NCBI GenBank assembly: GCA_029392475.1
Contig: CP113940.1
Location: forward strand, 1,054,001-1,118,000
DNA length: 64,000 nt
Origin: Streptococcaceae bacterium ESL0687
GTDB taxonomy: Bacteria; Bacillota; Bacilli; Lactobacillales; Streptococcaceae
Direction: 5' to 3'
Both the position numbers and the translations under genes were made by a program. A model generated the notes under the pieces. The model did no database searches. It was not told the origin of the DNA and saw nothing but the letters and a program-made list of their open reading frames with translations. Each line of letters starts with the position of its first letter. The first letter of the stretch is position 1. Shown one piece after another: positions 1 to 64,000 of the stretch.

Positions 1-72
1 ACTAGCAAGAGAGATACCCTTTGAAGCTCTGATTCTCTTTAAATTTTTACCTATTATCTTATTGATATCCAC
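1..72 (-). CDS. XRE-family HTH regulator, 5' end only
   Basis: Only the first 24 codons lie in the window; the gene runs off the left edge. Read on the minus strand from GTG at 72 it gives VDINKIIGKNLKRIRASKG and then ISLAS, the typical opening of a lambda-repressor-like (XRE) helix-turn-helix domain. GTG is favoured because GGGAG (83-79) sits 6 nt upstream; an in-frame ATG at 90 has no such site. It is divergent from azlCD, and regulators of this class, often with a C-terminal cupin domain, are known neighbours of azlC. Family assignment rests on a short stretch; the C-terminal domain cannot be seen. Confidence 0.6.
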   Translation of the reverse strand, partial: MDINKIIGKNLKRIRASKGISLAS

Positions 73-93
73 GAAATTCTCCCAATGCATATA

Positions 94-121
94 TTGACAA
101 TTCTTTTATTTTTAATATAAT
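94..121 (+). promoter_or_regulatory. Promoter of azlCD
   Basis: TTGACA (94-99) and TATAAT (116-121) are both perfect consensus hexamers, separated by 16 bp. Transcription would start near 128, leaving a leader of about 145 nt before azlC. No T-box or other recognisable riboswitch was seen in that leader. Confidence 0.7.
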
Positions 122-131
122 AAACATTAAG

Positions 132-150
132 TTTTGTTTATTAAACAAAA
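132..150. promoter_or_regulatory. 19-bp perfect palindrome, candidate operator
   Basis: TTTTGTTTA-T-TAAACAAAA is a perfect inverted repeat with a one-base centre, placed at about +4 to +22 of the azlC transcript. Its position immediately after the -10 box and between divergent genes suggests a repressor site, perhaps for the neighbouring XRE regulator. The link to that regulator is inference. Confidence 0.45.
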
Positions 151-273
151 GTCTTATATCTTTAATCGATTTTATTTACCTTAATTATAGAGTTTTAAGC
201 CCTAATAAGCAAATTAGCTACAGGAATCCTTTCCTCCAAATAAAAATAGAAAGTTTACAAAAGGAATCATATA

Positions 274-981
274 ATGAATAATCTACTTGATTTCAAATCA
301 GGAATTAAAGAAACCCTACCAACGGTCTTTGGTTTCATTGGTGTAGGTCTGGCTTTTGGAATCATTGGTCATGCTGCCCACCTGTCAGTTCTTTTAGTTG
401 GACTGATGTCAGCCCTAGTTTATGCTGGGGGTGCACAATTTATTGCAGTTAGCATGCTTGCTGCGGGAAGTCCTATCATCCCAATCATCCTTTCAACCTT
501 TTTAATTAACTCCCGGATGATTTTAATGAGCATGACCCTTGCCCCTTATTTTAAGGAAGAAAGCTTAATTAAAAATATAAGCATCGGTAGCCTCCTAACT
601 GATGAGAGTTTTGCCCTTGCTGTTAATAAGTTAAATTTTACTGGCAATAAATTATCCTTTGATTGGCTTAATGCTTCCAATTTAATCGCCTATTTTGTTT
701 GGTTTTTATCAAGCATTGCAGGTGCCCTCCTTGGAGGATTTATTGAAAATCCCGATAAATTAGGACTTGATTTTGCCATTGTTGCCATGTTTATTGGACT
801 TTTATACCTGCAAGTAATCTTTGATCAGACCATGGTTAAAAGCTTACAGATTATTGTCATTCTTTTGACACTGGTACTAGTTTATTTGGGTCTTATCTTT
901 CTTCCGTCATCTCTTTTAATCATCTTTGTTACAGTAATCTCATGTGGAATTGGAGTGTTTCTTAAAAATGCCTTCTTTTAA
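274..981 (+). CDS. azlC: AzlC family branched-chain amino acid exporter subunit
   Basis: A 235-residue, very hydrophobic protein with six or more predicted membrane segments and the AzlC-type start (GIKETLPTVFGFIGVGLAFG), plus the conserved GGAQF stretch near residue 52. In Bacillus subtilis AzlC works with AzlD to export branched-chain amino acids and analogues; the substrate here is inferred. The ATG at 274 follows AAAGGA by 9 nt. The 3' end overlaps azlD by 14 nt, so the two are translationally linked. Length matches the family. Confidence 0.88.
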   Translation: MNNLLDFKSGIKETLPTVFGFIGVGLAFGIIGHAAHLSVLLVGLMSALVYAGGAQFIAVSMLAAGSPIIPIILSTFLINSRMILMSMTLAPYFKEESLIKNISIGSLLTDESFALAVNKLNFTGNKLSFDWLNASNLIAYFVWFLSSIAGALLGGFIENPDKLGLDFAIVAMFIGLLYLQVIFDQTMVKSLQIIVILLTLVLVYLGLIFLPSSLLIIFVTVISCGIGVFLKNAFF

Positions 982-1294
982 TTATGTTCTTTTAACCATC
1001 CTAGGTTGTGCCCTAGTAACCTGGCTTTCAAGAGTTCTACCCTTTATCTTATTAAAGAATTTTGACCTGCCAAAGGCTGTTAGCGAATATCTATCTTTTG
1101 TTCCCATAGTAATTATGTCAGCCCTTTGGTTTAATAGCCTCTTTGTTCAAAAACTTGGTCACCTGCCAAGTCTTAACCAGGAAAACCTACTGGCTTCTCT
1201 ACCAACTGTTCTAGCAGCAATTATTAGTAAAAGCCTCTTGGTCACTGTCATTATTGGGGTCATATCCCTTGCCCTTATCAGGATGACCATGTAA
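968..1294 (+). CDS. azlD: AzlD family branched-chain amino acid exporter subunit
   Basis: A 108-residue membrane protein with about four hydrophobic segments and the conserved TWLSRVLPF region near residue 20, typical of AzlD, the small partner of AzlC. ATG at 968 is preferred: GGAG lies 12 nt upstream, the protein then begins MPSFNY, and length fits the family. An upstream GTG at 944 would add eight residues but has no ribosome site. A strong terminator follows at once, so azlCD form a two-gene unit. Confidence 0.82.
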   Translation: MPSFNYVLLTILGCALVTWLSRVLPFILLKNFDLPKAVSEYLSFVPIVIMSALWFNSLFVQKLGHLPSLNQENLLASLPTVLAAIISKSLLVTVIIGVISLALIRMTM

Positions 1295-1322
1295 AAAAAG
1301 CCTATCTGTAGATAGGCTTTTT
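1295..1322. terminator. Bidirectional terminator between azlD and the ABC permease
   Basis: A 12-bp perfect stem (AAAAAGCCTATC / GATAGGCTTTTT) with loop TGTA starts directly after the azlD stop. A-run and T-run flank both sides, so it can end transcription of the convergent genes on either strand. Confidence 0.9.
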
Positions 1323-1327
1323 GCTAT

Positions 1328-3331
1328 TTAATTTCTTTCAACTATGTTGTAGTAAACTTTTGATGTTAGTTTGTAGATTAGGTAGTAGACTACAGCCACA
1401 ACTAAAATTGTAATTAAACTTACCATAAGAATTAAATTACCATTTGTTACACCAAAGATGGCAAGTAATTTTTTAATCATGATAAAGGCAAAGGCAAAGT
1501 GGGTAATAGCAAGGGCTATTGGCATGAAGAAGACCATAACAACTTGACTCTTAATAGTTGAAGCAACTTCTTCTTTTGATAGTCCAACCTCTTGAAGAAT
1601 CTTAAAGTTACGTTTATCCTGAGCACCTTCTGATACTTGCTTGTAGTAGATGATTAGAGCAGCACCAAGAATGAAGGTTACACCAAGGGTAAATCCGATA
1701 AAGAGGAAGCTTCCAGTAAATTCATTCATACTTGCTTTAAGATCTGACTTGTAAGCCATAGTTAAATTACTTTGTCCTGTTCCTTGTTGAACAGCCTTGA
1801 CATTTCTTTCAAATTCTTCCTTGAAGGTTGCTTGATCCTGGCTTGAAACATTTGTAAATCCTTGCATGCTTGCAAGCATTAGACTAAATGAACCTGTACT
1901 TGCTCCAAGCTCCTCATTCTTCTCATTAGAAGCATTAACAAAGTTATTTAAAGCTTCTTCAGTTGGGAAAATAAGGTAGAAACTGTTAACACCTGACATT
2001 TCATTTGATACATTTTTAATATCTTCTACAATGTCTTTAACCACTAACTTTTGACCATACCAGTCAATATTTTTAAGTTGTGATTTTCCAACTGCGTTAA
2101 CAAGGATAACCTCATTACCAGAAATTTCTGGTAGGTCCTCATTACCGATTTTAACTAAATCTTCACGGGCTAAGAATTTAAGGCTTGCAAAGTTAGTAAT
2201 GCTTACATTATCTGAAGAACCGTCAACTACTAAGTCAGTTTGATCTGGTGCAATTACTGTTGTTGAGTTAGCTTCCATATACTGAACGCTAAGTTTTGGT
2301 GCTGCTGTAGTGCTTTTTACAATTAAATCAAAGTCATTTACAGAGACACCAGAAGCTCCAACATGAGTATTAGTATCCTGAGGGAAGGCTTGGTTTACAA
2401 CATCCTTAACCCCTGTATGAAGACCAACTGTGATGGCTAGGGTTACAAAGGTCATAGCAACTAAAACTGTGATATTTGCAAGTCCTACCGCATTTTGTTT
2501 CATTCGGTAAAGTAGAGAACTTACAGTAATGAAATGTTTAGGTTGGTAGTAGTAATTTTTATTAGCCTTCTGACGTCTTAAAAGCCAGATGGTAAAGCTT
2601 AAATAGAATAGGTAGGTACCAACGATAACTAAGATTACTGCTATAAAGAAGTTAGTTAAAGCTGTCATTGGATTTTTAACAGTTACTGCCATATAGTAAC
2701 CGATACCGATTAGGATGACACTTAGAAAGGCAAAGATAAAGTTGGCCTTAGGTTCCTTCTCACCGCGACTTTCTTCCTTAAGGAGGTTAAGGGAAGAATT
2801 TTTTTGGATGGTTATGGTACTAATGATAGCTAACAGGAAGAAAATAGCTAGGAAAATCAAGCTAACGACGATAATCGCCTGGCTTGAAAATTCAAGACCA
2901 AAGTTACTTCCATCAATCAAACTAACTAAAATTAAGAAAAGGAATTTAGCTAGGATTAAACCGATAAGAGTACCTGCAAGGACAGTTGTCACAAACAGGA
3001 TAATCAACTCATCAAGGGAAATGTGAGCTATTTGGGCCTTACTGAGTCCTAAGATCTCATAAAGACCGAATTCCTTGGTTCTTCTTTTAACCAGGAAACG
3101 ATAACCATAGACAAGAATTACAACCGCAAAGGCTGAAATTATAACCAGCCCCATCCCCATAAGGGTCCTTACAACAGTGGCACCACTCTTCATGTTATCA
3201 ATACTTGGGCTGAAAAGGATGGTTGCTATGATTAAGTTCATAACATACATAACTGTTGATGCTAGCAGGAAGGGAGCAAAATTAGAAAATGACTTTCTAA
3301 TATTGTTGATAGCAAGTTTTAGATAAAACAT
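1328..3331 (-). CDS. BceB/VraG-like ABC transporter permease (FtsX domains)
   Basis: A 667-residue permease built like BceB: an N-terminal membrane segment, an FtsX-like domain around residues 55-175, further membrane helices to about residue 300, a large extracellular region of roughly 200 residues (about 310-530), and a second FtsX-like domain at the C-terminus. Such permeases detect and remove cell-wall-active peptide antibiotics. It starts directly after the ATPase stop codon, with GGAGG spanning the junction. Unlike typical Bce modules, no histidine kinase or regulator pair is adjacent, so control probably comes from elsewhere. Drug specificity cannot be read from sequence. Confidence 0.85.
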   Translation of the reverse strand: MFYLKLAINNIRKSFSNFAPFLLASTVMYVMNLIIATILFSPSIDNMKSGATVVRTLMGMGLVIISAFAVVILVYGYRFLVKRRTKEFGLYEILGLSKAQIAHISLDELIILFVTTVLAGTLIGLILAKFLFLILVSLIDGSNFGLEFSSQAIIVVSLIFLAIFFLLAIISTITIQKNSSLNLLKEESRGEKEPKANFIFAFLSVILIGIGYYMAVTVKNPMTALTNFFIAVILVIVGTYLFYLSFTIWLLRRQKANKNYYYQPKHFITVSSLLYRMKQNAVGLANITVLVAMTFVTLAITVGLHTGVKDVVNQAFPQDTNTHVGASGVSVNDFDLIVKSTTAAPKLSVQYMEANSTTVIAPDQTDLVVDGSSDNVSITNFASLKFLAREDLVKIGNEDLPEISGNEVILVNAVGKSQLKNIDWYGQKLVVKDIVEDIKNVSNEMSGVNSFYLIFPTEEALNNFVNASNEKNEELGASTGSFSLMLASMQGFTNVSSQDQATFKEEFERNVKAVQQGTGQSNLTMAYKSDLKASMNEFTGSFLFIGFTLGVTFILGAALIIYYKQVSEGAQDKRNFKILQEVGLSKEEVASTIKSQVVMVFFMPIALAITHFAFAFIMIKKLLAIFGVTNGNLILMVSLITILVVAVVYYLIYKLTSKVYYNIVERN

Positions 3332-4084
3332 TTACTCACCTCCTAGTAGGACACTCATTGTGAGGTTAATTTCCTTGTTAAATTCAGCGGCTGATTTGTC
3401 TGACTTATAAAGTTGGTGGAAGATTTGACCATCTTTAATGAAAAGAACACGTTTAGCGTGACTTGCAGCCAGACTTGAGTGAGTAACCATAAGGATTGTT
3501 TGTCCTTCATTGTTAATTTCCTCAAATAAATCTAGTAAGTCTTCACTGTTTTTAAAGTCAAGAGCTGCTGTTGGTTCGTCAGCTAGGATCATCTCAGGTT
3601 GAGTAATCAAGGCACGCGCAACAGCCACCCTTTGCTTTTGTCCACCTGATAATTCAAATGGTTGCTTGTTAAGCAGTTTTGTAATATTAAGCTTAGGTGC
3701 TAAAATATTAAGGCGTCTTTCCATTTCCTTAACCTTAGCTCTTGAAAGAACCATTGGTAGGTAAATGTTATCACGTACTGATAGAGTATCAAGTAGGTTA
3801 AAGTCTTGGAAGACAAATCCTAAGTGTTTACGCCTAAATTTAGCCAGATCCTTTTCATTGATTTTAGTAATATCTTCCCCATTTAAGACCACTCGTCCGC
3901 CACTTGGTTTTTCAAGGGTTGCAAGGATATTTAATAGGGTTGTCTTACCTGATCCAGATTCACCCATGATAGCAATATATTCACCCTCTTCAACCGTAAA
4001 GTTTACATCACGAAGGGCTGTTGTTTCCTCTTTTGAGAAACGAGTTTTAAATACTTTTTGTAAGTGATTTACTTCTAATAACAT
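3332..4084 (-). CDS. BceA-like ABC transporter ATP-binding protein
   Basis: A 250-residue ATPase with Walker A GESGSGKTT (about residues 40-48), Q-loop, signature LSGGQKQRV, Walker B MILADEPTAALD and the H-loop MVTHS. It belongs to the LolD/MacB-like group that pairs with FtsX-type permeases. AAGGAG precedes the ATG at 4084. It lies between yxeA-like and permease genes in one transcript. Bacillus yxdLM-yxeA carries the same three components in a different order. Confidence 0.9.
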   Translation of the reverse strand: MLLEVNHLQKVFKTRFSKEETTALRDVNFTVEEGEYIAIMGESGSGKTTLLNILATLEKPSGGRVVLNGEDITKINEKDLAKFRRKHLGFVFQDFNLLDTLSVRDNIYLPMVLSRAKVKEMERRLNILAPKLNITKLLNKQPFELSGGQKQRVAVARALITQPEMILADEPTAALDFKNSEDLLDLFEEINNEGQTILMVTHSSLAASHAKRVLFIKDGQIFHQLYKSDKSAAEFNKEINLTMSVLLGGE

Positions 4085-4109
4085 AATATTACTCCTTTTT
4101 CCTTAATTA

Positions 4110-4454
4110 TTATTTTGCCTTTTCAGGTACATCGTTTAGGGAAACCTCAGTCCAGCTAGTTACTCCCTTGTCCTTATTATAGGTAACCTTAAGCCAAGCA
4201 TTTTGCTTCATTGGCTTGTCTTGCCCATTTTCAAAGGTTAAACTTTTGCTGTTACCAGACTTATCTTTCCCTTCAAGGGTATATTCATAAGACCCGTAAA
4301 CCTTACCTTGAGAATCTGTGTCAGTCTTTCTTTCACCTTCTCCTTGAACCTGTACATAGTAAGTTTGTCCGCCGTAGCTTGCTTGATACCATGCATAACC
4401 TCCAGCAAAAATCAGGGCAAAGACTACAACCAGACTAGCAATAAATTTTTTCAT
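4110..4454 (-). CDS. YxeA family secreted protein (DUF1093)
   Basis: A 114-residue protein with an N-terminal hydrophobic segment (about residues 4-22, no lipobox cysteine) followed by a polar domain starting at QTYYVQV and containing YGSYEYTLEG, characteristic of the YxeA family. These proteins usually accompany peptide-sensing Bce-type ABC transporters; their molecular role is not established. It is the first gene of the yxeA-ATPase-permease unit, 25 nt ahead of the ATPase. The Shine-Dalgarno sequence before ATG 4454 is weak (AGAGAG). Confidence 0.75.
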   Translation of the reverse strand: MKKFIASLVVVFALIFAGGYAWYQASYGGQTYYVQVQGEGERKTDTDSQGKVYGSYEYTLEGKDKSGNSKSLTFENGQDKPMKQNAWLKVTYNKDKGVTSWTEVSLNDVPEKAK

Positions 4455-4494
4455 ATATATATAATTTCTCTCTTTCTTACACTTTTATGTAGTC

Positions 4495-4500
4495 ATTATA
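4495..4500 (-). promoter_or_regulatory. Probable -10 box of the yxeA-ABC unit
   Basis: TATAAT on the minus strand, 41 nt before the yxeA start. No convincing -35 hexamer is seen; the region overlaps the pheA terminator hairpin. Confidence 0.35.
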
Positions 4501-4504
4501 TACC

Positions 4505-4540
4505 AAAAAAGGTATCAAAAGCTTACATGATACCTTTTTT
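4505..4540 (-). terminator. Terminator of the aro/phe gene run
   Basis: A 13-bp stem (AAAAAAGGTATCA / TGATACCTTTTTT) with a 10-nt loop lies 28 nt after the pheA stop codon, with T-rich tails in both directions. Confidence 0.85.
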
Positions 4541-4567
4541 TTCTTACAAATTTGTCAGACAAAACTT

Positions 4568-5407
4568 TTAAAGTAAATTATCCATAGAGAGATTATAAAC
4601 CTTGTAGCTACCCAAATCCTTAACCTGTGAACCAGCAAGTCTAATACCCTCAATAACCTGGTCGGCCTCGGTCTTATCACTGATAAAGTCAATCAAGAAG
4701 AAATATTCCCCTAAAACGGTTTTTAGTGGTCTAGATTCAATTTTTGAAAGGTTAATCTTTTTGTCAGCAAATACCTTAAGGACCTGATAAAGGGCACCCG
4801 GATTATTATTGGGCAAGGTAAAGGCAATGGAAGATTTAATTTCATTATTTATAAGATCTAAATTTAAATCTTTCCTACCAAGAATCCAAAAACGAGTATT
4901 ATTATCCTCCATCTCCTGAATATCCTCAGCTACAATCTCTAAGCCATAAGTCCTAGCAGAAAGTTTAGGAGCAATAGCTGCAATATTTTTACCTGGATTT
5001 TCAGAAACATATTTTGCGGCAAGGGCCGTACTTTCTGTTATTTCAAGGCTAGCTGCGGGATAATTTTCCTGGATAAACTTCTCGCTTTGGGCGAGAGCCT
5101 GCGGATGGGAATAAATTTTTTCAATTTCTACCACCTGTCCCTTAACCATAAGCTGCTGCCTAATAGGTAGAACAAGTTCAGCTACAGTCTTTAAATCACC
5201 CTGATGATAAAGATAGTCCACTGTTTGATGGACACTACCTTCTATCGAATTTTCAAGGGGAACAACTGCATAGTCAAGAAGGCCTTCCTCATACTCCTTA
5301 ATCAAAGAGGTGATACTTGCTTGGGCGATCAAATCTTCCTGGGGGAAGGTTAGGTGACTGGCCATATAAGTAAATGATCCTTTGGGACCTAAAAAACCTA
5401 CTTTCAT
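4568..5407 (-). CDS. pheA: Prephenate dehydratase
   Basis: A 279-residue monofunctional enzyme converting prephenate to phenylpyruvate in phenylalanine synthesis. It shows the periplasmic-binding-like catalytic fold from the MKVGFLGPKGSFTYMA start, the catalytic Thr in NNTRFWILG (about residue 168) and a C-terminal ACT domain with the ESRP motif that binds phenylalanine for feedback inhibition. No chorismate mutase domain is fused. It is the last gene of the run, overlapping aroK by 4 nt. Confidence 0.95.
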   Translation of the reverse strand: MKVGFLGPKGSFTYMASHLTFPQEDLIAQASITSLIKEYEEGLLDYAVVPLENSIEGSVHQTVDYLYHQGDLKTVAELVLPIRQQLMVKGQVVEIEKIYSHPQALAQSEKFIQENYPAASLEITESTALAAKYVSENPGKNIAAIAPKLSARTYGLEIVAEDIQEMEDNNTRFWILGRKDLNLDLINNEIKSSIAFTLPNNNPGALYQVLKVFADKKINLSKIESRPLKTVLGEYFFLIDFISDKTEADQVIEGIRLAGSQVKDLGSYKVYNLSMDNLL

Positions 5408-5913
5408 TGGTCCTCCTCCCTAACATAAGCTACTAGCTCAGGCATAATATCAGCCAGAGGGCGATTTACGTCAACTGTCAGATGAGCTAGATTACTATAA
5501 AATGGACATCTTCTTTGGTAGATTTCTTCCAAATCACCCTTACTGTTATTTAAAAAGAGGGGTCTAACATTGTTCTTATCCGCTGCAATCCTTTGATAGA
5601 GGTCAGAAAAATCAGCGGCAAGATAGATATTTTGGTTGTTAGTTCTTAAAATATCTCGGTTACTTGAAAGTTCAACGATTCCACCACCTGTAGCAAGAAT
5701 TGCCTCTTGATCTGATAAATCCCTTAAAAGCTGGTTTTCAATCTTTCTAAAGGACTCCTCACCTGCCTCTTTAAAATATTCAGAGATGGTCATTCCAAGT
5801 TCTTTTTCAATCTCTTGGTCCAAGTCAATATAAGCTAAATCAAGTTCTTCAGCAAGTTTTTTACCAAGGGTTGTTTTTCCACTAGCCATGAAGCCTAAAA
5901 GGATAATCGCCAT
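5404..5913 (-). CDS. aroK: Shikimate kinase
   Basis: A 169-residue P-loop kinase forming shikimate-3-phosphate. The Walker A is GFMASGKTT at residues 7-15, where alanine replaces the glycine commonly found at the fourth position. The shikimate-binding region includes IDLDQEIE, the FR pair and ATGGG near residue 76. It starts one base before the end of aroA and overlaps pheA by 4 nt (ATGA), so translation is coupled. Confidence 0.94.
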   Translation of the reverse strand: MAIILLGFMASGKTTLGKKLAEELDLAYIDLDQEIEKELGMTISEYFKEAGEESFRKIENQLLRDLSDQEAILATGGGIVELSSNRDILRTNNQNIYLAADFSDLYQRIAADKNNVRPLFLNNSKGDLEEIYQRRCPFYSNLAHLTVDVNRPLADIMPELVAYVREEDQ

Positions 5914-8302
<2,389 letters not shown>

Positions 8303-8303
8303 T

Positions 8304-9470
8304 TTAAAAGTCCTTTAATCCTGACTTGTAGGCCTCAAAACTTGCCTTTAAATCAGAGAAATTATCACTAGTAAATTTATCTAAGATTTCAGCTGCAAGT
8401 ACAGTGGCAACAACATTTTCCATAACAAGACCTGCCGCTGGAACTGCCGTTGGATCACTTCTTTCTACTTGAGCCTTATAAGGCTCGTGGGTTTCCATAT
8501 CAACACTCATAAGGGGTTTATAAAGGGTAGGAATTGGTTTCATCACACCTCTAACGATTATATCCTCACCGTTAGTCATTCCCCCTTCAAAGCCACCAAG
8601 CTTATTAGAAGAACGGGTGTAACCTTCTTCCTCGGACCAGACTATTTCATCCATGACCTGACTACCAGGTCTTTTCCCGCTTTCAAAGCCTAGACCAAAC
8701 TCGACTCCCTTAAAGGCATTGATTGACAAAACAGCTTGGGCAATTTTTCCATCAAGTTTTCTATCCCACTGAACGTATGATCCAAGACCTGCTGGTAAAT
8801 TTTCTGCCCTGACCTCAATGACTCCACCAATGGTGTCACCATTTTTTTTGATTTCATCGATATAGACTTTAATTTGATCTTCATGAGCAGGGTTTACAAT
8901 CCTAACCTCAGATTTTTCAGTTTCCCTTTTAATGTCAGATACAGTAAGCTCTTCTGGTAGGACAACCTCAATTCCACCGAAGTTTACCACATGAGAGGCA
9001 ATATTAACCCCAAGCTCTGCTAGAAGTTTTTTAGCCACCGCTCCAATGGCTACTCTCATGGTTGTTTCCCTAGCACTTGATCTTTCAAGAACATTTCTCA
9101 AATCATCAAACTTGTATTTCATACCACCAACAAGGTCTGCATGCCCGGGTCTTGGTTTGGTTAGCCTTCTTTGTTTTTTGATCTTGTCATCAACCTCATA
9201 AGAAGCCATAATCTCAGTCCAGTTTTTAAAGTCCTTATTTTCTACTACCATAGTCAGGGGACTTCCCAGAGTTTTTCCGTGGCGAAGACCACTTGTAAAA
9301 CGAACCTTGTCGCTTTCAATCTTCATTCGGCCGCCGCGGCCATAACCACCTTGTCTTTTCTTTAATTCAACATTTATATCCTCATCAGTTAGGCTAAGTC
9401 CTGCTGGTAGGCCTTCTATTATTGCTGTAAGTTCTGGTCCATGGGACTCACCTGCTGTAAAGTATCTCAT
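8304..9470 (-). CDS. aroC: Chorismate synthase
   Basis: A 388-residue FMN-dependent enzyme converting EPSP to chorismate. Motifs: GESHGP at the start, GYGRGGRM (about 44-51), [12 protein letters not shown] (about 133-144), and a C-terminal DPTAVPA segment. The longest frame opens with TTG at 9473, but the real start is the ATG at 9470: AAAGGAG lies 6 nt upstream and the protein then begins [11 protein letters not shown] as in the family. A 121-nt gap separates it from aroB. Confidence 0.96.
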
Positions 9471-9591
9471 CAATCTCTCCTTTTAAAATCAAATCTATCT
9501 TGTAAAGCTGCTAACTAATTAGATAAATCTGTAATTTTTCTTCTTGCCCTCTAATAAAAGGGGTGAAAAGGATCTTCTTTTCACGGCCTTT
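9471..9591 (-). other. 121-bp aroB-aroC spacer with a hairpin
   Basis: This is the longest break in the aro run. It holds a perfect 8-bp hairpin (GTGAAAAG / CTTTTCAC, 9563-9584). On the minus strand, in the direction of the genes, it is followed by CCCCTTTTATT rather than a clean T-run, so efficient termination is doubtful; it may cap or process the mRNA. No good internal promoter was found. Confidence 0.5.
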
Positions 9592-10659
9592 TTATTTTTT
9601 TAAGTAATCTTTCATTTCGACTAGGTCAATGACATTAATTTTTGCCTGCCCAATTTCTGGGACAATAATGGTCTTAATCTTGCTTCCGCGTGCTTTTTTA
9701 TCAAGGGTTAGGGCTTCATATAGAACTTCTTCATCCCAATCATCCTTACTTGTAGGAAGGTTGAATTTTTCAAGCATATCGGTGATTTTTTTGGTAATTC
9801 CCTGAGCCATAAGTCCTTTTTCCTCAGCAACCTTACTCATCTGGCTCATTCCAAGGGCCACCCCTTCACCGTGGGTTACCACCCCGTAACCTGAGATTGC
9901 TTCAATGGCATGACCGATAGTATGGCCAAAGTTTAGAGTAAGACGCTGACCATTATCAAATTCATCTTCTAGGACAGCTGCTCTTTTAACCTCGCAGGCT
10001 GCAAGAATTACTTCTTCTGCGTGATTGTCCAAAAGATCATGTTCATCAGTCATTTCAAGGAGTTCTTGCCAAAGATTTTCATCAGCAATTAAAGCTGCCT
10101 TTACAATCTCTGCAATACCTTCTCTAATTCTTCGGTCATCCAAGGTTTTTAAAAGGTTAGGGTCAATTAAAACTCCGTCAGGTTGAGCAAAGGCTCCAAC
10201 TAGATTCTTGGCTTTCTTGGTGTTAACCCCTGTTTTTCCACCAACAGAACTATCAACTTGAGCCAGCAAAGTCGTTGGAATTTGTAAGAAATGGATTCCC
10301 CTCATGTAAGAAGAAGCCACAAATCCTGCCAAATCACCGACAACACCACCACCCAGGGCAATAATTCCATCTGAGCGTGTCATACCAAAGTCTGCTAAGA
10401 AATCATAGGCCAAACTTACAGTTGTAAGATTCTTGCTGGCTTCTCCTTGTAAGAAGCAGAAAACTTCTGTCTCAAAGCCTGCTTCTTCTAAAAGTAACTT
10501 GGCCTTTTCAGCATACAAATCACCAACATTATTATCAGTAATAATCACTATCTTCTGTGGTTGCCAAAGGCTTTTAACCCAGCTTCCTAAATTATCAAAA
10601 GAACCTCTTTCAATTAAAATCTCATAGGGATGGGTTTTTAAATTAACTTCTAGTTTCAT
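9592..10659 (-). CDS. aroB: 3-dehydroquinate synthase
   Basis: A 355-residue NAD- and metal-dependent enzyme that cyclises DAHP to 3-dehydroquinate. It has the glycine-rich NAD site [19 protein letters not shown] (about 102-120), [11 protein letters not shown] and the metal histidines in [11 protein letters not shown] and [10 protein letters not shown]. It overlaps aroE by 17 nt; GGAG stands 10 nt before the ATG at 10659. Length is normal. Confidence 0.96.
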
Positions 10660-11515
10660 AAATTTTCTTCTCCAGTTCTTCTTTTATAAGTTCACTAGGC
10701 ATTTCAAAGCCTGTCCATAGCTTATAACTCTCAGCGGCTTGGTAAACAAGCATCCCCAAACCATTTATTGTTTTGGCGCCCTGCTTTTTAGCCCAGCTTA
10801 GAAAGGCAGTTTCAGATGGTTCATAAATAATATCTGCTACTAAAATTTGAGGATTAAGGATAATCCTTTCAGAAAGGGGGAGGGTACGATCTTTCATACC
10901 AATACTTGTCGTATTTACTAAAAGACTTGATCTACTAATAGCCTCTTGCAGGATATCCTGATCAGCCAAGTCGTACAATTCGATTGGCGTCTTAGTTGCC
11001 TCAGCTATTTGACCTAGTTTTTCCTGCAAAGGAGCAAAGTTTTGCGACTTCCTATTAAAGACATTAATTTTTTTAGACCCTTGAAGGCAGGCTTCAGCAA
11101 TTATGGCAAGGCCTGCACCTCCACCACCCAAGATAGTTATTTCCTGATTTTTAACCTGATAAGAACCCAGGCTCTTGAAAAAACCAAGCCCATCAGTACT
11201 ATGGCCAAATAAACTACCATCTTCCCTCAAAACAATGGTATTTATGGCACCAATTAAGGATGCTACAGGGCTCAATTCATCAACATATTCCAAAGACATT
11301 TTCTTATAGGGCATGGATAGATTGATTCCGTACATGTTTAAGCTTTTAATGCTTGAAATTACATCCTTTAATTTATCAGCTTCTACTTCAAAGGCAAGAT
11401 ATGCCCCGTTGACAGAAGTAAGGTCAAAGGCCCTATTATGAATAAAGGGGGAATTGCTATGTTTAATGGGATTTGCGACAACTGCCGCAAGTCTTGTATA
11501 ACCATTTATTTCCAT
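10643..11515 (-). CDS. aroE: Shikimate dehydrogenase
   Basis: A 290-residue NADPH-dependent reductase making shikimate from 3-dehydroshikimate. It shows the substrate-binding [13 protein letters not shown] region near residue 16, the catalytic Lys in NLSMPYKK, the nucleotide loop LGGGGAGLA (about 133-141) and the C-terminal NGLGMLVYQ. It follows aroD after 12 nt and overlaps aroB. Confidence 0.95.
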
Positions 11516-11527
11516 CTGGCCACCTAC

Positions 11528-12205
11528 CTACTCTAAAATATCTAGTATCTTACGGGCATCATTTAAAGGAATCTGACCAGGTGCTGTCTCCTTACCGAGG
11601 TTTACAAAGGTCCAAGCACTTCCAGTTAAATAACCTGAAATTCTTGAAAGTTTGCCAAGTTCACCCATGGCAATAGTAGCAATCTTAACCTTAGGATGAG
11701 CCTTTGTCATCTCTTCAGTTAAGGTCATCAAATCAAGAACATCCCTTTTAGAGGTTGGCATACCAGCAAATTTGGTTAGATAGCAATCAGCTGCAATCAT
11801 CTTTTCAAGTTTGTTTGATAAATCCTCTGGGATTTTGACAAAATCATGGCAACTTAGAACAATCTGGTCCTTATAGTCTGATAGGGCTTCGAGGGCTTCT
11901 GGATAAGAAAAATACTCAATATCGATAAATCTCGGAGAATAGGCCATGATTCCCTTTAATATGTCTATGTATTCCTCACTAGAAACATTCATAAGCCCAC
12001 CTTCGTGAATGGTTCTTAGGGTAAATAAAATATTTAAGCCGATGAATTTTTCGAAAATCAATGGTGCCAGTTCAAATATCTCCTCCTGGCTTCCCAGATA
12101 ATCAGCCCGCCATTCAATTACGTCAGCTCCTGCAAGGTTTTTTACCTGAATCGAATTTATATCTTGAATATTTCTTGGATTAATGGATACAACTAGCTCT
12201 GTCAT
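11528..12205 (-). CDS. aroD: 3-dehydroquinate dehydratase, type I
   Basis: A 225-residue class I enzyme that dehydrates 3-dehydroquinate by Schiff-base chemistry. EWRADYL near residue 31, the catalytic His in SCHDF (about residue 119), the Schiff-base Lys in LTKFAG (about 144) and the terminal APGQIPL segment are all present. It overlaps the upstream methyltransferase by 4 nt. Confidence 0.95.
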   Translation of the reverse strand: MTELVVSINPRNIQDINSIQVKNLAGADVIEWRADYLGSQEEIFELAPLIFEKFIGLNILFTLRTIHEGGLMNVSSEEYIDILKGIMAYSPRFIDIEYFSYPEALEALSDYKDQIVLSCHDFVKIPEDLSNKLEKMIAADCYLTKFAGMPTSKRDVLDLMTLTEEMTKAHPKVKIATIAMGELGKLSRISGYLTGSAWTFVNLGKETAPGQIPLNDARKILDILE

Positions 12206-13359
12206 TTAACCACCTCTAATAAATAAACTTTCAAATAGTCACTGAATTTATCATGCTGGTTGATGGCAAAATCAGCTGGAAGGGACATTTTCTCAAGGAT
12301 TTTAAAATTCTTACTACCAAAACCAAGCTGCAACTGCTCTTCAAACTTCTTAGAACTTAGATTTTGAGCATTAGTGCTTGCAATGATCTTTCCACCTTTA
12401 TTTAAAAGGGAGAGAGATTCAGATATTAACTTGTGGTAGTCCTTGGCCACTGAGAATACCTGTTTTTTATTCCTTGCAAAACTTGGTGGATCTAAAATTA
12501 TCACATCGAATTTCAGATTATGTCTTTTGGCATACTTGAAATATTCAAAGATATCCATGACCACAAATTTATTGTCATCAAGGCTAAAACCATTTGCTAA
12601 AAAATTATCTCCTGATAATTCAATGCTTCTTTTAGCCAAGTCCACACTAGCAGTTGACCTTGCTCCACCAGCTGCTGCTGCTACTGAGAAGGCTGCTGTA
12701 TAGCTAAAGGTATTTAGAACATCAAGACCTGCAGCAAACCCTTCAACCAGCTGATTTCTCACCTCATGTTGGTCCAAGAAAATCCCTGTCATAAGACCGT
12801 CATCTAAAAAGACTGAGTAGCTAACGCCATTTTCGAGAATGGTAAATTTACCCTCTTTCTGCTCCCCGTAAAGATGAGCCGATTCATGGCTTGCCGGTTT
12901 AAATCTTAACTTTTCATAAGCTCCAGAAAGTTCTGGGAATACCTCCTTAAAGGCTTTAACAATAAGTTCTTTTTGGCTATAGATAAAGGGGTTATACCAA
13001 GAAAAAAGAGCAAAATCATTATAGAGGTCAACGGTCAGACCACCAAAATTATCACCATCCTGATTGAATAAACGAAAGGCTGTTGTCAATTCATCCCTGT
13101 AGTAATGACTTCTTTTGGCCTTAGCCCTAGTAAAAATTTCCTTCAGAAAATCAAGAGAGACTTCCTTCTCCCTTTTACTGATAATCCAGCCAATCCCCTT
13201 ATTTTGCGGTGAAAAATAAGCCAAGGCCCTAAATTCTCCATTAAAGGTTAACCTGGCATATCCATCAGCTGGTAAGAGAGAGATATCCTTCTCATCAATC
13301 AACTCAACACCAGATTTAATCTTTTGCTCAAATTTTTTATTTATTTGTAAATTTATCAT
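12202..13359 (-). CDS. RlmI-like class I SAM-dependent rRNA methyltransferase
   Basis: A 385-residue protein with an N-terminal PUA-like region, a middle RlmI/RlmK EEHEAD-like domain and a C-terminal Rossmann methyltransferase domain (DVLNTFSYTAAFSVAA at about 215). The catalytic LDPPSFARNKK motif lies near residue 296. The family methylates cytosine C5 in 23S rRNA; the exact target here is unknown. It leads the aro run, sharing a 4-nt overlap with aroD, so a translation-machinery gene and aromatic synthesis share one promoter. Confidence 0.85.
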   Translation of the reverse strand: MINLQINKKFEQKIKSGVELIDEKDISLLPADGYARLTFNGEFRALAYFSPQNKGIGWIISKREKEVSLDFLKEIFTRAKAKRSHYYRDELTTAFRLFNQDGDNFGGLTVDLYNDFALFSWYNPFIYSQKELIVKAFKEVFPELSGAYEKLRFKPASHESAHLYGEQKEGKFTILENGVSYSVFLDDGLMTGIFLDQHEVRNQLVEGFAAGLDVLNTFSYTAAFSVAAAAGGARSTASVDLAKRSIELSGDNFLANGFSLDDNKFVVMDIFEYFKYAKRHNLKFDVIILDPPSFARNKKQVFSVAKDYHKLISESLSLLNKGGKIIASTNAQNLSSKKFEEQLQLGFGSKNFKILEKMSLPADFAINQHDKFSDYLKVYLLEVVK

Positions 13360-13414
13360 ATAAAAAGTTTACTCCTCAACTCCAAAAAGCTTCTTCTTGC
13401 TTTAATTAGTTAAC

Positions 13415-13423
13415 ATTATAACA
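13415..13423 (-). promoter_or_regulatory. Extended -10 promoter for the rlmI-aro-phe run
   Basis: TGT-TATAAT on the minus strand, 56 nt before the methyltransferase start. The -35 position (AGGAAG) does not match consensus, which the extended -10 may offset. Confidence 0.55.
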
Positions 13424-13501
13424 TAAAAACCTATCTCCTTCCTCCTATAATCGTCCAGTAAAATTAGGTGCTGGTCTACTGATTATTCACCGGTTGTAAA
13501 C

Positions 13502-13529
13502 TTTAAGAATACTTTAAGGTTACTTTAGG
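13502..13529 (+). promoter_or_regulatory. CiaR-like direct repeats upstream of ltaS
   Basis: Three hexamers at exact 11-bp spacing: TTTAAG (13502), TTTAAG (13513) and TTTAGG (13524), each separated by five bases. The first pair fits the streptococcal CiaR consensus TTTAAG-N5-TTTAAG exactly; the third is a one-base variant. One-turn spacing is typical of OmpR-family response regulators. Whether this genome encodes CiaR is not visible here. Confidence 0.55.
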
Positions 13530-13568
13530 ATTAAAGGACTAGCATATAGGGCGCAATCGCAATTTACT

Positions 13569-13597
13569 TTGCTTTTTATAAAGGTAAATAGTAAAAT
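13569..13597 (+). promoter_or_regulatory. Probable ltaS promoter
   Basis: TTGCTT (13569-13574), 17 bp, then TAAAAT (13592-13597). The predicted start of transcription is close to 13604, which argues against the in-frame ATG at 13604 being the translation start. Confidence 0.5.
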
Positions 13598-13633
13598 AAA
13601 GAAATGACTGTGCCTTCTAAGGCACAAAGATTC

Positions 13634-15838
13634 ATGACAGAAATATTTTATAGAATTCAGGTGTTAATTTTGTTGAAAAAAATAAGAAACATTATAGGAA
13701 CGCGTCTTGGTTTTGTTCTTTTACTGGTTATTTTATTGTGGCTAAAATCAATGTTTGCATACTTTGTTGATTTTAACCTTGACCTTGAGAATTCCTATCA
13801 GACTCTTTTGGCTATCTTTAACCCGCTACCAACAGCCATCCTCCTTTTAGCCCTCCCCCTTTACTTTAAGAATTCAAAAGTTTTCTACAGCCTAGAATGG
13901 ATAATCTTCATAGCTCTATCCCTTTGGCTCTTTTCTAACTCAGTTTACTTTAGAGAATTCTCTGATTTTATTACCTTAAATACCATCAAGGGATCAAGTA
14001 AGGTATCCGCTGGACTTGGGGAATCAGCCATTAATCTCTTCCGCCCCTGGGATCTCTTCTATATCATTGATTTCCCTATCCTGGCTCTTTTATTTAGAAC
14101 CAAGTTTATCAAAAGGGACTCTCGTCCGATTAAGAAAAAAGCAAGCATTGCCATTTCAATGTTTTCAATCCTTCTTTTTTCGATGAATCTCTTTTTAGCA
14201 GAGGTTGACCGTCCTGAGCTTCTAACCAGGGGATTTTCAAACACCTATATCGTAAGATACTTGGGTCTTCAACCATTTATTACCTACGATGCCATAAATA
14301 CCTATAAAATCAATCAAATTAGAAATGTAGCTACCCCTGAGGACCTAAACTCAGTCGAAGAATACGTTAGTAAACACTATGCCAACCCTAATCCTGACTA
14401 CTACGGAATAGCCAAGGGCCGCAATGTCATCTACATTCACCTGGAAAGCTTCCAGCAGTTTCTAATTGACTACAAACTAAAAGACGAACAGGGAGTTGAA
14501 CACGAGGTCACACCTTTTTTAAACTCACTCTTCCACGGCAAGGAAACCTTTGCCTTTGATAACTTCTTCCACCAGGTTAAGGCCGGAAAAACATCTGACG
14601 CTGAAACCCTAATGGAAAATTCCTTCTTTGGACTAACCCAAGGGTCCCTCTTTGTTCAAAACGGTGGAAAAAATACCTTCCAGGCGACTCCTGCCATCCT
14701 GGACCAAACAGCTGGCTATACTAGTGCTGTCTTCCACGGAAATGCCGGGACCTTCTGGAACCGTAATGAAACCTATAAACACCTGGGCTACGATTACTTC
14801 TTTGACCAAAGTTACTTTGACGTTACAAAGGACAACTCCTTCCAGTACGGCCTTCACGACAAGTATTTCTTCGGTCAATCAATCGAGTATCTTGAACACC
14901 TCCAACAGCCCTTTTATACAAAATTTATTACTGTAAGTAATCACTATCCTTACTCGCAATTTAAAAACGAAGATGAAGGTTTCCCTATTGCCAAAACTGA
15001 TGATGATACCATCAATGGCTACTTTGCGACAGCAAACTACCTTGATCAAGCTGTTAAGGAATTCTTTGATTACTTAAAGGCAACTGGCGTTTACGATAAC
15101 TCAATGATCGTCCTTTACGGAGACCACTACGGAATATCAAATTCAAGAAATCCAGATCTTGCGGCCTTACTTGGTAAGAAAAAAGAAACCTGGTCATCTT
15201 ATGACAATGCCATGCTCCAAAGGGTTCCTTATATGATTGTACTACCGGGTCAAGATAAGGGTTACGTCAACCACACCTTTGGCGGAGAAGTTGATAACCT
15301 ACCTACCATGCTTCACCTACTGGGAATTGATACAAGTAAGTACCTACAACTAGGACAAGACCTCCTAAGTAAAGACCATGAAAATCTTGTAGCCTTTAGG
15401 GATAATGGAAACTTTGTTGCTAGCGACTATAGTGTTTATAACGACCGAATCTATAAGACTGACACAGGAGAAGAGATTACAAATCCAACACCTGAAACCA
15501 AGAATCTAATCGATACCTATACTGCTAAAGCGTCTGAGCAGCTGGCCATTAGTGATAAGTTAACCCGTGGGGACCTTTTAAGGTTCTATGACAAGGACAA
15601 CTTAAAAGCAGTTGATCCTGATGATTATGTCTATAACCATGGTTACAAAAAAGAAGTAGAAATTGAAAAAGAACTAGGAGATAAATCAACAAGTATCTTC
15701 AGTAAAAATAACAATACTTCAACCGTTGATCTCTTTAAAAACTACAGCTATAAGGAACTTCATCCTGAGCTCAACTTAAACCAACAAAACACTTCATCAT
15801 CAAGTACTGAAGAAGAACCTACAGTTGAGGGAAAATAA
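13634..15838 (+). CDS. ltaS: Lipoteichoic acid synthase family protein
   Basis: About 734 residues: five N-terminal membrane helices, then an extracellular sulfatase-like domain that polymerises glycerol phosphate from phosphatidylglycerol. Metal-site residues are visible: Glu in IHLESFQ, catalytic Thr in KTSDAE, His in SNHYPYS, Asp-His in YGDHYG. The C-terminal tail is Ser/Glu/Asn-rich. The longest frame starts at 13604, but that ATG sits at the predicted transcription start without a ribosome site. ATG 13634 has AAGG 11 nt upstream; TTG 13673 after AGGTG would give an even more typical N-terminus. A hairpin (13610-13625) includes the AAGG. CiaR-like repeats lie upstream. Confidence 0.88.
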   Translation: MTEIFYRIQVLILLKKIRNIIGTRLGFVLLLVILLWLKSMFAYFVDFNLDLENSYQTLLAIFNPLPTAILLLALPLYFKNSKVFYSLEWIIFIALSLWLFSNSVYFREFSDFITLNTIKGSSKVSAGLGESAINLFRPWDLFYIIDFPILALLFRTKFIKRDSRPIKKKASIAISMFSILLFSMNLFLAEVDRPELLTRGFSNTYIVRYLGLQPFITYDAINTYKINQIRNVATPEDLNSVEEYVSKHYANPNPDYYGIAKGRNVIYIHLESFQQFLIDYKLKDEQGVEHEVTPFLNSLFHGKETFAFDNFFHQVKAGKTSDAETLMENSFFGLTQGSLFVQNGGKNTFQATPAILDQTAGYTSAVFHGNAGTFWNRNETYKHLGYDYFFDQSYFDVTKDNSFQYGLHDKYFFGQSIEYLEHLQQPFYTKFITVSNHYPYSQFKNEDEGFPIAKTDDDTINGYFATANYLDQAVKEFFDYLKATGVYDNSMIVLYGDHYGISNSRNPDLAALLGKKKETWSSYDNAMLQRVPYMIVLPGQDKGYVNHTFGGEVDNLPTMLHLLGIDTSKYLQLGQDLLSKDHENLVAFRDNGNFVASDYSVYNDRIYKTDTGEEITNPTPETKNLIDTYTAKASEQLAISDKLTRGDLLRFYDKDNLKAVDPDDYVYNHGYKKEVEIEKELGDKSTSIFSKNNNTSTVDLFKNYSYKELHPELNLNQQNTSSSSTEEEPTVEGK

Positions 15839-15877
15839 AATAAAAACCTAGATTACAATAATCTAGGTTTTTATTTT
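15837..15877. terminator. Bidirectional terminator between ltaS and gyrB
   Basis: A 19-bp perfect stem with a CAA loop (core ACCTAGATTA / TAATCTAGGT) beginning in the ltaS stop codon. T-runs exist on both strands, serving the convergent ltaS and gyrB transcripts. Confidence 0.92.
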
Positions 15878-15881
15878 TATC

Positions 15882-17879
<1,998 letters not shown>

Positions 17880-17943
17880 TCAATTTTTTTCCTGGCAATT
17901 GGTCCCAGCAAATATTCCCCAATTAAACAACAAAAAAAAGAAA

Positions 17944-17962
17944 ATCCTTATAAAGAAAGGAT
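17944..17962 (-). terminator. Terminator of the HAD gene
   Basis: A 6-bp stem (ATCCTT / AAGGAT) overlapping the HAD stop codon, followed in the direction of transcription by TTTTCTTTTTTTT. The short stem suggests some readthrough into gyrB. Confidence 0.6.
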
Positions 17963-18541
17963 CTCCTCTAAATTTTTAACATTGTAACTTGCTTCTTTAT
18001 CTTCTCCGTCAAGAGAAAAGAAAATTGTAGGAATTGAAGCATTGTTTCCAGCTTCAATATCAAGATGTCTATCACCAATCATCACAGGTTTATCCATCTG
18101 ATACTTGTCAACTAAATAAAGAATCGATTGGGGACTTGGTTTTCTTGGAAAACCATTATCACTAGTAACCACTTCTGTAAAAAATTTATCTATACCAGCT
18201 GCCTTTAAAATATCTAAAACATGATTATTCCTATGGCTAATCATAAAGTTTCTACCACCCTTATTCGTGATAGCCTCTAATACCTGATAGGCCCCGTCAA
18301 AAAGAACAGGTTTCTCAAGCGAAAGCCTTTCCTCTTCCTTGTAACTTGCCAAGAAATCAGGGATAGCACTTGCAAATTTATCTACGGCATAGTCGGTCGA
18401 ATTTCTCAAAGCATCGTAAACTTCCTGGTGTCTTACACTTATACCAAATTTTTTTAAGGTTTTTTCGAATGCTTGAGCTGATGTTTCATAATTATCTAAA
18501 AGCGTTCCGCCCAAGTCCCAGATATAATCATCATATTTCAT
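17948..18541 (-). CDS. HAD-IA family phosphatase-like protein
   Basis: A 197-residue HAD protein. Motif I reads WDLGGTLLD, so the nucleophile Asp (about residue 9) is present but the usual second Asp of DxDGT is Gly. Motif II is MISHRNN, motif III Lys is likely KPS near residue 135 and motif IV is IGDRHLDIEAG. Loss of the general-acid Asp may change or weaken phosphatase activity; the same DLGGT form occurs in streptococcal orthologues next to gyrB as far as I recall. Substrate unknown. There is no ribosome site before ATG 18541 and the -10 box is six bases away, suggesting a leaderless mRNA. Confidence 0.8.
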   Translation of the reverse strand: MKYDDYIWDLGGTLLDNYETSAQAFEKTLKKFGISVRHQEVYDALRNSTDYAVDKFASAIPDFLASYKEEERLSLEKPVLFDGAYQVLEAITNKGGRNFMISHRNNHVLDILKAAGIDKFFTEVVTSDNGFPRKPSPQSILYLVDKYQMDKPVMIGDRHLDIEAGNNASIPTIFFSLDGEDKEASYNVKNLEEILSL

Positions 18542-18547
18542 GTGCTA

Positions 18548-18556
18548 ATTATATCA
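18548..18556 (-). promoter_or_regulatory. Extended -10 promoter giving a leaderless HAD mRNA
   Basis: TGA-TATAAT on the minus strand ends only 6 nt before ATG 18541, so transcription should start at or next to the A of the start codon. Confidence 0.5.
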
Positions 18557-18558
18557 CA

Positions 18559-18599
18559 AAAAAGATTATAAGGAAGAGATATCCCCTTAAAATCTTTTT
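18559..18599 (-). terminator. Terminator of the PTS IIB gene
   Basis: A 15-bp stem with one mismatch (AAAAAGATTATAAGG / CCTTAAAATCTTTTT) and an 11-nt loop, 9 nt after the stop codon, with T-runs on both strands. Confidence 0.8.
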
Positions 18600-18608
18600 T
18601 TCATTAAT

Positions 18609-18917
18609 TTATTTAGCTTCTAAAAGTTCGATGGCAAAATCAAGACCTTTGTCTCCTTGCATTAATCCGTACATTTGCATTGGAATATCTTTTACTGGAG
18701 TTTCAGGGAATTTTTTAGCAACCTCATCAACGATGTAACGAGCTTGTGGGCCAACCATAATAACATCAGCTTCTTGACCTTTGTCATCAACCTCTGCTAG
18801 ACCGTAAGCTGTAACCTTGTAGTCAAGACCACGTGCATTAGCCTCATCCTGCATTTTTTTAGCGAACATTGATGTACTCATACCTGCTGAACAAAATAAA
18901 TTAACAACTGTAGACAT
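18609..18917 (-). CDS. PTS lactose/cellobiose-family IIB component, orphan
   Basis: A 102-residue cytoplasmic phosphocarrier domain. The phosphorylated Cys is residue 9 or 10 in LFCSAGMSTSM, as in CelA/LicB-type IIB proteins; the full length fits the family. It would pass phosphate from IIA to the sugar bound on IIC, but no IIA or IIC gene is nearby and it forms a single-gene transcript with its own promoter and terminator. Sugar specificity cannot be deduced. Confidence 0.88.
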   Translation of the reverse strand: MSTVVNLFCSAGMSTSMFAKKMQDEANARGLDYKVTAYGLAEVDDKGQEADVIMVGPQARYIVDEVAKKFPETPVKDIPMQMYGLMQGDKGLDFAIELLEAK

Positions 18918-18941
18918 TTCTTTTTCCTCCTCATTTCCTCT

Positions 18942-18957
18942 TGGGAAACGTTTTTTA
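18942..18957 (-). promoter_or_regulatory. Weak cre-like site in the IIB leader
   Basis: TGGGAAACGTTTTTTA keeps the central AAACGTTT core of CcpA sites but departs from the 16-base consensus at about three positions. It lies just downstream of the predicted transcription start, a position suited to repression. Confidence 0.3.
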
Positions 18958-18969
18958 TTCTTCTACTAT

Positions 18970-18998
18970 AATTTACCACTTTGAGAAAAAATTATCAA
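18970..18998 (-). promoter_or_regulatory. Promoter of the PTS IIB gene
   Basis: TTGATA (18998-18993), 17 bp, TAAATT (18975-18970) on the minus strand, 53 nt before the start codon. Confidence 0.5.
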
Positions 18999-19063
18999 TT
19001 TATTTGATAAAAATATCACTTATTTTGTTATATATCAGATTAAAAATAAGAGAACAAGAAAAA

Positions 19064-19086
19064 GGTGCAAGCTACTTGCTTACACC
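19064..19086 (-). terminator. rodA terminator
   Basis: A 9-bp stem with one G-T pair (GGTGTAAGC / GCTTGCACC), loop AAGTA, followed by TTTTTC on the minus strand. It overlaps the last codons of rodA. Confidence 0.75.
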
Positions 19087-20307
19087 ACTTCTTCGATAGA
19101 TTTTTTTACCATTTTCATCAATAGGAACTGGAATATCAATACTTTCATCAGTTTGATTGAAAGTCATAGACATGACCAGACCAACACCAATTAAATTACT
19201 TATCAAACTAGATCCACCCTGTGATATAAAAGGTAGGGGGATACCTGTCAGAGGAAGAACTCCAATTGTTGCCCCAATGTTTTCAAACACATGGAAGAGA
19301 ATCATCATAATAATACCAGTTGAGATATAGGTATAAAATTGATTATTCGACTTATAAGTCGCCCGCAGCATTTGATAAATTAGGAAAAAGTAAAGGAGAA
19401 TCAAAAGGGTTCCACCAACAAAACCAAAATTCTCAGCAATTACAGTAAAGATCATGTCACTTTCCCGTACAGGGACAGGGATGGTTGCCACATCCAAACC
19501 ATAGCCAAATAAACCACCGATACCGATTGATATTTGACCCTGAGCCTGCTGGTAGGTTGTACTTTGAGCATTTTCAAAGGGATGGAACCAGGCATCTATC
19601 CTTTGCAGCTGGTACTTTTCAACTCCCATGGACATTAAAAAGTGGCGTCCCCAGTCAATAGTCGTCAAATAAAGGATTCCACCACCGACTAAGATGGCAA
19701 CAAGAGCTATCGGTAGAATAATCTTCCAGGGAACTCCAGAAACAAAGACAACACCCGCATAGATGGCCATAAAAACCAACAGGGTTCCAAAGTCATTTTG
19801 TAGCTGTAAAAGAATAATTACTGGGAGGGTCACTAGGAAAAGTCTAAAAATTAAATTGAAGGAATCCTTTATATTATTTAGATCCAGTCGGCCCTGCATG
19901 CTGGTAACCACCCTTGCCATCATCAAGATATAAGATATCTTCATCAATTCTGATGGTTGAAAGTAGGTTTTTCCGTGGTAAGATACCCAGTTTTTGGCCC
20001 CAGTTGCCGCAACCACTGCGTTATCATAAAAAACAAGTGGCATTATCATAAGAGCAATCCCTAAGAGATAAAAAAGAGGGGTCATCTTCCACAAGTATTT
20101 GGAATTAAAATGCATGACCACCACTGCTACAGCTACACCAAGCATGGCCCAAATACCCTGCTGGGTGACTAGTCTTGCAGCTTGCGTGGGGTGATCATGA
20201 CTTATGGCTATATATATTGATCCAAGTCCTATAATTAAAAGGAGGAGGACTGGTAGTATTAGTGCATAATCAATTCTTAAATCTAAAGATTTTTTATTAT
20301 TTTTCAT
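19072..20307 (-). CDS. rodA: RodA, SEDS-family peptidoglycan polymerase
   Basis: A 411-residue polytopic SEDS protein with about ten membrane helices. The start MKNNKKSLDLRIDYALILPV and the IAVSHD-like IAISHDHP segment resemble streptococcal RodA. The FTSW/RODA/SPOVE signature covers the NFGFVGG loop and the GIPLPFISQGGSSL region near residues 355-370. RodA makes glycan strands during elongation with a class B PBP. AAAGGA precedes ATG 20307. FtsW is the alternative, but the N-terminus favours RodA. Confidence 0.87.
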   Translation of the reverse strand: MKNNKKSLDLRIDYALILPVLLLLIIGLGSIYIAISHDHPTQAARLVTQQGIWAMLGVAVAVVVMHFNSKYLWKMTPLFYLLGIALMIMPLVFYDNAVVAATGAKNWVSYHGKTYFQPSELMKISYILMMARVVTSMQGRLDLNNIKDSFNLIFRLFLVTLPVIILLQLQNDFGTLLVFMAIYAGVVFVSGVPWKIILPIALVAILVGGGILYLTTIDWGRHFLMSMGVEKYQLQRIDAWFHPFENAQSTTYQQAQGQISIGIGGLFGYGLDVATIPVPVRESDMIFTVIAENFGFVGGTLLILLYFFLIYQMLRATYKSNNQFYTYISTGIIMMILFHVFENIGATIGVLPLTGIPLPFISQGGSSLISNLIGVGLVMSMTFNQTDESIDIPVPIDENGKKIYRRSGVSK

Positions 20308-20356
20308 CAGTAAATCCTTTCAACTTAAAATATTATACACTATTTTAAGGGCAAAG

Positions 20357-20377
20357 AAAAAGGCAATCTGCCTTTTT
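20357..20377. terminator. Terminator between the TVP38 gene and rodA
   Basis: A 9-bp perfect stem (AAAAAGGCA / TGCCTTTTT) with loop ATC, 10 nt after the TVP38 stop. The rodA -10 box (GTGTATAAT on the minus strand) follows just downstream. Confidence 0.85.
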
Positions 20378-20387
20378 ACTGGTTATT

Positions 20388-20984
20388 TTAAAGGAGTTTT
20401 TGCAACCACTCAAGACCTGATGTCCATGCGTAGCTGTAAATACCCACACCAAATATTTTACCTATTAAAATTGATTTAATAAAAAACTTATAGGTCATTC
20501 TGGTCTGACTAGCAATTAAAACCAAAACATCGTCAGGTGCCAAGGGAGCAAAGATAGCCCAAAAGAAGAACTTATCAAATTTTTCTCCCTGGTCAACCTT
20601 AGATACATATTTATTATAGGTTTTATCTGAGACAAAGGTCTGAACAAAGGGCTTACCAAACTCCCGTCCTAGATAAAACAAGATGATACTTCCAATGACT
20701 ATTCCCAGGTAATTGTAGAAAAAACCTTGAATAGGACCATAAATTAAGACAGCAGAGGCACAAAGGATACCTGAAGGTAGAAAGGACACCACCACTTGGA
20801 TGATTTGCAGGCCAATTATTAACAGAGCCCCTAAAAAGGGATGGTCGTTAGCTGTTGACTTAATAATGTTATCGCTATTGAAGATGCCCAGCCTATAGAG
20901 ATAATAACCCAGAAGAAGTGAGCCTAAGATAGCTACAATTGAAATTACCTTGACAACATGTTGCCTGTATTCTACACTTTTCAA
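20388..20984 (-). CDS. TVP38/TMEM64 (DedA-like, VTT domain) membrane protein
   Basis: A 198-residue membrane protein with a VTT domain: FLPSGILCASAVLIYGP and GIVIGSIILFYLGREFGKP match the family core, with four to five predicted helices. The bacterial role is uncertain; relatives act in lipid scrambling or undecaprenyl-phosphate transport. The longest frame begins with a TTG at 20996 that forms part of GGAGG itself; TTG 20984, 5 nt after that GGAGG, is the likelier start. It lies 18 nt behind the S1-domain gene and is probably cotranscribed. Confidence 0.8.
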   Translation of the reverse strand: MKSVEYRQHVVKVISIVAILGSLLLGYYLYRLGIFNSDNIIKSTANDHPFLGALLIIGLQIIQVVVSFLPSGILCASAVLIYGPIQGFFYNYLGIVIGSIILFYLGREFGKPFVQTFVSDKTYNKYVSKVDQGEKFDKFFFWAIFAPLAPDDVLVLIASQTRMTYKFFIKSILIGKIFGVGIYSYAWTSGLEWLQKLL

Positions 20985-21002
20985 ACTTTCCTCCAAATTC
21001 TC

Positions 21003-21383
21003 TTATTGATGATTCACCTTACCCTGACCCTTTAAATATTCTGTGTTCTCTTCAACCCACTTATCAAGTTGATTGGCTAGACTTGTAAAACCAGGTTGAT
21101 TGTGCTTTTGCTTGTATCTTCTTTTCTTTTTATTGTGGTGCAACTGGGGCTTCTCCTCTAAGGTCCTAAGGGATAAGCTAACTTTTCCTGTATACTCATC
21201 AATATCAATAATCTGTGCCTTCACCTCCTGGCCAAGAGTCACTGTATCCATGATATTTTTTGTATAGCCCGACTTAATTTCTGAAATATGAATTAGGCCG
21301 TGGCAGTTATTTGAAAACTTTACAAAGGCACCATAGGTTTGAATCCCAGTAATTGTAGCCTCAACTACATCACCTATCTTTAG
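21003..21383 (-). CDS. S1-domain RNA-binding protein (CvfD/YugI-like), apparently expressed by -1 frameshift from the cyclophilin gene
   Basis: Read from the first post-shift codon (CTA, 21383) this gives 126 residues: [19 protein letters not shown] opens a full S1 fold, GLIHISEI and [12 protein letters not shown] follow, then a basic linker ([13 protein letters not shown]) and a helical tail, as in CvfD/YugI. That family's proteins begin MKIGD; here the Met position is CTA and no ATG, GTG, TTG or CTG exists between the domain and the upstream in-frame TGA. ATG 21251 would delete half of the fold. The frame is reached by a -1 shift on A-AAA-AAC at the cyclophilin stop. Alternatives: pseudogene, non-canonical start, or sequencing error in the A run. 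Confidence 0.6.
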
Positions 21384-22021
21384 TTTTTTTTTACTTTTGA
21401 GTTGTCGATGAATTTTCCGTCAGCATCGTTAACGATTTCAATTTTGTTTATAACTACATCATCAACTGGCTTATCTTGGAAACCTGTTGGAACACTTGCA
21501 ATCTTATCAAGAGTCTTATAAGAAGCTTCGTCATATAGGTGACCAAAAACTGTGTGACGGCCATCTAGGTGAGGTGTTCCTCCGCCAGTATAAAGTTCTG
21601 CAATTTCTTCAGGCCATCCACCATTAACAAGAACATCTTTAGAATAAGCCATGTGTTCATTTTGAACGATAAAGAACTGGCTGCCATTTGTGTTTGGTCC
21701 AGCATTGGCCATTGAAAGGGCACCGCGGACATTAAAGACCTTATTTGAAAACTCATCTTCAAATTTAGCTCCGTAAATGCTTTCTCCACCCATACCTGTA
21801 CCAGTTGGGTCCCCACCTTGAATCATGAAGTCAGAAATGATGCGGTGGAAAATGATTCCGTCATAATATCCTTCTTTTGCTAGCTCAACAAAGTTTTTAA
21901 CTGTTTTTGGTGCAAGATCTGTAAATAGTTTTACCTTCATGTCACCTTGATTTGTTTTAATAATTGCGATTTGTCCAGGTGCATTTTGAATATCAACCTG
22001 TGGATAATTTGTATTTGTCAT
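21380..22021 (-). CDS. Cyclophilin-type peptidyl-prolyl cis-trans isomerase
   Basis: A 213-residue cyclophilin without signal peptide, so cytoplasmic. Conserved elements are [19 protein letters not shown], the GSQFFI strand and FGHLYD. It catalyses proline isomerisation in protein folding. It begins 12 nt after the Cof phosphatase gene; in many streptococci these two domains are one bifunctional polypeptide, whereas here they are separate. The 3' end contains the slippery A run leading into the S1 frame. AAGGA precedes ATG 22021. Confidence 0.93.
21383..21389 (-). promoter_or_regulatory. Candidate -1 frameshift / slippage site A-AAA-AAC
   Basis: On the minus strand the last codons of the cyclophilin are AAA-AAC followed by TAA; with the preceding A they form the canonical X-XXY-YYZ heptamer. 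It lies inside nine consecutive A residues (21392-21384), which also favours polymerase slippage. A weak hairpin (TGTAG / CTACA) begins 13 nt downstream. Confidence 0.5.
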
Positions 22022-22033
22022 TTTGTTTCCTTC

Positions 22034-22834
22034 TTAAATAATTTCTAATTGCTCTAGAGCCTTTTTAATACCATCAGCTTCAACAGTTGATGTTACCATG
22101 CTTGCTCGTTTTTTAAGGTCAGGGTGAGATACTTCCATGGCCACTGAAATCCCAGCATAATCAAAGATTTCTCGGTCATTTAAACCATCACCAAAGACCA
22201 AAAGATTCTCCCTGGTAAGGCCTAAGCTTTCAAGAACCTTAGATACTCCTAGGGCCTTACTTCCAAGATAGGGAACAATATCACTACTATATTCATGCCA
22301 CCTAACTAGACGTACCTTGTCCTTAAGGTTACCTGGTAGACTATCATCTACATCTCGCTCAGTTATGGTCAACATCTGATAGATGTCATCTTTTTTGTAG
22401 TAGTCTTCGTCCTCTTTAATTCTACCATAAATTGGCATAATTGCCTCTTCGGCTAACTGGCCCCATTTATTAATAAGAACTCGGTCATTGGCAACAAAGG
22501 CATAGTCAATTTGCTCACCCTTAGCCCAAGCGATAATTTCTTCAATTAGCTCCCTTGAAAAGGGGTTCTTGTAAATAACCTTCTGGTCTTTATCCTGAGC
22601 ATGGCTACCATTAATTGTAACAAAAAAATCTGGCTTGAGGGCACGAATTTCTGGAACAACCCCAGTAAAACTCCTACCAGTTGCAATACCAGTCAGGATT
22701 CCCTTTTCCTTTAGTCGCCTAAAGACATCTGTGATCGATGTTGGAATAAATCCACTATCCTTTACCCTAAGAGTGTCATCGATGTCAAAGAAAATAATCT
22801 TTATACCTTGTGCCCGCTTTAATAAGTCTTCCAT
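22034..22834 (-). CDS. Cof-type HAD-IIB hydrolase
   Basis: A 266-residue HAD phosphatase with a C2B cap. Motif I is FFDIDDTL (about residues 15-22), motif II TGIATGRS, the Lys before GVSKVLE, and motif IV VFGDGLNDREIFDYAG. The family acts on sugar phosphates, FMN and similar small substrates; the specific substrate is unknown. AAGGTGG is 6 nt before the ATG. It heads the Cof-cyclophilin-S1-TVP38 gene group. Confidence 0.9.
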   Translation of the reverse strand: MEDLLKRAQGIKIIFFDIDDTLRVKDSGFIPTSITDVFRRLKEKGILTGIATGRSFTGVVPEIRALKPDFFVTINGSHAQDKDQKVIYKNPFSRELIEEIIAWAKGEQIDYAFVANDRVLINKWGQLAEEAIMPIYGRIKEDEDYYKKDDIYQMLTITERDVDDSLPGNLKDKVRLVRWHEYSSDIVPYLGSKALGVSKVLESLGLTRENLLVFGDGLNDREIFDYAGISVAMEVSHPDLKKRASMVTSTVEADGIKKALEQLEII

Positions 22835-22912
22835 AAGTATCCACCTTTTCTATATTATAAAACTTACTTTCTCGTCTTAATTATAGAAAAAAATCCAACT
22901 AAAATAAAGAAT

Positions 22913-23542
22913 CTAGCCAGCTAGGCCATGCTGGAGGGCATAGATTACGGCCTGTGTCCGATCATCTACCTCAAGTTTTGCTAGAATATTTGAAACATGG
23001 GTTTTAACAGTCTTTAAGCTAATAAAAAGGGTATCTGCAATCTCCTGATTACTAAGACCTTTACTGAGCTCACGAAGGACCTCAAGCTCTCTGGCTGTTA
23101 GATCATCATAAAGCTCAGGTGCCCTATGATTTTTTTCATAGATTTTTTGACGGACACTTTCACTTAAAACATCCTCACCAGAATATATCTTTCTAATCGA
23201 TTCAGCAATTTCATCTGCCTGAGAAGTCTTTAGAATATAACCCTTGGCCCCAGCAGCAAGAGCTGGAAAGACCTTCTCATCATCTAAAAAGCTGGTCAGG
23301 ATTAAAATTTTTGCCTGAGGATTTTCAGCAAGAATTGTCTGGCTGGCTTCTATCCCGTCCATCTCGTCCATGACAAGATCCATTAAAATAACGTCTGGAT
23401 TATATTTTTTAGCGTACTCCACGCCAATAGTCCCGTCAGAAGCTTCTGCGACTACCTCAATATCATCTTGAATATTTAAAAAACTTGAAAGTCCTAATCT
23501 AACCATCTCATGGTCATCAACTATCACTACCTTTATGCTCAT
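22913..23542 (-). CDS. liaR: LiaR/CesR response regulator (NarL/FixJ family)
   Basis: A 209-residue regulator: receiver domain with acidic DDH pair (about residues 9-11), phospho-acceptor Asp in VILMDLVMDE (about 55), Thr/Ser in ILTSF and Lys in GAKGYILK; then a LuxR-type helix-turn-helix (LTARELEVLRELSKGLSNQE). In Firmicutes LiaR, called CesR in Lactococcus lactis, activates cell-envelope stress genes. It overlaps liaS by 26 nt and is the last gene of liaFSR. Confidence 0.9.
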   Translation of the reverse strand: MSIKVVIVDDHEMVRLGLSSFLNIQDDIEVVAEASDGTIGVEYAKKYNPDVILMDLVMDEMDGIEASQTILAENPQAKILILTSFLDDEKVFPALAAGAKGYILKTSQADEIAESIRKIYSGEDVLSESVRQKIYEKNHRAPELYDDLTARELEVLRELSKGLSNQEIADTLFISLKTVKTHVSNILAKLEVDDRTQAVIYALQHGLAG

Positions 23543-24503
23543 TTTGTGGAATCCTTATCTCTATACTTGTACCTTGGTTGGGTGCACTAATAATTTTTGC
23601 CTCCCCGCCAAGAAGTACCGACCTTTCCCTTATATTTTTCAAACCGTAACTTGCTGCTTTTGTTTCCTTGGTGTCAAAACCTACTCCGTCGTCTTCAACC
23701 CTTAAAATAACTGATTTTCCCCTTGAAACTAGCGAGATATCAATCTTTTGAGCCTTGGAATGTCTTAGGGCATTGCTTAAGAGTTCCTGCATTATCCTAA
23801 AAATATTATCCTCGACCGTTTTTGAAAGTTTTATATCAGGGTCATAGACCCAAGATATTTTACCTGATATCTTAGCTTGAAGCTCATCAACCAGGCCTGT
23901 AATCCCGTCAATTAAGGATTTACCATTAAGTTCAACCGGTCGCAAATGGAGTAAAAGGGCCCGCATTTCATTCTGGGCCTCATGCAAAATTTTAAGCACA
24001 AGCTTTGCCTGGGTTGTCATCTGCTCAGCACTCAAATTTTTATTGCCGACAACCCCTGATAAAATCATCGTTGCAGCAAAGAGTTGCTGGCTGACTGAAT
24101 CATGGAGCTCCCTTGAAATACGCTTGCGCTCCTCAGTCACGATATCAACCTGCCTGACAGTATCTTCCCTACTTGCCTCCTGAAGCTGATTGGTTAAACT
24201 CCTAATTCTTAAGGTAAGATTGTTTAAATCATTGTTATCCGTTACCTCTCCCCTTAGGGCCTGGCTGACATCCTTATTGAAGCTGCGAACAATCCTTCTT
24301 TGACCAACGTAATTATAGATTGTAAAGGTTAAACTCAAAATGGCACTAACGGAAAAAATAATCCAAGAGGCCCGCCAGTGGCTGACCAAAACCTGGTAAA
24401 AGCCTCTAGAAGTGATTGATAGAGTATAGATAACAATCAAGATTGAAACTAGACCCGCAAAAAAACCATAGAAAAAGGTCTTAAAAACTGACTGTTTCAT
24501 CAT
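23517..24503 (-). CDS. liaS: LiaS/CesS sensor histidine kinase
   Basis: A 328-residue kinase with two N-terminal membrane helices and a very short outside loop, an intramembrane-sensing layout. The HisKA_3 phospho-acceptor His lies in RELHDSVSQQL (about residue 135), and the ATPase domain shows the N-box ELLSNALRHS and G-box VEDDGVGFD and SYGLKNIRER. ATG 24503 overlaps the liaF stop as ATGA; the longer frame's TTG at 24509 has no ribosome site. Confidence 0.9.
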   Translation of the reverse strand: MMKQSVFKTFFYGFFAGLVSILIVIYTLSITSRGFYQVLVSHWRASWIIFSVSAILSLTFTIYNYVGQRRIVRSFNKDVSQALRGEVTDNNDLNNLTLRIRSLTNQLQEASREDTVRQVDIVTEERKRISRELHDSVSQQLFAATMILSGVVGNKNLSAEQMTTQAKLVLKILHEAQNEMRALLLHLRPVELNGKSLIDGITGLVDELQAKISGKISWVYDPDIKLSKTVEDNIFRIMQELLSNALRHSKAQKIDISLVSRGKSVILRVEDDGVGFDTKETKAASYGLKNIRERSVLLGGEAKIISAPNQGTSIEIRIPQNEHKGSDS

Positions 24504-25189
24504 AGGCAAATCACCGTTAAGTCACCAACAAAAACATCAACGCATATTTTAAGGTGTCTGGTATTCTCTGAAAAATCATCTGAGTAGTATCTGATTCGCT
24601 CCTTGCTTAAATTGGATCTGTCACCAAATAGGTTGGCCGTTCCTTTAAGACTTGAGTAATCAACTGATACAGCCATTCCCTTAGGAACAATTATCTTGGT
24701 ATCACCCATAAATTTTCTAAGGATTACAACATTCTCGTCCTGCCTAAAATTGGTCCGTTCAAGGTCAATTACATCATCACTCACAGCCTTTATCATATTG
24801 ATATCATCAAAGCGGTAAAGTTCTTCATTAGAAAGCTTAGAAAAATCAAGACTTTCCTTGGTAAAAACTCGCTCATCCCACTCGTCATAATAGGTGTCAA
24901 TCATATCAAAATTTTGCTGCTTCTTGGGTACCTTTACAAAATAGACGATGGCAATAACCCCTAAGATTAAAGCCAACCAAAAGAAGAAATTTTCAAGGAC
25001 AAAAATAGTCATAATAAGTCCTAAAACTGTAAGGGTCACCTTAAAAATAAACCAATCAAACTTTGATAAAAGCATGCCCGTGACAACAGCCAAAATTAGA
25101 CAGACTGAAAATATCGGCTCCTTAACTAAGGTTATTAGGCCCGCAATTAAAAATATTAGCTCTGAAATTATAAATAATCTGGTCTTCAT
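24500..25189 (-). CDS. liaF: LiaF, inhibitor of the LiaRS envelope-stress system
   Basis: A 229-residue membrane protein: four hydrophobic segments in the first 90 residues, then a soluble LiaF-type (formerly DUF2154) beta-rich domain containing VVILRKFMGDTKIIVPKGM and ANLFGDRS. LiaF keeps LiaS inactive without envelope damage. It is first in liaF-liaS-liaR and is preceded by a LiaR/CesR-like box, suggesting autoregulation. The ribosome site before ATG 25189 is weak. Confidence 0.87.
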   Translation of the reverse strand: MKTRLFIISELIFLIAGLITLVKEPIFSVCLILAVVTGMLLSKFDWFIFKVTLTVLGLIMTIFVLENFFFWLALILGVIAIVYFVKVPKKQQNFDMIDTYYDEWDERVFTKESLDFSKLSNEELYRFDDINMIKAVSDDVIDLERTNFRQDENVVILRKFMGDTKIIVPKGMAVSVDYSSLKGTANLFGDRSNLSKERIRYYSDDFSENTRHLKICVDVFVGDLTVICL

Positions 25190-25223
25190 ATAATCATTCT
25201 ACCAAAAATACTTTCCTTTTTCC

Positions 25224-25256
25224 TGAGTCTATTGACTGATATTTAAATATCGTCAA
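25224..25256 (-). promoter_or_regulatory. LiaR/CesR-like box and adjoining palindrome before liaF
   Basis: On the minus strand TCAGTCAATAGACTCA (25239-25224) fits the lactococcal CesR box TCAGHCTNNAGDCTGA, as I recall it, at 14 of 16 positions. It abuts GATATTTAAATATC (25238-25251), a perfect 14-bp palindrome flanked by TTGAC and GTCAA arms (25232-25256). Confidence 0.5.
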
Positions 25257-25285
25257 AAAAATTAGTCAATAAATATTTATCTTTT

Positions 25286-25311
25286 AAAAAAAGCTCGCTA
25301 ATAAAGCGAGC
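25286..25311 (-). terminator. murC terminator
   Basis: A 7-bp stem (AGCGAGC... / GCTCGCT core, 25293-25299 and 25305-25311), loop of five, then seven Ts on the minus strand, just after murC. Confidence 0.85.
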
Positions 25312-25316
25312 CTTTC

Positions 25317-26648
25317 TTATTGCACATTATTAGTCAATTGACCTAATAATTTTTCAAAGGCATATTCATACTTTTGAATATCTCCTGCTCCCATGAAAAC
25401 ATAAACGGCATTTTCATGATTAAGTAGAGGTGAAACATTATCAACCGAAATCACCTGCGCTGGCTTATCAATTTTTGCAGCAAGGTCTGCTACCTTAACA
25501 TCTCCGTGGTCTGCTTCCCTGGCACTTCCATAAATTTCAGCCAGATAAACTGAATCAGCTAGATTTAAACTTTTAGCAAAGTCATCAATTAAGGCAATTG
25601 TCCTTGTAAAAGTATGAGGTTGGAAGACAGCAACAATTTCACGGTCTGGGTACTTTTGACGGGCTGCATCAATTGTAGCTTCAATCTCTGTTGGATGATG
25701 GGCAAAATCATCAATAATTATGTGTTCATTGACCATCTTTTCTGTAAACCTACGTTTAACACCTGTGAAGGTCTTCATGTCTTTTTTGACCTCTTCAAGA
25801 TCTAGACCAATATTGTGACAAACTGCAACCACTGCTAAGGCATTTAAGATATTATGTTTACCGTAAGTTGGTACCTCGAAGGTTCCAAGAAATTCTCCCC
25901 TGAAATAAGCATCAAAGGTTGAACCATCAGTTGCTCTTTTTACATTTTTAGCCAAGTAGTCATCATTGTCTTCGAAACCATAGAAGTAAAGCGGCGCCTT
26001 AGTTTTAAGTCTTCTTAGGTATTCATCTTCCCCGTAGGCAAAAACACCTTTTGTTACTTGATTAGCATAATCTTCAAATGCAGAATAAACATCTTCAACT
26101 CCTGTAAAGTAGTCCGGATGATCAAAGTCTACATTAGTAATAATTGAATATTCAGGATGGTAAGGCATGAAATGACGTTCATACTCATCACTTTCAAAAA
26201 CAAAGTATTCACTGTCAGCATTTCCATGACCAGTTCCATCACCAATCAAATAGCTAGCATCACTTATATTGTGTAAGACATGTGATAAAAGTCCAGTTGT
26301 ACTAGTTTTACCGTGGGCTCCTGCCACACCAATACTTGTAAAACGTCTCATAAATTCTCCTAGGAACTCATGATATCTTTTATATTTAAAACCGTTCTTT
26401 TCAGCATAAGCAACTTCAACATTATTATTAGCATGGAAGGCATTTCCAGCGATAAGTTCAGTATCTGCAGTAATATTTTTTTCAGCAAAAGGCAGAATCT
26501 TAATATTAGCCAACTCTAAACCGCGCTGTGTGAAGTAATAATCAGTGCTATCGCTTCCTTGGACACTTTCTCCTAGTTGATTTAATAATAATGCAAGTGC
26601 GCTCATCCCAGCGCCTTTAATTCCAATAAAGTGATACGTTTTTGACAT
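25317..26648 (-). CDS. murC: UDP-N-acetylmuramate--L-alanine ligase
   Basis: A 443-residue cytoplasmic Mur ligase adding the first amino acid, L-Ala, to UDP-MurNAc. [13 protein letters not shown] (residues 7-19) is the UDP-binding loop, [10 protein letters not shown] (about 112-121) the ATP loop, with [10 protein letters not shown] and [10 protein letters not shown] typical of MurC. AAGGA lies upstream of ATG 26648. It follows the basic disordered protein gene by 25 nt. Confidence 0.96.
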
Positions 26649-26673
26649 TTTTTTTCCTTCTTAAATACTTTTT

Positions 26674-27339
26674 TTAATAACTTCCTCTTTCAAAAAGAGT
26701 TTGTCTTTTTCTTTCAAAATAATCTTTTCCAAGGCCCTTAGAAATTGACTCTTTTTTCTTCTTTCCTTCTTGAATAGCCCTTGAGTCCTGGGCTAAGGTA
26801 TCAAAATTTCTGGGGCTACTTGTATGTTTATTTTGAGGAATGTTTGATGAAAGAACACGGGAGCTTATCGTTCCAGGTCTTTCGAACTTATTTTCCAAAG
26901 GGTTTTTAACCTCTACAGTAACAGGCAGAGGAAGTTGGCTCCAGGCCTTGACTGTTTTGGTATTATTACCTGCACCCAAGGGACGCTGGCTAAAACCTGA
27001 ATTTCCAATATTAGACATGCGGTCAGTTGGATAAACATATCCTTTAGGCCTTTCAGGAGCCTGATATGATTTTTTCCTAGAAGCTGGAGTCGGAAGTTTT
27101 ACTTCCTGGGTTCTAACTCTCCCCTTCTCCTTTTTAGTAGGCGATGTAAAAGTGTCACTTGATTTCTGATACTTCGCCCTGTTGGGTCTGGGAAAGTAGT
27201 CAAGCTCCTCCACCTCTGACCACTGATTTTTTTTACTGGTTAAAAGTTCATCATTTGTATATAGGACTCTGTCATCAATTTCTAAGAGGACATCATCTGG
27301 AATACAAGGAAATTGAACTTTATTCTTTTTTTCTCTCAT
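26674..27339 (-). CDS. Basic, probably disordered protein of unknown function
   Basis: A 221-residue protein I do not recognise. It has no signal peptide or membrane segment and is rich in Lys, Arg, Pro and Ser; only the first 50 residues (PDDVLLEIDDRVLYTNDELL) look foldable. The C-terminus ends in a charged stretch (EGKKKKESISKGLGKDYFERKR). AAAGGAAC is 6 nt before ATG 27339. It sits between the SNF2 helicase and murC in one likely transcript, a place where related genera also carry small variable genes. A nucleic-acid or envelope partner role would be guesswork. Confidence 0.7.
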   Translation of the reverse strand: MREKKNKVQFPCIPDDVLLEIDDRVLYTNDELLTSKKNQWSEVEELDYFPRPNRAKYQKSSDTFTSPTKKEKGRVRTQEVKLPTPASRKKSYQAPERPKGYVYPTDRMSNIGNSGFSQRPLGAGNNTKTVKAWSQLPLPVTVEVKNPLENKFERPGTISSRVLSSNIPQNKHTSSPRNFDTLAQDSRAIQEGKKKKESISKGLGKDYFERKRQTLFERGSY

Positions 27340-27394
27340 GCTGTTGTTCCTTTTCTACCCTTTAATTATAGCCTAAAACAACCGCCATTTAAAG

Positions 27395-30300
27395 CTATAA
27401 GCCAAGAATTTCCATTATCTCATCTTCTGTAATATTACGATTTGATAGACCTCCATCAAGAACAGTTGTTATCAAATCTTGTTTTTTACTTTGAATCTCT
27501 TGAATCTTCTCTTCAATGGTACCTCGAGTGACCAAACGAATTACCTCAACAGTACTCTTTTGCCCCATCCTATGGGCCCTAGAAATAGCTTGCTCTTCAA
27601 CTGATGGATTCCACCAAAGGTCAACTAGGATCACAACGTCAGCACTGGTTAAATTAAGACCAGTCCCTCCTGCCTTTAAAGATATCAAAAAAGCATCTCG
27701 ACTTCCAGCATTAAAGGCCTCAACCATATGAAGTCTGTCTTTTGCTGGCGTAGCCCCTGTAAGTTTATAGCTTGAAAGACCAACTTTTTTCATTCCCTCT
27801 TCAATGTAGTCAAACATTTTAGTGAATTGGGAGAAGATTAAGGGCCTGTGACCATTTTCTTTGATCTGCTCTAAAAGATTGGTTAAAAGCTCCAGTTTTC
27901 CGCTACTTCCTTCATAGTCAGGCATAAAGAGAGCTGGGGTATCACAAATCTGCCTCAATCTTGTAATTCCTGATAAAATCTCAATCTTATTACGGTTAAA
28001 TTCACTTTTATCCATGGACCGAATTTTATCCTGCATGGTCTGAAGTTGGGCTAGGTAAATAACCTTTTGTTCCTCTAAAAGCTCACTATAATGAACCATT
28101 TCAAGTTTATCAGGTAGCTCTTTAAGAACCTCATCCTTCTTCCGGCGCATAATAAACGGCTTAATAGCCCTTGCTATATTTTCAGAAGATGTTTTAATGA
28201 ATTTCTTCTTGTCTCCAAAAAGCCCAGGCATCACAATATTAAAGAGGGCCCACATTTCATCAAGACGATTTTCAATAGGAGTTCCACTTAGGGCAAAGAC
28301 CGTATCGACCTTTAATTGAGATAAGGCCTTATTGGTCTTACTTTGAGCATTTTTAACAGTCTGAGCCTCGTCCATTAAAAGGAAGGTAAGCTCCCTTTCC
28401 TGGTAGGCTTGTAAATCCTTAAGAAAAGATCCATAGCTTGTAACATAAACCTGATGGTCATCAGCTATTATCTGCTCCCTGACCTTTTTATTTCCCTCGA
28501 CAACTACAAGATTAATATGGGGAGCAAATTTTTTAAACTCACTTTCCCAGTTGTAAATTAAACTAGACGGCGCAACAATTAAAGACCTGTTACCATCTTG
28601 CATGCTTGAGGCCAAATAAGTAATTGCTTGCAAGGTTTTTCCAAGTCCCATATCATCAGCAAGAATTCCTCCCATGTGATGACTGGTTAACATCTTCATC
28701 CATTTAACCCCGTCTACCTGATAGGGCCTTAATTCGGCATTAATTTCCTCAGGAAGATCAAAGGGAAACTCCTCTGGATGGGTCAAGTCCTGGTAGAGAT
28801 TTTTAAACTCTTTGGAGTATTTTACAGATTCGACACCTTCAAAGATTCGGGCCACCTGGAAGGTTCTATAAACTGGAAGAGTTAACTTGCCGTCTTTGGT
28901 AGCAAGGGAATCACCCAGCTCAGTTAAAACCTCTCTTATTGGCTTAAACTTCTTCTTATTAAATAGAAGAATCTTACCAGAGTCCGTTACATAGTGGTCT
29001 TCATTATTTCTAAGCCTTTTAATTACCTTTTCAAGTTCGCTATCATCAATATCTGAAAAATCAAATTTGATATCAAGTAGGTTTCCGCTGGTTGATATTT
29101 CAAGATCATCACTTGCCTCAACTCTTAGATTTTTAAGGGCTGGAGATAAGACGACCTGGCCTAATAACTCAAATTCTGGAATTGTTTTAGTAAAAAATTC
29201 ATATAACTTATCATTTAGGGGGCGAATTTGAGATGATTTGAAGCCTCTTGGAAAACCAAGATTGGTCATGCAGGTGAAAATTTTCTTCTCCATTAGGAGG
29301 TCCCTTGAAAAATCAAGTTCTTCAAGTTCCTTTAAACTGGTTACCTCGAAATCACCATAGTCGAAAACTAGCGACAAATCAAGGCGATTTGATAAATCAA
29401 AGTAGAAAATAGGTTTAAACTTATGAATCCTAAAGGATTTATTGGCCTTGACCTCTCCAATGGTCTCTAGCCTCTCAAGGGCCATGGATAATTGATCCTT
29501 GTCCTTGTAGTCAAAAATTATCCTAGGCTCAATTCCTGATTTTAAGTCCCGATCAATTATTTTATTAATCCGCTCAACTAATTTTACCTGCTCAATACTT
29601 AGGAGATAAAAATAATTTTCAAAATTAATGACCTTACCACTGTAAAACTCTTTAAAATCCTTTTTGCTTAATTTAAGGCTTATATTATCGTCTTGGGGTT
29701 CAATCTTAAAGGTAAATAACTTGGCCTCACCGTCAAGGTCTAAGAATGAAAAGAAGGGTAAATCACGGGAGCTGATAGTTAATTTGAAGTCTTGTAAAAG
29801 ATAGGCCTGATCAAGAATAGTCTCTAGACTTCCAAACGGTAATACTAAAAAACGACCATTTTTTTGATAGGTCTCGTTTTCAATAAATACCTCAGCCGGT
29901 GATAATTTTATAAGAAGACGAATGAAGTCCTGGGAACTTTCATCAAAATTACTAATGTTAAGCCTTACCAGATAGTCCTTACCCAGCTGGTAGAGCTCAT
30001 TTTTTTCTACAATAGATAAAAAATGAGGAATATCTTTGACTATGTAGGACCTGCTGGCCTTGGCTGCTCTAATTTTAATGGTAAGGGCCAAACCATCACC
30101 GTGATTTAAAAATTGACTGGATGAAGCCGTCTCAAAAATTTCAACACCAAGACTAAGACTATCCTCATAGTCATCATCAATTTCATTGATTTCCTTTAGG
30201 AAATTAGAACCAAAACTTAGCTCCTGATTAAACTTTTGAGTTCTTTCAGCCATTTCCAAAATTTGGTTGGAACTGTTTGATTTTTGATCTTGTTTTAAAT

Positions 30301-30514
30301 ATTCTTCAATGGCAGCTATATGCTGGCAGTATTTTTTGCTTGCAAAAACCTGACAACTACAAAAGTCATTTTCTCCGTCCAAATCATAGCTAACAAGCTC
30401 CCCATCGACATTAGCCGACAAGACCATGTCGCCCAAGTTGACGTCTGTTACCTTATGATTTTCATATAATTCTATACCTTCTGCTCTAATGTAAGCAGGC
30501 ATCATTCTACTCAT
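27395..30514 (-). CDS. SNF2-family DEAD/DEAH helicase with SWIM zinc finger
   Basis: A 1039-residue protein. The N-terminus has a SWIM-type zinc finger (CSCQVFASKKYCQH, about residues 52-65), then a long middle region, then the Snf2 ATPase: motif I DDMGLGKT (about 615-622), motif II MDEAQ, motif III LSGTPIEN and the helicase C-terminal segment with SLKAGGTGLNL and QAISRAHRMGQ. Such proteins move along duplex DNA or displace RNA polymerase; the bacterial role is poorly defined. It has its own promoter and probably drives the two following genes. Confidence 0.92.
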   Translation of the reverse strand: MSRMMPAYIRAEGIELYENHKVTDVNLGDMVLSANVDGELVSYDLDGENDFCSCQVFASKKYCQHIAAIEEYLKQDQKSNSSNQILEMAERTQKFNQELSFGSNFLKEINEIDDDYEDSLSLGVEIFETASSSQFLNHGDGLALTIKIRAAKASRSYIVKDIPHFLSIVEKNELYQLGKDYLVRLNISNFDESSQDFIRLLIKLSPAEVFIENETYQKNGRFLVLPFGSLETILDQAYLLQDFKLTISSRDLPFFSFLDLDGEAKLFTFKIEPQDDNISLKLSKKDFKEFYSGKVINFENYFYLLSIEQVKLVERINKIIDRDLKSGIEPRIIFDYKDKDQLSMALERLETIGEVKANKSFRIHKFKPIFYFDLSNRLDLSLVFDYGDFEVTSLKELEELDFSRDLLMEKKIFTCMTNLGFPRGFKSSQIRPLNDKLYEFFTKTIPEFELLGQVVLSPALKNLRVEASDDLEISTSGNLLDIKFDFSDIDDSELEKVIKRLRNNEDHYVTDSGKILLFNKKKFKPIREVLTELGDSLATKDGKLTLPVYRTFQVARIFEGVESVKYSKEFKNLYQDLTHPEEFPFDLPEEINAELRPYQVDGVKWMKMLTSHHMGGILADDMGLGKTLQAITYLASSMQDGNRSLIVAPSSLIYNWESEFKKFAPHINLVVVEGNKKVREQIIADDHQVYVTSYGSFLKDLQAYQERELTFLLMDEAQTVKNAQSKTNKALSQLKVDTVFALSGTPIENRLDEMWALFNIVMPGLFGDKKKFIKTSSENIARAIKPFIMRRKKDEVLKELPDKLEMVHYSELLEEQKVIYLAQLQTMQDKIRSMDKSEFNRNKIEILSGITRLRQICDTPALFMPDYEGSSGKLELLTNLLEQIKENGHRPLIFSQFTKMFDYIEEGMKKVGLSSYKLTGATPAKDRLHMVEAFNAGSRDAFLISLKAGGTGLNLTSADVVILVDLWWNPSVEEQAISRAHRMGQKSTVEVIRLVTRGTIEEKIQEIQSKKQDLITTVLDGGLSNRNITEDEIMEILGL

Positions 30515-30553
30515 GTTTTACACCCTTTGATAAACCCATTTTTAATTGTGGAT

Positions 30554-30565
30554 ATTATACCATAT
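30554..30565 (-). promoter_or_regulatory. Extended -10 promoter of the SNF2 gene
   Basis: ATATGGTATAAT on the minus strand, 39 nt before the start codon; identical to the gyrB and ftsK boxes. No matching -35. Confidence 0.55.
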
Positions 30566-30637
30566 ACCTGGAAAACTTGCCATCATTAGCTTAACCTTAA
30601 CTTTGCCTAACAAATTATCATCTTTTTTCCATGAAAA

Positions 30638-30662
30638 AAAGAGAAGTCTATAACCTCCCTTT
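30638..30662 (-). terminator. manA terminator
   Basis: A 9-bp stem with two G-T pairs (AAAGGGAGG / CTTCTCTTT), loop of seven, followed by a T-run on the minus strand, just after the manA stop. Confidence 0.65.
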
Positions 30663-30668
30663 AATTTT

Positions 30669-31619
30669 TTATTTATTAGAAATTGAGCTTGCTAAAAGGG
30701 TTAATTCGCCAGATATTTGCCACTTTTTAATATCATTTGGCAAAATGAAACTTTGACCCTTAGCCAAAGGATAACTAGTTCCTTCAAGTTCCAATTGACC
30801 CGATCCTTCAAGGACGGTTACTAGACTGTAGGGGCTCTTCTGGATGAAGGTCATCTCTCCTGCAACATCCCATTTCTCAACATCAAAAAACTCTGATTCC
30901 AAAAGACTTGTAATTTGACCATCTGGATAGATTGAAACATTGGCTTGCAAGGAATTTTCAAGGGCTGGAACAGTTATTACATCAAGGGCCTTATCCAGGT
31001 GGAGCTCCCTTAAATTACCATTATCATCAGCCCGGTCGAAATCATATAACCTATAGGTAGTATCACTTGATTGCTGGGTTTCAAGAATTAAAATTCCAGG
31101 GCCTATAGCATGAACAGTTCCTGCTGGCACAAAGAAAAAGTCCCCCTTCTTAACTGGAACCTTCCTTAGGAGGCTCTCCCACTTCCCGCCTTCAAGCATA
31201 GTTTCCAATTCTTCTTTACTTTGAGCATTGTGGCCATAGATAATCTCAGCTCCAGGAAGAGCATCAATAATGTACCAGCATTCTGTTTTACCAAGTTCAC
31301 CTTCAACTCGTAAACCATAATCATCATCTGGATGAACCTGAACACTTAGCCATTCATTGGCATCTAAAATTTTAGTTAAAAGAGGAAAGACTGAATCCTT
31401 GGGTTGACCAAAAAGATCCGGTCTTTCCTTATATAAAAGGTCCAAACTTAGGCCCTTAAATTCTCCATTTTCAATGACTGATAAACCATTTTGATGGGCC
31501 GAAATAGACCAAGCCTCTCCTACCTTATTAGAAGGTAAATCTAGACCAAATTCTTCCAATCTTTGCCCGCCCCAAATTTTTTCTTGGAGGGCAGCCCTTA
31601 AAAACAACGGTTCTGACAT
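30669..31619 (-). CDS. manA: Mannose-6-phosphate isomerase, class I
   Basis: A 316-residue zinc enzyme interconverting mannose-6-phosphate and fructose-6-phosphate. The cupin metal site is visible in SVQVHPDD (about 97-104), the Glu in GKTECWYI and the His in PAGTVHAIG. AAAGGAG is 6 nt before ATG 31619, where the protein starts MSEPLFLRAALQEKIWGG as in the family; the 11 further residues of the longest frame overlap the promoter. A perfect cre site covers the transcription start, so CcpA repression is expected. Confidence 0.94.
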   Translation of the reverse strand: MSEPLFLRAALQEKIWGGQRLEEFGLDLPSNKVGEAWSISAHQNGLSVIENGEFKGLSLDLLYKERPDLFGQPKDSVFPLLTKILDANEWLSVQVHPDDDYGLRVEGELGKTECWYIIDALPGAEIIYGHNAQSKEELETMLEGGKWESLLRKVPVKKGDFFFVPAGTVHAIGPGILILETQQSSDTTYRLYDFDRADDNGNLRELHLDKALDVITVPALENSLQANVSIYPDGQITSLLESEFFDVEKWDVAGEMTFIQKSPYSLVTVLEGSGQLELEGTSYPLAKGQSFILPNDIKKWQISGELTLLASSISNK

Positions 31620-31637
31620 AATAGTCTCCTTTAATTT

Positions 31638-31680
31638 TGTTATCGCTTTCATTATAACATTTGTTTTAGCTAGTTTACAA
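31638..31680 (-). promoter_or_regulatory. manA promoter with perfect cre site
   Basis: Minus strand: TTGTAA (31680-31675), 18 bp, extended TGT-TATAAT (31656-31651). Overlapping its last base, ATGAAAGCGATAACA (31652-31638) satisfies every position of the lactococcal cre consensus WTGNAANCGNWNNCA. The site would block initiation. Confidence 0.75.
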
Positions 31681-31711
31681 AGACTAAATTATTTTTATCA
31701 CAATTTCTACA

Positions 31712-31748
31712 AAAAAAGCTAGTTCTCCAAGAAAGAACTAACTTTTTT
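31712..31748. terminator. Bidirectional terminator after phnE2
   Basis: A 15-bp stem with one G-T pair (core GCTAGTTCT / AGAACTAAC) and loop CCAAGAA, flanked by A and T runs, directly behind the last phn gene and ahead of manA. Confidence 0.85.
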
Positions 31749-31751
31749 ATT

Positions 31752-32576
31752 TTATCCGTGCAGTAATTTTTTTCTAATTTTAGAAGAGAAGATTTCTACT
31801 AGGAAAATTAGAAGGAATAAACCGATTAGAATGGCACCAACCTGCTTCCAGCGGTAAGCATTCATGGCAAAAATCAGCGGAGCTCCAATACCACCTGCTC
31901 CTACTAGACCAAGGATGGTCGCATCCCTTAGGTTCATATCAAAACGATATAAAAGAAGAGATAAAAAGTCAGGTTTAAGCTGCGGGATAACTCCGAAGCG
32001 GATTTTTTCAAAGGTAGAAGCACCCGAAGCCTCAAGAGATTCAAGAATTCCCTGGTCCAAATCCTCAATTGTTTCAGTAAACATTTTAGCAATCATCCCA
32101 ATCGATACAAGGGCTAATGTAAGAACACCAGCTGACGCTCCAGGTCCTGTAACACGAATGAACATAAGCCCATAAACAAATGATGGAACTGTTCTAATGG
32201 CCATATTAAGACCACGCATAACAAGAGCTAAAGGTTTAGGGACAATGTTTTTAGCCGAAAGAAAGGCAATCGGTAGGGCTAAAATTGATCCAAAGAGAGT
32301 TCCAAGAACAGCGATTGCAATTGTTTCAACTAAAAGATAAGGAACTCCTTTTTTAGTAAAGTTGATCAAGAAATCAAGGTCTGGATTAATGATCCCTGAA
32401 AAAATATTCTTGGCAATAACAACCCCTTCTTTTGATAAGGGTTTAATCTGAATAACTGACAGAGACCAGACAAAGAGGGCTACAATTATTAATAAAATTA
32501 ATAACAAGTATCTCTTTGAACTTTTTTCCTGGCTTAACACAGCGCTAATTGAATTATTTTTTTTATTTGTTTCCAT
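31752..32576 (-). CDS. phnE: Phosphonate-type ABC transporter permease PhnE (second copy)
   Basis: A 274-residue inner-membrane permease with about six helices and the EAA-like segment EASGASTFEKIRFGVIPQ before the GLVGAGGIG region, diagnostic of PhnE. GAAGGAG is 5 nt before ATG 32576; the six residues upstream in the longest frame start at a TTG inside the ribosome site. It ends the phnD-phnC-phnE-phnE transcript. Two different PhnE subunits probably form a heterodimeric pore. Confidence 0.92.
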   Translation of the reverse strand: METNKKNNSISAVLSQEKSSKRYLLLILLIIVALFVWSLSVIQIKPLSKEGVVIAKNIFSGIINPDLDFLINFTKKGVPYLLVETIAIAVLGTLFGSILALPIAFLSAKNIVPKPLALVMRGLNMAIRTVPSFVYGLMFIRVTGPGASAGVLTLALVSIGMIAKMFTETIEDLDQGILESLEASGASTFEKIRFGVIPQLKPDFLSLLLYRFDMNLRDATILGLVGAGGIGAPLIFAMNAYRWKQVGAILIGLFLLIFLVEIFSSKIRKKLLHG

Positions 32577-32595
32577 TTTTTCTCCTTCAACCAAC

Positions 32596-33417
32596 CTATG
32601 TTAATTTTTTACGAACAAACTGACTGATTTGCTCGATGATGGCAACTGTCACAAAGAGGACGATTAGAACCATACCTACATTGCTGTATTCACGCCATCC
32701 AATATTTTCATTAAGGATTACACCGATACCACCAGCTCCCACATATCCAAGAATGGCAGCGTAACGAACGTTACCTTCAAAGTTATAAAGTGAGGTTGAA
32801 ATATAAATAGGCATCAGTTGCGGGAAGATAGTTGCCACAACAGCCTTACTTCTGCTACTTCCAAGAGCCTCAAGAGCCTCAAAGGCACCCATATCAACGG
32901 TTTCAATCTGCTCAAACAATTGTTTTCCAATGTAGCTGAAAGAAAATAGGAAAATGGCAACAGTTCCAGCAAAAGTCCCAAGTCCCCAAATGTAAGTAGC
33001 AATTAGAGCTGTTACAAGGGAAGGAAGGGTTCTAAGTGCTGTAAAGACCATTCTTACGAGACCATTGATTAATTTATTCTCCACAATATTGCTGGCAGCT
33101 AGGAAGGCAAAAGGTACAGCCAGTAGGCTTCCTAGAAGTGAGCCGATAAAACTCATTTTGATGGTATCAGCCAAGGGTTTCATAATGGCTGAAAAGTAGC
33201 TCCAGTTTGGTGGAAACATTGATACTAGAATATCAACAAATTTGTAAAGATTTTTAAAAACCTTTGAAAAATTAAAGTTTACAATATGAACTGAAAAAAC
33301 AAGGAGGGCTAAAAATAGAAGGGTGTATAAGAAGGTATAAGACCTCTTTTCTACAACCACTGTTCCATCTTCAAGAACCCACTCCTTTTCCGGAAGGATA
33401 CTTTTATGCTTGGCCAT
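32596..33417 (-). CDS. phnE: Phosphonate-type ABC transporter permease PhnE (first copy)
   Basis: A 273-residue permease, homologous to the following gene, with an N-terminal cytoplasmic tail, about six helices, the coupling segment EALGSSRSKAVVATIFPQ and the GYVGAGGIG motif. It overlaps phnC by 14 nt and is followed by its paralogue after 19 nt. Confidence 0.92.
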   Translation of the reverse strand: MAKHKSILPEKEWVLEDGTVVVEKRSYTFLYTLLFLALLVFSVHIVNFNFSKVFKNLYKFVDILVSMFPPNWSYFSAIMKPLADTIKMSFIGSLLGSLLAVPFAFLAASNIVENKLINGLVRMVFTALRTLPSLVTALIATYIWGLGTFAGTVAIFLFSFSYIGKQLFEQIETVDMGAFEALEALGSSRSKAVVATIFPQLMPIYISTSLYNFEGNVRYAAILGYVGAGGIGVILNENIGWREYSNVGMVLIVLFVTVAIIEQISQFVRKKLT

Positions 33418-34162
33418 TTTTTACTTCCTCTTTTTGGTAAATTTCATCTAAAATATCTTGGGTAACTTCTGAACTTGGTCCATCAAAGACAATTTTACCC
33501 TTACGGATAGCAATAATACGGTCTGCATATTTAAGGGCCAAGTCCACGTGGTGAATATTAATTAGAACTGTCTTATTAAGTTCTTGGTTAATTTTTTTGA
33601 AGTTGTCCATAACTTCATTTGCAGTTACTGGGTCAAGGGCTGCTACAGGCTCATCGGCTAAAAGAATTTGAGAGTCTTGAGCAAGAGTTCTCGCAAGAGA
33701 TACACGTTGTTGTTGACCACCAGAAAGCTCGTCAGTCCTTACAAAGGCCTTATCAAGAATTCCCACACGGTTAAGTGACTCAAGCGCAAGTTCCTTGTCT
33801 TTTTTTGAAAATCTTGCAAAAAGAACGTTTAAGAAACTCATGTCAGCTACACGCGCATTCAAAACATTTTTAATAACAGAAATCCTTGGTACTAGGTTGT
33901 ATGATTGGAAAATCATTCCAACAGAGCGTCTAAATTTCCTTAATTCTTTTCTTTTAAGTTTTGAAATATCAACCCCGTTGACTGTTAAGCTTCCATCAGT
34001 TATATCAGTTAAACGGTTGATGGTTCTGATTAAAGTTGATTTACCAGCCCCACTTGTTCCAATGATAGCAACAAATTCACCCTGTTCAATTTCTAGGTTA
34101 ATATTATCTAAACCAACCGTCCCATTTGGATAAACCTTTGAGACATTTTTCATTTCAATCAT
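33404..34162 (-). CDS. phnC: Phosphonate-type ABC transporter ATP-binding protein
   Basis: A 252-residue ATPase with Walker A GTSGAGKST (about residues 35-43), Q-loop IFQSYNLVPR, signature ELSGGQQQRVSLAR, Walker B ILLADEPVAALDP and the H-loop NIHHVDLAL, the IHHVDLA form typical of PhnC. It energises uptake through the two PhnE subunits. It starts 85 nt after phnD, beyond a strong hairpin. Confidence 0.93.
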   Translation of the reverse strand: MIEMKNVSKVYPNGTVGLDNINLEIEQGEFVAIIGTSGAGKSTLIRTINRLTDITDGSLTVNGVDISKLKRKELRKFRRSVGMIFQSYNLVPRISVIKNVLNARVADMSFLNVLFARFSKKDKELALESLNRVGILDKAFVRTDELSGGQQQRVSLARTLAQDSQILLADEPVAALDPVTANEVMDNFKKINQELNKTVLINIHHVDLALKYADRIIAIRKGKIVFDGPSSEVTQDILDEIYQKEEVKNGQA

Positions 34163-34197
34163 TTATGATTACTCACTCTCTTCTTTAATAATTACCT

Positions 34198-34236
34198 AAA
34201 AAATAGGCTGAGCAAGATGCTCCGGCCCTATTTTTT
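34198..34236 (-). terminator. Attenuating terminator between phnD and phnC
   Basis: A long interrupted stem (AAAAAATAGG ... CCTATTTTTT outside, GAGCA / TGCTC inside) followed by Ts. Its place right after the binding-protein gene suggests partial termination, giving more binding protein than ATPase and permeases. Confidence 0.75.
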
Positions 34237-34247
34237 ATATTACTCAC

Positions 34248-35288
34248 TTACTTTTCAGATTTTAATAGTTTCTGAATTTTAATATCACTTTGGTAGTCTT
34301 CATCAGTTGCTTTTTCATAACCTTCATGTGAGTAAACTTTGATTACTTTTTTACCCTCATCAGTTTTCGCAAGGTTGATTAAAGCATTTTGAAGAGCTCC
34401 CTTAACTTTATCAGTCATCTTGTCAGATTTTTTAGAAACGATGATTGCGTCATTGTAAATAGGCTCAGTTACACCAATTACATTTGTTTCAGTCCAGATA
34501 TCTGATTTTCCGTACTCTTCTGTCCAAGCTTTAGCAAAGTCACGTCTTGCATCTGCATAGATTGGTAAAACGTCGATTTGTCCTGAAGCTAGACGAGCAA
34601 GTCCTGATCCATATGAATCATTTTGAACTTTTGAACTTAAATCTCCAACGCTGTGGTTAACATTTTCATTTAACCATAATGATGGGTAGATGTATCCTGC
34701 TGATGAAGTTGTTGATGAAACTCCCCAGTTGGCACTATTTAAATCGTCCCAAGTTAATTTTTCACCGCTGTTAACCTTTTTAGCTAACTCTTGACCTTTT
34801 TTAGATGGTCCAGCAATGATAAGTGAACGATATGATTTAGCCTGTTTGTCAGTTGCTTCAGTTGGTTTACCGTCATTCCAGTCTTTTGCATTATCGCTAT
34901 CTTTGTTTAGGCCAGCACGAGTTGCAGTTAAGATTACATCTGTATCGTCCTTATAAAGAGCATAAGTTCCTCCAGAAACCCCAAAACCAACATCCGCAGT
35001 TCCAGCACTTAGGGCTTCTCCAACAGCTTCGTAACTTGTTCCAACAGAAATGTCAACGTTTTTCACTTCGACACCTTCTTTAGCAAGCTCATCTTTAAGT
35101 AGACCACTTAAAGGACCAGTTGCCGCAACAATATCATCAGGATTCTTTGATGGTACAAACATAATTGATAGGTCATCAATCTTAGACTCGTCCTTTGAAC
35201 TATCAGATGATTTTGATCCACAACCAACTAGTAGTGATGCTGCTAAGGCAAAAACTGCACCTGTTGTAAACAATTTTTTAGCTTTCAT
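34248..35288 (-). CDS. phnD: Phosphate/phosphite/phosphonate ABC transporter substrate-binding lipoprotein
   Basis: A 346-residue lipoprotein: signal sequence MKAKKLFTTGAVFALAASLL, lipobox LVGC with Cys at residue 23, a Ser/Asp/Lys-rich linker, then a PhnD-type binding domain (SIMFVPSKNPDDIV, ADVGFGVSGGTYALY, SSTTSSAGYIYPSLW). The SSTTSSAGYIYP loop corresponds to the ligand-binding segment. Whether the ligand is phosphonate, phosphite or phosphate cannot be told; no C-P lyase or phosphonatase gene is in the window. Confidence 0.9.
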   Translation of the reverse strand: MKAKKLFTTGAVFALAASLLVGCGSKSSDSSKDESKIDDLSIMFVPSKNPDDIVAATGPLSGLLKDELAKEGVEVKNVDISVGTSYEAVGEALSAGTADVGFGVSGGTYALYKDDTDVILTATRAGLNKDSDNAKDWNDGKPTEATDKQAKSYRSLIIAGPSKKGQELAKKVNSGEKLTWDDLNSANWGVSSTTSSAGYIYPSLWLNENVNHSVGDLSSKVQNDSYGSGLARLASGQIDVLPIYADARRDFAKAWTEEYGKSDIWTETNVIGVTEPIYNDAIIVSKKSDKMTDKVKGALQNALINLAKTDEGKKVIKVYSHEGYEKATDEDYQSDIKIQKLLKSEK

Positions 35289-35539
35289 TTTAAAAAACTT
35301 TCTCCTATTTCCTCGTAAAAATTTGCTAGTTAAGTTAATTTTGTAATTAAAAAATTACATATTTATATTCCTTAAATTAAACTTATCATTCGGCTATTAC
35401 ATTTTACTATTATATTAGAATTTATACAACCATCTATTTTCAGAAATATTTCCATACATTCTTACAAAATAATTACATAATTTATATTTTTTTAAAAATT
35501 ATTTAACCTGAGTATTTCTAGTAAAATTTCTTATCTAAC
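35289..35539 (-). promoter_or_regulatory. AT-rich 251-bp phnD upstream region
   Basis: No gene is seen. On the minus strand TATAAT occurs in TAATATAATAG near 35413-35420, a plausible -10 without a clear -35. A hairpin GTAATT-AAAA-AATTAC (35343-35358) lies in the presumed leader, and TATTTTCAGAAATAT (35435-35449) is a loose CodY-like match. AGGAG is about 13 nt before phnD. No SDR terminator is needed here as the SDR gene ends at 35540 into this region. Confidence 0.35.
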
Positions 35540-36256
35540 TTATTTAAGCAACCAGCCGCCATCAATTGGGATAATATTGCCATGCATATAGCTGGCTTTG
35601 CCCGATGCTAAAAAGATGGTTAGATCAGCCACCTCTTGAGGCTGGGCCCAGCGGCCCACGGGTGTTTCATCAGCCACCCACTGGGCCATTTTACCGTCTC
35701 CAGCAAAGTCTTCTACTGTCATACCCGTCTGGATGGCTCCTGGGGCAATCCCGAAGATTTGAACGCCAGACCGGGCATAATCGAGGGCCAGCTGCTTGGT
35801 GAAGCCAGCTAGGGCATGCTTACTTGACGTGTAGGCAGCGCCCCCACCACCTGCAACCAGGCTTGCGATACTTGCCATATTGATGATTACACCAGACTTC
35901 CTGTCAATCATGCCGGGCAGGATGGCCCGGGTCAGGCGGACTGCAGCCAAGAAGTTGACCTCAAAGACTTGTGCGAACTCCATTTCTGTTTGCTCTAAAA
36001 GGGGTTTATAGGCATCCAGAACCCCTGCCGTATTGCAGAGGATGTCGATTGCTGGAAGCCTTCCAACTAGATCTTCAAGTTCCCCTGTGGTTACATCAAG
36101 CTGGTGGAAGACAAAGTTTTCGTGAACGAGATCTGCCAGATTTTTATCCAGCCCGTAGACCTTATAGCCCTCAGCAAGAAAGGCAGCGACCTGAGCCCTG
36201 CCTATTCCACTTGCTGCTCCTGTTACGAGCACATTTTTTTGAACATTCTTAGTCAT
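35540..36256 (-). CDS. Short-chain dehydrogenase/reductase (FabG-like fold)
   Basis: A 238-residue classical SDR: cofactor loop TGAASGIG (about residues 11-18), NTAG after the central strand, catalytic Ser in INMASIAS and the Tyr-Lys pair in AYTSSKHAL. It reduces or oxidises a small carbonyl/alcohol substrate with NAD(P); substrate unknown. ATG 36256 overlaps the Tad2-like gene's stop. The coding sequence is clearly GC-richer than its neighbours (one 60-base line counts 39 G/C), suggesting transfer. It is the last gene of metG-DUF2829-SDR. Confidence 0.88.
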   Translation of the reverse strand: MTKNVQKNVLVTGAASGIGRAQVAAFLAEGYKVYGLDKNLADLVHENFVFHQLDVTTGELEDLVGRLPAIDILCNTAGVLDAYKPLLEQTEMEFAQVFEVNFLAAVRLTRAILPGMIDRKSGVIINMASIASLVAGGGGAAYTSSKHALAGFTKQLALDYARSGVQIFGIAPGAIQTGMTVEDFAGDGKMAQWVADETPVGRWAQPQEVADLTIFLASGKASYMHGNIIPIDGGWLLK

Positions 36257-36488
36257 TGACAAGAACCCAGTCTGTTGCTAGGACGTCACAGGGAGTTGGT
36301 GACCACATTGAGTAGCCTTCACCCTCACCTGTAACATTGATTAGGAAGTAGGGGGTAACGGTAAGTTTTTCCCCGGTTTCCAGAGTGATGCTGTCATAGA
36401 GCTTGACGAAGTTTTCAGCTCCACCCCAGCCTGTACGGACAAACTTTTGACCGGCCTTTAAATCCGGTAGAATTTCTTCAAAAGTCAT
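36249..36488 (-). CDS. DUF2829 / Tad2-like domain protein
   Basis: A 79-residue protein with the DUF2829 layout: MTFEEILPDLKAGQKFVRTGWGG, YFLINVTGEG, then SMWSPTPCDVLATDWVLVND with the conserved W-x-P-x-x-x-D-x-x-A-x-DW ending. Phage members of this family (Thoeris anti-defence 2) sequester cyclic nucleotide signals; many chromosomal members are uncharacterised. It lies 3 nt after metG and overlaps the SDR gene, so it is cotranscribed with a housekeeping gene, which is unlike a prophage setting. Confidence 0.8.
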   Translation of the reverse strand: MTFEEILPDLKAGQKFVRTGWGGAENFVKLYDSITLETGEKLTVTPYFLINVTGEGEGYSMWSPTPCDVLATDWVLVND

Positions 36489-36491
36489 AGC

Positions 36492-38560
<2,069 letters not shown>

Positions 38561-38596
38561 TGTGGGGATATTAAAAAATGAAATGGATGACTATAA

Positions 38597-39424
38597 ATGA
38601 AACTTATATCATGGAATATTGATTCCTTAAATGCAGGGCTTACTGCTAGTTCTGACCGCGGAAAAATGACCTTTGGGGTCTTAGAAGATATTGCCCAAAT
38701 GAAGCCTGATGTTTTAGGTCTTCAGGAAACCAAATTAAAGGATACCGGTCCCACCAAGCAACACCTTAAAATTTTAAATGAACTTTTCCCAGACTATGAA
38801 ATTGTCTGGTCATCTAGTCATGAACCTGCCCGCAAGGGATACTCTGGTACCATGTTCCTTTATAAAAAAGAACTTCAACCAAAGGCTCATTTCCCTCAAA
38901 TTGGAGCCCCTTCAACCATGGATGATGAAGGGCGAATTATCACCCTTGAATTTGATAATTTCTACCTGACAGAGGTTTACACACCCAATGCTGGAACTGA
39001 TCTCAAACGTCTACCTGAACGTGAAATTTGGGATGACCACTACAGGGCCTACCTTCAAGGGCTGGACAAGGATAAGCCGGTTCTGGCCTGCGGGGATTTT
39101 AATGTAGCCCACGAAGAAATTGACCTTAAAAATCCTGCCAGCAATAGAAAATCAGCCGGTTTCACAATTGAAGAAAGGACTAAATTTACAAGTCTTTTAG
39201 CTGCTGGTTTTACCGACACCTTCAGGTACCTTCATGGAAATATTCCAGACCAATATACTTGGTGGGCCCAAAGGAGCAAGACCAGCAAAATCAATAATTC
39301 TGGTTGGAGAATTGACTACTGGCTTGTCAGCAATCGTCTGGCTGATAAGGTTGAAGAATCAGCTATGATTAATAGTGGTGATAGGCAGGACCACACTCCA
39401 GTAATCCTTGAAATTAATCTTTAG
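38597..39424 (+). CDS. exoA: Exodeoxyribonuclease III / AP endonuclease
   Basis: A 275-residue exonuclease-endonuclease-phosphatase fold enzyme for base excision repair. Catalytic residues appear in WNIDSL (Asn), LQETKL (Glu, about residue 42), GDFNVAHEEIDL, and the C-terminal SGWRIDYWLVS and QDHTPV (Asp-His). Similar to streptococcal ExoA. Divergent from metG; terminated by a strong hairpin 9 nt after the stop. Confidence 0.95.
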   Translation: MKLISWNIDSLNAGLTASSDRGKMTFGVLEDIAQMKPDVLGLQETKLKDTGPTKQHLKILNELFPDYEIVWSSSHEPARKGYSGTMFLYKKELQPKAHFPQIGAPSTMDDEGRIITLEFDNFYLTEVYTPNAGTDLKRLPEREIWDDHYRAYLQGLDKDKPVLACGDFNVAHEEIDLKNPASNRKSAGFTIEERTKFTSLLAAGFTDTFRYLHGNIPDQYTWWAQRSKTSKINNSGWRIDYWLVSNRLADKVEESAMINSGDRQDHTPVILEINL

Positions 39425-39432
39425 TAAAAAGC

Positions 39433-39460
39433 AAAAAGCTAGGACATATCCTAGCTTTTT
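39433..39460. terminator. Bidirectional terminator between exoA and the ArsC-like gene
   Basis: A 12-bp perfect stem (AAAAAGCTAGGA / TCCTAGCTTTTT) with loop CATA; its right arm touches the stop of the convergent ArsC-like gene. Confidence 0.9.
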
Positions 39461-39804
39461 TATAATTCATAGGCCTTGCGGTAGCCAATTTGTTCGACCT
39501 TATCTCCTTCAAGAAGGATTGGCCTTTTAATAAGCATCCCGTCACTGGCAAGAAGTTTACTGGCTTCCTCAATAGACATGGCAGCCACCTTGTCTTTAAG
39601 CCCAAGTTCCCGGTATTTCATTCCGCTGGTATTGAAAAACTTTTTCTTATCCAGACCACTTTCCTTGATCCAAGCTTCAATTGTTTCGCTAGTTGGTGGA
39701 TTTTCCTTAAGATCTATTTTTTTATAGTCAATTCCAAGATCCTTGAGGTCTTTTTCTGCCTTTTTACAGGTTGAGCATTTGCTATAGCAATAAAATGTAT
39801 ACAT
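39460..39804 (-). CDS. ArsC/Spx/MgsR-family thioredoxin-like protein
   Basis: A 114-residue protein with the redox CxxC in SKCSTCKKA (about residues 8-13), ENPPTSETIEAWI and the Arg-Pro loop LIKRPILLEG. It could be a thiol reductase or a regulator of the Spx family; the sequence alone favours the YffB/ArsC-like branch since Spx-specific RNA polymerase-binding features are not evident. AGGAG is 5 nt before ATG 39804, so the 12 extra residues of the longer frame are rejected. It follows pgmB after 35 nt. Confidence 0.85.
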   Translation of the reverse strand: MYTFYCYSKCSTCKKAEKDLKDLGIDYKKIDLKENPPTSETIEAWIKESGLDKKKFFNTSGMKYRELGLKDKVAAMSIEEASKLLASDGMLIKRPILLEGDKVEQIGYRKAYEL

Positions 39805-39839
39805 GTCTTCTCCTATCAGCCGTCCTAACAAGTCATCCA

Positions 39840-40508
39840 TTATGACCTGTATTCTAGCCAGGTTTTCTTTAAAAATTCTAAGTTCAAGTCGCTTGTACTT
39901 GCGACAATAGGAATATCATACCCTAAATTTTTAGAATTTCCAACACCTAGAGGAAGGGCACCAGATTTTTTGATGGCTTCAATACCTGCCTTAGCATCTT
40001 CAATACCAATGGCCATACTCGCCTGGATTCCAAGGCCCCTTGCTGCTTCAAGAAAAATATCAGGCGCAGGTTTTCCAGCAGCAATTTTATTAGGATCTGC
40101 AATGGCATCAAAATAAGAAAGGAGATTCATTTTGGCAAGAAGGACAGGACCATTTTTACTGGCAGAAGCTAGGGCAATCTTAAAATTATTTTTCTTTAAA
40201 TCCTTTAAAAGAGGGAGAATGCCAGGATAGACATCCTTAGGCCCAATTTGTTCAATCAGGCTTACATAAATCTCATTCTTCTCCCAGGTAAGCTTTTTAA
40301 ATTCTTCAGGAGAAACGGAATTTTCCAGGCCAGCTCTTTTTAAGATAAGCCTTAGGGAATCCTCCCTTGATATGCCCTTTAGTTCTTCATTAAAATCCTC
40401 GTCAATCTTAATTCCCAGCCTATCAGCAAGCTCCTTCCAGGCTAAATAATGGTAGTGGGCCGTGTCGGTAATGACCCCGTCTAAATCAAACAATACACCT
40501 TCAAACAT
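39840..40508 (-). CDS. pgmB: Beta-phosphoglucomutase
   Basis: A 222-residue HAD enzyme converting beta-glucose-1-phosphate to glucose-6-phosphate. Nucleophile Asp8 and acid Asp10 stand in FDLDGVITD exactly as in the lactococcal enzyme; the cap has the substrate-lid region GISREDSLR, and ASASKNGP and [11 protein letters not shown] complete the site. It takes the product of the neighbouring maltose phosphorylase. Its ribosome-binding region is a four-copy tandem repeat. Confidence 0.95.
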
Positions 40509-40514
40509 AATTTT

Positions 40515-40566
40515 AACCCTCTTTACTAACCCTCTTTACTAACCTTCTTTATTAACCCTCTTTATT
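40515..40566 (-). repeat. Four tandem copies of a 13-bp repeat carrying Shine-Dalgarno cores
   Basis: Plus-strand units AACCCTCTTTACT (40515), AACCCTCTTTACT (40528), AACCTTCTTTATT (40541) and AACCCTCTTTATT (40554). On the minus strand each contains AAAGAGGG, or AAAGAAGG in the third. The distal copy overlaps the mapA stop; the proximal one is the pgmB ribosome site, 8 nt from ATG. Confidence 0.9.
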
Positions 40567-42840
40567 ATTCAAATTTTCTCTTAGCTCAGTCTTATAATAA
40601 TCCTCAAGGAAAATCTTTTCACCATATAACTCAAGTTCTAAGGGTTCACCGCCTAAAAGACTAAGTCTTAAATCTTCAGCAATCTCAACCTTTAAAAGAC
40701 GCCCCCGGTAGTTGATGTGGAAGAAATATCCCTCCCAGCCAGCTGGTAAGAAAGGAGCAAAGGACAGTCTTCCCTCCCAGGTCTTCATTTGGGCAAAACC
40801 TTGTACAATGGCCAACCAAGAACCAGTCATTGAGGTTATATGAAGGCCATCTTCTGTGTCATTATTAAAGTTATCAAGATCAAGCCTGGCTGTCCGTTCA
40901 TACATTTGGAGGGCTTTTTCTTCCATGCCAAGTTCAGCCGCTAAAATACTATGAATTGAAGGGCTCAAAGAACTTTCATGGACTGTCATAGGCTCATAGA
41001 AGGCAAAGTTCCTTCTTTTTTCCTCCAGGCTGTACTTATTACCAAAAAAGTAAATTCCTTGCAGCACATCGGCCTGCTTAATAAAAGGACTTCTTAGTAT
41101 TTTATCCCAAGACCAATTTTGATTAAGGGGTAAATCCTTTGGATCAAGGGCTGATACCGGACGTAAATCCTTGTCTAAAAAAGTATCATGCTGCACAAAA
41201 ATACCTAAATCTTCATCAGAAGGCAGATACATTTTTTCAATAATATCCTGCCACTTTTCAAGCTCACCAGGCTCTACTGCAAGATCTGGCCTCGGATACT
41301 TATCAAGGGCTTCCATGGTATAGCTTAAAACCCAGCGGGCCAAGGTATTGGTATACCAGTTGTTATTAACATTATTTTCGTATTCATTGGGTCCTGTTAC
41401 TCCGTGAATCATGTAGCAGTCTTTTCTCTTAGAATAGTGGACCCTATCTGCCCAAAAGCGTGAGATTTCAACCAATACCTCAAGACCTTCATGGGCCAAA
41501 TAATTTTCATCTCCAGTATAATTACTGTAATTATAAATAGCATAGGCAATGGCACCATTCCTGTGAATTTCTTCAAAGGTTATTTCCCATTCATTGTGGC
41601 ACTCAACCCCGTTAAAGGTAACCATCGGATAAAGGGCACCAGCAAGTCCCTGCATCCGCGCATTATGCTTGGCTTCCTCAAGTTGCCTCCTCCGGTATTT
41701 TAAAAGATTAAGGCTTACCTTTTCATCTGCTAGTGAAAGATAGAGGGGAATGGCGTAGGCTTCTGTATCCCAGTAGGTTGCTCCCCCGTATTTTTCACCG
41801 GTAAAACCTTTGGGACCAATATTTAAACGGTCATCATCCCCGTAATAAGTAGAAAAAAGTTGAAAGAGATTGAAGCGAATACCCTGTTGGGCCCTATCAT
41901 CAGAAGCCTTAATGGTCACATCAGCATGCCGCCAGCGCTCCTCCCAAGCCTTGACTTGGTCTTCATAATGTTGATCATAACTGACCTGGTTGATTTTTTG
42001 ACTGATTGCCTTATTGGCTAGTAGATTATCATTAAAGTTTTTGTAATCCCTGCTAGTTGTTAGGACAACCCTTTTTTCAAAAACAAGACTTTCTCCAGGA
42101 AAAATTTTTTGGGCAAAATAATCAACCACCTCTTTTTCCTTGCTATCCTGCCTAGTTAGGGTAAAATCTCCCTGGTAACTTTGACTGGCAATCACGGTAA
42201 ATTGTTCAATTCCAAAAGGATTTTCCTTGGTTTCTGTAGCCAGCCAAGAACTCCTACCCTCACTTCCAAGACCAAGAATCTGCCAGAAGCTCTCTTCATA
42301 GTTTGAATCCTCATTTGTCACATCACCATCGATTGAACTTTCAAGCTTAAGATCATGTTCCCTGTCATCAACAACCTCAAAATTAAAGGCAAAACTTGCA
42401 AATTCCTTGGTTGCTAAAGAAAAGAATCGTTCAACACTAATTCTAAGGCCTGAAAAAATATAGCTATAAGATAAGATTCCCTTCTTTAAATCAAGATTAA
42501 GGGAAAAATCATCCAAGGAGTCCTTATAAAGATCAATTTCATGACCATCAATAAGTAGGTTTAGCTTGCTAAAATTTAAGGCATTAATGGCCTTACCAAA
42601 ATACTCTGGATAACCATTTTTCCACCAACCAACCCGTGTTTTATCAGGAAACCAGACCCCTCCAATGTAAGTTCCTTGGTGCATGTCTCCTGAGTATTTT
42701 TCAGAAAAATTCCCCCTCATCCCCATGTAACCGTTACCAATCGAGGTCAAACTTTCCTGAAGTCTTCTCCTGGTCTTTTCAATCCTCCTTGAACTCACAT
42801 CCCACGGTTTTACCTCCATTATTCCCTTGATCTCTTTCAT
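40552..42840 (-). CDS. mapA: Maltose phosphorylase (GH65)
   Basis: A 762-residue GH65 enzyme splitting maltose with phosphate into glucose and beta-glucose-1-phosphate. The GH65 N-terminal beta-sandwich, the (alpha/alpha)6 barrel with [10 protein letters not shown], and the active-site stretch [14 protein letters not shown] with the catalytic Glu are visible. Context with maa, dexA and pgmB supports maltose over trehalose-6-phosphate; the latter is the main alternative. AAGGAGG is 5 nt before ATG 42840, so 41 upstream residues of the longest frame are dropped. Confidence 0.88.
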
Positions 42841-42910
42841 AAGCCCCTCCTTAAATCTTTGTGATAAGTTTATCCTATCAATTAGCACAATAAATTTCAA
42901 ATATCTAACT

Positions 42911-42936
42911 AAAAAAAGATGACCTAGGTCATCTTT
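42911..42936 (-). terminator. Terminator at the end of dexA
   Basis: A 22-bp perfect palindrome (AAAGATGACC-TA-GGTCATCTTT), overlapping the last codons of dexA and followed by a seven-T run on the minus strand. mapA therefore needs readthrough or its own promoter; TTGAAA-N17-TAGGAT in the 70 bp ahead of mapA is a candidate. Confidence 0.8.
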
Positions 42937-44563
42937 CATATAATCGGTATTCAAAAGGATCAAGATCCATCTTAGAAGATAGGGGCTTTAGACCTGTCTG
43001 ATCAAGGGTCAATTCTTTAAAACCTTCAAAATCATTAAAACTAGTACTTGTAGGGGTAGCTGATAGATTGACTAGAACCAGAAGTTCCCGTCCCTCATGG
43101 CTTCTCTTGTAAGAAAAAATTTGTGGATTTTCCCGGTCATAAAATTCGATACTTCCTTCTGAAATTTCCTTTCTTTCGTGTTTTAAGGAAATTAATTTCT
43201 TATATAGACTTAGAAGAGATTTGGGATCATGTTCATTTTCTGCCACATTAATTTCCCGGTAGTTAGGGTTAAGAGGGAACCACGGTTTGGCGCTGGTAAA
43301 TCCTGCTTCTAGCTGGTTAGTCCACTGCATGGGAGTCCTTGAATTGTCCCGGCTGACTACAGCTACACGAGTTAGGGAATCTTTTGGATCCAAGCCTTCT
43401 TTCAATAGGGCTTCATAGTAGTTGCGAGATTCAGGAGCTTCAAATTGATTGATATTTTCAAAGGGAAAATTAGTCATCCCAATTTCTTGTCCCTGATAAA
43501 TAAAGGGGGTTCCCCTTAAAAGCATGTAGTGCACGGCTAGGGCCTTGGCCGACTGTAGGCTTCCGTCGCCAAAGACATCAATGGATCTTGGGTTATCATG
43601 ATTTTCAATGTAAAGGGCGTTCCAACCTTCTTCTGATAGGTCCTCCTGCCAGCGAATGATGGTCTCCTTATAGACTTTAAGGTCTATCTTATTATTGGGA
43701 TTATTTTCTTCCTTGGCATTATGTTCCAGCTCAAAGATCATATCAATATAGCCTTTTGAACCAGTCCAGCTTCTTGCAGCCTTACTGGTCACCCCACTTG
43801 CTTCACCAACGGTAAGGGCCCCGTAATCATCAAAAATTTCCTTAATCTTAAGCATGTACTCTTCAATCCCGCGTACATTCATAAAAGGTTCCCAGGGATC
43901 ATTTCCGTGAGGTCCTTTGATTTCAAAGGACCAGTCCTCCTTCTGAATATGGCTTATGGCATCAAGTCTAAAACCGTCAATCCCAAGATCCAGCCACCAA
44001 CGAATCATCTGATAGATTTCTTCCCTTAGTTTAGGGTTTTTCCAGTTAAGGTCCGGCTGTTCCTTGGCAAAAACATGAAAATAGGCTTGCCCAGTCTGAT
44101 CATCATAGGTCCAGGTGCTACCGCCGAAGAAGGATTTCCAGTCATTGGGCATCTTGTCAGGCTCTGCATCCTCCCAGTGGTAATAGTCCCTGTAAGGATT
44201 ATCCTTTGATTTTTTACTTTCAAGAAACCAGGGATGTTGGTCAGAGGTATGATTAATGACAAGATCCATGATTAACTTAATTCCAAGCGCGTGGGCTTCT
44301 TTTATTAGTTTTTTCAAATCATCTAAAGTCCCAAACATTTGGTCAACCTGGTAAAAATCAGATATATCGTAGCCCCCATCTACTTGCGGGCTTTTATAAA
44401 GGGGATTAAGCCAGATAAAATCAATCCCCAAGTCACTCAGATAGGGAAGTTTTTCAATAATTCCTGAAATATCCCCCATCCCATCTGCATTACTGTCTTT
44501 AAAGGATTTGGGATAAATCTGATAACCGACTAGAGATTTAAAATCATTCCTTGTTTTTTTCAT
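42929..44563 (-). CDS. dexA: Oligo-1,6-glucosidase / dextran glucosidase (GH13)
   Basis: A 544-residue cytoplasmic GH13 enzyme hydrolysing alpha-1,6-linked isomalto-oligosaccharides. Conserved regions: [16 protein letters not shown] (nucleophile Asp, about residue 200), LTVGEASG (acid Glu) and ENHDNPRS (transition-state Asp). Trehalose-6-phosphate hydrolase is a close relative, but the maltose cluster context favours the glucosidase. It overlaps maa by 20 nt. Confidence 0.85.
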
Positions 44564-45161
44564 GGTAGTCCCTCTCTTTTTCCTCCCAAAACTCCTTGTC
44601 CTCTTCAGTTAATTCCCTAAGAATTCGGGCTGGATTTCCTACAGCAATCACATTATCTGGAATGTCTCTTGTTACAACAGAACCTGATCCAATAATGGTA
44701 TTTTTACCAATTTTTACACCAGGATTTACCGTAACATTTGCTCCCAGCCATGAACCATCCCCAATTTCAATTGAGTGAGCAAGTTCAAGATGACGATTGC
44801 GTACTCCAGCGTCAAGGGGATGGGTTGCCGTAATCAGGCTGACCCTTGGGCCAAACATAACATTTTTTCCAATCTTGATTGGTGCAACATCTAAGAAAAC
44901 ACAGTCCAGATTGGCATAAAAACCTTCTCCAATATGGATATTGAAACCGTAATCCACATAAAGGGGAGGATTGACATAAAGTTTTTCACCCGTTGAACCA
45001 AAAAGTTCTTTTTCTAGGCGGACAATCTCTTCAGTATCAAGAATGGAAGTTTGATTTATTTGTTGGGCTAGGGCGCGTCCCGGGGCCGAAGAATACTCAG
45101 GCTCTAAATTTCTTCCATAGTAAAGTTGCCCCGTAATCATTTTTTCATATTCTGTTTTCAT
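44544..45161 (-). CDS. maa: Maltose O-acetyltransferase
   Basis: A 205-residue trimeric left-handed beta-helix acetyltransferase with the N-terminal Mac domain (MITGQLYYGRNLEP) and hexapeptide repeats such as IHIGEGFYANLDCVFLD, ITATHPLDAGVRN (catalytic His) and IGSGSVVTRDIP. It acetylates maltose or glucose with acetyl-CoA. First gene of the maa-dexA unit, preceded by a MalR/CcpA-type operator. GAGGAG precedes ATG 45161. Confidence 0.92.
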   Translation of the reverse strand: MKTEYEKMITGQLYYGRNLEPEYSSAPGRALAQQINQTSILDTEEIVRLEKELFGSTGEKLYVNPPLYVDYGFNIHIGEGFYANLDCVFLDVAPIKIGKNVMFGPRVSLITATHPLDAGVRNRHLELAHSIEIGDGSWLGANVTVNPGVKIGKNTIIGSGSVVTRDIPDNVIAVGNPARILRELTEEDKEFWEEKERDYHEKNKE

Positions 45162-45225
45162 GTCATCTCCTCAAAAGTCATTTTATAGCTATTAATAAAT
45201 AATTATAGCTGGTAAATTTCCTTTA

Positions 45226-45254
45226 ATGGTATCATGTAAACGTTTGCTGTTCAA
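45226..45254 (-). promoter_or_regulatory. maa promoter with MalR/CcpA-type operator
   Basis: Minus strand: TTGAAC (45254-45249), 17 bp, TACCAT (45231-45226). The spacer contains AGCAAACGTTTACA (45248-45235), whose GYAAACGTTTRC core is the LacI/GalR-family operator form used by MalR; it misses the cre consensus by one base. A second -10 (TATAAT, 45207-45202) is closer to the gene without a clear -35. Confidence 0.55.
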
Positions 45255-45287
45255 GTAAAATATGAATGCTGGGAGACAATTTAGGAT

Positions 45288-45436
45288 TTGAGATTGGCCA
45301 TAAAAATGATAGAATAGGATGGTATTTGACTGAATATATTATATTGAAATTGATGAAAATTAAATTAATTTGTATTTGGTCCTGAAATAAACATTGGGCA
45401 ACTAGTTTTGCCATCACTAAAAGGAGAAAAACTATC
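45288..45436 (+). promoter_or_regulatory. ebfC promoter and leader
   Basis: TTGAGA (45288-45293), 16 bp, extended TGA-TAGAAT (45307-45315). The leader of about 115 nt has a small hairpin (GGCAA / TTGCC, about 45396-45412) and AAAGGAG shortly before ATG 45437. No gene was found in the 275-bp maa-ebfC gap. Confidence 0.45.
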
Positions 45437-45736
45437 ATGATGAACATGCAAAAGATGATGAAGGAAGCTCAAAAGCTTCAAAAGCAAATGCAAGTATCGC
45501 AAGAGGAGCTTGCTAAAACCACATTTACAGGAAGCTCAGCTCAGGACCTTGTTGTGGTTGAATTCTCTGGTGACAAGGTACTTAAAAACATCTCAATCAA
45601 GGAAGAATTAGTAGATCCTGAAGATGTAGATACTCTTGAAGACATGATTGCTGATGCCATTAATAAGGCCCTAACTGAGGTAGATAAGGCTACTGAAAGC
45701 AAGATGGGTAAATTCGCAAAAAACCTTCCATTCTAA
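45437..45736 (+). CDS. YbaB/EbfC family nucleoid-associated protein
   Basis: A 99-residue protein with an N-terminal Met/Gln/Lys-rich helix ([19 protein letters not shown]), a beta sheet ([19 protein letters not shown]) and a C-terminal helix ending [11 protein letters not shown]. YbaB/EbfC dimers bind DNA and shape the nucleoid. It is a single-gene transcript on the plus strand, here not next to dnaX or recR. Confidence 0.93.
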
Positions 45737-45756
45737 ATAATTAAACTAAGAAAATC

Positions 45757-45788
45757 GCACCCGCTACATCCCCAGAGGGTGCTTTTTT
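45757..45788 (+). terminator. ebfC terminator
   Basis: GCACCC / GGGTGC stem with a 14-nt loop and six Ts on the plus strand. Confidence 0.8.
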
Positions 45789-45794
45789 GTACAC

Positions 45795-45819
45795 AAAAAA
45801 ACTGCCCCTAGGCAGTTTT
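45795..45819. terminator. Terminator of the tmk-rsmI gene run
   Basis: A 9-bp perfect stem (AAAACTGCC / GGCAGTTTT) with loop CCTA; the minus-strand T-run follows. It lies 14 nt behind rsmI. Confidence 0.85.
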
Positions 45820-45833
45820 GATAATTTTAATCT

Positions 45834-46703
45834 TTAAAAATCATGATAGTCCTTGTAGACCTCTTGCTTGGAAAGACCCCGTCTTTTAGCCGTTTTTTTA
45901 ATGGCTTCCTTACTTTTAAGTCCTTCTTCTATATAGCCTTCGACCTCTTCTTTGATGGTCAAACCGTCAAGATCTGCCTTAGCTGCAGGCTGACCTGAAA
46001 AACCTTCAACAATTATCAGGCACTCACCCTTAATGGGCTGGTCTTCCAAAGATGCTAGAACCTCAGTAATAGGACCACGGCGGTATTCCTCATAGATTTT
46101 TGTCAGCTCACGAACCAGGGCAATATCACGGTCCCCGTAAACTTCAAGCATATTTTCTAGAGTATCAGCTACCCTAAAAGGTGACTCATAAAAAATTTGG
46201 CTTTCAGGGTACTCTTTTTTTTCTTCGAAAAAGGCAACCTGCCCACTTCTTTTACGAGGTAGAAAACCATAAAAAATGTGGGGTTGCGGGCTAATACCAC
46301 TTGCAATCAGCGCCGTAATTCCAGCACTTGCCCCTGGAAGGGCTACAACAGGGATATTTTCAGCGATGGCAGCTCTTACCAAATCATGACCAGGATCACT
46401 AATTGAAGGAAGACCCGCATCACTAACTTGTGCGATATTAAGACCATCCTTTAATTTTTCAAGAAGTCCTGGAATTTTAGCCAGAGCATTATGTTCATGA
46501 AAACTTTCCTGATGGGCATCGATATCAAAGAAATTAAGTAATTTTTTAGTATTCCTAGTATCCTCACTGGCTACTAGATCAACTTCCTTGAGGGTTGTAA
46601 CAGCCCTAAAGGTCATATCCTGCATATTTCCGATGGGAGTTGGTACCAAATAAAGGGTTCCAAAGCCACTTGTATCCTTAAAAGATTTTTGAATTTCCAT
46701 CAT
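45834..46703 (-). CDS. rsmI: 16S rRNA (cytidine-2'-O)-methyltransferase RsmI
   Basis: A 289-residue SAM-dependent enzyme methylating C1402 of 16S rRNA. The tetrapyrrole-methylase fold shows GTLYLVPTPIGNMQDMT, ASEDTRNTKKLL, QVSDAGLPSISDPG and the ALPGASAGITAL loop. AGGTAAG is just before ATG 46703, two bases after the yabA stop, so the 12 extra residues of the longest frame are rejected. Confidence 0.95.
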   Translation of the reverse strand: MMEIQKSFKDTSGFGTLYLVPTPIGNMQDMTFRAVTTLKEVDLVASEDTRNTKKLLNFFDIDAHQESFHEHNALAKIPGLLEKLKDGLNIAQVSDAGLPSISDPGHDLVRAAIAENIPVVALPGASAGITALIASGISPQPHIFYGFLPRKRSGQVAFFEEKKEYPESQIFYESPFRVADTLENMLEVYGDRDIALVRELTKIYEEYRRGPITEVLASLEDQPIKGECLIIVEGFSGQPAAKADLDGLTIKEEVEGYIEEGLKSKEAIKKTAKRRGLSKQEVYKDYHDF

Positions 46704-46705
46704 TC

Positions 46706-47020
46706 TTACCTGTAAATTAATTCCGTACAGAAGGCACAAGCCTCATCTTGACCACGCCTTTGCCCGTAGAAGATTGTACAAATATGAAATCCTTCGTCAT
46801 ATATCTTTTCAAGATTTAATTGCGACTTAGAAATCGGTGTTTTCTCCTTGCTATCAAGTTCACCCAGGCGATCTCTTAAACGGCTATTTTCAACCTTTAA
46901 AATGGCATTTTCTTCAAGGGTTGCTTGAAGTTCACCCTTTATTAGACTAACGTCTGCTAGTGTCTTTGACAAAACATGCTCTAATTCATCAAATTTATCG
47001 AATAAATCACCTTTATCCAT
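46706..47020 (-). CDS. yabA: Replication initiation control protein YabA
   Basis: A 104-residue regulator that binds DnaA and DnaN and restrains initiation. The N-terminal coiled coil (LFDKFDELEHVLSKTLADV) forms the tetramer, and the C-terminal zinc site is in FHICTIFYG and DEACAFC. It overlaps ricT by 8 nt and precedes rsmI, the conserved Firmicutes order. Confidence 0.95.
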   Translation of the reverse strand: MDKGDLFDKFDELEHVLSKTLADVSLIKGELQATLEENAILKVENSRLRDRLGELDSKEKTPISKSQLNLEKIYDEGFHICTIFYGQRRGQDEACAFCTELIYR

Positions 47021-47810
47021 TTACAACCTCCACCTCTGTTAAGAGATAATCCTTTACAGTAGAAACTGTTTTTGTTTGCATTCTTAATTTTACTGTATTA
47101 TTTAAAATGTTCATCCCAATTACCTTACCTGAACCATCTTCTGTTTTTAGAATATCGCCGTAATCAGGAAAATTTGTTTTAGCTTCCCGGTAAAATTCAT
47201 CTTCATAAGACAGGCAACATAGGAGACGGCCACAAAGACCTGAAAGTTTACTTTGATTGAGAGATAGGGCCTGATTTTTGGCCATCTTGATTGAAACAAC
47301 CGGAAAATCACCAACAAAGTTCGAACAGCAAAGGGGTCTACCACATGGTCCCAAGCCACCAAAGTTTTTTGCGGCATCCCTTACACCAATTTGTCTGAGC
47401 TCTATTCTAACTCGGAACTCTTCAGCTAAATCCTTCAAAAGGCGTCTAAAGTCAACCCTGTGCTCGGCAACAAAGGAGATAAAAAGTTGCCTGCGGTCAA
47501 AGGTATAGGAAACTCCAACAACCTTCATTCCAAGATTATGGCTACTAACTAATTTTTTTACCTTTTTGCGGGCCCTTAAAGAATCCGCCTCAATTCTTTC
47601 AAGTTCTTCCTCGTCTTGGGGTGAAAGCTTTGAGAGAATCCGTCCATCAATGGTAAGTTCTTGAGAGGCTTGGTCGAGTTTTTTTACAACCCTACCTACA
47701 ACTTTGTTTGACTTTGTCTTAGCAAGAACAAGGTCCTGGCAATCATATTCCTTATTAGCTGAAAAAAACATATTTGCCTGACCATAGTCAAATTTTAATT
47801 CATATATCAT
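47013..47810 (-). CDS. ricT: RicT (YaaT), PSP1-domain stage 0 sporulation/RNA processing factor
   Basis: A 265-residue PSP1-domain protein with the Cys-rich motifs GPCGRPLCCSNF and LCGRLLCCLSYE, which hold an iron-sulfur cluster in the Bacillus Ric complex that assists RNase Y. It overlaps holB by 4 nt (ATGA) and yabA by 8 nt. RicA and RicF partners are not in the window. Confidence 0.94.
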   Translation of the reverse strand: MIYELKFDYGQANMFFSANKEYDCQDLVLAKTKSNKVVGRVVKKLDQASQELTIDGRILSKLSPQDEEELERIEADSLRARKKVKKLVSSHNLGMKVVGVSYTFDRRQLFISFVAEHRVDFRRLLKDLAEEFRVRIELRQIGVRDAAKNFGGLGPCGRPLCCSNFVGDFPVVSIKMAKNQALSLNQSKLSGLCGRLLCCLSYEDEFYREAKTNFPDYGDILKTEDGSGKVIGMNILNNTVKLRMQTKTVSTVKDYLLTEVEVVNG

Positions 47811-48697
47811 ATATTTACCATTTCATCTAATATTATATATTCCAAACAACTTTGGAATTTAACATTGCTTTTCCACATCCTGTAGGCCTCAAAACTTGTA
47901 TCAAGTAAAGAAGCTGCTGGATTTTGTGGAAGAAAATCCGATAGGTATATTTGGAGGATATTAAAAGCCATCTCCTCCTGCTTCTTATCTTTAAATCTTT
48001 CAAGAACTGTTGGAATAAATAAGAAGGCCTCCACCTGATTTTCCATAAGTAAATCACTAAATTTTTTCAAAAGCTTTAAGGCTTCATCAAACCAAGTGTC
48101 TAATGCCAACTCTGAAGCATCTTGGGGGTTTTTAGCCACCTTGGCAACAAAAGCTGCAAGTTTTGGTAGAACTCCCTCTTGGATTAAATACTCCTTTAAG
48201 TAAGTTTCCTGTCTAGGAAAAGCAATAATCTGACTCCTACTTTTTATAGTATCAAGGACCAAATTTTCATTTTCAGTAATTAAAAAGATATAAATATTAC
48301 CTTCTGGCTCTTCAATTGATTTTAAAAGGGCATTGGTAGCACTTGGGTTCATTTTATCAGCACCATCGATAATAATAACCTGAGTGTCTGATTCAAAACC
48401 TGTTTGGCTAAAAGTCTCCTGCAGGTTTTTTATTTGCTCTTTTTTGATGCTTTGACCATCAGGTTCTATTATATGCAGGTCAGCAAAATCCCTATCCTTA
48501 ATGAGTCTACAGTTACGGCAAGTCCCACAGGGCAGGCCATTCTCCTTTTTTTCACAAAAAAGGGCCTGGCTAAGCCAAATGGCCACTTCTAATGAACCAA
48601 ATCCTCCAGAAAACAAGTAAGCATGGCTAAGTCTATTCTTTTGTAAAATAACTTCAAAACGCTTGTAAATCTCTGGTTGAATTTCTTTTATATTCAT
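47807..48697 (-). CDS. holB: DNA polymerase III subunit delta prime
   Basis: A 296-residue clamp-loader subunit. As in other delta-prime proteins the P-loop is degenerate (LFSGGFGSLEVAI), while the zinc cysteines (CEKKENGLPCGTCRNC) and the IIIDGADKMNPSATNALLK segment are intact. It follows tmk by 28 nt and is translationally coupled to ricT. Confidence 0.94.
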   Translation of the reverse strand: MNIKEIQPEIYKRFEVILQKNRLSHAYLFSGGFGSLEVAIWLSQALFCEKKENGLPCGTCRNCRLIKDRDFADLHIIEPDGQSIKKEQIKNLQETFSQTGFESDTQVIIIDGADKMNPSATNALLKSIEEPEGNIYIFLITENENLVLDTIKSRSQIIAFPRQETYLKEYLIQEGVLPKLAAFVAKVAKNPQDASELALDTWFDEALKLLKKFSDLLMENQVEAFLFIPTVLERFKDKKQEEMAFNILQIYLSDFLPQNPAASLLDTSFEAYRMWKSNVKFQSCLEYIILDEMVNI

Positions 48698-48725
48698 TTT
48701 GATTCCCTAAACTATTTATTGGTCC

Positions 48726-49358
48726 TTAAAAATTATCTGGAAAACGTGTTTTTATAAGACTCAGAACTGCGTCACTTACCTCTTCAAAAGATTTTGAGGC
48801 ATCGATTGTAACTATTCTCTCAGGATTTTCTGAAGCTATTTTCAGATATCCCTGGCGAACTTTTTCATGCATCTCTTCCTTTTCAAGGTCAAGTCTGTTA
48901 ACCTCACGGTCTCCTGTCATGACCCTTTTAAGACCAGTCTTGCTATCCACATCCAAGTATATTGTCAGATCAGGCTTTAAGCCATCAGTTGCAAAAGCAT
49001 TTAGCCAGTCAATGGCATCAATGTCAATGCCCCGGCCATATCCCTGATAGGCAACTGAACTGTCGATAAAGCGGTCCACTAAAACCATGTCCCCTTGAGC
49101 AAGAGCTGGCTTAACCTTTTCATTTAGATGCTGCCTACGGGCTGCAATGTATAAAAGCAACTCAGTTGGTCCATCAATGGAAGTATTTTGAGGATCAAGT
49201 ATGATTTCTCTAATATCTTCTGCAACCTTACTGCCTCCAGGTTCACGAGTGGTCACAACCTCTCTTTTACCCTCTTTGAGGTCTTTTAATATATTTTGTA
49301 ATACTGTTGTTTTACCGGCCCCATCAGGACCTTCCAGTGAGATAAATATTCCATTCAT
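48726..49358 (-). CDS. tmk: Thymidylate kinase
   Basis: A 210-residue dTMP kinase with P-loop [10 protein letters not shown] (about 9-18), TTREPGGSK, and [16 protein letters not shown] (the Asp-Arg and Tyr substrate contacts). It supplies dTDP. First gene of tmk-holB-ricT-yabA-rsmI; the ribosome site before ATG 49358 is modest (AGGGT). Confidence 0.96.
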
Positions 49359-49380
49359 ACTTTTAATTTTACCCTAAATT

Positions 49381-49443
49381 TTATTTTATTTCAATTTTAT
49401 CAAGGTGCTCATCCATTTCCTTGAAACCTTGATAATAAGTTTT
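49381..49443 (-). other. ftsK-tmk spacer: in-frame extension after the ftsK stop and a 10-bp inverted repeat
   Basis: After the ftsK TAG the same frame continues for 20 sense codons (KTYYQGFKEMDEHLDKIEIK) to TAA. The stretch also holds a perfect inverted repeat TTATCAAGGT / ACCTTGATAA (49397-49406, 49426-49435) with a 19-nt loop and no strong T-run. Confidence 0.4.
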
Positions 49444-51768
49444 CTAATCTGCCAGTTCACCTTTGTTTACAAGGACCTTCCGAGGTTTTGTCCCCTCAGC
49501 AGGGCCTATAATCCCTGCTTCTTCTAACTCATCCATAATCCTTGTTGCCCGGTTGAAGCCAGTTGATAGCCTCCTTTGAATCATTGATGCACTGGCTTTC
49601 TGAGTTTCAATAACTAAATTTTTAGCCTCATTGAAAAGTGGATCTCCTTCAGAACTTCCTGCCTGACTAAATGAATCACTCTCACTAACCTCACCAGGAT
49701 CAAATTCTTCCTTGTATTCAACCTCTTCTTGGTCTTTTACAAAGGTCACCACTCTCTCCACATCATCATCACTTAAGAAGGCACCTTGAAGTCTGACTGG
49801 ATGGTTTTCATCAATCGGCTTAAAGAGCATGTCCCCTCGGCCAAGAAGCTTTTCAGCCCCATTACTATCAAGAATGGTCCTTGAATCCGTCCCACTTGAA
49901 ACAGCAAAGGCTATCCTACTTGGAACATTAGCCTTGATTAGACCACTAATAACATCAACAGAGGGCCTCTGTGTGGCAAGAATCATATGAATACCTGCCG
50001 CACGCGCTTTTTGACCCAGACGAATGATAGCATCTTCCACCTCTTTACTGGCAACCATCATAAGGTCAGCTAACTCATCGACAATCACAACAATTAGAGG
50101 GAGGGTTAGCTCCTTAGTATCACTTGTTGCATTGAAGGCTTCAACCTTATTATTATAGCCTTCAATATTTCTGACCCCAAATCTAGAAAACAACTCATAC
50201 CTATTTTCCATCTCATCAACAACTTTTTGTAGGGCACGACTGGCTTTTCTAGGATCTGTTACAACAGGAATTAGTAGGTGGGGAATATCGTTATAAACTG
50301 ATAGTTCGACCATCTTTGGGTCCACCATTAAAAACTTAACCTCAGAAGGGCGAGCCTTCATTAGGATACTTGTAATAAGTCCATTCACAGCAACGGATTT
50401 ACCGGAACCTGTTGATCCTGCTACAAGTAAATGAGGCATTTTGGCCAAATCAAAGGTCCTAATTGATCCATCAACTGCCTTACCTAGGGGAAGTTCTAAA
50501 AGTTTTTCAGGACTAGTCTTTCCACTATCCCACATTTCTCTAAAGCTTACAGTAGCAACCTCACCATTTGGAACCTCAATCCCAATTAGGGACTTGCCAG
50601 GAATTGGGGCCTCAATACGAACATCCTTGGCCGCAAGGGCTAAGGCCAAATCATCTGATAGATTGGCAATTTTATTGACCCTAACTCCTGTTGCTGGCTT
50701 GATTTCGTATTTGGTTACACTTGGCCCCACAACAGCAGATTCAACAGAAGCCTTAATTCCAAAACTTTGGAAGGTTTCCTCTAAAATTTTAATATTATCG
50801 CGAACAATTTTTCTCTCGTTGGACTGATTTTTTACAGGAATTTTTGCCAGTAAATCAATTGACGGCAGATTGTAGGAAAGGTTTTTCTGACTGCTTGTCT
50901 TGAAATCAAGCAGGTCTTCATCCTTATGTGCTACTTCTTCCTGATTGTTAGAAGAAGATAAGACATCATCTTCTGTGATTTCACCTGTTTCTGGATCAAA
51001 ACTTGGCAGCTCTATCTTTTGATCATAATCTTCATTGATAAAGATTGGATCCTTGTCAGTTAAAATATCTACTGGACTGGCTGAATCTTCTGGTGTGCTT
51101 TTCTGGCTAAGCTGTTCAAGTCTTTTTGCTTCCTCTTCTTCAAGCTTCTGCCTTTTTCTTTCCCCCCTTTGTTTTTTCCTCTGCTCAAGCTTTTCCTTCA
51201 AACTTTCATGAATTCCTTGCCACTTATCCTTTAAAAACTGACCTGAGTTTGGAATTAATAGGTAAAGACTAAGCATTTCAAAAATTAAAGCAATGGCATT
51301 AACACCAAGTTTTGAAAAAAGAATTTTAGCTGGATCATACAAAAGGGAACCTATTAGTCCACCTCCGGCAAAGTTAGTGACTCTCATTTGCTTAAAATCT
51401 GAGGATAAAATACTCCATAGATTTTTACTGGTAAAGAGGCTATCAAATCTTGATTGATAAAGTAAAAGTAGACCAATAAATCCTAAAATTAAAGCTATAT
51501 TTTTCTTCCTATCTAATTTTATGAATTTTTGACCTTTTATTTTTGAAAACATGACTAAAATTATTAGAAGTAAAAGGACATAGGCTAAAGACCCCACTAA
51601 AATCCTAGTTAGATTATAGAGAACCATCCCCATAACCCCTAATCTGAGCATGGTTAAAAAGACCAAAAATAGGCTAACAATAAAAATTATCATTCGCTTG
51701 GTTGCCTGTTTTTTCGCAAGTTCAGCCTTGCTCATTTTTTTATTTTTTGTTCTTCTTTGACTTGCCAT
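49444..51768 (-). CDS. ftsK: FtsK/SpoIIIE DNA translocase
   Basis: A 774-residue translocase: four N-terminal membrane helices (about 25-185), an acidic linker to residue 300, the RecA-like motor with Walker [15 protein letters not shown] (about 450) and Walker [14 protein letters not shown], and the C-terminal winged-helix gamma domain ([20 protein letters not shown]). It moves chromosome DNA at the septum. Own promoter; the stop is TAG. Confidence 0.96.
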
Positions 51769-51799
51769 TTTATAACCTACCTAATTTATCTAAATTACT

Positions 51800-51811
51800 A
51801 TTATACCATAT
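51800..51811 (-). promoter_or_regulatory. ftsK extended -10 promoter
   Basis: ATATGGTATAAT on the minus strand, 31 nt before ftsK, the same 12-mer as for gyrB and the SNF2 gene. Confidence 0.6.
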
Positions 51812-51855
51812 TGAAAATTATTTCCTAGAAGCATGAAAACCTGCCAGTAAATGAA

Positions 51856-51890
51856 AAACCGATTAAGCAAAAGATTTGATTAATCGGTTT
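51856..51890 (-). terminator. Terminator of the acyltransferase gene
   Basis: A 10-bp stem (AAACCGATTA / TAATCGGTTT) with a 15-nt loop and five Ts on the minus strand. Confidence 0.75.
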
Positions 51891-51901
51891 ATTATTTATT
51901 T

Positions 51902-53821
51902 TTATTTGGCTGGTTGGCTGGCTGATTTATTTAAGGTTTTAATGAGACCACTTGTGTAGACCCTTCTTAAATTTTTACCGTAAACCAAATGAATTCCATC
52001 TTCTAATTCATTAATGTAATTCTTAGCATCCTCTGGCCAATCATAGACCGTTACAAAGTCATATTTTTCAGGCAGACTCTTTAAGTAATTTTGCGTGTTG
52101 ATTAAAACATCTGTTGGATTTTTAGCATTGTAGGGAACGATAAAGACCAGGCGACTTCCTTCAGGAAGATCTTCGATAATTTTATTGATATATTCAGGTT
52201 CGCTTCCGCCCATCGGGTTGGTTCCTAGACCAATAACAACATATTTACCGAGTTTACCTTCTTTAAGAAGACTTTCATAGAGTTCTTCTCCAGCCTTGTA
52301 ATTCCTACTTACCTTGGCATCAACAACAGCGCCAGGTATATTGTCACTTAGCTCCTGGGCATCTCCAAGCATGACTGAATCTCCAATTAGAGTAACTCCG
52401 CCCTTAATATCACTACTTGCGATTGCATAGTCAGAATACTTAACATTTTTTTCAACAATTTCCGTATCTGAAATAAGACCGCTGGCTGGATTATTAAAAT
52501 CGCTTGTTTGATAGATACTTGAAAAAATGGTATCCATTTGAATGCTTGCCCGCCCAATATCTTTGATTTTATTGGTTGTTTGGACAAGTTCACCGGCATT
52601 AACTGAAGCCTCAAGGTCTGAAATCGGCTTGGCCGTTACAGCCGTCATCACGTCCCCTGCTAAAATAAGAGATAGTAAAACGAGACTTGCGTATCTAATG
52701 ACACGATTATTCCATAGGCCTGTAAACTGAGCCAAGTTTTTTCCGTGAATCCATGCTTCAACAAAGTAATAAACAAAGGTTGAAATGATAACTGTCACAA
52801 GTAAGGTCAAGCCACCAGCTAGAAGTTCATTTTTAAGGAAAAAGGAAATAACAATCCACAGAGGCCAATGCCACAGGTACATGGAATAAGAAATATTTGC
52901 CAGATAGGTAAAGAATTTAAAGTTTCTTGGCCTACCCAAAAGACTCATCACCCTAGTTGTAATAATTAAAAGTGCTGTTAAAGCTGAAGTTAAAATTAAC
53001 CCGCCCCTAAAGGTAAAGGAGTTTGAAAAGGTCAAAGACTTAGCCAAAAAGACAAGCCCGCAGATTGATGCAAGCATCAAAAGAAAAACTTTTTTCCTCT
53101 TAAACTTGGAAATACTTTTCTTCTGGCCGTCTGTCAAATGAATCCCGTAGAAAACTGCTGTTAAGGATCCAATAAAGAAGGGATAAAAATGACTTAATCC
53201 CCCGTAATAAGTTGCACTTGGGTCTGCCGGATTATAAGTAAGTTCCAAGACCAAAATGCTTGCTAGAATGCCTATAACTGAGATGGCCAAAATCATGACC
53301 TTCATCTCGTTGAGGATTTTTCCTCTTTTTTTACTCTTCTTTAAAAAAGAAGTTAATAGCCAAAAGGCAAGGCCAAGACTCAAGTAGAATAAAAACTCAA
53401 GGGACAGGGTCCAGGTGTGAACATAAAAATGAGGGAAGAACTGGCTCTCATAGGAGCTGCCTGATTTCATCTCAAAAATGTTAGTCACAAAACCCAAGGC
53501 TGCCATGGCCTGGTTACCAATATTTGCCCGGTATTCACCTGGAAGCAAAAGAGATAAGGGCAGGGTAAATCCAACCATTAGTAAAAGTGGGGGATAAATC
53601 CTTAAAAAACGCCTTTTTAGGTAACTTACAAGTTGAAAATCATTACTTTCTAGAAGTTCCTTGAGGGCCAAACAGGTTATCAAGTAACCAGAGAAAACAA
53701 AGAAAATATCAACCCCTATGAATCCCCCTGGTAAAGAATTCTTGAAAAAATGGTAAACAAGTACCATTACAAGACCCAAGACTCTAATTAAAGAAAACCA
53801 ACTTATCTTATTATTTTTCAT
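51902..53821 (-). CDS. oatA: OatA-like peptidoglycan O-acetyltransferase
   Basis: A 639-residue protein: an acyltransferase-3 domain of about ten helices (residues 10-385; GVDIFFVFSGYLIT, HTWTLSLEFLFY, SYSMYLWHWPLW) and an extracellular SGNH domain with GDSVMLGDA (catalytic Ser, about residue 480), GLGTNP and the Asp-His of DGIHLV. Such enzymes acetylate MurNAc and give lysozyme resistance. Another acylated surface polymer is possible. A consensus promoter lies just upstream. Confidence 0.87.
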   Translation of the reverse strand: MKNNKISWFSLIRVLGLVMVLVYHFFKNSLPGGFIGVDIFFVFSGYLITCLALKELLESNDFQLVSYLKRRFLRIYPPLLLMVGFTLPLSLLLPGEYRANIGNQAMAALGFVTNIFEMKSGSSYESQFFPHFYVHTWTLSLEFLFYLSLGLAFWLLTSFLKKSKKRGKILNEMKVMILAISVIGILASILVLELTYNPADPSATYYGGLSHFYPFFIGSLTAVFYGIHLTDGQKKSISKFKRKKVFLLMLASICGLVFLAKSLTFSNSFTFRGGLILTSALTALLIITTRVMSLLGRPRNFKFFTYLANISYSMYLWHWPLWIVISFFLKNELLAGGLTLLVTVIISTFVYYFVEAWIHGKNLAQFTGLWNNRVIRYASLVLLSLILAGDVMTAVTAKPISDLEASVNAGELVQTTNKIKDIGRASIQMDTIFSSIYQTSDFNNPASGLISDTEIVEKNVKYSDYAIASSDIKGGVTLIGDSVMLGDAQELSDNIPGAVVDAKVSRNYKAGEELYESLLKEGKLGKYVVIGLGTNPMGGSEPEYINKIIEDLPEGSRLVFIVPYNAKNPTDVLINTQNYLKSLPEKYDFVTVYDWPEDAKNYINELEDGIHLVYGKNLRRVYTSGLIKTLNKSASQPAK

Positions 53822-53891
53822 GCCAACATTCCATATTATCTATAATTAAATTAACCGATAGCTGTATCCTTTATAGAATACACATCAGTTT

Positions 53892-53920
53892 ATTATAATT
53901 TTTATAAAATGCCTTGTCAA
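53892..53920 (-). promoter_or_regulatory. Perfect consensus promoter of oatA
   Basis: Minus strand TTGACA (53920-53915), exactly 17 bp, TATAAT (53897-53892). It starts 8 nt after the upstream gene's stop. The leader of about 64 nt contains TCTATAA and TTATAGA arms. Confidence 0.85.
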
Positions 53921-53927
53921 ATTGAGA

Positions 53928-55034
53928 TTAACTTTCTGAGAGATTAACCCTTTCAAAATCAAAATCTGTCCATGGCTTTAAATAATCAAGTAGGAAAAGG
54001 TCTTCATCGTAAATATGACCTACAATATTTTTTTCCCCGCTATTTACCATTGGAGCTAGGGCAATTTGGGTTTCCCCCTTGTACTGGCCAAAGCGGTCAT
54101 TACCAATCAGAATATCCCCCCGCTTAATATCCCTTTCATTGTCATGAGGTTCAAAATCAGAATCCCTAAAAATAATCCTTGTTAGGGTACTTCTTAGCAT
54201 GTAGGCACTTCTATCTCCCCTATAGTTATGGTCAACTTCAAAGAGACATTTTTCTTCATTTTCTGTAATTTCTCCACCCGTAACAATTCTTAGGGTTGGT
54301 TTTACCTGATTAAAAACCCTGGCCGCCTCTGCTAACTCCTCTTCCTGGGCGTAACAATTGGCAATAATAATATCATCAATTCCACCTAGAAGCTTCAAAT
54401 GTTGAATCTGATTGGTTAAACTCAAGTCCCTATGCATCTCTAAGGTTACTAGGCCGTCATTATAGGGCCAGGGACCAAATTCTGCCCCCTGAGAGTTGAT
54501 AAAGGCCATGGTATTAATATTATTTTGGGTAAATTTCTCGGTGGTTTGAAGGAAATGTTCCAGGCTAAGACCTGAATAGCGCATGGGATAAAAATTATGA
54601 CTACCAAGCAAATTATCTGGATTTGGTGAATAACTCATTATATTATCAAGGTAGTTAGTCCCTGAACTCATATTTATCTCAATTTTAAGGCCGTAAGGAT
54701 TTCTAGTCATTCTAGCTTCTTCAATCCCCGTAAAACCAAGGTCAAGTCTTATACCCCAGGCACCAAGATCTGCAAAGAAGGACAAGTCATCGTAGGAGAT
54801 CCCTAACCTACCAAATAAATTTGGATTGATATCTACCATGACCTCCATTCCCAGGCTATTTGCATGCTCGATGATTCCCTTAAAATTATCAAGCACCTCC
54901 TTTTGATCCCCTTCAATCTCTAAAAGGGAGGTAAATACCCTCTTAAAACCGTAGGAATGTGCCAGGTCTAAATAGGCCTTATCCTGATCAAACTTAGCTA
55001 AATCTGGGTAGATAGAAACCCCTAATTTTCCCAT
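53928..55034 (-). CDS. MupG-family (DUF871) TIM-barrel protein
   Basis: A 368-residue protein: N-terminal TIM barrel (KLGVSIYPDL, VMVDINPNLF, LDLGF, HNFYPMRYSGL) and a C-terminal cyclophilin-like domain from about 265 (DHNYRGDRSAYMLRST, IGNDRFGQYKGETQIA). MupG hydrolyses 6-phospho-MurNAc disaccharides in peptidoglycan recycling; most of the family is untested. No murQ, murP or PTS gene is adjacent, so the substrate stays open. AAGGAG is 5 nt before ATG 55034. No terminator separates it from oatA's promoter. Confidence 0.85.
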   Translation of the reverse strand: MGKLGVSIYPDLAKFDQDKAYLDLAHSYGFKRVFTSLLEIEGDQKEVLDNFKGIIEHANSLGMEVMVDINPNLFGRLGISYDDLSFFADLGAWGIRLDLGFTGIEEARMTRNPYGLKIEINMSSGTNYLDNIMSYSPNPDNLLGSHNFYPMRYSGLSLEHFLQTTEKFTQNNINTMAFINSQGAEFGPWPYNDGLVTLEMHRDLSLTNQIQHLKLLGGIDDIIIANCYAQEEELAEAARVFNQVKPTLRIVTGGEITENEEKCLFEVDHNYRGDRSAYMLRSTLTRIIFRDSDFEPHDNERDIKRGDILIGNDRFGQYKGETQIALAPMVNSGEKNIVGHIYDEDLFLLDYLKPWTDFDFERVNLSES

Positions 55035-55081
55035 TACTTCTCCTTTTCATTTTCCTTGTTATATTCTTTTTCTTTAGCTCC

Positions 55082-55116
55082 AATATAACAAAAAAATTGG
55101 CCTCAGCCAATTTTTT
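55082..55116 (-). terminator. fhs terminator overlapping the mupG promoter
   Basis: Stem AAAAAATTGGC / GCCAATTTTTT (55091-55101, 55106-55116) with loop CTCA ends fhs transcription. On the same minus strand TTGGCT (55110-55105), 17 bp, TATATT (55087-55082) makes a good promoter for the MupG-like gene; its -35 lies within the hairpin. Confidence 0.7.
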
Positions 55117-55131
55117 ACTTGTTATTATTTT

Positions 55132-56802
55132 TTAGAAAAGTCCGCTGATATTACCTTCTGAGTCAACGTCCATATTAAGGGCTGCAGGTTTTTTAGGAAG
55201 TCCTGGCATGGTCATAATAGCACCAGTTAAGGCCACAATAAATCCTGCTCCGAGTTTTGGAATAAGGTCACGAATGGTAATTTCAAACTCACTAGGTGCC
55301 CCTAAAAGGTTTGGATTATCAGAGAATGAATATTGAGTCTTAGCCATACAGATTGGCATTTTATCCCAACCATTTTTCTCAAAATCACGGATTTGATTAA
55401 GAACTTTTTTATCAAAGTTAACTGATTTAGCCCCGTAGATATTCTTAGCAATCTTTTCAATCTTTTCCTTGATTGGAAGATCTAAGTCATAAAGGTAGGT
55501 AAAGTCACTTTCACTTTGGCTGGCTTCGACTACTTTAGCAGCAAGATCAAGACCACCTGCTCCCCCGTTGGCCCAAACGCTAGTTAAACTTGATGGAATA
55601 GCTTTTTGGTCAAGAAGTTCAGTTAGAGCCTTAATTTCACCTTCAGTATCAGTTATAAATTCATTGATGGCAACAACAACTGGTAGACCATAAGATGAAA
55701 TATTATCAATATGTCTATTTAGGTTGGCAAAACCTTCTTTTAGGGCTTCAATATTTTCTTCAGAAAGTTTGTCCTTGGCTACACCACCATGCATTTTAAG
55801 GGCACGAACAGTAGCTACAATTACAACTGCATCTGGATTTTTAGGAAGCTCACGACTTGTAATGTCAAGGAATTTTTCCCCACCAAGATCCGCTCCAAAA
55901 CCAGCTTCTGTAACAACATAATCAGCAGCCTTCATGGCTAAACGAGTTGCAAGAACTGAGTTACATCCATGGGCGATATTAGCAAATGGTCCTCCGTGAA
56001 TTAAGGCTGGAGTCTTCTCAATTGTTTGAACCAGATTTGGTTTAATGGCATCTTTTAGAAGAACTGTGATTGCTCCTTCAATTTGAAGGTCACCAACTGA
56101 TACCGGTTTGCGGTCATAGGTATAGGCAACAACAATTCTTGAAAGGCGCTCTTTCAAATCGTCGATACTTGTTGCCAGACATAGAACAGCCATAATTTCA
56201 CTAGCAACTGTTATATCAAAACCATCCTCACGTGGCACCCCGTTAATTGGGCTTCCAAGACCTGCAATGATATGACGCAGTTCACGGTCGTTAAGGTCAA
56301 CCACGCGCTTCCAGATAACCCTTCTAGCATCAATGTTAAGTTCATTTCCTTGGTGGATATGATTGTCTAAAAGGGCTGCAATAGCATTGTTTGCTGTTGT
56401 AATAGCATGAATATCACCTGTAAAGTGAAGGTTGATATCTTCCATCGGAAGAACCTGAGCATACCCACCTCCGGCTGCTCCTCCCTTGATTCCCATAACA
56501 GGACCAAGAGACGGCTCACGTAGGGCAATCATTGTTGAATGTCCACTACGATTTAAAGCATCAGCTAGACCAATTGTAACTGTTGACTTTCCTTCTCCAG
56601 CAGGTGTTGGGCTAATGGCTGTAATTAGGATTAATTTTCCATCTTCCTTATCAGACATGCGTTTTAAAGCATCTAAAGAAACTTTAGCCTTATACTTTCC
56701 GTACTGCTCGATTTCCTCATCTAGGAAACCTGCCTTCTCTGAAATCTCCACAATTGGGGCTAAAACCTGTTCCTGAGCAATCTCAATATCTGTCTTTACC
56801 AT
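55132..56802 (-). CDS. fhs: Formate--tetrahydrofolate ligase
   Basis: A 556-residue ATP-dependent enzyme making 10-formyl-tetrahydrofolate for purine and formyl-Met synthesis. [18 protein letters not shown] (P-loop, about 65-82), [19 protein letters not shown] and [10 protein letters not shown] are hallmarks. The first in-frame ATG (56808) sits directly on AAGGAG with no spacing; ATG 56802, 6 nt away, is preferred. A PurBox stands upstream. Confidence 0.96.
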
Positions 56803-56827
56803 TACCATCTCCTTAATCTTTTTTCTT

Positions 56828-56903
56828 ATTTTACCAAAAAAATTAATATTTTACCCTTAAATTTAGTTTTTTTATGTTCTTTAGAACTATAATGTTCGTT
56901 ATT
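56828..56903 (-). promoter_or_regulatory. PurBox and extended -10 promoter of fhs
   Basis: AATAACGAACATT (56903-56891, minus) matches the lactococcal PurBox AWWWCCGAACWWT at 12 of 13 positions. TGG-TAAAAT (-10, 56833-56828) predicts a start near 56821, placing the PurBox centre at about -76, the spacing known for PurR-activated lactococcal promoters. There is no good -35, as expected for an activated promoter. Confidence 0.7.
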
Positions 56904-56909
56904 TTTGGA

Positions 56910-57824
56910 TTATTTTTCCATTATCTTATTTAATATCCATAATAAAGCAAACCAAACACCAATACTAATACCTATTGTTATCACCCAACCCAGGTGATTA
57001 TCTTCCAAAGGTAGGGGCATGTTCATTCCAAAAAATCCTGTGATAATAGTTGGAATAGTCAAAAGGATGGATAGAACTGTTAATATTTTCATGGTGTCAT
57101 TTAGATTGTTATTCAAAATATTATTATAGGTCCCTGAAAGCTGACGTAAGATTTCAGAGATTATCTTGGTCATTTCAACCAGCTGCTTGGCTTCGATCAA
57201 AGCATCTTCAAACTGCTCCTTTTCAATCTCATTAAAGGTCCTGAAAACAGAGTGGGCCCTTAGTTGCTCCAAAAGAACCACATTTTGCCTAGATGCTGAC
57301 ATCAAATAAACCAAACTGGTTTCCAAGTCCGATAGGGCAAAAAGATTTTTTTTGGTCGTCTTTTCCCTAATTTTATCATTTAAGCGCCTGCGGTCATTAT
57401 CAAGTTCTTCAATCAAGGGGAAGAAGGCTTCAGATACCATAAAAAGACTGGCAAAAAGAAATTTAAATAGGGAAACATGAGGATAGTCTTCCAGATATTC
57501 TTCCATTCTTCTAGAAATATATTTATTTTTAAGGTTGGATAGGGTTACTAGGCTATTATTTTTGACCAAAAAAACCATGGGAATCGTCTCATAGTGATTG
57601 TCAGTCTTGCTGGCATTAATGACATTATAGATGAGGACTAGGGTTTTGGTTTTATCATTGTACTCAATCCGGGCCCTTTCATTCTTATCAAGAGAGTACA
57701 TCAGTATCTCTTCATCAATGTCATATTCCTTATAGAGCTTTGCCATAAGCTCCTCTTCCATGCCGTCAGCTTGAATGTTAATCCAACTGGCCTTATTATC
57801 GTTAAATAAAGTCTTTTTTATCAT
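56910..57824 (-). CDS. corA: CorA-family magnesium/divalent cation transporter
   Basis: A 304-residue protein with a large cytosolic alpha/beta funnel domain and two C-terminal helices carrying the pore signature in GFFGMNMPLP (GMN, about residue 270). It forms a homopentameric channel for Mg or related cations. AAAGGAG is 7 nt before ATG 57824; a TATAAT (57856-57851, minus) is 27 nt further up. There is no terminator before fhs's control region. Confidence 0.92.
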   Translation of the reverse strand: MIKKTLFNDNKASWINIQADGMEEELMAKLYKEYDIDEEILMYSLDKNERARIEYNDKTKTLVLIYNVINASKTDNHYETIPMVFLVKNNSLVTLSNLKNKYISRRMEEYLEDYPHVSLFKFLFASLFMVSEAFFPLIEELDNDRRRLNDKIREKTTKKNLFALSDLETSLVYLMSASRQNVVLLEQLRAHSVFRTFNEIEKEQFEDALIEAKQLVEMTKIISEILRQLSGTYNNILNNNLNDTMKILTVLSILLTIPTIITGFFGMNMPLPLEDNHLGWVITIGISIGVWFALLWILNKIMEK

Positions 57825-57908
57825 CTTCCATCTCCTTTATGTCACTAGTAATTATACCTAAAAGAAGAGGGTTTTTATACTTTTATATTTTTCTTTCACA
57901 AAAGAAAA

Positions 57909-57934
57909 AACTTGAATCATATAAGATCCAAGTT
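57909..57934 (-). terminator. Terminator of the deoB-punA-deoD operon
   Basis: A 10-bp stem with one G-T pair (AACTTGGATC / GATTCAAGTT), loop TTATAT, then TTTTTTC on the minus strand. Confidence 0.8.
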
Positions 57935-57944
57935 CTTAAATATT

Positions 57945-58655
57945 TTATTCTGCAATTAGAGTTTCAAGACCTACAGTCATCATGTTAGTAAAGGTAGTTT
58001 CACGCTCTGCAGCAGTTGTATCAGGTTCGTCATTTACTAGACTATCTGAAATTGTCATAATTCCAAGAGTCTGAACCCCGTATTTAGCTCCTAGATAGTA
58101 AAGGGCTGCAGCTTCCATTTCAACCGCCTTAACACCCATGGTACCAAGCTTAACATTTTTTTCATAGAAGTCGCTATAAAACATATCTGTTGAAAGAACA
58201 GATCCAACGTGAGTTGTCATGTCTAAGTCACGAGCAATGTGGTAGGCCTTATCCAGTAGGTCAAAGTCTGCAATTTGCGGGAAGTCGTATTCAGGCCAGT
58301 CATTTCTAACAAAGCTTGACATAGTAGCAGCTGCTTGAGCAAGAACCATATCACGGATATGAACTTCTTTTGAAAGAGCTCCAGCAGTTCCAACACGGAT
58401 AAGTTTTTTCACATCATATTCAGTGATAAGTTCGTGGGCATAGATTGAAATTGATGGAATCCCCATCCCTGTTCCCATAACACTTACGCGGTGACCCTTG
58501 TAAGTTCCAGTGAAACCAAGCATTCCACGAACATTATTAAATTGAACTACATCTTCAAGAAAGTTTTCTGCGATAAATTTAGCACGTAGTGGGTCTCCTG
58601 GAAGAAGAATCTTATCAGCGATTTCGCCTTTTTTTGCTTCAATATGGATTGACAT
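57945..58655 (-). CDS. deoD: Purine-nucleoside phosphorylase, DeoD type
   Basis: A 236-residue hexameric phosphorylase releasing purine bases from (deoxy)adenosine and related nucleosides. Signatures are [14 protein letters not shown] (phosphate site), [26 protein letters not shown] (Met-Glu ribose contact) and TISDSL with the catalytic Asp. Last gene of the operon, 17 nt after punA. Confidence 0.96.
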
Positions 58656-58672
58656 TTTTTAAATTCCTCCGA

Positions 58673-59488
58673 TTAAAGGGCTGCAAGAATTGATTTAACA
58701 AATTCTTGGAAGTCAGATTTAATACGAGTTGTAACTTCTACCACTTCCTCGTGATTAAGTTCTGCCTGTTTACCAGCTGCGTGGTTAGTAATAGCTGAAA
58801 TTCCTAAAACATTCATACCAGAATGTTTGGCAACAATTACCTCTGGTACTGTTGACATACCAACTGCGTCAGCTCCGATTACTTCTGCCATACGAATTTC
58901 TGCTGGAGTTTCGTAAGTTGGACCAGAGAATCCCATGTAAACTCCTTCAGCAAGTGTAATTCCACGTTCTGCTCCAATTTTTTTAGCAACTTCGCGGTAG
59001 GCCTTGCTATAAGCTTCTGACATGTCAGGGAAGCGTGGACCAAATTCATCAAGGTTTTCACCAATTAGTGGGTTATCACCTGTAAAGTTGATGTGGTCAC
59101 TAATCAACATAAGTGTTCCAGGACCGAAGCTCACTCCACCTGCAGCATTAGTAACGATTAAATTATCTGCTCCAAAAGATTTCATAACACGTACTGGTAA
59201 AGTCACTGTTTGCATAGTATGACCTTCGTAGAAGTGGAAACGCCCTTGCATGGCGATAACTTTTTTACCAGCTAAAGTTCCGTAAACAAGTTTTCCAGCA
59301 TGACCGGCAACTTTTGATGACGGGAAGTTTGGAATGTCAGCATAGTCAGCGACAACTGGGTTTTCAATTTCGTTGGCAAGATCTCCAAGACCAGATCCAA
59401 GGATTAAACCAAAGTCAGCATGGCCAAAGCCAATCCCTTTTAGGTAGTCAACAGTTTCTTTAATTTGTTCAGCAACAGTTTTAGTCAA
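58673..59488 (-). CDS. punA: Purine-nucleoside phosphorylase, trimeric type
   Basis: A 271-residue trimeric PNP preferring guanosine and inosine. It shows LGSGLGDLANE, GRFHFYEGH (phosphate/ribose contacts), NAAGGVSFGPG and GMSTVPEVIVAKHSGM. It complements the DeoD enzyme, so the operon covers all purine nucleosides. Preceded by deoB after 15 nt. Confidence 0.95.
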   Translation of the reverse strand: MTKTVAEQIKETVDYLKGIGFGHADFGLILGSGLGDLANEIENPVVADYADIPNFPSSKVAGHAGKLVYGTLAGKKVIAMQGRFHFYEGHTMQTVTLPVRVMKSFGADNLIVTNAAGGVSFGPGTLMLISDHINFTGDNPLIGENLDEFGPRFPDMSEAYSKAYREVAKKIGAERGITLAEGVYMGFSGPTYETPAEIRMAEVIGADAVGMSTVPEVIVAKHSGMNVLGISAITNHAAGKQAELNHEEVVEVTTRIKSDFQEFVKSILAAL

Positions 59489-59503
59489 AATATTTCCCCT
59501 TTA

Positions 59504-60712
59504 TTATTTTAGTTCGTTTAAGAAGCTTTTTCCGTTTTCAGTTTGCTCTACACCGAAGTTTTCAGCAACTGTAGCTGAAATATCTGCATAGTTACCAACT
59601 GGTAGCACTCCTGCACCCTTGAAGGCCTTGCTGTAGGCAAGAAGTGGCACATACTCACGAGTGTGGTCAGTTCCAGCATAGCTTGGATCATTTCCGTGGT
59701 CAGCTGTGATTAGAAGCAGATCGTCTTCAAGCATGGCATCCATGATTTCAGGCAGGCGAGCATCAAATTCATTGATGGCAATTCCGTATCCTTCGATATC
59801 ACGACGGTGACCATATAAGGCGTCAAAGTCAACAAGGTTGGTAAATGAGAAACCTTCCTTGAATTCAGGCAGTTTAATCGTGTCTAAAAGGAGGTCAACT
59901 CCGGCCATGTTGTGGGCAGTGTGTCCCATATCATGGTTGATTCCAGCTCCATTGAAAATGTCATTGATTTTACCTACAGAGTAAGTATGAACCTCGTTTT
60001 TATCAAGGATGTCTAGTACTGTTTCTCCAAATGGGCTAAGAGCATAGTCATGACGCCCTGCTGTACGGATGAAGTTTCCAGGTTCTCCTACATAAGGGCG
60101 GGCGATAATGCGTCCAATCATGTATGGGTCATCTAAAGTAATCTCACGGACGTACTCACAGATGCGGTAAAGCTCGTCTAGAGGGATAACGTCTTCGTGG
60201 GCAGCAATCTGTAGTACTGGGTCAGCACTTGTATAGATGATAAGCTCCCCTGTTTCCATTTGACGTGGTCCAAAGTCTTCAATGACTTGTGTTCCAGAAT
60301 AAGGCAGGTTGGCCTCACGGATTACCTTGCGGCCTGAGAACTCTTCGATTTTTTCAAGAAGATCTTCAGGGTATCCTTCAGGGAAAACACGGAAAGGTGT
60401 TTGGATGTTTAGACCCATAATCTCCCAGTGGCCAGTCATGGTGTCTTTACCACGTGAGATCTCTTCAAGCTTTGTAGCATATCCAATTGGATCTTTTACC
60501 GCATGTACGCCTTTTAAAGGTGTTTCACGGGGGATGTTACCAAGCCCGATTTTTTCCATATTTGGAACCTTCAGGTCAAAGTTTTCTGCGATGTGACCAA
60601 GTGTATCACTTTCAGTGTCATTTTGGTCATGGTTAAAGAATTCATGGGCATCTGGTGCTGCACCGATACCAACTGAATCCATTACAACTAAATGAATACG
60701 ATTAAATTTCAT
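59504..60712 (-). CDS. deoB: Phosphopentomutase
   Basis: A 402-residue Mn-dependent alkaline-phosphatase-superfamily mutase converting (deoxy)ribose-1-phosphate to the 5-phosphate. Metal ligands are visible in [14 protein letters not shown], the active Thr in [10 protein letters not shown], and ITADHGNDP and [11 protein letters not shown]. It processes the sugar phosphate made by PunA and DeoD. AAGGGAG precedes ATG 60712. Confidence 0.97.
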
Positions 60713-60743
60713 ATTGTCTCCCTTGCTATTTTTACTAGCTTTA

Positions 60744-60755
60744 TTTTACCATATT
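60744..60755 (-). promoter_or_regulatory. deo operon extended -10 promoter
   Basis: ATATGGTAAAAT on the minus strand, one base different from the gyrB/ftsK/SNF2 box; no clear -35. Confidence 0.5.
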
Positions 60756-60782
60756 TGCGCATCAATTAGTATCAATCCAAAC

Positions 60783-60807
60783 AAAAAAAGAAGGCCAGAA
60801 GGCCTTC
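60783..60807 (-). terminator. kimA terminator
   Basis: GAAGGCC / GGCCTTC stem, loop of four, followed by seven Ts on the minus strand, 8 nt after the stop. Confidence 0.88.
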
Positions 60808-60814
60808 AAAACTA

Positions 60815-62650
60815 TTATTTTTTAAGGTGATAACTATAGGTTGATACAACAATATTATCACGGAATCCAAGGTAATAACGAATCCTAATACTCATCTGGT
60901 TATGAAGAATATTTTTCCATCGTCTATTAGGTACAAACTGAGGAACAATTACTGTTACAGTATTTCCTTTTTTCTGAGCGGCCTTACTTACCAAATCAAC
61001 ATAACGAACTACAGGTTTTACAACGTCCCTGTAACTTGATTCAACAACTGAAAAACGCATGTCTGGGAAGTATTCCCTAAATTCAGCCTTAATCTCTTCG
61101 TCTTTTTCTTTAGTTTCCTTAGTCGATACGTGCATGGCAACAACTTCATCCCCAATTGACTGGGCATAAGAAATAGCACCAACAGCTACACGAGTTACAT
61201 TTCCGACAAGGACAATTACTGTATTTCCATTGAACTCCTCAACCTTAATATCTTCTGTTAGACGAAGCTCGTCTGCCACATGGACATAGTGCCTCTTGAT
61301 TCTATAAAACATATAGATCAAAGCAGGAAGGATAAGGAAGAATGGCCAGATATCATTAAATCTTAGGGCCACAAGGATTAACACAATGGCATAAGAGATG
61401 GTTGATCCGATGATATTTGAAAGGGAATGTTTAAGGAATTTATTTCCATATTCCCTGCGCCATTTAACAACCATACCAGTTTGCGAAAGAGCAAATGGTA
61501 CGAATACCCCAATTGAATAAAGTGGAATCAGACGTTCAGTATTTCCCTCAAAGATCATGAGAAGGACAATGGCACCAATTGCAAGACTTAAAATACCATT
61601 TGAATAACCTAGACGGTCACCTTTTTCCATGTACATATGAGGCATGTACTTATTTTTAGCCAAGTTGTAGGCAAGCATTGGAAAGGCAGAAAATCCTGTG
61701 TTGGCAGCAACTGCTAAAATCATCGCTGTAGCAATCTGGAATACATAGTAAAGGATGTTTCCTCCAGAAAAATCAAAAACCTGTTTTGCTACTTGCGAAA
61801 GGACAGTTGAACCAGTCTTAGGAGTTACTCCTAGCCAGTAGTTTAAAAATGTAATTCCTGAGAAGAAAACTCCAAGAATTAAAGACATAATGGCAAGAGT
61901 TGCTGCTGCATTCTTAGCCTTAGGCTTTTTAAAGAAAGGAACGGCGTTAGAGATGGCCTCAACACCTGTAAGTGATGCTGATCCACTTGAAAAGGCCTTA
62001 AGCAAGATAACAATTGAAATCCCTGAAACAGCTGTTCCAATTTGGGCTGTCGCATGATAAGGAAGACCACCTGTAAAGATTCGGAAAATCCCAACAGAAA
62101 TCAGGACAATTGTTGAAGCAACAAAGGTGTAAACAGGGATTAATAAAAATCCTGCAGATTCTCTAAGTCCCCTTAGGTTCATAACCGTAAGGATTAGCAC
62201 TAGGGCAATTGAGATTAAAAGATTGTACTGGTGCAAGAAGGGAATGGTAGCTGTGATGGCGTCAGCTCCTGCAGAAACAGAAACGGCAACCGTTAGCATA
62301 TAGTCAATTAAAAGACTTCCACCTGCAACAAGACCTGCATTGTTACCCAGATTTTCTGACGATACAACATAAGCCCCTCCACCATGAGGATAAGCCTTAA
62401 TAATTTGCCTGTATGACAGGGTCAAACTAGCCAGTAGTACCAAAACCAAAAGGGCAATCGGAATACTATACCAAATGGCCGCAGATGATAAGGTAATCAG
62501 AACAAGAACAATCTGTTCAGTACCGTAGGCTATTGATGACAGAGCATCACTAGACAGCATGGCAAGAGCCTGCAGTTTAGTAAGCAGATGACTGTCATCA
62601 TCAGTAGATTTTAGGGGCTCTCCAACTAAAACCTTTTTTATTTTTTTCAT
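60815..62650 (-). CDS. kimA: KimA-like high-affinity potassium transporter (APC/KUP-related)
   Basis: A 611-residue transporter with about 12 helices and a C-terminal cytosolic domain (about 470-611). The N-terminus VLVGEPLKS, ALAMLSSDALSSIAYGTEQI, YPHGGGAYVVSSENLG and KAFSSGSASLTGVEAISNAVPFF match Bacillus KimA (YdaO), a potassium-proton symporter inhibited by cyclic di-AMP. A generic amino acid permease call is the weaker alternative. TAGGAG precedes ATG 62650. The leader is too short for a ydaO riboswitch. Confidence 0.85.
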   Translation of the reverse strand: MKKIKKVLVGEPLKSTDDDSHLLTKLQALAMLSSDALSSIAYGTEQIVLVLITLSSAAIWYSIPIALLVLVLLASLTLSYRQIIKAYPHGGGAYVVSSENLGNNAGLVAGGSLLIDYMLTVAVSVSAGADAITATIPFLHQYNLLISIALVLILTVMNLRGLRESAGFLLIPVYTFVASTIVLISVGIFRIFTGGLPYHATAQIGTAVSGISIVILLKAFSSGSASLTGVEAISNAVPFFKKPKAKNAAATLAIMSLILGVFFSGITFLNYWLGVTPKTGSTVLSQVAKQVFDFSGGNILYYVFQIATAMILAVAANTGFSAFPMLAYNLAKNKYMPHMYMEKGDRLGYSNGILSLAIGAIVLLMIFEGNTERLIPLYSIGVFVPFALSQTGMVVKWRREYGNKFLKHSLSNIIGSTISYAIVLILVALRFNDIWPFFLILPALIYMFYRIKRHYVHVADELRLTEDIKVEEFNGNTVIVLVGNVTRVAVGAISYAQSIGDEVVAMHVSTKETKEKDEEIKAEFREYFPDMRFSVVESSYRDVVKPVVRYVDLVSKAAQKKGNTVTVIVPQFVPNRRWKNILHNQMSIRIRYYLGFRDNIVVSTYSYHLKK

Positions 62651-62710
62651 TCTAATTAACTCCTAAAGTTTGAAATTTAGATACAGGTTATATCATAACA
62701 TTTTAAAATA

Positions 62711-62737
62711 AAAAAACCATAATTTTTATGGTTTTTT
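62711..62737. terminator. Terminator after the CHAP gene
   Basis: A 12-bp perfect stem (AAAAAACCATAA / TTATGGTTTTTT) with loop TTT, 14 nt after the CHAP stop; T-runs on both strands. Confidence 0.88.
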
Positions 62738-62751
62738 TTATTTGTTTTTGA

Positions 62752-64000
62752 TTATACGTGGATGAAGGCAATAACTGAACTACGTGAAATAGTTTGTGTA
62801 TGCCAGTTAGGGCTTCCCATATAGTTTGTTTCTTGTACAGTGATGCTATCTCCATTAACGGCGATAACAACAGAAACGTGACCATATCCCATATCCCAGG
62901 CAGGGTTACTTGTCACAGCAATTGTTGATCCTGCAACTGGATTTCCATCTACAAGGTGACCTAGAGCCGCCGCTGTACCTGGCCAGTTAATAGCATTACC
63001 CCAGTTGTTACCAACACGACTTCCAAAGAAGCTCTTAACTCCCCATGTACATTGACCATATGGATAAGTATTAGCTGATGAATACTTGTTTGATGTCGAT
63101 GCTACAGGAGTAGTCGTTGTTGTATCACTTGGAGTTGACACAGCTGGTGTTGATGGTGTAGTAGCTGCTGGCGTTGTTGCAGCAGGAGTTGATGCTGCTG
63201 GTGTTGTTGCAGCTGAGCTGGCACTACTTGAGCTACTTGCTGAAGACGCAGAAGATGATTGAGGTTGTTTAGCCTCACTTGCTGCTGCAGCTTGGGCTTC
63301 TTTTTGAGCTTGAGCTGCTTGGGCCGCTTGAGCTGATGCTTCTTCAACACGTGCTTTTTCTGCTGCCGCTGCTTCTGCTGCTGCACGTTCTGCTTCAGCC
63401 TTTTGAGTTAGAAGACTTTCCTTCTCACCTTCGGCAGTAGCACGTTCAGCTGCTAGATTTAATTGGGCAACCTTAAGTTCAGCCTGTTGAGTTGTTAAAG
63501 TTTTAGCAGAAGTTTCTAGTTCAGCTTGGTTCTTACGCGCCTGCTCACTTTTTTCAACGTTTTCTGCTAATTTTTCTTCAACAGACTTTTTGTCAGCCTG
63601 TTGCTGTTTCATCATCTGATCGTTTGCACCCATAACTTGACGCATAGCAGTTACACGGCTAACAGCATCAGAAATAGACTTAGAATTTACGACAGCAGAA
63701 ATATAGCTTGTCGCACTGTTATCAGTCTGAGCACTACGTGCTTGCTCTTGAAGAGATTTTTCACGTTCTGCAATATCTTTTTGCAGTTGATCGATTTCTT
63801 TGTTTAATTGTTGAGATTCAGCTAGTAATTTATCGTTTTCCTTTTGAAGGGCGTCACGTTTTTCGTTGATAGCTGCAATATTTTTTTCAATTGATGTCAC
63901 CTGAGCTGCTGCTGCATCTTCTTGTGACTTTAAATTGCTAATTTTACTGTCTTGTTGTTGTATCTTGGAGTCGATGTCATCTGCTGAAGCGCTTGATGAG
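62752..64000 (-). CDS. PcsB/Usp45-like secreted CHAP-domain protein, 5' end missing
   Basis: The frame stays open to the right edge, so the signal peptide lies outside; 415 residues are visible. From the N-terminal side: a coiled coil of about 180 residues (DSKIQQQDSKISNLKSQ, ARSAQTDNSATSYISAVVNS), an Ala/Glu helix, a Ser/Ala/Thr/Pro low-complexity linker, and a CHAP amidase/endopeptidase domain with the catalytic Cys in YGQCTWG and His in YGHVSVVI. In streptococci PcsB splits daughter cells with FtsEX; Usp45 is the main secreted lactococcal protein. The unusually plain active site suggests a working hydrolase. Confidence 0.9.
   Translation of the reverse strand, partial: SSSASADDIDSKIQQQDSKISNLKSQEDAAAAQVTSIEKNIAAINEKRDALQKENDKLLAESQQLNKEIDQLQKDIAEREKSLQEQARSAQTDNSATSYISAVVNSKSISDAVSRVTAMRQVMGANDQMMKQQQADKKSVEEKLAENVEKSEQARKNQAELETSAKTLTTQQAELKVAQLNLAAERATAEGEKESLLTQKAEAERAAAEAAAAEKARVEEASAQAAQAAQAQKEAQAAAASEAKQPQSSSASSASSSSSASSAATTPAASTPAATTPAATTPSTPAVSTPSDTTTTTPVASTSNKYSSANTYPYGQCTWGVKSFFGSRVGNNWGNAINWPGTAAALGHLVDGNPVAGSTIAVTSNPAWDMGYGHVSVVIAVNGDSITVQETNYMGSPNWHTQTISRSSVIAFIHV

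Follow-up and report, generated by a model that had tools for sequence, protein, structure and literature searches.

A junction at which a cyclophilin gene meets a CvfD-type S1 gene in a run of nine A's was analysed in this work, and a conserved programmed frameshift at that run, with transcriptional slippage as its main route, probably fuses the two products throughout the genus Floricoccus. Judging from the comparison of genomes, the junction is real and conserved, and it is very probably expressed as a fusion. The DNA analysed, a stretch of 64 kb referred to here as the window, has a GC content of 39% and belongs to a genome available as a single contig of 1,465,505 bases, whose congeners F. 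tropicus DF1 and F. penangensis HibF3 assign it to Floricoccus (Streptococcaceae). Our sample of the genus comprised four genomes in two pairs, the window genome (G000) with its sister G003, and F. tropicus DF1 with F. penangensis HibF3. For G000 and G003, published work (PMC12157432) allows a guess at a bee-gut source.

Anatomy of the cyclophilin-S1 junction

The features of the junction are listed in Table 1. The cyclophilin gene has the 3' end GTA AAA AAA AAC TAA, and the S1 frame is entered at CTA AAG ATA GGT GAT (L-K-I-G-D), encodes a complete S1 domain and stops at 21003. An earlier note on this DNA had stated that the S1 frame holds no ATG, GTG, TTG or CTG between the domain and its upstream TGA, and this proved exact to the base: none of the four codons occurs from that TGA to KIGD, the only near-cognates of table 11 in this interval being ATT, 30 nt upstream of CTA, and ATA at codon 3. 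The cyclophilin end AAA-AAC-TAA within nine A's, with A-AAA-AAC at the junction, was also found as the note had described it, together with a second -1 heptamer, A-AAA-AAA, in the zero frame of the same stretch. Translation likewise confirmed that a -1 shift creates one continuous cyclophilin-S1 protein of 339 residues, since one added A (an A10 transcript) leads to ...VKKKLKIGD....

Table 1. Features of the cyclophilin-S1 junction (positions in the window)
Feature	Position	Strand	Match or conservation
Cyclophilin-type peptidyl-prolyl isomerase ORF, zero-frame product, 213 aa	22021..21380	-	PF00160, E 9.5e-49
A9 slippery run, proposed frameshift site, in cyclophilin frame	21392..21384	-	Identical in 4/4 Floricoccus genomes
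CTAA: cyclophilin stop TAA (21382..21380) overlaps first S1-frame codon CTA; C = 21383	21383..21380	-	
CvfD/GSP13-type S1 RNA-binding region, 126 aa, -1 frame, without start codon	21383..21003	-	NF040579, PF00575
TGA closing S1 frame, 12 codons upstream of CTA	21422..21420	-	

The upstream ORF matched the cyclophilin model PF00160 with 166.1 bits, against a gathering score of 21.7. The S1 part reached 144.9 bits with NF040579 (CvfD/GSP13), whose curated cut-off is 117, and an E value of 1.2e-17 with PF00575, the Pfam match spanning residues 8-81 of the ORF in the -1 frame; matches to PRK07252 and PRK08059, two equivalog models, scored below the respective cut-offs. According to the available part of a review, the CvfD protein of S. 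pneumoniae binds RNA and has a part in both Mn/Zn homeostasis and virulence in that species (PMC9334652). The Floricoccus S1 shares with the CvfD/GSP13 regulators its sequence family and its place behind cyclophilin, as seen in relatives, but it has no start codon of its own, which would be the usual state, and it is predicted to exist only fused to cyclophilin. CvfD matches at an E value of 1e-25 or below numbered one per genome in all four Floricoccus genomes; the fusion would therefore be the one CvfD of the genus. The S1 stop is followed directly, at 20388-20996 of the minus strand, by an ORF that by eye resembles DedA/SNARE-associated proteins and whose first listed start is TTG.

Conservation of the A9 run and avoidance of such runs elsewhere

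The A9, the CTAA, the S1 domain in the -1 frame and the missing S1 start are common to the four Floricoccus genomes: ATG, GTG, TTG and CTG are absent ahead of S1 in every one of them, and the S1 frame is closed 6-14 codons upstream. A comparison of the junction across relatives had been proposed in the earlier note, and the phase obtained was not random, being constant in four of four. The motif BA9CTAA was searched in the same genomes and has exactly one copy in each, always at the cyclophilin-S1 junction. S1 identity amounts to 76-79% between the pairs and 91-94% within them, and cyclophilin dS to 1.29-1.47 and 0.32-0.64, respectively; synonymous sites between the two pairs are, as estimated, near saturation. 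The residue ahead of KKN changes from V to L between genomes and the flanks vary, while the run stays constant. Among codons whose amino acid is invariant in the four genomes, 70 of 174 in cyclophilin and 19 of 71 in S1 (first 100 codons) are identical at the DNA level. The final C of the heptamer is silent in both frames (AAC/AAT; CTA/TTA), yet it is C in all four genomes, and AAT accounts for 71% of the Asn codons of the window. From the codon usage of the window, the rough chance of A-AAA-AAA-AAC surviving in one independent lineage is 0.02-0.04. Since four genomes in two pairs offer few independent tests, the conservation of the run is support and not proof. For the S1 part, dN ranges from 0.03 to 0.18 across the four genomes, dS was not computable (-1) between pairs, and neither a stop nor an indel was found inside the domain in any of the four; by these estimates, the S1 part is under purifying selection.

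The junction A9 is the sole A9/T9 run in the window, where dinucleotide shuffles led to an expectation of 13.86. In the 56 CDS of the window, one A or T run of at least nine was observed against 4.99 expected under synonymous randomisation (7 of 500 randomisations as low, 0.014); for the A-run part alone the values are 1 and 2.86, and avoidance inside the window is therefore moderate. Runs of at least six are not avoided in these CDS (158 observed, 131 expected). At the genome scale, A/T runs of at least nine numbered 20 in the window genome, 16 in G003, 34 in F. tropicus and 48 in F. penangensis (118 in total), and those inside ORFs of at least 80 aa, some of which may be spurious, numbered 7, 8, 18 and 13, respectively. 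The 7 of 20 in the window genome compare with about 114 expected by extrapolation from the window. A9/T9 runs are under-represented in the coding sequence of this genome; replication slippage may likewise cause A9 avoidance, as the available part of PMC1088944 indicates.

A frameshift signature, defined as an ORF that ends at the run, an open next frame and no start before the run, was found among the 118 runs only at the cyclophilin-S1 junction, in each of the four genomes. The other frameshift candidates at runs of at least nine A's all have a start codon upstream of the run, apart from a second reading of the same junction in G003. Counterparts of runs were compared by blastn among loci holding at least nine A's, a procedure in which diverged counterparts may be missed, and two of the 20 runs of the window genome had an A/T counterpart of at least nine in all three other species, namely the cyclophilin-S1 A9, whose counterparts were exact, and a T run that belongs to an intrinsic terminator. 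The former is the sole protein-coding run among the 20 that is present in all four species. Within the close pairs, counterparts were found for 7 of the 20 runs of the window genome in G003 and for 10 of the 48 runs of F. penangensis in F. tropicus, so that conservation inside a close pair means little. A chance origin of the A9 was ruled out by the shuffles, by the single copy of BA9CTAA per genome and by the counterparts in four species.

The terminator, which has a T9-T10 tail and lies between rsmE-like and relA-like genes (names given by eye), occurs in all four Floricoccus genomes (L154, L174, L211, L266). Other A9/T9 runs of the window genome lie in ordinary genes that by eye are LicD-, RibF-, RNase HIII- and PDZ/Lon-type protease-like (L155, L166, L167, L169), and the LicD-like gene is the only one of these four whose run was found also in G003.

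Proposed routes to a fused product

We hypothesize that, in a fraction of transcripts, the A9 causes RNA polymerase to slip. A transcript that keeps nine A's would give the free cyclophilin of 213 aa (...VKKN) and one with ten A's the fusion of 339 aa (...VKKK-LKIGD...), while transcripts with eight or eleven A's would end a few codons later and give a cyclophilin with a slightly altered tail; some -1 ribosomal slippage at the same A run may possibly be added. The genus's only CvfD would thus be made in an amount that is a fixed fraction of cyclophilin. That the cell makes two products, cyclophilin alone and a fusion, had been put forward in the earlier note, and the phase, the A9 and the missing start, shared by four of four genomes, lend this view comparative support. 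One inserted A would give a plain fusion, yet none of the four Floricoccus genomes has it, which suggests that free cyclophilin is also needed. Transcriptional slippage fits best with a run of exactly nine A's, with the genome-wide avoidance of A9 and with the lack of a conserved SD-like element and of a consistent stem-loop. In E. coli, transcription insertions climb exponentially with run length, up to a maximum of 9, according to the available part of PMC5574713. Against slippage, the same part of that source reports no frame restored by transcription error in Buchnera, and in the available text of PMC6260861 slippage by the RNA polymerase of E. coli requires long A/T tracts and is greater on T runs.

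The same fusion could arise on the ribosome instead, by -1 frameshifting at A-AAA-AAA or A-AAA-AAC, a route that we rank second and consider rather unlikely. Both heptamers lie in the zero frame in the X_XXZ_ZZN pattern of stimulated frameshifting (dnaX/IS type) and are kept in the four Floricoccus genomes, and the zero-frame stop follows the heptamer immediately. In the available part of PMC4066793, both motifs are among those above 0.10% without stimulators, and an IS cluster with A_AAA_AAC is named as a proven case without an established stimulator; the same text, however, terms A_AA.A_AA.C a low-efficiency motif in E. coli. The earlier description of A-AAA-AAC as a classical -1 signal therefore stands as to the presence of the heptamer, but not as to the mechanism, for which polymerase slippage is the better candidate given this low efficiency and the lack of consistent stimulators. 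An SD-like element (at least 4 nt, within 30 nt upstream) is absent in three of the four species, the exception being a GGAG 22 nt away in F. tropicus, and the downstream pseudoknot-free folds have z-scores of -1.4 to 1.3 barring one F. penangensis window with z -3.3. Moreover, the conserved run is nine A's long, and a single heptamer would require fewer. The E. coli dnaX gene, with its -1 ribosomal frameshift, likewise has an A-run heptamer, a -1 phase and two products (the last predicted in Floricoccus), but at the Floricoccus junction neither a conserved upstream SD nor a consistent downstream stem-loop was found. It is this lack of a conserved SD-like element and of a consistent fold that favours transcriptional over ribosomal slippage.

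Separate synthesis of S1, by re-initiation after the cyclophilin stop at a non-canonical start (ATA/ATT at codon 3, or CTA), appears improbable. The CTAA does sit where two Streptococcus loci have ATGA, an overlap typical of coupled translation, and codon 3 of the S1 frame is ATA or ATT in all four genomes, but the near-cognate differs between the pairs, no SD lies ahead of it, in contrast to the GAGG-type SD sequences before S1 in Streptococcus-like loci, and ATG, one base change away, is absent in all four while the A9 is kept; re-initiation would also leave the conservation of the A9 and the in-frame fusions elsewhere unexplained. An internal start at the ATG of codon 45, which is kept in the four genomes, was set aside by reasoning, as a protein begun there would lack more than half of the S1 domain. 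Phase-variable loci typically have a homopolymer where two frames meet, and replication slippage between A9 (off) and A10 (fused) could switch the fusion at the DNA level; the equal run length in all four assemblies and the housekeeping nature of both modules make this very improbable. Still less probable is an under-counted run, with ten true A's and a plain fusion as in Lactovum: long homopolymers are error-prone, but nine A's were found in all four assemblies, among them those of DF1 and HibF3, which we take to be the strains of the first genomes of their species. Those first genomes of F. tropicus and F. penangensis were sequenced on Illumina (PMC10367601). The least probable reading of all, a decaying S1 pseudogene that has lost its start and is unexpressed, would account for the missing start codon and conflicts with the low dN of S1 together with high dS, with a score over the CvfD cut-off and with the intact domain in four genomes.

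Relatives, known systems and significance

Among 80 related loci, only two lacked ATG, GTG and TTG before S1, both from Floricoccus, and four were in-frame cyclophilin-S1 fusions, with proteins of 334-349 aa in Lactovum miscens and three Streptococcaceae MAGs (L093, L060, L081, L085). In the Lactovum genus, cyclophilin-S1 frames of 334-357 codons are open in five of five genomes, and open frames above 300 were confined to this genus among the rows listed. Between the last cyclophilin strand and KIGD, the linker as counted by eye has 21 residues in the window genome and 20-37 in the L. miscens and MAG fusions. S1 starts at a separate ATG near the cyclophilin stop in most Lactococcus loci; the ATGA overlap of the two Streptococcus loci (L098, L110) has a -1 geometry like that of the Floricoccus CTAA, and in the Streptococcus-like L023 and L027 (G006, G033) the stop adjoins the start as TAATATG. 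The cyclophilin ORF of L023 and L027 has 466-474 codons, which by length only is consistent with a Cof-cyclophilin fusion. The earlier remark that Cof and cyclophilin are fused in relatives thus holds for Streptococcus-like ones as far as ORF length goes, but the more telling relatives are L. miscens and the MAGs, where cyclophilin and S1 share one frame. In a cyclophilin+S1 tree of 21 rows, the Lactovum/MAG fusions lie away from Floricoccus, and an AU test against one clade gave p 0.028, the group having been named after the tree was seen. The Lactovum-genus and Floricoccus fusions probably arose separately; accordingly, the Lactovum fusion shows that a fusion can work, not common descent. 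The stop/start overlap phased at -1, from ATGA to CTAA, may have served in evolution as an intermediate between coupled translation and frameshift fusion. A structure prediction for the L. miscens fusion (alignment of four sequences) had a mean pLDDT of 45 and was left unused in the conclusions, and a plasmid search gave no match.

Genes with A9 slippage described by Baranov et al. (2005), in the available part of PMC1088944, are IS orfA/orfB and S. aureus mapW, as well as T. thermophilus dnaX, where slippage at nine A's yields about half of the product, and Shigella mxiE; of the seven conserved cases, six come from IS elements and mapW is the non-IS one. As described there, these genes have overlapping ORFs, a conserved nine-base run in the overlap and A9/T9-avoiding genomes, as does the Floricoccus junction. 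The features used in that study recur here: overlapping ORFs with nine A's conserved in non-identical homologues (four of four Floricoccus genomes), under-representation of coding A9/T9 (1 against 4.99, 0.014; genome-wide 7 against about 114) and homologues of the fused product encoded as one ORF elsewhere (L. miscens, the three MAGs and all five genomes of the Lactovum genus). The Floricoccus case differs in joining two separate housekeeping genes, the second without a start, and in that its slippage is predicted from sequence. Ancient homopolymer frameshifts in Blochmannia and Buchnera were reportedly described by Tamas in 2008 and Wernegreen in 2010. In the available part of PMC4389277, endosymbiont genes frameshifted at homopolymers were counted as intact, since polymerase slippage may correct them. 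Blochmannia and Buchnera represent correction within single genes in endosymbionts of about 27-30% GC, whereas the Floricoccus case would be a fusion of two genes, in a window of 39% GC. In C. rodentium tssM, a transcriptional frameshift at A11 gives a short and a long product at 20-25%, as the available text of PMC4256274 states. That gene likewise has a poly-A run with none of the usual ribosomal signals close by and a short and a long product (predicted in Floricoccus), but it is one gene with an early stop and a longer run, whereas two genes would be joined in Floricoccus.

The fusion would probably combine RNA or ribosome binding of the CvfD type with an attached peptidyl-prolyl isomerase, as family knowledge suggests, and the attachment could place folding activity close to RNA or ribosomes. 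Rather doubtful, and offered here as speculation, is the wider view that, across the genus, a programmed slippage site has taken the place of a start codon in a global RNA-binding regulator; all CvfD of Floricoccus would then be tethered to cyclophilin as a possibly ribosome-directed folding factor, at a dose set by polymerase or ribosome slippage that could vary with growth state or temperature. The principle of slippage is known, while the cyclophilin-S1 case and this pairing appear to be new. Among the literature matches listed, no title or abstract start named a cyclophilin-S1 frameshift or the in-frame cyclophilin-S1 fusions of Lactovum and the MAGs, and the terms "cyclophilin" and "S1 domain" have no occurrence in the available text of PMC3711429 or in the first 300,000 characters of PMC5009743. 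Few conserved cases of transcriptional slippage lie outside mobile elements, and the junction, if the proposed slippage is true, would provide a clean example from lactic acid bacteria that can be cultivated. The joined genes are separate in most relatives seen and form one plain ORF in others, and they form a natural experiment in which to ask why a partial fusion persists in a lineage although a single added A would complete it. Automated gene calling would probably shorten the S1 protein or label it as a pseudogene.

Side observations were made on CvfD in other genomes. In genus g3, whose genomes are small (0.9-1.3 Mb, some incomplete), five of five (G005, G014, G021, G027, G032) have no CvfD match at an E value of 1e-20 or below, and the same holds for G223. 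The S1 protein of L035 (G024, genus g8) has about 25 extra residues inserted ahead of KGLIHISE, an insertion that G010 and G029 may share, as their matches start late.
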